From the NCBI GenBank assembly GCA_003663325.1, contig QMZT01000008.1:1-39399 (forward strand): a stretch of 39,399 nt of DNA. Reading direction: 5' to 3'. A model generated the notes under the pieces. It saw only the letters and a list, made by a program, of their open reading frames with translations. It was not told the origin of the DNA and did no database searches. Source of the DNA: Candidatus Aenigmatarchaeota archaeon. Its GTDB lineage: Archaea > Aenigmatarchaeota > Aenigmatarchaeia > QMZP01 > QMZT01. Shown piece by piece: positions 1-39,399 of the stretch; position 1 is the first letter of the stretch, and every line of letters begins with the position of its first letter. The position numbers and the translations under genes are program-made.

Positions 1-2
1 AA

Positions 3-815
3 AATTACTCCACACAGTATGCGAAATTAAGAGAAGAGTTTGATAATTTTACTGCAAAGGATTGGAACAAAAACCTGTATTGGAGCTGGCTCTATGCTTT
101 AAAGCCTTTATTAAAGGAATTTTTGAATGGATATCCAACCTTCATGCAGACAAAGGCATGGCAGGATAAAGAGCTAACAACCGCTCTGGCTTCGTGGACA
201 GAGTTGAGGCATGATACCATTTTGTATGCGAAACAGAGCTATACTATGACTGAGAAGGGTATGCCGTATACCCCGCCAGAGAAACCCGTTGTCGGCTATG
301 TTGAGCCGGTTCCAGAATTTTACAATAGATTATTAGCTTTAACGAGGATGACAAACAAGGGATTAGATGAAATGGGTGTTTTGGATAGCACGGCAAAATA
401 CAGATTGCAGAATCTGGAAAGAATTCTGGAAAGATTGGTTAATATATCAAAAAAGGAGCTGGAGAATGAGGAATTAACCCGGGATGATTATGATTTCATT
501 AAAAACTTTGGAGAAGAACTGAATTCCGTAATTGAGGATGTAGATGATAAATCAAAAAAGACAACGATAATCGCAGATGTTCATACGGATATGAATACAA
601 AAAAGGTTTTGGAGGAAGGTGTTGGCTATGTTAAGCTGATTGTCGTTGCATATAAGCTCCCGGATAACAGGATTTTGGTTGGAGCAGGTCCTGTTTTTAG
701 TTATTATGAATTCAAGCATCCGATGAAAGACAGGCTTACAGATGAAAAATGGCGGGAAATGTTGAGAACAAATCCACCAAATGAGATGGAGTGGGTGAGG
801 GATATTGAAGAATAA
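3..815 (+). CDS. DUF3160-like protein, C-terminal part, truncated by the window start
   Basis: The frame stays open upstream of the listed start (NYSTQYAKLREEFDNFTAKDWNKNLYWSWLYALKPLLKEFLNGYPTFM...). Motifs SWTELRHDTILYAKQSY and GYVEPVPEFYNRLLALTRM match my recollection of DUF3160. Confidence 0.75.
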   Translation, partial: NYSTQYAKLREEFDNFTAKDWNKNLYWSWLYALKPLLKEFLNGYPTFMQTKAWQDKELTTALASWTELRHDTILYAKQSYTMTEKGMPYTPPEKPVVGYVEPVPEFYNRLLALTRMTNKGLDEMGVLDSTAKYRLQNLERILERLVNISKKELENEELTRDDYDFIKNFGEELNSVIEDVDDKSKKTTIIADVHTDMNTKKVLEEGVGYVKLIVVAYKLPDNRILVGAGPVFSYYEFKHPMKDRLTDEKWREMLRTNPPNEMEWVRDIEE

Positions 816-955
816 AAAAGATAAGAAAAAGACTTCACTTCGTTTCGTTCAAATTTTCCTAATGAAACTTCTTTTATCCCCAAAACATTAAGTGAACTGC
901 TCACTTCAGAACAAAATATAAAAAGCAAAAACAGTATACAAATAAAGGTGAAATT

Positions 956-1108
956 ATGAATAGTCTTGCTATTGCGCAGCTTATCTTATCAATTTTGATG
1001 CACAAAGAGTACAGCAAGACAGCGAGTATTAAATCTAAGAGGAATGAAAAACATGTTCATTTATTCGCATTGTCGCCTAAGAGTATGAAATCGAGCTATA
1101 GAAAATGA
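956..1108 (+). CDS. Candidate 50-aa small protein upstream of and overlapping the methyltransferase
   Basis: ATG preceded by AAAGGTGA; the stop overlaps the next start as ATGA (1105-1108). Translation MNSLAIAQLILSILMHKEYSKTASIKSKRNEKHVHLFALSPKSMKSSYRK. Confidence 0.35.
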   Translation: MNSLAIAQLILSILMHKEYSKTASIKSKRNEKHVHLFALSPKSMKSSYRK

Positions 1109-1710
1109 GTGGGAAAATGAAAAAGGAAACGCCAATGGCAAACTTTATTTTCCGCATAGCAACCATACTCATGAGAATACGAGGGCTTTTCCGTGATAAG
1201 AAAGGAGAAGTTTTGTTGACGGGGGCTAAAAGAGGAGATGTAATTTTGGATTATGGCTGCGGAATTGGATTTAATACAATACCTGCTGCGGAGATAGTGG
1301 GAAAAGAAGGGACAGTATATGCCTTGGATATTCATCCTTTAGCTATTAAGTCAGTGGAAAAGCAAATAAGGAAAAAAGGATTAAAAAATGTAAAAACAAT
1401 TTTATCTGGCTTGAATACTGGATTGCCAGACGAATCTGTTGATATTGTTTTGTTGTATAATGTGCTTCCAATGGTCAAAAATCGCCCTGCTCTGATCAAA
1501 GAGCTGTATAGAGTGCTGAAACCCGGAGGAATACTCTCCGTAAAAAGTGGTTTGGTTGTGAATTTGTATTCAAGAGAGAAAATGGGAACAAAAGATTTAG
1601 AAAAACTCATGCTCGATAATGGTCCATTTAAATTGGAAAGGAGAATAGGGAAATTTCACATTTTCAAAAAGATTAAAGATGATGGTTCAACTTCAGATAA
1701 TGGCGGATAA
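1105..1710 (+). CDS. Class I SAM-dependent methyltransferase
   Basis: Motif I VILDYGCGIGFNTIPAAE, ALDIHPLAI, and LYRVLKPGGILSV. Confidence 0.85.
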   Translation: MSGKMKKETPMANFIFRIATILMRIRGLFRDKKGEVLLTGAKRGDVILDYGCGIGFNTIPAAEIVGKEGTVYALDIHPLAIKSVEKQIRKKGLKNVKTILSGLNTGLPDESVDIVLLYNVLPMVKNRPALIKELYRVLKPGGILSVKSGLVVNLYSREKMGTKDLEKLMLDNGPFKLERRIGKFHIFKKIKDDGSTSDNGG

Positions 1711-1733
1711 AAATATTTGATGGTGCATGGATT

Positions 1734-2498
1734 ATGGAAATTGATGAATTAAACAAAAGAATAAAGGAATGTAGGAAGTGCAGGTTATCTGAAACCAGAA
1801 TGAATGCTATCTGTGGAGAGGGAAATTTGAATGCCAAAATTATGTTAATTGCTCAGGCACCGGGAGAAAAAGAGGATAGAGAAGGAAGAATGTTTGTTGG
1901 TCCTTCAGGGAGAGTATTGAATGAATTGTTAAACTCGGCAGGAATCAAAAGGCGAGAAATTTACATGACAAATCTAATTAAATGTATGCTTCCAAAATAC
2001 AGAAGGCCCAAGCAGGATGAAATTAAAGCCTGCAGTTATTACTTGAATGAAGAGATTAAATTAATAAATCCAAAGATATTGGTTCCTTTAGGTTATTATG
2101 CCACCTGCTATATTTTTCAAAAATATGGTATTCCATTACCTCCGAAAGAAGAATTTTCTTCAGTTTTTGGTAAGCTGTTTTTAGCAAAAGATAAAAAGAT
2201 ACTACCTCTGCCTCATCCCACAACTCTTCTTTATAATCCAGTATTTAAGCAAGATTTAATAAAGAGTTATAGAAAATTGCAGGTCTTACTTAGAGATTGT
2301 AAATGGTATCTGGTTTGTCCAATGAAGAGATTTTATGAGGAAGGAAAGTTAGATAAGAAGTGGATAGAATTGTATTGTAAGGGAGATTGGGAAAATTGTA
2401 TTCGTTATCAGATGGAAGAAAAAGGCAAGATGCATCCAGATTGGATGCTTCCTGATGGAACCTTAGATGAAAGATTGCAGGAGGAGGTGAAAAAATGA
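1734..2498 (+). CDS. Family 4/5-type uracil-DNA glycosylase with C-terminal Cys-containing extension
   Basis: CRKCRLSETR, IAQAPGEKEDREGRMFVGPSGRVLN, LPHPTTLLYNP, then a tail CKWYLVCPMKRFYEEGK...YCKGDWENCIRYQMEEKGKMHPDWMLPDG. Confidence 0.85.
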   Translation: MEIDELNKRIKECRKCRLSETRMNAICGEGNLNAKIMLIAQAPGEKEDREGRMFVGPSGRVLNELLNSAGIKRREIYMTNLIKCMLPKYRRPKQDEIKACSYYLNEEIKLINPKILVPLGYYATCYIFQKYGIPLPPKEEFSSVFGKLFLAKDKKILPLPHPTTLLYNPVFKQDLIKSYRKLQVLLRDCKWYLVCPMKRFYEEGKLDKKWIELYCKGDWENCIRYQMEEKGKMHPDWMLPDGTLDERLQEEVKK

Positions 2499-3133
2499 AA
2501 AAAATTACTATTATTTATGATAACACAAGCGCAAGGTTTGATTTGCAGGCTGATTGGGGATTTTCTGCACTTGTAGAAGTTAAAGGGAAGAAGATTCTTT
2601 TTGATACAGGAGCGAATGGAAGGATTTTGCTTTCCAACATGGAAAAACTTAAAATCAATCCAGAAGAGATTGAAGATATTTTTGTCTCCCATCTTCACTG
2701 GGACCATACAGGTGGTTTATCATCCTTCCTTCAACTGAATAATAAAGTGAAACTCTGGATTCCTTCTTATTTTTCTGAAGCAAAGAATGCAAGAGAAGTT
2801 ATTGAAGTGAAAAGACCTACAAAATTCTATGAAGGAATTTACTCTACTGGTGAACTTGAGGGAATAGAACAATCACTCTGCGTTGAGACAGAAAAAGGTA
2901 TAGTGATCATAGCAGGATGCTCGCACCCAAGAATGGAGCATATCCTTAAGGTAGCTTCTCAATTTGGTAAAGTTTATGGTATTATAGGGGGTTTGCATGC
3001 AACTAAGCCTGAATCCTTAAAGGACTTGGATTTGATTTGCCCTACTCATTGCACTCAGTATAAATCAGAGATAAAATCCCTTTACCCTGAAAAATATATT
3101 GAGGGAGGGGCAGGAAGGATAATTGAGATTTAG
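2495..3133 (+). CDS. MBL-fold metallo-hydrolase (7,8-dihydropterin-6-yl-methyl-4-beta-D-ribofuranosylaminobenzene-phosphate-synthase-like group)
   Basis: FDTGANGRILLSNM, SHLHWDHTGG, GCSHPRMEHI. ATGA overlap with the UDG; RBS GGAGGTG. Confidence 0.85.
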   Translation: MKKITIIYDNTSARFDLQADWGFSALVEVKGKKILFDTGANGRILLSNMEKLKINPEEIEDIFVSHLHWDHTGGLSSFLQLNNKVKLWIPSYFSEAKNAREVIEVKRPTKFYEGIYSTGELEGIEQSLCVETEKGIVIIAGCSHPRMEHILKVASQFGKVYGIIGGLHATKPESLKDLDLICPTHCTQYKSEIKSLYPEKYIEGGAGRIIEI

Positions 3134-3263
3134 TGGGATGAATCTCAAAAGTATTATTAAATTAATTGGAAATCAGTTTCACACACATAATAGTTAAGGT
3201 GTTTCAGCCTATGTATAAGCAGAACCACCAAAGTGGCTACTGAATGTAAGGAGGTAAAAGAAA

Positions 3264-3869
3264 ATGAAGGGCGGAATGAAAAAAAGGTTGGCTCTGCTTA
3301 GCATTCTGCTGGTTGCAGGGTTGGCAATAGCCGGCATGGCAACAGCTTTTGGAGTAAGCAATTTGCTGAGGTTTGCAGGGAAGGAAGTTAGGGTAGTAGC
3401 AATGGGAGAGCAATTAAAAATATGTGAAAACGGTAAGGTTGTAAAAGAAATCCCGATGCCAGAAGGAGAATACAATTTTACTATAGAAGCGGGAGGACAT
3501 AAACTGACACATAAGTTAGTGGTTCACAAAATGACTAAGGAAGAAATGGAGAAAATACAGGCAGAACACGAAAAGGAGATGGAAAAGTGGATCAAGATGG
3601 TCAATAAGCACAGCAGAATACAACAATTAACTAATGGAAAAGGCATACACTCTAAAGATGTAATCAGCGCAATAACAGGCAGTGAAGATGAAGTAATCCT
3701 AACGGTAAAAGTTGAGGGCAAATACTACAAGATTACAATAGACCTGAACAGCGAAACAGTGAAATCCATAGAGGAGCAAAGTTCCGCAGTGATAAGAAAC
3801 TGTTACGGACCTAATGGACCAATAGATTGCAGTAAGTTGCCATTGCATGGACCACATGCACCAAAGTAA
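3264..3869 (+). CDS. Uncharacterised exported or membrane-anchored protein
   Basis: N-terminal signal/TM segment MKKRLALLSILLVAGLAIAGMATAFG; GGAGG RBS upstream; charged soluble remainder. Confidence 0.7.
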   Translation: MKGGMKKRLALLSILLVAGLAIAGMATAFGVSNLLRFAGKEVRVVAMGEQLKICENGKVVKEIPMPEGEYNFTIEAGGHKLTHKLVVHKMTKEEMEKIQAEHEKEMEKWIKMVNKHSRIQQLTNGKGIHSKDVISAITGSEDEVILTVKVEGKYYKITIDLNSETVKSIEEQSSAVIRNCYGPNGPIDCSKLPLHGPHAPK

Positions 3870-3921
3870 AGAATACAAACAATTTTTTATTTTCTTTTTA
3901 TTCTTTAGGAGGGCGAAAAAG

Positions 3922-4416
3922 ATGGAAGGTAAAAAAATTCACGGAAAAATGGTATTCATGGCAGCTTTATTTGTAGCTTCGGTATTCGTGCTTGGAATAA
4001 AATTGCTAAATCCCACTCCAGTCCAAATATTTATAGAAGGTCAGAATACTGCAATTACCCAAATTCCCGGATTTTTCACATTTTCGGATGTAATAATTCT
4101 AATAGGGGCATCAATCACCCTCGCTATTAGCGGGATGTATCTGCTATTCTTTGATTCGGTTGAAAAACCCGCTGGCGAATTGTTACTTGAGGAAAGAAAA
4201 AAGAGATGGGGACAGGTAGTAAAAACATTGAAAGAAGAGGAGCAGAAAATATACAAGGCAATAATTGAGGCTGGTGGAATCATAGAACAAAGCGAACTTC
4301 CAGAAAAAACGGGACTTTCGAAGGCAAGCATTAGCAGGGCTCTGGATTTGCTGGAAAGCAGAGGTTTGATTGAGAAAAGGAGAAGGGGAATGGGGAATGT
4401 TATTTTGTTGAAATAA
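3922..4416 (+). CDS. Membrane-anchored winged-helix transcriptional regulator
   Basis: The ORF track starts at 3847, but a strong RBS (TAGGAGGGCGAAAAAG) precedes the in-frame ATG at 3922 (MEGKKIHGKM...). Two TM segments, then wHTH EEEQKIYKAIIEAGGIIEQSELPEKTGLSKASISRALDLLESRGLIEKRRRGMGNVILLK. Confidence 0.8.
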   Translation: MEGKKIHGKMVFMAALFVASVFVLGIKLLNPTPVQIFIEGQNTAITQIPGFFTFSDVIILIGASITLAISGMYLLFFDSVEKPAGELLLEERKKRWGQVVKTLKEEEQKIYKAIIEAGGIIEQSELPEKTGLSKASISRALDLLESRGLIEKRRRGMGNVILLK

Positions 4417-4478
4417 TTCGGTAAAAACCGAATATAATCGAAAGTATTTTAAAGAATTTTAAACTAATTGGTTTATGA
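4350..4478. repeat. Direct repeat copy A: wHTH 3' end plus operator/promoter
   Basis: Aligns over its length with 5858-5992, e.g. TTGAGAAAAGGAGAA, GGTAAAAACCGAATATAATC, AAAGTATTTTAAAGAATTTTAAA. Confidence 0.9.
4416..4433. promoter_or_regulatory. Inverted repeat ATTCGG-N6-CCGAAT, possible operator
   Basis: Perfect 6-bp arms directly at the stop of the wHTH gene and upstream of the TATA-like ATTTTAAAGAATTTTAAA before the next gene. A degraded copy lies at 5921-5938. Confidence 0.4.
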
Positions 4479-5272
4479 TGAAAACTAAAAACCGGAAACA
4501 AATTATAGTTTTGGTTGGGTGTATTTTGGGAGGTATTGTTACAGGCATTATAATAACCGCACACCATCTTGGAAAAACTGAAGGAAGAATTTTTCCTGTA
4601 GCTATTCTCATTATGGTGGTTGGTGCTTCAATTGCAGGCATAATCAAATATTTAGTTGACAAGCGCAAAGGAATAAATACAACTTCCAAACTTACACTCA
4701 CAGTTAGTCTCTGTGTAATAGTTGGTTTGTTGATTGGTGTAGGTATTGGTTATCATTATTTCTTCAAACAAAATACGGTAAGTTACAAAGTTGAAAACTG
4801 CGAGGCAGAATTTCCAAAATTTAACGGACCTTTGGTAAGCTATGATGAGCAAAATAAAACTTTGAGTGCTGAAGTTTGGGTTAATTGCTGCGGAGTTGAG
4901 GTAAAGGTTGAGAAGGAAGGCTCAACTTATAAAATTTTAGAAAGGCAAGTTGGAGAACTTTGCAGATGCATGTGCAAAAGAAAGGTAACAATTTTTAATG
5001 TTTCTGAAGATGCAGAGGTCGTGTTTTCGGATAAGGATGGTAACTATTATACTTTATCTCCGAACTTAAAATTCTGCGGTTGGTCAACTTATGGGAAATG
5101 CGATAGCGATGAGGATTGTTTGGCAAGCGGTTGCTCAAAGCAGGTTTGTCAATCGAAGTTTGAAGGATCCATCATAACTACATGCGAATGGTTCGATTGT
5201 TACAATGCAAGGAAGTTTAATGTTGCCTGCAAGTGCGTTGAAGGAAGATGTCAATGGACAAGAGAACAATAA
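4475..5272 (+). CDS. Membrane-anchored protein with eight-cysteine-cluster C-terminal domain
   Basis: Two hydrophobic N-terminal segments; C-terminus CGWSTYGKCDSDEDCLASGCSKQVCQS...TTCEWFDCYNARKFNVACKCVEGRCQW. Confidence 0.75.
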   Translation: MMKTKNRKQIIVLVGCILGGIVTGIIITAHHLGKTEGRIFPVAILIMVVGASIAGIIKYLVDKRKGINTTSKLTLTVSLCVIVGLLIGVGIGYHYFFKQNTVSYKVENCEAEFPKFNGPLVSYDEQNKTLSAEVWVNCCGVEVKVEKEGSTYKILERQVGELCRCMCKRKVTIFNVSEDAEVVFSDKDGNYYTLSPNLKFCGWSTYGKCDSDEDCLASGCSKQVCQSKFEGSIITTCEWFDCYNARKFNVACKCVEGRCQWTREQ

Positions 5273-5355
5273 AACCCGTTTACGAGGAAAAATCTCATCG
5301 TCTACTTTTCCGAGTTACTTCAGGATTTATGCTGATGCAAGATTCCGATTTTTGA
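5248..5355 (+). CDS. Candidate 35-aa ORF overlapping the end of the Cys-cluster gene
   Basis: GAAGGAAG precedes the ATG; MSMDKRTIKPVYEEKSHRLLFRVTSGFMLMQDSDF. Stops just before the SD AAAGGAGG of the next ORF. Confidence 0.25.
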   Translation: MSMDKRTIKPVYEEKSHRLLFRVTSGFMLMQDSDF

Positions 5356-5374
5356 AATAAAGGAGGTTAAAATA

Positions 5375-5779
5375 ATTGACAGAATTCCGTGGTATGTTGG
5401 TTGGGGATTGAGAGTTTGGTTCGGGAGAAAACTTTACTTCGCGATTCATCACGGCAAAAGCGTGGAAATTGAAAAGAAAAAGGGCTATTGGAGAAAAATA
5501 ATTCTTTCAGTAAAAAATCCTGAAAAGTTCGCTAGAATAATTGAGAGGCTAAAACAAAAGGCAGGCCCTAGTTTCTGAAAAGATTTACAAAAAAACTTTC
5601 GAAATGTATAGAATGAGAGGAATTCCCTGCAAAAAGTCTTGGATTTGTATAATCCGAGAATAGGATTTTTCAGAAGTTCGTTGGCGAGGATAGGTTCGCT
5701 GTTCCTGCGCAAAAAACTTGGAACTAAAAAATGGAGAGAAATTTTGGTTGAGTATGAAGAATACAGGAAAAGAAGTTGA
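5375..5779 (+). pseudogene. Decayed gene in three frame-shifted pieces, first piece with an ATT start
   Basis: SD AAAGGAGGT at 5359-5367, then IDRIPWYVGWGLRVWFGRKLYFAIHHGKSVEIEKKKGYWRKIILSVKNPEKFARIIERLKQKAGPSF*. Other frames continue with EKIYKKTFEMYRMRG and SLQKVLDLYNPRIGFFRSSLARIGSLFLRKKLGTKKWREILVEYEEYRKRS*. Confidence 0.5.
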
Positions 5780-5836
5780 AAGAAAATCAATTTATTCCAC
5801 TTTTAAATTTTTAGAAGATTTCTTTTATGGGAGAAC

Positions 5837-5920
5837 GATATTTGTGCTTGGAATAAATTGGAAAGTAGAAGTTTAATTGAGAAAAGGAGAAAGGGGATGG
5901 GGATACAGTTTGCTGAAATA
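5837..5920 (+). pseudogene. Internally deleted remnant of the membrane wHTH gene
   Basis: GATATTTGTGCTTGGAATAAA matches 3981-4001 (codons for VFVLGIK) and is joined directly to TTGGAAAGTAGAAGTTTAATTGAGAAAAGGAGAAAGGGGATGGGG, matching 4350 onward (codons for LESRGLIEKRRRGMG). Confidence 0.75.
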
Positions 5921-5992
5921 ATTAGGTAAAAACCGAATATAATCAAAAGTATTTTAAAGAATTTTAAATTAATTGATTTATGGGAAGATGAA
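5858..5992. repeat. Direct repeat copy B, with degraded coding part
   Basis: As for copy A; also includes the promoter region upstream of the 520-aa MBL fusion gene. Confidence 0.9.
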
Positions 5993-7535
5993 AAACAGAA
6001 AATTACTTTTTGGGTTTTTAGCAATTATTATGTTAGCTACTATATGTGGTGTCTGGTTTTCATTAGACAAGATTACCCGATGTGCTCTTATTTACGGAAA
6101 GAATATCTGCAATTTCTACGCTATGATGGATATTGCTAACAATAATCCTTCAATCTCAGATTTTGATAAAATGATGGATTTATGCATAGACATGAGTGAT
6201 GTCCCTAAAAAAGATGGTTGTTTTGAATATGTCGCACAAACCATTGCTCCAATAGATATAAATAAAGCAAAAGAAGCCTGTGATGAAATTAAAGGATTTG
6301 ATGGTGTAAAGAGTAGAGAAATTTGCTACAACAGAATATTACAAGCAATAGTTGAAAAGATCGTGTTTTACGAAAATGGTAGACAAGAAATTATAAACCT
6401 AAAATCCGAAAAAGGAAAAGGAATAGCGAGTTTACTTACTCGCAAACTTCATGAACTAAATCTACAAGCAACATGTGTTTTTAGCGAAGAAGATATTCGG
6501 GAAATAAAGCAAAAAGACAGAGTTATAGAGTTAATTTTCAAGAAACCCATAGATATTACAATTTCACAATGGATTGAGCCAGAAGAAAGATACCATATTC
6601 CGACAGATGAAAAGGGTTACAGAATTTTGGAGAATGTTAAAACTGCCATATTTATTTTGGAGGATAATCAAGAAAGAGGATTGGAAGCACATATTTTAAT
6701 TGGTCATGGAGTTGAAGGAAGAACAGGTTACAGTTGCTGGGCAATAAATATCAAAAAAGAAGGAAAACCAGAATTAGATAAAAGTTGGATTGACGGGATA
6801 AACAGGCTAATAAAAACTGAATCTGAAGAGGAAAAACCTGAAATAACTTTAATCTCTGTCTATGACAACTATCAAGTAAATTCAGAACTTAAAACAGCCT
6901 GGGGCTTTGCTACTATAATAAAAACTCCTAAGGAGTTGATACTTTTTGATACTGGAGGAGACTCAAAAATTTTGCTTTCAAATATGAAAAAATTAGGTAT
7001 CAACCTCACTTCAATCAAGAAGGTAGTTATTTCTCATATTCATAATGACCATTTAGGAGGATTGGAAGGTTTTTTAGAGAGAAACAGTAATGTGACTGTC
7101 TTTATTCCAAGTTCATTTCCTCAATCTATTAAAAATATGATAGTCGAAAATGGAGCAAAATTCGTAGAGATTTCAGCTCCAAGAAAAATTTCTGATTTTA
7201 TTTACATAACTGGAGAACTTTATGGACCTCCGAAAGAGCAATCTCTGATTATTGATTCAAAAAAGGGATTAGTAATTATTACAGGCTGTGCTCATCCCGG
7301 AATTGTGAATATTGTAAAGAAAGCCAAAGAATTGATGAAAAGAGATAAAGTATATTTAGTTTTGGGAGGATTTCACCATCCTCCTCTATCTTGCGTTAAA
7401 GAACTTAAAGAATTGGGAGTAGAGAAGGTTGCACCATCTCATTGCACAGGTGATTTAGTAAGAGAGGCTTTCAGAAAGGAATATAAGGGAAATTTTATTG
7501 AGTATGGAGTGGGAAAAATTATTGAAATTAAGTAA
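5988..7535 (+). CDS. Membrane-anchored fusion protein: Cys-containing helical-repeat-like region, unknown domain, C-terminal MBL-fold hydrolase
   Basis: N-terminal TM LLFGFLAIIMLATICGVWF; C-terminal FDTGGDSKILLSNMKKL, SHIHNDHLGGLEGF, GCAHPGIVNI, GGFHHPPLSCVKELKELGVEKVAPSHCTG. Start taken at ATG 5988 rather than the TTG at 5973. Confidence 0.8.
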   Translation: MKNRKLLFGFLAIIMLATICGVWFSLDKITRCALIYGKNICNFYAMMDIANNNPSISDFDKMMDLCIDMSDVPKKDGCFEYVAQTIAPIDINKAKEACDEIKGFDGVKSREICYNRILQAIVEKIVFYENGRQEIINLKSEKGKGIASLLTRKLHELNLQATCVFSEEDIREIKQKDRVIELIFKKPIDITISQWIEPEERYHIPTDEKGYRILENVKTAIFILEDNQERGLEAHILIGHGVEGRTGYSCWAINIKKEGKPELDKSWIDGINRLIKTESEEEKPEITLISVYDNYQVNSELKTAWGFATIIKTPKELILFDTGGDSKILLSNMKKLGINLTSIKKVVISHIHNDHLGGLEGFLERNSNVTVFIPSSFPQSIKNMIVENGAKFVEISAPRKISDFIYITGELYGPPKEQSLIIDSKKGLVIITGCAHPGIVNIVKKAKELMKRDKVYLVLGGFHHPPLSCVKELKELGVEKVAPSHCTGDLVREAFRKEYKGNFIEYGVGKIIEIK

Positions 7536-7555
7536 AATAAGATGTACCAATTTGC

Positions 7556-7659
7556 ACTTCGCCTAACGTATCAGATTAACCAAAGTCCCGAAGGGATTTG
7601 GGTGAGCGAGGGTTTAAGCGTAAGACCCGAGCAAAGCTTAATCTCCTGTTGCGCGAAGT
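7556..7659. repeat. Compact imperfect inverted-repeat element (attC-like or MITE-like)
   Basis: ACTTCGCCTAACGTATCAGATTAA ... TTAATCTCCTGTTGCGCGAAGT are imperfect inverted arms. Internal hairpins are CCAAAgTCCC-GAA-GGGATTTGG and GGGTTT...AAGACCC. Confidence 0.65.
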
Positions 7660-7704
7660 TTCGCCGAGCCGAAAATTTAGAGCTTCTACCCGTCGCAACA
7701 CACC

Positions 7705-7729
7705 ATTTCCCGCAATGTTTTCGGGAAAT
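7705..7729. terminator. Hairpin ATTTCCCG/CGGGAAAT between convergent genes
   Basis: Perfect 8-bp stem, 9-nt loop. T-rich tract at 7739-7752, then another AATTTCCCG (7753-7761) that can pair alternatively with CGGGAAATT (7722-7730). Confidence 0.5.
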
Positions 7730-7768
7730 TTTGCGAAGCTTTTTTAATTTTTAATTTCCCGATAATTT

Positions 7769-10555
7769 TTAAGTTTCGTATCTCTCTATCTCCCAATACC
7801 TCTTCGTCCTTACATACTCTCGCTCTGCTCGCATTATTTCCATTATTAGTTCATCTCCGCTCTTCATCTTTGCAAGTATGCGCTTTGCTGTAGCCACGCC
7901 AACCCCCCTACCAGCCATAGCTATTACCGCTTGCTTACCATAGGTTATCGTTAGGGTTGCAGACTCCAAAAGCTCGGTAAGCATTCTGTCTTCTTCTTTG
8001 TTTAGCTTTTTACCCCTGAGGTATTTCTCCAGCACCTTTACCTTCTCCTCCTCCCACGGCTTAACAATACCTATAAGTTTTGCCCCGCATTTTGGACACT
8101 TTATATCTTGCGGAACATCTCTTGCTATAACATGCTCTATATACCTTGCACAGTTAAAGCACACAAGCATTAGTTTTGTATCCATGATTCTTTTTTTAAA
8201 TACATCAAAGATTTCACTTTCCATTGAGGGTGTAGTAACAAGTTCAAACCTAGCCTCTATACCAATGGTTGCTAGGGGTGATAAACCTTTTTTAACAAAA
8301 ATTCCCATTTGCCCACATCTTATCTTTTTTATAATCTCCATCGCACCCTCAACATCCATCTTTTCTGTAAATATCTCATTCAATGTTTCCTTAAATGGTA
8401 TGTCGCTCTGGTAAACATCAACCAGCTTCCTTATATAACCTTTCCCATAACTTGCATCCCTTTTTATTATTCCCATACGTTTTGCTACATGTGTAAAACG
8501 CCACATGAAAAGCTCTGAGTTCTTCATGTGCATCGCAAGCAACTGCTTTACTATGCTTAAATCAACACTTTTTAATACCTCTGCTACCATCTCCTCATTC
8601 CCCCTCTGCAGGCGCAAAATAATTCTGTAAGGGTCACTTTCCATTACCACTGAGCCAATCTTTGGTGTTAAAAGGAATGCTATGATCTTGCCAAGTGCCT
8701 CATTAACCATACTCCCATTGCAGGAATGTATAACCACATAATCCCCTTCCCCTTCAATATAAACAGCTTGCTCATCTGGAATAAAGCTATACTTTACCTG
8801 CCTTTTCATGATATCCAGCATACTATTAAAGGCGTGAATGTCTATGCTGTAATGCTCTTTCATATACCTGTACATATCTTCTTTATCTTTTTCCTCAGCA
8901 ATCCATTTCCCAAGTAAGCGTCTTATTTTTCCCACCTCCATGGCAACATTAGCATGGACAGGTATAAGTTCGCCAATCCATGCAGGTATGCTCGCCTCCC
9001 TGCCAGTATATGGCTCTACCATAACGCTTTGCTCTCTAACATCCACCACCCTCCAAGCCTGTCCTTTAACTATAAACCTGGCGTTGGGAAGGCAATATAT
9101 ATTCACAAATTCCTCATCCAGTGTTGCAACTTCTTTGCCGCTTACTATATCCACAACCTTGTATGTTTTTGTATCTGGTATGGTGGAAAGGTTTTCGTAG
9201 TAGTATTTCCATAACCCACGCCTTGCTCTTATCCACGCTTCCTTTCCTTCCTCAAACATGCTTATAAGCCTTACCTCTCTCATAAAGCTGCATACATCCA
9301 TAACCTCTTCAATTTTTATATCGTTGTAAGGATAGGCATGCTTAACTACATCCCACACCTTCCTAACGCTTAGCTTGGAATACTCCATAAGCAAGCCAGC
9401 TATTTGGTGCATAAGCACGTCCATAGCCTTTTTATATATTATTGTTGGCTCTAACATGTTTTTCTTCGCAAGCCCTGCTATTGCAGCTGATTCAAAACAA
9501 TCATCGCCATGCTTTGTTATTATTACGCCTTTTGAAACCATCTCCACTTTGTGACCACTCCTTCCACTTCTCTGCAAAAATTTGGATACTTGGCGAGGGG
9601 AGAAGTATTGGATAACGAGATCAACGCTTCCAATATCTATACCCAATTCTAAGCTGGAAGTACATACTAACGCTTTAATTTTGCCCTCTTTAAAAAGCCT
9701 CTCCCCTGCCACCCTTACATCCCTTGATAAAGAGGAATGGTGCGTTTCTATAGGGAATTGGCTTAGCGTTCTTAAGCGCGCAGACAAAAACTCCGCCTGC
9801 TCTCTTGTATTTGTAAAAATCAGCACGGAGTTATGCCTAGCTACAAGTCTTTCGATAATCTCTACATCACTCTTACCATCGCTGGTAGAAATAACACTAA
9901 CACATACCCTTTTCTTTTCGGTAACATCCACAATTACACAATCTTTATTGGGAGAAATAAATTTTGCTACCTCTTGCTTATCCCTTATAGTCGCTGAAAT
10001 CCCTATAATCTGAAAATCCCCAGCAAGCATCTTAAGCCTTTCTAAGCCAATAGCCAACTGAGCACCTCTCTTATTGCCAACAAGCTCATGAACTTCATCA
10101 ATTATTACCCATTTAACGTTTGCTAAATGTTTCCTCAATTGCTTACCCACAAGCATTGCTTGCAACGTTTCTGGCGTGATAATAAACATATCTGCAGGGT
10201 TTGCAGCTTGCATGCCTCTCTCATACCTACCCGTATCGCCATGCCTTACACTTACCTCAAACCCCAGGCGCTCTGACCACCATAATATGCGGGAAAGCAT
10301 ATCTCTATTAAGGCTTCTTAATGGTGTTATGTAAAGAATACTTATTGGTTTCAATCTTTCTCTTTCCCTTAAAAATCTGTCAAATACTGGCAATAGCACA
10401 GCCTCTGTCTTACCAACACCTGTTGGCGCAATGAGAAGTGTGTTGCGATTGCTAACTATATGCTCAAAACTTTCTATTTGTGCGAGGGTAGGCTTTTTGA
10501 ACCCCCTCTCCTTCAACGCATTCCTTATTTCCCTTGAAAGGTTTCCCCATACCAT
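7769..10555 (-). CDS. lhr: Lhr-like large superfamily 2 DNA/RNA helicase
   Basis: LIAPTGVGKTEAVLLP, IDEVHELVGNKRGAQLAIGLERL, ISATI, CTSSLELGIDIGSVDLVIQ, QRSGRSGHK; C-terminal CFNC...CPKC. Confidence 0.92.
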   Translation of the reverse strand: MVWGNLSREIRNALKERGFKKPTLAQIESFEHIVSNRNTLLIAPTGVGKTEAVLLPVFDRFLRERERLKPISILYITPLRSLNRDMLSRILWWSERLGFEVSVRHGDTGRYERGMQAANPADMFIITPETLQAMLVGKQLRKHLANVKWVIIDEVHELVGNKRGAQLAIGLERLKMLAGDFQIIGISATIRDKQEVAKFISPNKDCVIVDVTEKKRVCVSVISTSDGKSDVEIIERLVARHNSVLIFTNTREQAEFLSARLRTLSQFPIETHHSSLSRDVRVAGERLFKEGKIKALVCTSSLELGIDIGSVDLVIQYFSPRQVSKFLQRSGRSGHKVEMVSKGVIITKHGDDCFESAAIAGLAKKNMLEPTIIYKKAMDVLMHQIAGLLMEYSKLSVRKVWDVVKHAYPYNDIKIEEVMDVCSFMREVRLISMFEEGKEAWIRARRGLWKYYYENLSTIPDTKTYKVVDIVSGKEVATLDEEFVNIYCLPNARFIVKGQAWRVVDVREQSVMVEPYTGREASIPAWIGELIPVHANVAMEVGKIRRLLGKWIAEEKDKEDMYRYMKEHYSIDIHAFNSMLDIMKRQVKYSFIPDEQAVYIEGEGDYVVIHSCNGSMVNEALGKIIAFLLTPKIGSVVMESDPYRIILRLQRGNEEMVAEVLKSVDLSIVKQLLAMHMKNSELFMWRFTHVAKRMGIIKRDASYGKGYIRKLVDVYQSDIPFKETLNEIFTEKMDVEGAMEIIKKIRCGQMGIFVKKGLSPLATIGIEARFELVTTPSMESEIFDVFKKRIMDTKLMLVCFNCARYIEHVIARDVPQDIKCPKCGAKLIGIVKPWEEEKVKVLEKYLRGKKLNKEEDRMLTELLESATLTITYGKQAVIAMAGRGVGVATAKRILAKMKSGDELIMEIMRAEREYVRTKRYWEIERYET

Positions 10556-10585
10556 AAAGAGATAATTAGAAAGAAGGAATAAATG

Positions 10586-11644
10586 CTATTTCCCTCTTTC
10601 CCCTACATATTTCTTTAGCTTGCTTATAAGCTTGGTTTCTGTTGGATCTACACCATTTAGAAGGCCCAAATATATGCTGGCGAAATCAAGAAGGTAAATA
10701 ACGCTGAACATCTTCTCCACCAAATTCTTACCTTCTGCCTCTATCTCGATGATCCTGCCTCCGGCCCTTTTAATAACATTTTCTGTAAACTCTATCCTTT
10801 TCTTTAACTTTTCGTTTTCAAGCTCACCATCTCTTATAAAAATAACACAGAAATTCCTACCCATGCTTGCTCGCCAACCCAGAATTGAGTTGTGGTTCAA
10901 CTCTGGCAATACCTCGCTAAAGGCTTGAATCTTTGAATTCTCGTTGAATTGTGTTTTTGCCCTGTAAGCGACCGCTGTATATGGGTGAAATGAATATATA
11001 ACAGGTATCCTGCCCTTTACAGCTAGCGCTATTCTTTTTGCCTCATTCTCGCTGCTTCCCCTTGAGAAACCCAACCTTTTCTTTAAAGAAGAGAGCATAT
11101 CTATTAGGGATTCAAAATCAACAGAAATCATTTTAGATTTTTCAGCAAGAACAAGCAAGGGGAACAAAAGATAAGGCAATGCAGAGCGGGGAGGCATACC
11201 TTCAGGTACTTTAACAAAACACTTTCCCCATTTTCTGCACAGTTCCTCCAAAATCCCGTTAGAACTTATGCCAACAAGCTCGATACCTCTTTCATATGCC
11301 TCATTAACGCATGATATCGTTTCCTCTGTATTACCCGAGTAGCTTATTGCTATAAGAAAATAATCCTTATCTATATATACAGGTAATTTGTAATCTCTCA
11401 CCACTTCAACCCTTTTGTTTACTAAGCATCTAAATATATCACCACTGATAGCCGAGCCTCCCATCCCACAAACAGCTATACATTCCCTATCTATCCTGAC
11501 CCCTTTAAGAGCTGTTCTTGCTATTCTTAACGCATTCTTGCTATGCTCAGGAATATTTTCAACAATATTATATATACCACTGTCCATTAAGAGCGTGTGC
11601 TCATCATCCAATATATTGGCTTTGCCTGCTCTACTATCTTGCAT
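10586..11644 (-). CDS. Bifunctional phosphoglucose/phosphomannose isomerase
   Basis: CGMGGSAISGDIF, AISYSGNTEETISCVNEA, ELNHNSILGW. The real start may be the internal Met at 11587. Confidence 0.9.
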   Translation of the reverse strand: MQDSRAGKANILDDEHTLLMDSGIYNIVENIPEHSKNALRIARTALKGVRIDRECIAVCGMGGSAISGDIFRCLVNKRVEVVRDYKLPVYIDKDYFLIAISYSGNTEETISCVNEAYERGIELVGISSNGILEELCRKWGKCFVKVPEGMPPRSALPYLLFPLLVLAEKSKMISVDFESLIDMLSSLKKRLGFSRGSSENEAKRIALAVKGRIPVIYSFHPYTAVAYRAKTQFNENSKIQAFSEVLPELNHNSILGWRASMGRNFCVIFIRDGELENEKLKKRIEFTENVIKRAGGRIIEIEAEGKNLVEKMFSVIYLLDFASIYLGLLNGVDPTETKLISKLKKYVGERGK

Positions 11645-11678
11645 AATCTAATTTAAAATAGAACAAATAAAAATAAAG

Positions 11679-13343
11679 ATGGTAAGAAATCTTGCTATTG
11701 CATCTGTATTCACCCTCTCCCTGCTCTTTGCTATGCTTCTCGCTGTGCTACTCACCGCTTTCTATGCCCTGGGTTACGTAAACTGGGTATTTCTCATCTC
11801 TGCCACCCTGATTATAAACTTCCTTATGTGGTTTCTCTCTCCATACATAGGCGATTTTACCAATCAAATCTTCTATAAAGCAAGGTTTATTGGTATAGAA
11901 GGGTTAAGAGATAAGAATAGAAATGTTGCAGAGCTTGTTGAAAAGATTTGTATGGAAAATAAAATAAAGATTCCCAAGATTGGATACATTGCTGATGATA
12001 ACCCACAAGCCTTTACTTATGGTTCAACAAGAAACAATGCGAGGATAATATTTACTGAAGGTATTTTTACCTATCTTGATGAAGAAGAGATTAAGGCTGT
12101 ATTTGCTCACGAGCTTGGGCATATCGTGCATAGAGATTTTATAGTAATGGCCATAGCATCCACTATTCTGCAATTGCTCTATGAGCTCTATTGGATACTT
12201 ACAAGAAGCGCTAGTAGTAACAGGGGAAAAGGAAAGGGATATGTAGTTATTGTAGGTATAATTTCATACGTATTTTACATGATAGGAAGTTACATCCTTC
12301 TATACCTCTCGCGTGTAAGAGAATACTATGCTGATGAATTCTCTGCAAAGGCAACGGGCAATCCAAACACACTAGCTCATGCACTGGTAAAAATAGCTTA
12401 TGGAATAATAGCTAAGCCAGATAAGCCAGAAGAGATGCGGTTAATGGCTTCAACGAGGGCAATGGGTATAACGGATTATAAGTTATCAAAGGGGCTTGGA
12501 TTAATCTATGCGAATGCAAACATACATGGAAAGGATATAAATGAGTATATAAAGAGGGCATTGCTTTATGATCTTAAAAACCCGTGGGCATTCTTTATTG
12601 AGCTAGGTTCCACACACCCACTTACAGGAAAGAGGATAGAAAGGCTTTCAAGGCTTGCAAAACTAGCAGGAATAAGTCCATTCGTAGATTTCAGCATGGT
12701 GGAAAGTGGCATGGAAATAGATAGAAGCAGGCTCTATAAAGGCTTTATAAAGGATGTGATAGTAAAATATCTCCCCTTCATAACAATTTCTTTGCTTGGC
12801 ATAGCCATATTTTTAGCTTTTATCCTGCTTCCGGCCCTATTTATACATCTTGCTGTATTTTGGCTAATTGGACTATTTATTGCTTTATTTGGGATATCGA
12901 TAATGCTCCAAACCGCATATAAATATAAAGAGGGGCTGTTTGAGAAAAAGAATGTGCTCGAGCTTATGGCAGATATCTACGCCTCCCCTATAAAGGGCAG
13001 ACCTGTTGAGTTGGAAGGCAAGATAATAGGTAGGGGGCAGGCTGGTTATATATTCTCCGAAGATATGATGCTTCAGGATAATACAGGACTTATCTACCTC
13101 AATTATGAAAGCTTGCTTCCGTTTCTTGGAAATCTTTTCTTTGCCTGGAAAAAGGTGGATAAGCTTGTGGGAAGGGAGGTAAAGGTTAAAGGATGGTTTA
13201 TTAGGGGGATGCGACCATTATTGGAAATGAAAGAGCTTGAGCATAAAGAAGGTATTATAAAAGGGAGGGTAAGAGCTATAGGTATGTTGAGTGGAGGGAT
13301 ATTTCTAATCTTAGGGATAGCAATGCTTATCACTTTTCTATAA
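11679..13343 (+). CDS. HtpX-like M48 family metalloprotease with C-terminal extension
   Basis: N-terminal TM segments, AHELGHIVHRDF zinc motif, REYYADEFSAKATGNP; later TM helices and a soluble tail. Confidence 0.88.
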   Translation: MVRNLAIASVFTLSLLFAMLLAVLLTAFYALGYVNWVFLISATLIINFLMWFLSPYIGDFTNQIFYKARFIGIEGLRDKNRNVAELVEKICMENKIKIPKIGYIADDNPQAFTYGSTRNNARIIFTEGIFTYLDEEEIKAVFAHELGHIVHRDFIVMAIASTILQLLYELYWILTRSASSNRGKGKGYVVIVGIISYVFYMIGSYILLYLSRVREYYADEFSAKATGNPNTLAHALVKIAYGIIAKPDKPEEMRLMASTRAMGITDYKLSKGLGLIYANANIHGKDINEYIKRALLYDLKNPWAFFIELGSTHPLTGKRIERLSRLAKLAGISPFVDFSMVESGMEIDRSRLYKGFIKDVIVKYLPFITISLLGIAIFLAFILLPALFIHLAVFWLIGLFIALFGISIMLQTAYKYKEGLFEKKNVLELMADIYASPIKGRPVELEGKIIGRGQAGYIFSEDMMLQDNTGLIYLNYESLLPFLGNLFFAWKKVDKLVGREVKVKGWFIRGMRPLLEMKELEHKEGIIKGRVRAIGMLSGGIFLILGIAMLITFL

Positions 13344-13402
13344 TTTTATCATCACATAGTAAAAGCTCATATATTTAAACTACCTGAAAAACATTAATAT
13401 AT

Positions 13403-16400
13403 ATGAGGCAATCTATATTGCTGATAATAACTTTTGCAGTATTTGTAACGCTTGTTTTGCCTGCTAACGTAAGTGCTCTTTTTGCGTACATTGATAAATA
13501 TGAATATAAGATAAATGAGAGCATGATTATAAAGGTAAACAGCACATCAACAAGCAATATATCTGCTGAAATAACAGGCACACAGAATGCAAGCTTTGAA
13601 ATACCTGGCAGTATAGGAATGATAGAGTACAGCTATTTGCTTTCCCTCCCTTCTGGTACATATACATTAACACTCAAGCAAGGTAGTGATTCAGTAAGCG
13701 TAGAATTTAAGATAGTTAAATCACGAAAATTTATGAAGGCAAGGCTTATAGGTGACGGTAATGTTATTTTTGTTGATACGAGTAATGAAATAACAGCTGG
13801 CAATGAGTTTGGAGGCAACTTTACAGAGCTTTTAACGCTCAGCAAATCAAAGAAGTTACACTATGGGGTGGTACAAAATCTTGATGGAAAGAACTACTCT
13901 TTTGTATTGGTGGATGAGAGCAGGCCAGGCATTTATGATTCGATATGGGTTGATGATGATAAGCTTTTCCTTCTTTACAATTCTAGTGAGGATAGTGCAG
14001 AGAAGGATATGGTGGAAACAAGGTATACAATAGGAGAGAAATTTTTAAAGAAATACGTATTTATTGATACAGAGGTAGAAAGTGGTAATAAGTTAATAAT
14101 TACACCACTCTTGAATCGCACGTATTTTAGTAAAGGAGATATTGCACATTTCCTTGTGACAATTACCAATGAAAGCGCCCATTTCCTTCCAAATCAATCC
14201 TTTATCCTAAAAATTTTTGATGACAAGGCAAAGGAGGTGTACAATTATTCAAATAGCACAAATAATAATGGTTACTTTGTGGTTGATTACCAAATACCAG
14301 CAAACTCACCTACTGGGGCATTTTTTGTTACGCTTAACGACACACCTACAGAAGTCTTTGTTGTTGAGAGCTTCAAACTATTTGTAAAAATAACAGACCT
14401 AAATAATAACCCATCCTACACTTTTGCTCCTAAATCAAAAATAAAGATATGGGTTATAACCAAAGACTCAAATGATAACTTTTTCAACGCAACTACTCTT
14501 AGTGGTAAGATTTTTGAGCCGAAAGGAACAAGTGTGGTGCTCTCTTTCACACAGAGCGACACAGGCAGGTACTATGCGGAGTATAAAGCAATGGATAGCG
14601 GCAAGTATAAGGTTGTTGTAGAGGTCAGCGATGCCAGCGGGGATAAGCAAAAAATGGATGCCGCTTTTGAGGTACAGAAAATAAGCTTTATAGCAATGAC
14701 TGTAAATCCGAAATATATAGATGAGGCTGAAGCAGGGCCAGAGGTAATAATGATAAATACTTTTGCTCCTGGTTCAAGTGTAACTATAGCTACATTCATA
14801 AGGGATATAACAAAACTGTCTGGCGAAGGTGGGCCATGTGCAGGAAATGCGTGTATGGATATAAATTGTAGCAACAAGTATTACAAGCTCAAAGTGTTTG
14901 ATGATAAAAAGAATATGTATGATGTAAACTTTACTGTGATGAATATTAGTGCTCTATCTCAGATGTTTGGTAAAGAACCGCCAGAAGAGCCTGGGGTGGC
15001 TGGTCAATGCATTATACTTATATGGAATAACAATTCATGGATTAATACAACAGGCAACTATAAAGTTGATATAGAATTTAACCATCCTGTTTATGGCAAG
15101 CATTATGCTGGCGAGGCCTTTGGCATTCAATATCTTTATGCAACAGGCGGAATGGTTGATATGAAGGGTGATGAATTTACATTCATTGCTCCAAGCTCAA
15201 CAGCAAGAATAAAGCTAAAGATAAGGGATCTCATAACAGATGAATACATACCTGATAATAATATAATAAATGTTGAGATAACAGAGATGCGTAAAGAATG
15301 GCCTGAGTTTAAAGACGCACTTGGTGAAATGCAAGGCTATAACAAATCAATGCTTAATGAATCTGTTAATGGAAGCGTTATAACATTCTTCACACCACCA
15401 GAAGAAGGTTTCTATATAGCGCGTATAAGGTTCAAGGTTAATCTTAGCAGCAAAGGTATAATTGCAGAAGGTACAGGTACTGTTTTCTTTGAGCTTAAGA
15501 AATACTTTATTTGGGCAGAGCCAAAGGTAAGCGGGGATATGAAGATAATAGGGCAAGGAAGCAATATAACGCTGCAAGTTTACGTAATGGATATAGATAA
15601 GGCTGTTAGATATGGTAAAATGACACCAGAATGTACAGGTTGCTCCGGTTATGTTGTAACGGTTGAAAGATTAAGGAATGACCAGATATTCAAGGAATTT
15701 AAGAAGGGTTTGGACTTTAATGTTACAGATGGTGTAATAATAAACTCTACAAGCGGGGCTGAGGTTAAGATAGTGCCTGTTGGTAAGGGTTTACCAAGTG
15801 GATGGTATTCTGTAGATTTATCTGTGTATGATCCAGCCACAAACAAAAAGTACTATGGTTGGGGTTGGTTTGAGATAAGAAACTTTTTTGCATATGCAGT
15901 GCCCGTTAAGCCAATAGAGGGCCAAGCAGGGAATTACAGCATTGTTAAAACTGAATCGCTCAGCTATCCTACCACCAGTAATGTTTTGCTTGGTGTTATT
16001 GCCTTTAAGCCAGGTGGTGAGTTCCAACCACCATTGATACTAAATGTAGAGTCTGTGTCTATAGAGAGCATACAGAACTTTGCTACATGGCCGCCACAGG
16101 TAGTGGAAGAGAATAAATATAAATATAATGGGTTTGTTAGTAATGCCAGACTGTTTGATGAATCTGGATTTGAGATACCTGGAACAAAGATAATTAACAT
16201 AAGCTTTTACAATATGAAGAATGGCAATTATATGCTCAATTTGCTTGTTCAGGCAAGTGGTATGAAGGACATTGGTACGGGCATGCTTCAGTTCTCTAAC
16301 TATAATCTTAAATGGAATCTTGTACCAGAGGATAAGCTTTACGAGTGGCCAATAATCTATAGTCCAAGCGAGAATATGACATTTGAGTTTAATGCAACAG

Positions 16401-19400
16401 AGTTTGACGGCAGTCCTCATAACCTTAGCAGTGTTGAGGTTAGTGAGCTGTTCGATGAGAACAAACACAGGCCTGTGAGGATGAAGGTCAACGAGAACTA
16501 TACCTATTCTTGTGCGCTTAATTACTGCCAGCTTAACGTCAGCCTCAAGAACCTTAAAACAGGAGAGTATGGTATAAGGGTGTGTGTTAGAGATGCTGCT
16601 GGAGATGTGAGTTGTGTGCAGCACCTTCGGTTTGAGATAAGGAGCTTTATACTTGGTGTGCCAATGATATATGAATATTGGATGTGGCAGGAAAAAGACA
16701 CCCCAGATAATACACTTTATGCAACGAAGAGCGGGGACAACTGCGATAACTCTGATTATTTAGCTATGGATGAATGCCCGCAATATAATAAAACTATTTG
16801 CATTTGGGGATGCCAGGTAAACATATCTTTGCCGTTTGAAGAAAAACTAGGCAAATATTACGGCGGTGTTTTCTGGATAGAAAAGGAATGGAGTGAGAAG
16901 GGCAAATGGAGAATGGGCAACCAAGGGCCTGTGGGCGTGTACGTTTATGTAGTATCAAACACAACCCATCTATGGATAAACACAAGCACAGACCCCAATA
17001 ATGGCAATCTTGCAGGCTCTAAACCTCTTGCAATAGGGGATACATTTACACTCAATTCTCCTGGTGTAGAGAATTACGAATGGCTTGTCTATGCTGTTGC
17101 ATTTGATGGTAATAACTCATTCAGGGTAAAGCATGCCAATGGTATTATATGTGGTGATACAGATGATAGTGGTGAGCAATTCAGGGTTGTGCCTCCTAAG
17201 GGGCATGCAAACTATTCAACATTCTATCACGGATATACACAATTAGTAAATAACAATCCAATATCATGGAGGCTTGGGCTTATTGATCATACCTCGCCTA
17301 ACTATAACCCGAGGTTTGTATATATTTACCATAACACTACACACCTATGGATTGTAACCCTGCCAATCTCGGCAACCCCAAGCAACACTATTGTTAATTT
17401 CACTGATCCGAGTGTGAGCCATGGGCCCGTTCCAATTGGCAGCGTAATAGATGATGGCCATGGCGGAAAATGGAAGATTACGAGCATTACGAAAGAAACA
17501 ATAAAGCTTTACGGCCAAAATGTACTTTCTTCTGGTATTTTTGTAGATACAAGCCTCTCAAAAAGCGGTAAGTTTGTATTCTTCCCACTGGAAGAAGGAA
17601 GGTTTGCAATGGAAGCCAAGCTTGGAGAAGGAGAGGGCAAGGGATTTGATTTAGATGGAGATGGATATTATAATGGGACCCTGTATATGCTCGTTATAGA
17701 TAACGGTACAAGCTATAACACGATAGCATACAGCAAAGATTATAATTTCACAAATGCGAGCAGGATAGTTAGTGTTGGAAATGATCGCGATAAGAGAAGG
17801 ATAGGATTAAAGGATACCCTTATATTATTAAGTATTGATCCTCGTGTCAACCGTGTGTTCTTCTATACAGATAGGTTCATGGGCGAGTGGCCGGAGCTTG
17901 GCGACTATAGGATTAATACCAACATAACCATACCAGTCATGGTTACGGATGCGAGCAATAATCCAATAAGCGCAAACGTGACTATAGGCTATATAAAATA
18001 CAAATCTGCAACGGGTTCAGCTCCACCTAAACCCGTAAGTTATCCATGGAAAACAATAACGGGTGTTGATGAGTTAGAAATAAATACAACACAATATGGG
18101 TTTGGTACGGGCAATCTTGAGTTTGGTATAGTTGCAAAGAGAAATGGTGAGGAGGAGTTCATGGAGGAATGGAAATGGCCAAAGGCAACGGTAAGGGCGT
18201 TCCTAATCGATACACATACAGGCTATGGTAAGGTATTCAGCAATAAGTTAGTAAGCACAAAGCTATGGAGGTTTGCATGGGATACAGGCTTAGTTGTATT
18301 GCCGATCTACATAGCTAATACTTCAAACTATCCGATAATAAAGGGTGTGGTTGCGTTTGTTGGTGATGAGCAAATAGTTAATGATCCGCAAGCTGAGTGT
18401 AATTTTGTTATGCCAGCAGATGCAGACCCAAATGGAACCAACCTTACCTATAAAATAAAGGAGTTTGAAAACATGGGAGCCCTTTATTACATATATCTTA
18501 ATAAAAACAATGTGAGCAAGGCTTGGATAAAGAAAGATGATTGCAACTTTACAGGCATTACTGCAAAGAGCGAAGGTGATCAGATAAATATAAGTATTCA
18601 AGGCAATCTTTTCATGCTATACCTGCTTAATGCAAGCGAAAATAGGATAAGCATTGGTCTTTTAAACTTCGAGCCAAGCAACTTTACTAACTCGTTGCCT
18701 ATTAGGTATGAATCAAGGCTGGATGGCATTAGCCCAATATGGTATCTCATAAGTGCCAATATTTCTGGCAAAGTATATGATGTGGTGCTTATGAACTCAA
18801 CAGCAAGCTACCCAATTTGTAACGTATGGATGAAGGGAGGGGAATGTGTCAAGGTTGCAGTTTTTGATTCAGATGGTAATATGAGTTCTTATGAGGCTTA
18901 TGTTAAGGCTGGGGAGAGCATAGGCAATACAGGCTACTATCTTGCATCCATTGGACCTGAATCATGGGACGGTGTGATGCTTGGTAATGCAAGCGTGTTT
19001 GGTTCGTGGCTCCCCATAATATGGATACATGGTATGGCAGATAATGCTCCGGTATATATTGCAAAGCTTAATGAAAGCGAGATAGGCTTCGACCTCAACC
19101 TCGATGATGCTCTGAATATGACATTCTATATGCTTGCATACGATGACATGCCAGATGGGCAACAGAAACCAACACGTATAATAATAGATGATGATAACCA
19201 GTTTGTAGAGTTCGTTGATTGGTCAACTCCAGGAAATGAAACCTACTATGATATGTATGGGGATGAGAGTGGTGCAGGAGAGGTATACGGCAACATGCCA
19301 ATGGGTATATGGCATGGATGGGTAGCATTTGGTGATTGGCAGAGCATAGCAGAATGGGAGAACAGACCGGAGTTTGAGCTTATACAATTTGATACAGCAA

Positions 19401-19753
19401 ACAATAAGATAAGATTGATGAAGAACGTATGGCAGATTAAGGAAGGAAGGAATGCAACAATAATGGTCAAGGTTTATAATTTTGACCAAAGCCCAATAGC
19501 TGGGGCAACGGTTAGCATAGATAAAATGTACAGATTTGGCTTTACAGGGCCTAGTGAAATAAATGTAACGGCTGAGCTTAATTATCAAGCTGATAGTGTA
19601 AGTGACTCAGATGGATATTATATGATATATGATATGCAAACAAAAACAGGTCCGCTTAGTGCTGGAGATTATGTAATTAGCTTAAGGATTAACGCTTATG
19701 GTAATGAGGAAATAGAGGATGTATGGTTTAATGTTGGAGGAGGAAAGCCATGA
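13403..19753 (+). CDS. Giant (2116 aa) secreted surface protein with repeated Ig/macroglobulin-like beta domains
   Basis: Signal peptide SILLIITFAVFVTLVLPANVSA; many beta-rich Asn/Thr-rich modules; internally repeated VYVYVVSNTTHLWINTS / FVYIYHNTTHLWIVTLP. Confidence 0.85.
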   Translation: MRQSILLIITFAVFVTLVLPANVSALFAYIDKYEYKINESMIIKVNSTSTSNISAEITGTQNASFEIPGSIGMIEYSYLLSLPSGTYTLTLKQGSDSVSVEFKIVKSRKFMKARLIGDGNVIFVDTSNEITAGNEFGGNFTELLTLSKSKKLHYGVVQNLDGKNYSFVLVDESRPGIYDSIWVDDDKLFLLYNSSEDSAEKDMVETRYTIGEKFLKKYVFIDTEVESGNKLIITPLLNRTYFSKGDIAHFLVTITNESAHFLPNQSFILKIFDDKAKEVYNYSNSTNNNGYFVVDYQIPANSPTGAFFVTLNDTPTEVFVVESFKLFVKITDLNNNPSYTFAPKSKIKIWVITKDSNDNFFNATTLSGKIFEPKGTSVVLSFTQSDTGRYYAEYKAMDSGKYKVVVEVSDASGDKQKMDAAFEVQKISFIAMTVNPKYIDEAEAGPEVIMINTFAPGSSVTIATFIRDITKLSGEGGPCAGNACMDINCSNKYYKLKVFDDKKNMYDVNFTVMNISALSQMFGKEPPEEPGVAGQCIILIWNNNSWINTTGNYKVDIEFNHPVYGKHYAGEAFGIQYLYATGGMVDMKGDEFTFIAPSSTARIKLKIRDLITDEYIPDNNIINVEITEMRKEWPEFKDALGEMQGYNKSMLNESVNGSVITFFTPPEEGFYIARIRFKVNLSSKGIIAEGTGTVFFELKKYFIWAEPKVSGDMKIIGQGSNITLQVYVMDIDKAVRYGKMTPECTGCSGYVVTVERLRNDQIFKEFKKGLDFNVTDGVIINSTSGAEVKIVPVGKGLPSGWYSVDLSVYDPATNKKYYGWGWFEIRNFFAYAVPVKPIEGQAGNYSIVKTESLSYPTTSNVLLGVIAFKPGGEFQPPLILNVESVSIESIQNFATWPPQVVEENKYKYNGFVSNARLFDESGFEIPGTKIINISFYNMKNGNYMLNLLVQASGMKDIGTGMLQFSNYNLKWNLVPEDKLYEWPIIYSPSENMTFEFNATEFDGSPHNLSSVEVSELFDENKHRPVRMKVNENYTYSCALNYCQLNVSLKNLKTGEYGIRVCVRDAAGDVSCVQHLRFEIRSFILGVPMIYEYWMWQEKDTPDNTLYATKSGDNCDNSDYLAMDECPQYNKTICIWGCQVNISLPFEEKLGKYYGGVFWIEKEWSEKGKWRMGNQGPVGVYVYVVSNTTHLWINTSTDPNNGNLAGSKPLAIGDTFTLNSPGVENYEWLVYAVAFDGNNSFRVKHANGIICGDTDDSGEQFRVVPPKGHANYSTFYHGYTQLVNNNPISWRLGLIDHTSPNYNPRFVYIYHNTTHLWIVTLPISATPSNTIVNFTDPSVSHGPVPIGSVIDDGHGGKWKITSITKETIKLYGQNVLSSGIFVDTSLSKSGKFVFFPLEEGRFAMEAKLGEGEGKGFDLDGDGYYNGTLYMLVIDNGTSYNTIAYSKDYNFTNASRIVSVGNDRDKRRIGLKDTLILLSIDPRVNRVFFYTDRFMGEWPELGDYRINTNITIPVMVTDASNNPISANVTIGYIKYKSATGSAPPKPVSYPWKTITGVDELEINTTQYGFGTGNLEFGIVAKRNGEEEFMEEWKWPKATVRAFLIDTHTGYGKVFSNKLVSTKLWRFAWDTGLVVLPIYIANTSNYPIIKGVVAFVGDEQIVNDPQAECNFVMPADADPNGTNLTYKIKEFENMGALYYIYLNKNNVSKAWIKKDDCNFTGITAKSEGDQINISIQGNLFMLYLLNASENRISIGLLNFEPSNFTNSLPIRYESRLDGISPIWYLISANISGKVYDVVLMNSTASYPICNVWMKGGECVKVAVFDSDGNMSSYEAYVKAGESIGNTGYYLASIGPESWDGVMLGNASVFGSWLPIIWIHGMADNAPVYIAKLNESEIGFDLNLDDALNMTFYMLAYDDMPDGQQKPTRIIIDDDNQFVEFVDWSTPGNETYYDMYGDESGAGEVYGNMPMGIWHGWVAFGDWQSIAEWENRPEFELIQFDTANNKIRLMKNVWQIKEGRNATIMVKVYNFDQSPIAGATVSIDKMYRFGFTGPSEINVTAELNYQADSVSDSDGYYMIYDMQTKTGPLSAGDYVISLRINAYGNEEIEDVWFNVGGGKP

Positions 19754-21282
19754 AATTCCTAAAATTGGTGGTAGTGTTTGTATTCCTTATAGTTTTTTCG
19801 ATTAATGTTCAGGCTTTGAGTGTTAGCTATACCCAAGCCAATGCAGACCCTGGAGAGGTAATGAAAGGCAAAACCTTTACTGTTACTGCTAGCGGTTGGA
19901 GTGGTAGTTGCACCACCGCAACGATAAGTTTTGCTGAATGTTCTGGTTGCTCTTTGCTTGGTGAAGATGAGCAAAAAAGTATATCTGGGCAAAGTAGTGT
20001 GAGTTGGACAACAGTAATAGCAAATCAGAAGATTGATACCCCGCAAAGGATAAGCGTTAGTGTGAGTGGTGGCTGCACCCTTCAGCAGGCATATACCTCA
20101 GACTTTTATGTAGTCTTGCCCCCCTCTTTGAGCGTAACTGTTACACCCACAAGCAAAAGTGTAAGTGTAGGAAGCACATTCAGCGTTAATGTAAATATTG
20201 TAAATAATGGGGAAACAACCGCAAAGAATGTAAATATTAATGTTTCATCTTCCGGCGTTAGCCTACAATCTGGATGTTCTGCGATAGCAAGCATAGAAGA
20301 AGGTGCTAATGCTGCGCAAAGCTGTGTATTGAAGGCAAATACTGCAGGTACGCATACCGTTACCTTTACCATAACATCAAGCAATGCCGATACTGTTACA
20401 AAAACAATAACGGTTACTGCAACATCTGGTGAAGAAGGCGAAGAAGAGATAGGTACTGGTGGCGGGGGAGGCGGAGCAGGCATTGGCGCATTTTCAGGAG
20501 TGCAAAAAAATGAAACAAAGACTAAAAGCAAAAGTAAAAGGTTCTCTTTTGCACCTCCGGGATTAGTCAATAATACAAAGCTTCTCTCTGCAATAGAAAA
20601 GGTTTTGGCAAAAGGAAGGCTTAGCGAGAGGGCGAAACAAAATTTAATGGATATAGCTAGCGTTATAAAATCAGATCTAGATACAAGCAGAGAGTTTGAA
20701 TATGCGAATGGAAAATCAAAAATAAAAACAAAGATAAAGTATACAGGCAAAAAAAGAATTAAGAATTTCATGATTTACGAGACCATCCCAAAAACCTTTG
20801 CCAATAACGCAAGTGATGTTGTTGTTAGAGCTGAGGATGCAAAAATTGAGGTTGTTGAGCAAGACCCAAGCTGGCTTTTTGCATACAGCGAGGTTAATCC
20901 TGGAGATGAGCTGAGCATAGAGTACGAGGTTAGCGGTGAAAAAAGCTCAGATGTTATTGATGATATGAACACAGAGATATATGCAGAGAGCCTGGAAGAG
21001 CTTGCTGCTACCCCTGAGCCGGAAGAGAAAAAGAAGATATGTGAGCCTGGAGAAACAAGATGTTATGGTAAAGAGGTACAAAAGTGTAGCGATGATGGGA
21101 CTAAATGGGAAACAATAGAAATCTGTGCCTATATTTGTGAGAACGGTGTGTGTAAGGCAAGAGAAGAAAAGGCTCCAAGCCAAGCTCCAGTAGCTATGCC
21201 TTACTTTCCAGCTATTATCGTTATAATAATTGTGATTGTTCTTGTTGTAGCAATTGTCAAAATCAGGAGAAGGTCTCAATAA
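19750..21282 (+). CDS. Surface protein with CARDB-like domain, Gly linker, Cys-rich stalk and C-terminal TM anchor
   Basis: ATGA overlap with the giant gene; signal peptide; GTGGGGGGAGIGAFSG; CEPGETRCYGKEVQKCSDDGTKWETIEICAYICENGVC; TM IIVIIIVIVLVVAIV-KIRRR. Confidence 0.82.
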   Translation: MKFLKLVVVFVFLIVFSINVQALSVSYTQANADPGEVMKGKTFTVTASGWSGSCTTATISFAECSGCSLLGEDEQKSISGQSSVSWTTVIANQKIDTPQRISVSVSGGCTLQQAYTSDFYVVLPPSLSVTVTPTSKSVSVGSTFSVNVNIVNNGETTAKNVNINVSSSGVSLQSGCSAIASIEEGANAAQSCVLKANTAGTHTVTFTITSSNADTVTKTITVTATSGEEGEEEIGTGGGGGGAGIGAFSGVQKNETKTKSKSKRFSFAPPGLVNNTKLLSAIEKVLAKGRLSERAKQNLMDIASVIKSDLDTSREFEYANGKSKIKTKIKYTGKKRIKNFMIYETIPKTFANNASDVVVRAEDAKIEVVEQDPSWLFAYSEVNPGDELSIEYEVSGEKSSDVIDDMNTEIYAESLEELAATPEPEEKKKICEPGETRCYGKEVQKCSDDGTKWETIEICAYICENGVCKAREEKAPSQAPVAMPYFPAIIVIIIVIVLVVAIVKIRRRSQ

Positions 21283-21323
21283 AACCATTTTAATTTATTA
21301 ACCTGTAATTCAAAAAAGATAAT

Positions 21324-21803
21324 ATGAAAAGAAAGGGGATCTCTCCGATTATAGCTGTTGTTTTACTTATTGGTTTATCTGTATCTCTTGCTGTATTAAC
21401 CTCAAACTGGATTACTCATTGGGTGTCTACAAAAACAGAAACCACGGGGTCCAGATGCATAGCATTGACCAATTACAGGATAGACAGTGCAACATACGAT
21501 AACACAACAGCCACACTCTCGCTTATAGTTACAAATCTTGGGAGCACCGGGCTGTATGGATTTAGTGTGCAAATGTATAACACTACAAATATAGTATACT
21601 ATAATTATGATGATTCAAGAATATCTCTGAGCCCAGAAGGGATAAATGAAACCAATCCATTAACAGAGGCAAGATCTGTAATAATAAAGGTAAACCTCAC
21701 AGACAATAGAAAGCTCGGGATGAGTGTCGATAAGGTAAGGGTGCTCAACAAGGCATGCCCACTGTATTATGCTGAAAGTAAAAATATAAATAGGATAGTA
21801 TAA
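21324..21803 (+). CDS. Archaeal type IV pilin-like protein
   Basis: Class III signal peptide MKRKGISPIIAVVLLIGLSVSLAVLTSNWI. Confidence 0.85.
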   Translation: MKRKGISPIIAVVLLIGLSVSLAVLTSNWITHWVSTKTETTGSRCIALTNYRIDSATYDNTTATLSLIVTNLGSTGLYGFSVQMYNTTNIVYYNYDDSRISLSPEGINETNPLTEARSVIIKVNLTDNRKLGMSVDKVRVLNKACPLYYAESKNINRIV

Positions 21804-21821
21804 AATATAATATATGATATA

Positions 21822-22241
21822 ATGAGGATGAAAGGTATATCCCCAATAATAGCAGTTATTATGCTTATAGCTTTTACAATGGTTGTTGCTGGTATACTTG
21901 CTTCTTGGGCAACCCAGTATGTTAAGGTAAAGTTAAGGGAGTGCACAAATGCAGGATTGTGGATAGAACGAGCCACATACCAAAGCGGGAATAATAAGCT
22001 GCTGCTTGTTATAACTAACACAGGAACTATCGATCTGCATGGCTTTACAGCTATATTAACATATGAAAACGGTACGGTGATAAAGATACCAAGCAACAAA
22101 ACAATCGCGGGTAAGGAAACCGAAACCATTACGTTCGCAAACGTAAATGGTGATGGGCTGGAAATTGTTGATATTGTTTCAAAGGAGTGCTCGGTAAGAG
22201 ATACAATACAGAGGGAATATATACAGGGACTTGGGGGTTAG
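21822..22241 (+). CDS. Archaeal type IV pilin-like protein (paralogue)
   Basis: MRMKGISPIIAVIMLIAFTMVVAGILASWATQYV. Like the preceding gene, it has one Cys after the N-terminal helix and one near the C-terminus. Confidence 0.85.
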   Translation: MRMKGISPIIAVIMLIAFTMVVAGILASWATQYVKVKLRECTNAGLWIERATYQSGNNKLLLVITNTGTIDLHGFTAILTYENGTVIKIPSNKTIAGKETETITFANVNGDGLEIVDIVSKECSVRDTIQREYIQGLGG

Positions 22242-22271
22242 TTTAATAAACCTTTTTATAATACTATTGAT

Positions 22272-23726
22272 ATGGAAATAAAATCATTGTTAAAAGAGGT
22301 AGAGAATAATATATGGGAGCTTGAGAAGGATAAAATAAAGGGTATGCGTGTACCTGTAAGGCTGTTTCTCTCCAAAAAACTTTTGGATATAGTTGAGGAA
22401 GGTGCTATAAGGCAAGCTGTTAATGTTTCAATGCTGCCTGGAATAGAGAAATATTCGATAGCTATGCCTGATATGCATTATGGTTATGGATTCCCTATTG
22501 GTGGTGTGGCGGCATTTGATATAAACCATGGCATAATATCACCTGGAGGGATAGGGTATGATATAAACTGTGGTGTGAGACTTTTAAGAACAAACCTCAG
22601 CGAGGATGATGTGAAAAATAAAATGAGGGAGATAGTTAATGCCATATTTAGGAATGTACCTTCTGGTGTAGGAAGTAAAGGTAGGATTGGAAAGATATCA
22701 AGCAGTGAGATGGACGAGGTGCTTGAGACAGGTGCCGAGTGGGCTGTAAAGAATGGATACGGCTGGAAGGAGGACTTAGAAAGGATAGAAGAAAACGGTA
22801 GGCTTAAAGATGCAAACAAGGAGTATGTTTCAGAAAAGGCAAAAAGGAGAGGATATGCCCAACTTGGAAGCCTTGGTGCAGGTAATCATTTTCTTGAAAT
22901 ACAAAAAGTAGAAAGAATATATGATGAAGGAGTCGCGCAAGCCTTTGGTATAAACGATGTAAATCAAATAACCATTATGATTCATACAGGTTCGAGGGGG
23001 CTTGGACATCAGGTGGCTAGTGATTATATAAGAGAAATGGAAAACAAGTTTAGAGGAAGTATGAGAGATTTGCCTGACAGGGAACTTATATACGCAGATT
23101 TTGGCTCTGAGCTTGGACAAAGATACCTAAAGGCTATGTATGCAGCTGCAAACTTTGCATTTGCAAACAGGCAAATGATAATGCATTGGGTAAGAGAGAG
23201 CTTCGCATCCGTGCTTAATAAAACTCCGGAAGAGCTCGGGATGGAGCTTATCTATGATGTTTGTCATAACATAGGGAAGGTAGAGGTGCATGATATAGCT
23301 GGTAAGAAAAAGAAGGTTATTGTTCATAGGAAGGGCGCAACACGCTCTTTCCCGCCAGGACATGAAAGTGTGCCTAAAATTTATAGGAAATTTGGCCAGC
23401 CCGTAATAATCCCAGGCTCGATGGGAACAGCGAGCTATTTGCTTGTTGGGACAAAAAGAGCTATGGATATAAGCTTTGGATCAACTGCTCATGGTGCTGG
23501 AAGGGTGCTATCAAGGGTTAGAGCGATAAAAAGCTTTAGAGGAGAGGGTATAAAGAGAAAGCTAGAAGATGAAGGCATAACATTGAGAGCCGCGTCATGG
23601 AGTGTTGTTGCTGAAGAGGCACCACAAGCCTATAAGGATATTGATGAGGTTGTTAGGGTTTCTCATGAAACTGGCATTGGGAGGCTTGTAGCTAAATTAA
23701 GGCCGATAGGTGTAGTAAAAGGATAA
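22272..23726 (+). CDS. rtcB: RtcB RNA-splicing ligase
   Basis: SPGGIGYDINCGVRLLRTN, GSLGAGNHFLEIQ, HTGSRGLGHQVASD, VCHNIGKVE, GSMGTASYLLVG, STAHGAGR. No intein at this length. Confidence 0.95.
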   Translation: MEIKSLLKEVENNIWELEKDKIKGMRVPVRLFLSKKLLDIVEEGAIRQAVNVSMLPGIEKYSIAMPDMHYGYGFPIGGVAAFDINHGIISPGGIGYDINCGVRLLRTNLSEDDVKNKMREIVNAIFRNVPSGVGSKGRIGKISSSEMDEVLETGAEWAVKNGYGWKEDLERIEENGRLKDANKEYVSEKAKRRGYAQLGSLGAGNHFLEIQKVERIYDEGVAQAFGINDVNQITIMIHTGSRGLGHQVASDYIREMENKFRGSMRDLPDRELIYADFGSELGQRYLKAMYAAANFAFANRQMIMHWVRESFASVLNKTPEELGMELIYDVCHNIGKVEVHDIAGKKKKVIVHRKGATRSFPPGHESVPKIYRKFGQPVIIPGSMGTASYLLVGTKRAMDISFGSTAHGAGRVLSRVRAIKSFRGEGIKRKLEDEGITLRAASWSVVAEEAPQAYKDIDEVVRVSHETGIGRLVAKLRPIGVVKG

Positions 23727-23729
23727 TCT

Positions 23730-24581
23730 ATGAAGATACTGTTTGATAAGAGGTGCATGGAATATTGGATGGAAGGGCATTACGAGAGCCCGCAAAGGGT
23801 AAAGATAGTATATAGTTATCTTAAAGAAAAGGGGTTTGCTTTTATAAAGCCAAAAATTGCTAATGAAAATGATCTGCTCCTTGTCCATGAAAAAGAGCTT
23901 ATTGATAAAGTAAAAGCCAATACATTCTTTGATCCAGATACGCCAAACTTAGATAATATTTTTCGATATGCGTTGCTTGCATGCGGCTCAGCTATTGACG
24001 CCATGAGGCTTTGCAAAAAGGAATTTACATTTTCTCTCATGAGACCCCCTGGCCATCATGCATCTAAAACAAATGTTGGTGGTTTTTGCTATTTCAATAA
24101 CATAGCTGTTTCTGTAGCAAAGGCTATAAAGGATGGAAATGCGAACAAGGTTGCTATACTTGATATAGATGCACATCATGGAAACGGAACGCAGGATATA
24201 TTTTTAGGAAGCAAAGAAGTGCTTTACGTTTCGATACACCAAGCGTTTATATATCCAGGGACAGGAATGGAAAGCATTGGTAATTGCATAAATTATCCAT
24301 TGCCAGCAGGAACAAAAGATAAAGCATATATAGCGACGCTTTCTAAGGCCTTGGATAAAATAAAAAAATTTGAGCCCGATATGCTGGCGTTATCCCTAGG
24401 CTTCGATACCTTTATGGAGGACCCTCTCACAGGCTTTATGTTAACGAGTGATGCATACAGGAAGATTGGCAAAATAATAGCATCTCTCAGTATAAATACA
24501 TTTGCGGTTTTGGAAGGTGGCTATAGTAAAAAGATGGATATCTGCGTGTACAATTTTCTTGAAGGTATGGAAGGGGGTTAA
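23730..24581 (+). CDS. Histone-deacetylase-superfamily (class II HDAC/acetoin-utilisation-like) hydrolase
   Basis: RPPGHHASKTNVGGFCYFNNIAVSVAKA, ILDIDAHHGNGTQDIF, LSLGFDTFMEDPL, VLEGGYS. Confidence 0.92.
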   Translation: MKILFDKRCMEYWMEGHYESPQRVKIVYSYLKEKGFAFIKPKIANENDLLLVHEKELIDKVKANTFFDPDTPNLDNIFRYALLACGSAIDAMRLCKKEFTFSLMRPPGHHASKTNVGGFCYFNNIAVSVAKAIKDGNANKVAILDIDAHHGNGTQDIFLGSKEVLYVSIHQAFIYPGTGMESIGNCINYPLPAGTKDKAYIATLSKALDKIKKFEPDMLALSLGFDTFMEDPLTGFMLTSDAYRKIGKIIASLSINTFAVLEGGYSKKMDICVYNFLEGMEGG

Positions 24582-24640
24582 AATCAGCAACGCTTTTTAA
24601 CAATAAGGATTTATTATACTTACATCAATCTAAAGAAATT

Positions 24641-25672
24641 ATGAATAAAACTTACAAGTATGGCAAGTATGGGATGGTTGGCCTATCAAAACCTATGATA
24701 GAATTATATGATACCATATATAAAGTAGCATGTACAGATGCAACAGTTCTTATAAGAGGTGAAAGAGGAACTGGAAAAGAGTTGGTAGCAAAGGCAATTC
24801 ATAAAACTAGTAAAAGAAGCAATAAGCCATATGTAATTGTTAATTGTGCTGCCATACCAAAAGACTTATTAGAAAGTGAGCTTTTTGGACACGAGAAGGG
24901 ATCTTTTACTAATGCGTATCAAAGAAGATTGGGGAAATTTGAAACAGCTAACTCTGGTACATTATTCTTGGATGAGATTGCGGATCTATCCCCAGAGCTT
25001 CAACCAAAAATACTTCGGGCAATAGAGTACAAAAGCTTTGAAAGGATAGGGGGAAATGAAATGATACACTCTGATGTTAGGGTTATAGCTGCAACAAGCA
25101 AGGATTTGGAGAAACTTGTAGAAGAGGACAAGTTTAGGCCAGAATTATATGATAGATTGAATGTAATTCCTATATATATACCACCACTCAGAGATCGGAA
25201 AGATGATATACCACTTTTAATAGAGTATTTTATGAAAGCTCTGGGTTCTAGCAAAAAAATAAAGGGCGATGTACTAAAACAATTTCTCCTTTATGACTGG
25301 CCAGGCAATGTAAGAGAATTAAAATGTGTGGTAGAAAGACTGGTTATAATGAGCGAAGGTGACGAGATAACGTTGTATGATGTGGAAAAATATTGGAAGA
25401 AATGCGACTATACTTGTGATAATAGTACGCATACAAATCACCTTGAGGATGAAATGAAGTGTATGTTTTTGCCACAAACCATAGCTAAAATAGCAAACTG
25501 CAAATTAGAATCTATTTTAAAGATAGGGAGAAAGAAATGGCCTGAAATCAAGTATTACGTTAGTGGAGATGGGCTGCATTTAATACATATAGATGATGCA
25601 ATAGAATTTTTTAAAGCTACCGATAAGCCAGAAATGGCTGAGAGGCTAAGAAGGTATAGAGAAGAAATATGA
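24641..25672 (+). CDS. Sigma54-activator (NtrC/bEBP)-type AAA+ ATPase lacking receiver/GAF domain and obvious Fis HTH
   Basis: Walker A GERGTGKE, ESELFGHEKGSFTNAYQRRLGKFETANSGTLFLDEIADLSPELQPKILRAIEYKSFERIGG, DVRVIAATSKDLEKLVEEDKFRPELYDRLNVIPIYIPPLRDRKDDIPLL, WPGNVREL. Confidence 0.92.
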   Translation: MNKTYKYGKYGMVGLSKPMIELYDTIYKVACTDATVLIRGERGTGKELVAKAIHKTSKRSNKPYVIVNCAAIPKDLLESELFGHEKGSFTNAYQRRLGKFETANSGTLFLDEIADLSPELQPKILRAIEYKSFERIGGNEMIHSDVRVIAATSKDLEKLVEEDKFRPELYDRLNVIPIYIPPLRDRKDDIPLLIEYFMKALGSSKKIKGDVLKQFLLYDWPGNVRELKCVVERLVIMSEGDEITLYDVEKYWKKCDYTCDNSTHTNHLEDEMKCMFLPQTIAKIANCKLESILKIGRKKWPEIKYYVSGDGLHLIHIDDAIEFFKATDKPEMAERLRRYREEI

Positions 25673-25687
25673 AGGAAGACTGTTAAG

Positions 25688-25786
25688 TTAAGCCAATAAA
25701 ACAATTACACAGCATAGCAAAACCAACCCTGGTCCTCCAATCTTTTTTATTGCTCTATACCAATTTCTTTCTTCAAACGCTTGCAT
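25688..25786 (-). CDS. Candidate 32-aa small membrane protein
   Basis: MQAFEERNWYRAIKKIGGPGLVLLCCVIVLLA*; amphipathic N-terminus then a TM helix. Minus-strand TATA-like GCTATAAAACC at 25834-25844 is ~50 nt upstream of the ATG. Confidence 0.35.
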   Translation of the reverse strand: MQAFEERNWYRAIKKIGGPGLVLLCCVIVLLA

Positions 25787-25840
25787 TCATACCCAAACAT
25801 TCCGCACGTGCAAATGGAAAGCTCTTACAAATGGTTTTAT

Positions 25841-25862
25841 AGCAAGGCATGCAAGCCTTGCT
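25841..25862. promoter_or_regulatory. 8-bp perfect palindrome AGCAAGGC-N6-GCCTTGCT, possible operator
   Basis: Sits between two outward-facing TATA-like elements (minus 25834-25844, plus ~25886-25898). Confidence 0.4.
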
Positions 25863-25918
25863 CCTATGGCTTTTTATTCCCCGGAAAAAATATTTAAGCA
25901 AAGCAAAGAGGTATAATT

Positions 25919-25990
25919 GGTGGAAAGCTTTTCCTTTCATATTGAGCTGTAAGCTTAAAATAGCCTATATGGCTCACCTTTCCACCATTC
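25919..25990 (+). ncRNA. Candidate structured small RNA
   Basis: GGTGGAAAG (25919-25927) pairs perfectly with CTTTCCACC (25978-25986), with inner AGCC/GGCT. TATA-like AAAAATATTTAAG lies ~25 bp upstream of the 5' G, the archaeal TATA-to-TSS distance. Confidence 0.4.
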
Positions 25991-26056
25991 CTATCTTAAC
26001 GGTTCTCCAAATGTTTGACAAAAGCTTATAAATATTAATGGAGGAATATAAATGGT

Positions 26057-26395
26057 ATGAACAGGGAATATGAGATTGTGGGTGATGAAGAATATTTTAG
26101 GGATAATAGATTAATGGAGGAATTAGGTGGAGATAGTCCAAGGAACAGGGTTTTGGATTGTCTTCTTATAAATTATGGCAGGCCTGTGGATTACGAAAAG
26201 ATCTCTATAGCGGCTAACATGAAACCAGAGGCTGTTAGGGAGGTTATAGAAGAGTTAAAGGGTGAAGGTATGGTGGTGGAGAAAGAAGGAAGCTATATGC
26301 TAAATCCAGACCACTCTGAGGTTCTAAGATTATTGGAGATTGAAGCAGGTGTTATGTTTGAAAATATAAGAAAGGCAAGAAAATATTACACATAA
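26057..26395 (+). CDS. Winged-helix DNA-binding protein
   Basis: NRVLDCLLINYGRPVDYEKISIAANMKPEAVREVIEELKGEGMVVEKEGSYMLN; TATA-like TTATAAATATTAA upstream. Confidence 0.65.
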   Translation: MNREYEIVGDEEYFRDNRLMEELGGDSPRNRVLDCLLINYGRPVDYEKISIAANMKPEAVREVIEELKGEGMVVEKEGSYMLNPDHSEVLRLLEIEAGVMFENIRKARKYYT

Positions 26396-26785
26396 CTAAA
26401 TTCTTTTTTACTGAATTCCTTTTCTAACTCCTTCACACGCTCAAGCAAATAACGCTCTTTTTTATATGGATGACGTTTAAGATACCTCTCAAGGTATCGT
26501 TCAAGTTTATCGAGATGTGCAGGATTTATGGATACTGAAAGATCATAAATATGGGGATTGGCAAGATCTGCACCTCTGGGCCATAAAAGCAAATCCTCCT
26601 TTTTAATTAACCTCTTTATACCCTCTATTATCACATCCCTGCCATACCCACTTTTTTACAAATAGTTTCTACATGCATTGTTCTATGTCCAACAGAACCA
26701 CCGCCACTTCTTCTCAAAAGAACCCTTGCGATAGAAAAATAAACATCTCGCTACTCAACATCTTTATACTTCCATATCTTTTCAT
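26386..26785 (-). pseudogene. Frameshifted small gene, two apparent 1-nt deletions
   Basis: Minus-strand pieces join in order: MKRYGSIKMLSSE / DVYFSIARVLLRRSGGGSVGHRTMHVETICKK / SGYGRDVIIEGIKRLIKKEDLLLWPRGADLANPHIYDLSVSINPAHLDKLERYLERYLKRHPYKKERYLLERVKELEKEFSKKEFSYV. One break is in an A6 run. Confidence 0.6.
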
Positions 26786-26812
26786 ATTTTAAGAATAGAT
26801 GCAAATTTTAAG

Positions 26813-27205
26813 TTACTTCATTTCTCTTATGATTCTTTCTACCTCCTCCCTTGTTACGAAGCTAGACCTTAAGGGATTGTATATCTCTATGAGCTCTTTA
26901 AGCTCATTAATATCGCTTTTTGTTGCAAATGCCTTTATCTCTTTCAATATTGCCTTTATTGTCTTTTGAAGCTCATGCACCGCTTTTTCAACATCCTCCA
27001 TTCTTTTCGCAACCTCTTTATTCTCTTTTTCAAACTTTTCAACATCACTCTGCACAGTTCTTTCTAGCGTGCTTAGCCTCATTTCCACGGCTTTCATTCT
27101 TTCCTCTATGAACCTCATTCTGCGTGTGCCATCATTCATACCCCTTACAAGTTCATTAACTATTTGCGATGTTCTATCTTCCGGCTGTTTGCCAAATACG
27201 ACCAT
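26813..27205 (-). CDS. Coiled-coil protein, possibly pilus/archaellum accessory-like
   Basis: Long heptad-rich region, then NPLRSSFVTREEVERIIREMK; divergent from the pilus ATPase gene. Confidence 0.65.
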   Translation of the reverse strand: MVVFGKQPEDRTSQIVNELVRGMNDGTRRMRFIEERMKAVEMRLSTLERTVQSDVEKFEKENKEVAKRMEDVEKAVHELQKTIKAILKEIKAFATKSDINELKELIEIYNPLRSSFVTREEVERIIREMK

Positions 27206-27242
27206 ATTATTATTTTAACCCCCGACCATATATATTAAATTA

Positions 27243-29498
27243 ATGAACGGGAAAGAAGCTTGCAAGTATGAGTATGATGAAAATACGGGCAGGTTGAGGA
27301 TAAACTGTTTAGGATGCATGTATGGTGCAAGCATAGAAGATAACGAAGCCTGTATGAGCAGGGTTATAGATCTTATACTTTCTCTTAAAAATGTAAGCTC
27401 TGTGGTGCTTGCTAAGGAAAGGGAATATGAATACAGTGGAAAGCAAGTAGAAATGCTTGTTGAGATTGCAAATGTAATTAATGAAATTATTGAGGACAGA
27501 TTAATATCGTATAGCAACCTTGGACCGGATGAGTGCCTGAGATGTTATCCTGATTTGCCATCAAGATTGCAGTATATAGTTATAAATTTGATGAGAAGGG
27601 ATCCCATAGGGGCTTATGTTGAGATTACAAGAGAAATAAGAAAGATAAATATAAGGATGGAAAAGCATCCTGCATGCTATAAATGCCTAAAACGTTATAA
27701 AAATGAAATACTGGAGATCTTGAGGATAAAGCTGGAAAAAACAAGATTAATACAGTTAGCAAAACCGCATTTGTCAGGCTATCATATTGGGGATAGGAGT
27801 TTATACAGACATATATTCATGCCTGCCATAAGACCAAATTTTATGCTTACACGTTTTATGGTGACCCCGCCTGAGAATGCCATATTTATAGAGAGGTACA
27901 GTGTAGGTGATGTGAACGTGGAAATATACAAAATGAAACATTCTGCAGAGTATTTTTATTATGCAATACCACCTGAATTTACGCTTGATGAGGAAAAGTA
28001 TTCAGTGTTGGATGCCGCTAGAAGATACATGGCTGCACACCAACCAAAAACGCCGGAGTTTGTGAGATCGGAACGTGTAAGAGAGATGTTCTTTAACATA
28101 GGAAGGGATATGATAAGGGATGTTGCTAAACAAATGAACGCTACGCTTACAACAAAAGATATAGAACAGCTTGCAACCATACTTACAAGATATACAGCGG
28201 GGCTTGGTGTGCTTGAGGTATTGCTTATGGATAATAATGTACAAGACATATATGTAAACTCGCCCGTTGAATTGCAACCCATAATGATATTCCATTCTAA
28301 CTATGAGGAATGTAAAACAAATTTGATGCCTACGCATGAGGATGCAGAGTCTTGGGCAACAAGACTAAGAATACAATCTGGAAGGCCGTTAGATGAGTCT
28401 AACCCTGTGCTGGATACAGAGATAGAGATCCCTGGTGGAAGGGCGAGGTTTGCTGTCGTGACCAGAACGCTATCTCCTTATGGTTTAGGCTTTGCCATAA
28501 GAAGACATAGAGACATGCCATGGACACTCCCATTATTTTTAAAAGCAAAAATGATGAGCCCACTTGCTGCAGGCCTCTTGAGTTTTCTTGCTGATGGGGC
28601 TGTAAGTATGCTTATTGCTGGTGGCAGAGGAGCAGGCAAAACATCCTTGCTCAGTGCTGTAATACTCGAATTGCTTCCAAAAACAAGAATAGTTACAATA
28701 GAGGACACATTGGAACTTCCAATAACCCATTTTAAATCCCTCGACTACAATATAGAGAGCTTAAAATCAAGAAGTGTTATAACCATGATAGAAACGGAAA
28801 TGCCTGCTGATGAAGCGCTAAGGACAGCACTAAGGCTGGGTGACTCTGCATTGATAATTGGTGAGGTTAGAAGCACTGAGGCAAGGGCATTGTATGAAGC
28901 TATGAGAATAGGAGCGCTAAGCAATTTGGTCGCAGGCACAATACACGGAGAAAGTGCCTATGGTGTTTATGACAGGGTTGTGAATGATCTAGGCGTGCCA
29001 AAAACAAGTTTTAAGGCTACAGATATTGTGGTGATAGCAAAAACATTAAGGAGTGCTGATGGGCTTCATCGCTTTAGGAGACTTGTAGAGGTGACAGAGA
29101 TAAGAAAGCATTGGGACGAGGATCCATTAAGAGAAGGCGGCTTCGTTAATTTGATGGAGTATTCTGGCAAAGAGGATCAAATAAAGCCTACAGACACATT
29201 TACAAATGGGGAGTCGGAGATACTCAATAGAATAGCAAGCTATGTCAGGGAATGGAGTGGTAATTGGCAAGCAGTATGGGAAAATATAAACCTTAGGGGC
29301 AATATAAAGAAAACAATTGTTGAGTATGCAGATAAGCTAGGGAAACCAGAGCTTATGGAGGCAAAGTGGAATGTTAGGTCCAACGTAGAATTTCATTTAA
29401 TAGCAGAGAGGTTGAAAAATGAAAATGGTTATGCTGATCCAAAGGAAATATATAATGAATGGCTTAAGTGGTTTAAAGATGCTATAAGAGCGGTATGA
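27243..29498 (+). CDS. Archaeal type II/IV secretion (type IV pilus) ATPase with Cys-rich N-terminus
   Basis: IAGGRGAGKTSLLSAVILELLPKTRIVTIEDTLELP, ALRLGDSALIIGEVRSTEARALYEAMRIGALSNLVAGTIHGESAYGVYDRV. Confidence 0.92.
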   Translation: MNGKEACKYEYDENTGRLRINCLGCMYGASIEDNEACMSRVIDLILSLKNVSSVVLAKEREYEYSGKQVEMLVEIANVINEIIEDRLISYSNLGPDECLRCYPDLPSRLQYIVINLMRRDPIGAYVEITREIRKINIRMEKHPACYKCLKRYKNEILEILRIKLEKTRLIQLAKPHLSGYHIGDRSLYRHIFMPAIRPNFMLTRFMVTPPENAIFIERYSVGDVNVEIYKMKHSAEYFYYAIPPEFTLDEEKYSVLDAARRYMAAHQPKTPEFVRSERVREMFFNIGRDMIRDVAKQMNATLTTKDIEQLATILTRYTAGLGVLEVLLMDNNVQDIYVNSPVELQPIMIFHSNYEECKTNLMPTHEDAESWATRLRIQSGRPLDESNPVLDTEIEIPGGRARFAVVTRTLSPYGLGFAIRRHRDMPWTLPLFLKAKMMSPLAAGLLSFLADGAVSMLIAGGRGAGKTSLLSAVILELLPKTRIVTIEDTLELPITHFKSLDYNIESLKSRSVITMIETEMPADEALRTALRLGDSALIIGEVRSTEARALYEAMRIGALSNLVAGTIHGESAYGVYDRVVNDLGVPKTSFKATDIVVIAKTLRSADGLHRFRRLVEVTEIRKHWDEDPLREGGFVNLMEYSGKEDQIKPTDTFTNGESEILNRIASYVREWSGNWQAVWENINLRGNIKKTIVEYADKLGKPELMEAKWNVRSNVEFHLIAERLKNENGYADPKEIYNEWLKWFKDAIRAV

Positions 29499-30100
29499 AA
29501 AGGATAGTGTTTAGCCTGGCTATGGTAGTTTGTTTATTCTTTTCCGTCTCTGCTATACGGCCAGATAAAAATACTGTTATGGAAATAAGGCTTTATTTGA
29601 ATAATACGAACGCAACGATTTATGTACCATCCAAGCCACCTTTTGTGTCCAGAGCGAATGCCTTATCGTACAGAAGCTTTACCAAGGATGATCTTTCACA
29701 CCTCTATGTAATTTCTTATGAAGATGATGCACTTTTAGGGCTTATCTTCTCTTCTGATAACTTTGTCAATATTCAGGTAAATAAAAACCCCACCAGCTAC
29801 GTGATCTCTATGAAACTTAACCTAACAGGCTCTCAAGTATTTCTTCCATTTACAAAAGCTGAGCAGAAGCAAATAGAAAAAAGGATGCGCAGCGTGGAGG
29901 ATAAAACATTTTTAGAGACAAATAAGCCGTCATTTGCCTTTCCATTGAAGAAAAATCAAGAAATAATGATATATCTTGCTTATCAAAACATAAACTTTAC
30001 AAGTAACCTAACATCTATGGGCATAGGCTATCATAGACTTGTGATAGATAATTTGGGCGTAGTAAATAATAAATTGTTGATTGGAATAAGAAGGATTTAA
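29495..30100 (+). CDS. Exported protein of the pilus operon, unknown function
   Basis: ATGA overlap with the ATPase gene; signal peptide RIVFSLAMVVCLFFSVSA. Confidence 0.75.
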   Translation: MKRIVFSLAMVVCLFFSVSAIRPDKNTVMEIRLYLNNTNATIYVPSKPPFVSRANALSYRSFTKDDLSHLYVISYEDDALLGLIFSSDNFVNIQVNKNPTSYVISMKLNLTGSQVFLPFTKAEQKQIEKRMRSVEDKTFLETNKPSFAFPLKKNQEIMIYLAYQNINFTSNLTSMGIGYHRLVIDNLGVVNNKLLIGIRRI

Positions 30101-30126
30101 TTAATGGCTAAACAAATACTAATTAT

Positions 30127-32157
30127 ATGGGGAATGTTGAGAATAATAGACAGGATTATGAAAGCCTCATACTTTCTAGGGACTATAAAATTTATAGAAA
30201 GGAAAGGAGAAAAAGGCTTTCGTGGTATGAATCACTAGCCTTATTTTGTGGAAGAATATTGGATGTTAGCCCAGATAAAGGCACAGAGAAGGAGCTGAAT
30301 GCCGCTATAAATTTCACAGGCATGAGCATAAAACCAAAGGATGTTATGGCACTGGTTGTTCTTACATTCATATTTTTCTCCATGCTCAGCGCTATTATTT
30401 TTTCCTTGACATTTTCAATAAGCCTTGCTTTGCTTTTTTTGATGTTGGGCATAGGCATGGGTTACTACTTTCTTAAGTATCCCGTAAATCTACTCAAAAG
30501 CTACAGGATAAAGGCAAGCTCTGAGGTTGTGCTCGCTGTGCTTTATATGGTAGTGTCTATGCGCGTAAGTCCTAATTTAGAACGTGCATTGAGATTTGCT
30601 GCATCTAATATCTCTGGCCCGTTAGCGTGGGATATGAGGCGCATGCTTTGGGATATAGAAATGGGAAAATACTACTCAGCTAACGATGCCCTTACAGATT
30701 ACATAGCTAAATGGAAACCAGAGAATGAGGAATTTGCAGAGGCACTGAGATTAATAAGGGACTCGCAGTATGAAACACCGGAAAGTGCAGAAAAAACCCT
30801 AAACGAAGCTTTGAATGTTATATTAGATGGGACAAAGACCAGAATGAAACACTATGCTCAAGAACTAAGGACGCCTGTTATGGTTATTCACATGATGGGG
30901 ATAATGTTGCCCGTACTAGGGAGTATAATTGCTCCAATGGCTGCAATATTTCTTGCTGATATAGCAAGACCAGAATATTTTATAATAAGTTACAATGTGA
31001 TACTGCCTGTTAGCGTTATGTGGTTCATAAATACTACACTAAAGAAAAGACCAACTACATTTTCTGAAGTAGATATTTCTGCACATCCTGAGCTACCGCC
31101 CGAGAACACATTTTCTTTAACTCTGGGCAAAAAGAGAATTTTTATACCTTCCTTGCCACTTTCCCTACTCATTACCTTTCTTATATTGCTATTTCCTATT
31201 TACTATTTCTCCTCCCATCCTGCTATGCTATTTTCTGCTGAGAAAGGAACAAACATACTTACTCTTTCATTATCGTTACTCATAACATTGGGGATAGGAT
31301 TTGGCATCGGGTGTTACTTTTTACTCTCAACGTTCCAAAGGATCAAAATACAGAGAAGTGTGCAAGAAACAGAAAGTGAGTTCGAGCTTGCGTTGTTTCA
31401 GTTAGGTAATAGGATATCTGCAGGCACTCCTACAGAGCTTGCCCTTGAGAAATCTATAAATGATATAAAGGACTTGAATATAGCTGGCCTGTTCTCAAGA
31501 ACGTTAAAAAATATAAGGAGTCTGGGTATGACGTTTGGTGAGGCTTTGTTTGATCCAAAATATGGCGCTATTAATTATTATCCAAGTATGATGATAAGGA
31601 ATATAATGTACATGATTGTTGATATAACAAAACAAGGATTTAGATATGCTGCTGATGCCATGCTTACCATATCGCGCTACCTAAGAACGATAAGAGAAAC
31701 GCAAGAATACATAAGGGATATGCTTTCCGAGTCCGTTTCTTCAATGACATTTCAGGCATACTTCCTTACCCCAATGGTAACGGGCTTGATAGTATCTTTA
31801 TCCCATGTAATAATAACAATCCTTACTATACTCACACAAAAAATAAAATCGATGAGTGGTTACGCTTCAATTAGCGAGGTTGGTATGCTTGGAATAACAG
31901 GAAATGCTCTACCAATCTCTCCACAGCTATTTCAACTCATAGCTGGTATATACCTTATTGAAATAATTATAGTTCTTGCCTTTTTTGTAACAAAAATAAC
32001 AGAAGGTGAAAATAAGACATATCAATGGTACCTGGCAGGTAAAATGCTCTTAGTAGCGTTAGTAATGTACATGCTTATAACATTGCTTTCGACAAGTTTA
32101 TTTGGCGGTATAATAGAACAAGCAGTTAAAAACATGATAGGCGGAAAAATATTATAA
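30127..32157 (+). CDS. TadC/T2SSF-like pilus assembly membrane protein (two repeated halves)
   Basis: Multiple TM segments with two cytoplasmic T2SSF-like helical modules (SSEVVLAVLYMVVSMRVSPNLERALRFAA and ESEFELALFQLGNRISAGTPTELALEKS). Confidence 0.85.
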   Translation: MGNVENNRQDYESLILSRDYKIYRKERRKRLSWYESLALFCGRILDVSPDKGTEKELNAAINFTGMSIKPKDVMALVVLTFIFFSMLSAIIFSLTFSISLALLFLMLGIGMGYYFLKYPVNLLKSYRIKASSEVVLAVLYMVVSMRVSPNLERALRFAASNISGPLAWDMRRMLWDIEMGKYYSANDALTDYIAKWKPENEEFAEALRLIRDSQYETPESAEKTLNEALNVILDGTKTRMKHYAQELRTPVMVIHMMGIMLPVLGSIIAPMAAIFLADIARPEYFIISYNVILPVSVMWFINTTLKKRPTTFSEVDISAHPELPPENTFSLTLGKKRIFIPSLPLSLLITFLILLFPIYYFSSHPAMLFSAEKGTNILTLSLSLLITLGIGFGIGCYFLLSTFQRIKIQRSVQETESEFELALFQLGNRISAGTPTELALEKSINDIKDLNIAGLFSRTLKNIRSLGMTFGEALFDPKYGAINYYPSMMIRNIMYMIVDITKQGFRYAADAMLTISRYLRTIRETQEYIRDMLSESVSSMTFQAYFLTPMVTGLIVSLSHVIITILTILTQKIKSMSGYASISEVGMLGITGNALPISPQLFQLIAGIYLIEIIIVLAFFVTKITEGENKTYQWYLAGKMLLVALVMYMLITLLSTSLFGGIIEQAVKNMIGGKIL

Positions 32158-32165
32158 ATATTTGC
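32152..32165 (+). promoter_or_regulatory. TATA-box-like promoter for tRNA-His, overlapping the TadC-like stop region
   Basis: TTATAAATATTTGC ~30 bp upstream of the tRNA 5' end. Confidence 0.5.
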
Positions 32166-32189
32166 TCTTCATACAAATAATATGGTCAT

Positions 32190-32264
32190 GGCCGCAGTGG
32201 TGTAGCTTGGTTAGCATGGGGGCCTGTGGAGCCCTCGGCCCGAGTTCAAATCTCGGCTGCGGCC
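32190..32264 (+). tRNA. tRNA-His (anticodon GTG)
   Basis: G-1 paired with C73; acceptor GCCGCAG/CTGCGGC; T8, A14 and D-loop GG; anticodon arm GGGGC-CTGTGGA-GCCCT; T arm CCGAG-TTCAAAT-CTCGG; CCA not encoded. Confidence 0.95.
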
Positions 32265-32288
32265 CGCCTTATTTTGTTCAAGACAGGA

Positions 32289-32387
32289 TTATAAAATTGG
32301 GTTAACAAATTTCACATGTCTACCCGTTAGGCGATCCCATAAGGGAGTAACCTCTCTATCTGGGATACCACACATATCTGCAGCCAT
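32289..32387 (-). other. Possible residual coding fragment between tRNA-His and ileS
   Basis: (LYSLKHLG)MAADMCGIPDREVTPLWDRLTGRHVKFVNPIL*; the composition looks protein-like but no family is recognised. Confidence 0.2.
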
Positions 32388-32468
32388 TCCCAAGTGCTTC
32401 AGAGAATATAATTTTAAATTTATATTATCCTTTAACATATTAACATTAATATCGCATTAGTGAGATTT

Positions 32469-35456
32469 ATGATGAGATATGATCCTCATAAAGTAGAAGA
32501 GGAGATTTTAGAGTTTTGGGAAAAGAATAAAATACCAGAGGAAATAGTTAAGTTCGATCCAAAAAAGAAAAAATTTTATTTACTTGATGGACCACCGTAT
32601 GTTAATGGAGTCCCTCACGTTGGTCACGTTAAGACTACAACAACAAAGGATATAATAAGCAAGCTTAAGACTATGCAGGGTTATGCTGTATGGTACCAGC
32701 CTGGTTTTGATACACACGGCTTACCAATAGAAAATGTTGTTGAAAAAAAGCTCGGGATAAAATCTAAGAAAGATATAGAAAGGCATGTAGGTGTTGAAAG
32801 GTTCATGGAAGAATGCAAGAAGCTTGCGGAAGGAAATGAAAAGGTATGGCTAAGGATATACAAAAGATTGGGGGCATGGAGAGGTTGGCTTAAGCCGTAC
32901 ATGACATTTAAGCGTTACTATCTGGAATCTGCATGGTGGACGATTAAAAGGGTTTACGAAAACGGTATGCTTGTGCTAGGTGAAAAGCCTGTCTTTTGGT
33001 GCCCGCACTGTGAAACAACCCTTGCTGGTTATGAGGTTACAGACAGCTATGCCGAGGTTGAGGATTATTCCATATACGTTAAATTCCCAATAGAAGGAAG
33101 AAAGAATGAGTATATACTCATATGGACCACAACACCATGGACATTGCCAGCAAATGTTGCAATAGCTGTACATCCTGAAGAGAGCTATGTTAAAGTAAGG
33201 GTTGGAAAGGACATACTTATAATGGCTGAAAAGAGATTGGAAAGTGTAGTAAATGAGACCAAAATAGAGGAATATGAAGTGATTGAGAAGATGAAAGGAA
33301 GGGAGTTAGCGGGCATGCGCTACAAACCCGTACTTGATATACCTATACAAAAGGATCTTGAAAAAGAAAAAAATGCACACAAGGTTATTCTCTCTCTACC
33401 ACTTTTTAAGAAAGGTGTTTCATCTAAGATCTTGGCAAAGAAAAAGGTAAAAATGCAAGAGGCCAGAGCAGAACATCTCGTTACAATGGATACAGGCTCG
33501 GGATGTGTTCATATCGCACCTGGACACGGTGAAGAGGATTATAAGCTTGGAGAACATTACAATCTACCTAAACCTTCGCCAGTTAATGAAGAGGGAAGAT
33601 TAAAAAGGGAGACGGGCAGCTTTAGTGGTATTTTTGTTAAAGATGCCAATATAAAAATTATAGAGTATTTAAAGAAGAAGGGTTTCCTTTTATGGTACGG
33701 GAAAATAAGGCATTCCTATCCGTTGTGCTGGAGATGTAAGACACCACTCATATACAGAATGAATAAACAATGGTTCTTTACCGTTGAAAAGATAAAGGAT
33801 AAAATGCTGGAAGAGAACGAAAACGTGAGATGGATGCCTGAATTTGCAAAGGATAGATTTAAAAATTGGCTAACCAATGCTATTGATTGGGCAATATCCG
33901 TTCAAAGATACTGGGGTATACCACTTCCTGTTTGGGTATGCAAGCAATGCAATAGCATAGAGGTCATAGGTTCTGTTAAAGAGTTGAAAGAAAAAGCAAT
34001 AAATGAGCTCCCAAGCGATATAGACTTGCATAAAAATGTGGTTGATAAAATAAGATTAAAATGCAGGAAGTGCGGCAGCTGTATGGAAAGGGTAAAGGAT
34101 ACAATGAATGTATGGTTTGATTCAGGCATAGCTCCATGGGCAAGTCTTGGTTACCCCTTTCGCAATAAAGAACTATTTGAAAAATTGTGGCCCGTAGATT
34201 TTATTTCCGAATCTCAGGACCAGATAAGGGGTTGGTTCTACTCGCTAATGTTTATGGGTGTCGCTACCTTTAATGAAAAGCCCTATAAAGCTGTGGGCAT
34301 GACTGGCTGGACATTAGATGAGAGAGGAGAAAAGATGAGTAAAAGTTTAGGGAATGTTATATATGCAGAGGATGCAATAAATAACCTTGGTTCCGATTTA
34401 TTAAGATTTTATTATTGCTGGAGTAACGCACCTTGGGATACCCAAAACTTTAGTTTAAGGGTCGCAAAGGAGCTTAGAAGGGTATTAGATGTGCTTTGGA
34501 ACGCCAGCATGTTCATTATTAACTATTCAAACTTGGGTATTGTCAACGAAAAAATAAACCTTTCAGAAATGAAAATAGAAGATAAATGGGTAATCTCAAG
34601 GGTTAATACATTAATTAAAAGCGCTAGCGACAATTTCGAAAATTTTAGATTGCATTATGCCGGAAGAGAAATAGGAGACTTCATACTCAATGATTTCTCT
34701 AGATGGTACATAAAAATAATAAGAGACAGGATGTCGCACTGGTACAAGGGGGAAGATAAAAAGTATGCAATGTTTACCTTATTTTACGTTATGGAAAAGA
34801 TCCTTAGATTGCTTGCACCAATAACACCTTTCATAACAGAAAAGATATACCAAATGATATTTAAGATGAAAGAAAATGCTCCAAGATCTGTTCACCTCTC
34901 TTCATGGCCAAAATATGACAAGGGATTAATTAATAAAAGATTGGAAGAGGATATGGAGATAGTCAAGGGGATTGTGGAAGGTATCAATTCGTTGAGACAG
35001 ATAAAAGGTGTAAAGCTTAGATGGCCTGTCTCTTGTTTGTATGTAAAGGCAAAGGATGTGCGCTTAAAGGCTGTAATTAAGAACTTTGAAGATATAATAA
35101 AAAGCCTGGGCAATGTTAAGGATATTTCAATTCTTGATAAATTGCCGAGTGATGTAAAGAAGGAATTGGAGTATTGTGATATATGCATAGGCAGTGTTGT
35201 AAAGGATGAGGCAATGGTAAGGGAGCTTACAAGGAAGATACAAGTATTGAGAAAGGAAGCTGGCTTAAAGGTTTGGGAAAGGATAAGGCTTTACCTGCAC
35301 AGCACACCGGATGGTATAGAGATAATTAAGAGGTATGAGGAAAGAATAAAAAATAATGTGGGTGCTGATGAAGTAATAATAAAGAAACAAAAAAAGATCA
35401 AGGGGAGACTGGAGTTTGAAAATAAGAGCATAGACATATATTTTGAGAAGGTATAA
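32469..35456 (+). CDS. ileS: Isoleucyl-tRNA synthetase
   Basis: LDGPPYVNGVPHVGHVKTTTTKDI, WYQPGFDTHGLPIE, IWTTTPWTLPANVAIAV, ESQDQIRGWFYSLM, GEKMSKSLGNV. Start taken at ATG 32469 rather than the GTG at 32460. Confidence 0.95.
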   Translation: MMRYDPHKVEEEILEFWEKNKIPEEIVKFDPKKKKFYLLDGPPYVNGVPHVGHVKTTTTKDIISKLKTMQGYAVWYQPGFDTHGLPIENVVEKKLGIKSKKDIERHVGVERFMEECKKLAEGNEKVWLRIYKRLGAWRGWLKPYMTFKRYYLESAWWTIKRVYENGMLVLGEKPVFWCPHCETTLAGYEVTDSYAEVEDYSIYVKFPIEGRKNEYILIWTTTPWTLPANVAIAVHPEESYVKVRVGKDILIMAEKRLESVVNETKIEEYEVIEKMKGRELAGMRYKPVLDIPIQKDLEKEKNAHKVILSLPLFKKGVSSKILAKKKVKMQEARAEHLVTMDTGSGCVHIAPGHGEEDYKLGEHYNLPKPSPVNEEGRLKRETGSFSGIFVKDANIKIIEYLKKKGFLLWYGKIRHSYPLCWRCKTPLIYRMNKQWFFTVEKIKDKMLEENENVRWMPEFAKDRFKNWLTNAIDWAISVQRYWGIPLPVWVCKQCNSIEVIGSVKELKEKAINELPSDIDLHKNVVDKIRLKCRKCGSCMERVKDTMNVWFDSGIAPWASLGYPFRNKELFEKLWPVDFISESQDQIRGWFYSLMFMGVATFNEKPYKAVGMTGWTLDERGEKMSKSLGNVIYAEDAINNLGSDLLRFYYCWSNAPWDTQNFSLRVAKELRRVLDVLWNASMFIINYSNLGIVNEKINLSEMKIEDKWVISRVNTLIKSASDNFENFRLHYAGREIGDFILNDFSRWYIKIIRDRMSHWYKGEDKKYAMFTLFYVMEKILRLLAPITPFITEKIYQMIFKMKENAPRSVHLSSWPKYDKGLINKRLEEDMEIVKGIVEGINSLRQIKGVKLRWPVSCLYVKAKDVRLKAVIKNFEDIIKSLGNVKDISILDKLPSDVKKELEYCDICIGSVVKDEAMVRELTRKIQVLRKEAGLKVWERIRLYLHSTPDGIEIIKRYEERIKNNVGADEVIIKKQKKIKGRLEFENKSIDIYFEKV

Positions 35457-35457
35457 C

Positions 35458-35682
35458 ATGATGAGCTATTTAGTCCCAATTCTAATCGCAGCTATTATTG
35501 TGGTTTTATCACATTTGGCTGTGGTGGATATTGTATTTGCTAAAATATGCGGCATTATATTCCTTGTTGTTGGATTCTTCCTCTCTTTTATGTTGCTTGA
35601 GGCAAGTGGCAAATTTAATATGTTTTATGTGAATTTAGGAATATGGTTAGTAATAATAGGGGCTATAGTTGTGCTAATTTAA
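35458..35682 (+). CDS. Small membrane protein with about three hydrophobic segments
   Basis: MMSYLVPILIAAIIVVLSHLAVVDIVFAKICGIIFLVVGFFLSFMLLEASGKFNMFYVNLGIWLVIIGAIVVLI. Confidence 0.6.
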   Translation: MMSYLVPILIAAIIVVLSHLAVVDIVFAKICGIIFLVVGFFLSFMLLEASGKFNMFYVNLGIWLVIIGAIVVLI

Positions 35683-35705
35683 AATATAAGGTGTAAAGAA
35701 TAATT

Positions 35706-36266
35706 ATGAAGGAGTTGCTAGAGCTTGCTAAGCATATAAAAAATAAGGAGCTTAGGGAAATGGTAGAGAATTTTATAAAAAAGCCTGAGCTTACGAATAA
35801 AAAGTTTAAATACAAGGCATCAAAGCTTGAGCTTGTGCCGGCATCCATAAATTGGCATCATTCTGAAGATTCTGGGCTCATTGAACACACAAAAAGTGTT
35901 ACAAAGATGTGTATTGCCGTGGCTGATGTAATAGAGAACGTTTATAATATCTATATTGATAGAGACTCTCTTGTTGCAGCGGCAATACTTCATGATATGG
36001 GAAAATTATGGGAGATAAAGAGAAAGGATAACACTTGGGTAGGCTCGAATATAAGCTTAGATCACACATTCCTTATTACCTCTGAACTTTATGCAAGGAA
36101 CTTTCCGGAGAGTGTTATACATATAATAGCTTCCCACTTTGGTACAGAAGGGCCAACACCGCCCCAAACTATAGAAGCCTTTATATTGCATTATATTGAT
36201 ACGCTTGATGCCGTTGTAGGAACAATATTACAGGATATGGATATAAGGAAGATATTATCTGTGTAG
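35706..36266 (+). CDS. HD-domain phosphohydrolase
   Basis: NWHHSEDSGLIEHTKSV, AAILHDMGKLWEI, DHTFLITSELYARNFPESVIHIIASHFG, YIDTLDAVVG. Confidence 0.88.
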   Translation: MKELLELAKHIKNKELREMVENFIKKPELTNKKFKYKASKLELVPASINWHHSEDSGLIEHTKSVTKMCIAVADVIENVYNIYIDRDSLVAAAILHDMGKLWEIKRKDNTWVGSNISLDHTFLITSELYARNFPESVIHIIASHFGTEGPTPPQTIEAFILHYIDTLDAVVGTILQDMDIRKILSV

Positions 36267-36276
36267 CTTATGCTGA

Positions 36277-37011
36277 CTACCTTTTCATATAAAAAATAGC
36301 GAAGGTGTCATGCACCCATACATTATCCGCTTGGAATCCAGCTCTTTTTGCCAGGCTGAGTGTTTCCTCAATTGTTAATGGCCAATCATACTTTTCTTCT
36401 TTTTCGAAGCTTTCCCTTGCAAATTCTTCTTGTGCACCTTTTTCTAAAGCAAAATTTAGTCTATAATTGACAAAATAATTCTGAATATCTCTATTCTTGT
36501 ATCTAATTAAGTCACCCCAAACAAAAATTCCATCAAGCGTTAACCAATCTCTTATTTTTCTAACTAAACCCTCTTTCTCCTTATATGGGATATTATGAAG
36601 TACCAAATTTGAAAGAATTGCATCGTATTGCTCCTCTGGCTCAAATGTCAGTATATCTTGATTAACAATAATCACCCTGCCCTCATAGCTATTGTATTTT
36701 GCCAAATTTGATTCAAAAGCTTTGACCATTTCTGGGGATGCATCAATGCAGGTAATGTGTGAATTTGGTAGCTTTTGTAGAATGCATACCTCCACATTAC
36801 CAACTCCAGACCCAATATCTAGCATTTTTATCTCCTGCAAATCTTCTCTGGCAAAATTGGCAAAATTCATTTCTAATAAATCTGTAATTTGTTCTACCAT
36901 TTCATCATATCTTGGAACGAACCTTCTTACCTCTACTAGATACCTTTCAGCTATCGAGCCATAAAATTCTTGCGCAATTCTATTTTTCATAATTCCATAT
37001 TTATAGGGCAA
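36277..37011 (-). CDS. Class I SAM-dependent methyltransferase
   Basis: IKMLDIGSGVGNVEVCILQKLPNSHITCIDASPEMVKAF, YDAILSNLVLHNIPYKEK. Confidence 0.88.
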   Translation of the reverse strand: MPYKYGIMKNRIAQEFYGSIAERYLVEVRRFVPRYDEMVEQITDLLEMNFANFAREDLQEIKMLDIGSGVGNVEVCILQKLPNSHITCIDASPEMVKAFESNLAKYNSYEGRVIIVNQDILTFEPEEQYDAILSNLVLHNIPYKEKEGLVRKIRDWLTLDGIFVWGDLIRYKNRDIQNYFVNYRLNFALEKGAQEEFARESFEKEEKYDWPLTIEETLSLAKRAGFQADNVWVHDTFAIFYMKR

Positions 37012-37029
37012 AACTAATTTAAAAGATGC

Positions 37030-39108
37030 CTATCTAACCCTTCCATCTATATTTTTGTCAGCAATTACAAATCCTTTAGCTGTTCTTAGTGGGAATCCCT
37101 TATAGAACACCTTTCCATTCTTTGATACAAGCTCGAGCTTTGAAAACTCTTTTATTGTTATTTCTCTTGCAGGTCTTGGAGCTATACCTTCTACATAAAC
37201 AGCTTCGCCAGCTTTACCTTTGGCTAAAAGTACACCCCAATCCTTTTCATTGCCAGCAGCAAGTACCATGCCCTCACTTTTTACACCTCTTATGTTTGCA
37301 TGCTTTAAGTTCGTAAGCACGACGATATGCTTTCCTAAAAGGTCACGCTTTCCATAATTTTGTTTTAGCCCAGCAACTATATTTCTTATCTCACCTCCAA
37401 TATCAACCCTAAGCACATAGAGCTTATTCGCATCTGGGTGATCAAATACCTCCCTAATCTTGCCAATTTTGAGCTCAAGCTTCATAAATGGATCGCTAAA
37501 TGCCAGCTTTTCTATCTTCTTCAGTATTATTTTCGGCTTGGCTATTTTATGATTTTTTAATCCAAAATTCAGGTCGCTCCAACTAAGCTGCTTAAGCCTT
37601 AGCTGGCTCTCTATTTGTGCTGAGAAGTTTGGCATTATGGGTTTAAGTAATATTACGAGATTCTTAACTATATTTGCAGCAATAGCGAGCACGGTAGCGC
37701 ATCTTTTTGTATCACTCTTCACAATTTTCCATGGCTCATTTTCTTGAAAATATTTATTGCCTGTAGCTGCTATCTCATTTATACATCTTACGACATTTTT
37801 TAAGTTGCATGTGCTGTAACTTTTCTCTGCTTCCTTTATAAGGGTTCTTATCTTGCTCATAACATTCTTGTCATCCCCATTAGGCATTATATCAAATATT
37901 TTTGAACCAAAATTATTGTTTATGAAGCTAAGTACCCTGTAAATAAAATTCGCTATATTGCTCACAAGTTCATTATTTATTTTTTCCTTAAACTCCTCAC
38001 TATTTAGATCTATGTCCCTTACAGATGGGCTTAAATAGCTTGAGTAATAATAACGAAGCAACTCTGGATTTAAGAATTTTAAATACTCTTCAACTGTTAC
38101 CAATGTTCCTCTAGACTTACTTAACTTGGCTCCATCTATAGTAAGAAATCCGTGAACAATTATATTTTTTGGAAGGTTAAAGCCAGTGCCCATAAGCATT
38201 GCGGGCCAAAAAAGAAAATGGAAGTATGCTATATCTTTACCTATAAAATGGATTATCTCGCTATCTTCAGCTTTCCAATAATCATCCACACTGCATCCCC
38301 TTCCTTTACAATAGTTTGCTGTGCTGGCAATATACCCAATAGGTGCATCCATCCAAACGTAAAAGTATTTACTATCTTCACCGGGAATCTTGAAGCCAAA
38401 GTAGGGTTTGTCGCGTGATATACACCAATCCTCTAAGCCAGAGTTTATCCATTCCAAAACGTAACTTTTTATATCTTCTTGTATATGCTTGTTCCTTATA
38501 AGCCATTCTCTAAGCTTATCTTCAAATGCACTAAGCTTAAAGAAATAGTGCTCAGAGTGCTTTATAGCTGGCTTATGTTTGCAAACGGCACACCTCATAT
38601 CCAACAGGTCTGTTGGCTTATAAGTTGCACCACATAGCTCGCACACATCTCCGTATTGGTCTTTTGCACCACATTTTGGACATGTACCTCTGACATATCT
38701 ATCTGGCAGAAACCTTTTACATTTTTCACAATAAAGCTGTTCCACACTTTTCTTATATATATACCCCTTATTTTTAAGAGTATTAAAGAACAACTCAACG
38801 TACTCTTTATTTTCCTTGCTATTTGTTGAATAATAGCTATCGAAGCTTATCCCAAATGCCTTAAAATCATGAAGATGTTTTTTATACCACATATTTACAA
38901 ACTCATCTGGGCTCATGCTGTGCTGTTTTGCATTTATCTCTATTGGCGTTCCATGGGTGTCGTCTGCGCAGCAATATATGACGTTCTCTTTCTTCAGTCT
39001 GAGAAATCTCACAAATATATCTGCCTCTATATACTCTATCATATGACCTAAATGAAGTGGACCATTTGCATATGGCAATGCAGCCGTAACCAATATCTTT
39101 TTACCCAT
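37030..39108 (-). CDS. metG: Methionyl-tRNA synthetase with fused C-terminal tRNA-binding (EMAP-like) domain
   Basis: VTAALPYANGPLHLGHMIEYIEADIFVRFLRL, zinc knuckles CEKC..CPKC..CELC..CAVC, SKSRGT; C-terminal LKIGKIREVFDHPDANKLYVLRVDIGG. Confidence 0.96.
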   Translation of the reverse strand: MGKKILVTAALPYANGPLHLGHMIEYIEADIFVRFLRLKKENVIYCCADDTHGTPIEINAKQHSMSPDEFVNMWYKKHLHDFKAFGISFDSYYSTNSKENKEYVELFFNTLKNKGYIYKKSVEQLYCEKCKRFLPDRYVRGTCPKCGAKDQYGDVCELCGATYKPTDLLDMRCAVCKHKPAIKHSEHYFFKLSAFEDKLREWLIRNKHIQEDIKSYVLEWINSGLEDWCISRDKPYFGFKIPGEDSKYFYVWMDAPIGYIASTANYCKGRGCSVDDYWKAEDSEIIHFIGKDIAYFHFLFWPAMLMGTGFNLPKNIIVHGFLTIDGAKLSKSRGTLVTVEEYLKFLNPELLRYYYSSYLSPSVRDIDLNSEEFKEKINNELVSNIANFIYRVLSFINNNFGSKIFDIMPNGDDKNVMSKIRTLIKEAEKSYSTCNLKNVVRCINEIAATGNKYFQENEPWKIVKSDTKRCATVLAIAANIVKNLVILLKPIMPNFSAQIESQLRLKQLSWSDLNFGLKNHKIAKPKIILKKIEKLAFSDPFMKLELKIGKIREVFDHPDANKLYVLRVDIGGEIRNIVAGLKQNYGKRDLLGKHIVVLTNLKHANIRGVKSEGMVLAAGNEKDWGVLLAKGKAGEAVYVEGIAPRPAREITIKEFSKLELVSKNGKVFYKGFPLRTAKGFVIADKNIDGRVR

Positions 39109-39399
39109 ATAAAAGGGTTGTGAATTACATTTAAAAAATTAAAAACTTAATGAATTTTGAAGGCCATTAGTTTTTCATCAATTAAAAAAGGCAAAGGTTC
39201 TCGGAAAGGTTTAACTAAAGATTATGAGCTCTGGTATATAGAAAACTAAGAAGCAACATAAAGAAATAACCAAATGAAGGCTTTGGGACAAAATTCCTAG
39301 CTGACCTTTACCCTAATAGCAAAAACATTGTGAAGTATTGTTATAACGAACAATGCCGATTCTATTCTGTCATCTCTTTTCTGCCTTATTATCCAACCA

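Follow-up and report, generated by a model that had tools for sequence, protein, structure and literature searches.

The element at 7556–7659

The DNA analysed, called the window below, is a stretch of 39,399 nucleotides from a Candidatus Aenigmatarchaeota archaeon. In the window, an ORF for an MBL fusion protein occupies 5973–7535, a non-coding element of about 100 nt follows at 7556–7659, and an Lhr-type helicase gene ends at 7769. An earlier note had described the element as an integron attC-like site placed after the MBL gene as in a cassette, with a MITE or a structured RNA as the alternatives.

On the plus strand, the left half of the element consists of GCCTAAC (7561–7567), GTATC (7568–7572) and AGATTAA (7573–7579), and the right half of TTAATCT (7638–7644), CCT (7645–7647) and GTTGCGC (7648–7654). 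These letters and positions, together with two inner hairpins, had been given in the earlier note and were all present as stated. The arms are longer than it had given, reading ACTTCGCCTAAC and GTTGCGCGAAGT, which are 83% complementary over 12 nt. The R''/R' boxes that it had assigned are real, but its canonical strand was wrong, as the crossover box GTTAGGC reads on the minus strand. The parts of the element are as follows.

7556–7659, minus (canonical attC strand): putative attC-type site, whole; 31.0 bits, E = 5.1e-5 with the covariance model R2 in a search within the window, and matched by a site in genome G132
7561–7567, minus: canonical R' (crossover) box, GTTAGGC on the minus strand, a perfect GTTRRRY; from the sequence
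7568–7572: spacer of 5 nt beside the L' box half
7573–7579, minus: L' box half, AGATTAA on the plus strand, pairing with 7638–7644; from the sequence, with covariation of the L stem in the family
7582–7599, plus: inner hairpin 1, AAAGTCCC-GAA-GGGATTT; from folding, with covariation in helix 3
7597–7607, plus: joining motif TTTGGGTGAGC, frequent in the family
7608–7632, plus: inner hairpin 2 (GGGT..ACCC), variable across the family; from folding
7638–7644, minus: L'' box half, TTAATCT on the plus strand; from the sequence and family covariation
7648–7654, minus: canonical R'' box, GCGCAAC on the minus strand (GTTGCGC on the plus strand); the stretch GCTTAATCTCCTGTTGCGCGAAGTTTCGCCGAGC is identical in G132

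The element has inverted R''/R' and L''/L' boxes around a structured centre, and, relative to the consensus GTTRRRY/RYYYAAC, its R' box is perfect and its R'' box has one mismatch. The folding energy compared to shuffled sequence was mildly unusual (RNA z −1.7; DNA z −2.1), so that the fold alone is unconvincing. The Rfam search of the window gave no family at the element and a tRNA elsewhere as its sole match, and BLAST against the 735-kb genome itself, which had been proposed as a check for multiple copies, found one copy. Taken by itself, the window would make a weak case. The two-arm layout alone is likewise weak evidence, since a naive search of related loci for attC-like arm pairs found 17 against 13.8 expected, which is not above chance.

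Homologous sites in related genomes

The family of sites was first traced through a weak match in relatives and through the inspection of loci near tyrosine recombinases; a search with the pattern GGATTTGGGTGAGCGAG at three mismatches returned mainly noise. The covariance model R1, built from five sites aligned with hand-trimmed ends, gave 77 matches, spread over 26 of the 61 genomes searched. The model R2, whose seed comprised 51 matches with the window left out, finds sites in 54 of the 156 genomes of the class. Both models read the plus strand of the window element.

In a site of the family, nnnTAAC and ATAT precede an 11-bp stem; within the stem lie two hairpins, the first being GAAGT..ATTTGGGTG, and after its return come T and GTTA. 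The R' box fits GTTRRRY in 23 of 86 sites and the R'' box fits RYYYAAC in 18 of 91, while GTTR is present in 73 of 86. Covariation across the 51 sites is strong, with 248 double-change cells compared to 77 after shuffling, where the pair counts are inflated by the fitting of the alignment (A6) to the structure.

The window copy is divergent, scoring 31 bits compared to 55–95 for typical sites of the family. Its closest homologue is G132:C40:5224-5323, with 87% identity over about 100 nt (E = 7.8e-28), which is the attI-proximal attC of an array with at least seven sites above threshold and an integrase fragment. The far end of this attI-proximal cassette also matches the window (E = 3.2e-5). 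By homology, the window element is far beyond chance. Among the other genomes, G018 belongs to the same order as that of the window. Sites of the same family were also seen upstream of integrases at L135, L123 and L124, on contigs labelled Archaeoglobaceae, Woesearchaeota and Nanoarchaeia.

Cassette arrays and the adjacent integrase

In relatives, of 55 pairs of adjacent sites separated by less than 6 kb, 54 are oriented alike and one is opposed (54:1); the median spacing is 1157 nt, usually with one ORF between the sites. The ORFs in the arrays run 65:29 against the model strand, which indicates that the models read the complement of the canonical attC strand and that the ORFs lie in the canonical direction; their stop codons mostly fall 45–80 nt before the following attC. 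The attI-like site and the integrase lie 3' of the site on the plus (model) strand, and the integrase was on the predicted side and strand in all 16 loci having one, a count from which G009 and G031, early loci with an oppositely oriented XerA gene near the site, are excluded.

For the 9-nt box GTTNNNNNN, the exact reverse complement occurs within 4 kb downstream in 30 of 52 sites, compared to a mean of 1.55 and a maximum of 5 in 200 label swaps. The partner belongs to the next site or lies where the array ends, and in G053 the successive boxes GTTATATTC, GTTCATTTC, GTTAGTTGC and GTTATGCTC pair one after another. These complementary cassette ends are the decisive signature of the arrays as putative integrons. 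The arrays end at a recurrent attI-like junction, AAC-A(A/C)C-(T/A)ATT(T/A)..CG.A, often extended as an inverted repeat, which is about 100 nt before the start of a divergent tyrosine recombinase gene; at G013:C6, G005:C11 and G053:C11, the junction was found without an integrase at the array end. Complementary cassette ends, a unidirectional array, an attI-like site and an adjacent integrase were all found in relatives, where the array genomes include some fragmented MAGs.

Defence genes are present in several cassettes, namely type IIG restriction-modification, GmrSD-like, AbiEii and Dsr1. At L117:5823-9533, a Dsr1-like defence gene of 1236 aa is situated between an attC and an integrase in MAG HyVt-387, which is labelled Thermoplasmatales, so that this locus may have been transferred or mis-binned. 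The array integrases are often near contig ends (L057, L058, L060, L061 and other loci), as expected if arrays break the assembly.

The arrangement in arrays bears on the two alternatives raised earlier, both of which are disfavoured. A non-autonomous MITE mobilised by a transposase would have the terminal inverted arms, the length and the non-coding character of the element; however, the element is single-copy, and near-identical dispersed copies with target-site duplications were found neither in its own genome nor in the relatives searched. The family members are alike in structure and not in sequence, they alternate with genes in one direction, and their ends pair with the next unit across about 1 kb instead of with target duplications, which makes this explanation extremely improbable. 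A riboswitch, a leader or a terminator-like RNA is also very improbable, although the helices are conserved and covarying, because no Rfam family corresponds to them and an RNA role does not predict the pairing of R boxes between cassettes, the attI junctions and the adjacency of integrases.

The array-adjacent integrases are about 257–312 aa long where complete and keep the tyrosine recombinase core. Their best profile is recomb_XerA_Arch (NF040815), with two of the five tested passing the cut-off, and a PDB search places XerA matches ahead of IntI4. In the IntI4 alignment, 14 residues of the query (175–188) face 59 residues of IntI4 (179–237) at the IntI-specific insert, and TIGR02249 matches the array integrases in two split pieces below the cut-off. 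The AlphaFold model, drawn on solely for this point, has no extra helix at the I2 position; its pTM of 0.62 makes the domain placement uncertain. In the tree, the array integrases divide into two or more XerA-like groups, and the position of IntI1 is unsure because of its long branch. The array integrase is predicted from its sequence to be of XerA type, without the IntI-specific I2 insert.

The search for an IntI-type integrase that the earlier note had suggested found none over the cut-off in 61 genomes, the integrase of the family being XerA-type. This result bears on a further explanation, in which the element would be a canonical bacterial-type attC of an IntI integron acquired by recent bacterial transfer or contamination. 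Ghaly et al. 2022 (PMC9668308) report archaeal attCs, some of which are nearly identical to bacterial ones. However, besides the lack of IntI, the sites nearest to the element come from archaea of the same class, including on a 918-kb contig, and the low fit of the R boxes to their consensus also argues against this origin, which we consider improbable.

The archaeal integrons described in that study include attCs in Aenigmatarchaeota and Nanoarchaeota, so that arrays in Aenigmatarchaeota are not new as such, and some sites of the present family may be among those reported there. The two sets are alike in phylum, in the arrays of ORFs and attCs in one direction, in the folded sites and in the many clusters without an integrase. 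Their integrases are different: the archaeal IntIs of Ghaly 2022 carry the IntI-specific domain, with three of six left out of the tree because they were short or covered this domain partially, whereas the array-adjacent integrase here is of XerA type without this domain. The novelty is this predicted XerA-type integrase without the I2 insert of IntI; a literature search reaching few subscription papers found no paper on XerA-type integrons.

Compared to bacterial integrons (IntI1, VchIntIA/IntI4), the layout of integrase, attI and array, the divergent integrase, the order of gene then attC, the GTT crossover box, the R and L boxes and the complementary cassette ends are shared. The differences are the shorter segment facing the IntI4 insert, R boxes that are variable beyond GTTR, spacers of 4 and 1 nt, the 11-bp L stem and the conserved GAAG..TTTGGGTGAGC. 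With the chromosome dimer resolution system of archaeal XerA/dif, the family shares an integrase in or near recomb_XerA_Arch, with XerA as the best PDB match, and some attI-like sites that are near-palindromic. In contrast to that system, the integrase adjoins cassette arrays, and the attC hairpins are not dif sites.

The gain of the I2 helix is held to have moved integron integrases from double-strand to single-strand recombination (Escudero 2020, PMC7790495), which is why the present variant is informative. Arrays beside an integrase without I2 make this step directly testable, and they would give DPANN archaea a platform for cassette capture.

The attC-type site in the window

Two further features, and possibly a third, were found in the window.

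7648–7699, strand not assigned: gene-less cassette remnant, beginning GTTGCGCGAAG and ending CCCGTCGCAAC; the ends match G132:C40:5224-5323 and 5126-5161
7697–7735, minus: attI-like core, containing TTTCCCGCAATGTTTTCGGGAAA at 7706–7728; also present where arrays end in G054 and G013
805–898, minus (model strand): weak candidate for a second site, degraded; R2 26.9 bits, E = 5e-4

Both ends of the remnant match the attI-proximal cassette of G132. The 23-mer of the attI-like core is exact in the window, compared to 0 expected, and the array end in G054 that bears it adjoins an integrase. On the canonical (minus) strand, the window reads attI-like core (7735–7697), cassette remnant (7699–7648) and attC (7659–7556). 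No integrase gene is adjacent to these features. The same genome contains, on another contig, an 86%-identical copy of the family recombinase (G000:C18:14338-14880) that is truncated where the contig ends. A second, short tyrosine recombinase of 185 aa, with 40% identity, was seen in this genome at L058:6381-6881.

The window site stands alone. The pairing between its two R boxes is imperfect, no intact R-box partner was found on either side of it, and the window holds one clear site and a weak one 6.7 kb away instead of a cluster, defined as at least two sites in 4 kb. The MBL gene is not supported as its cassette, because it runs opposite to the usual direction of cassettes and no GTTAGGCGA partner was found upstream; a homologue search for this gene as a test of cassette origin gave patchy matches.

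The element is very probably an attC-type site of an archaeal integron, whose neighbours are the gene-less cassette remnant and the attI-like site, with the integrase gene not, or no longer, adjacent. The reading as an attC was right in kind, the element being homologous to the sites of cassette arrays, and is corrected as to the strand, the MBL gene as its cassette, the extension of the element into the remnant and the attI-like core (to 7735), and the type of integrase. In relatives, the sequences show cassettes with GTTNNNNNN at the start and its 9-nt reverse complement at the end. In the proposed mechanism, a XerA-type recombinase without I2 would use attC as a folded single strand and join cassettes at the GTT box, and for arrays such as that of the window it would work in trans. 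The sites of the family are presumably active in recombination, and the copy in the window is probably either a relic or a substrate used now and then in trans. On balance, we lean towards the view that Aenigmatarchaeota and some Woesearchaeota carry integrons run by XerA-type recombinases without the I2 helix; folded-attC capture would then have arisen, or would persist, without the domain held to be necessary for single-strand recombination, and the window would hold an orphan attC–attI pair.

The weak match at 805–898 is located directly after a DUF3160 gene and has a decayed R box; it is perhaps another attC relic. The MBL fusion ORF has a composite make-up. Its residues 195–282 share 89% identity with a stand-alone stretch in G052 and its residues 9–125 share 65% identity with a piece in G019; separate homologues exist for the C-terminal MBL domain.
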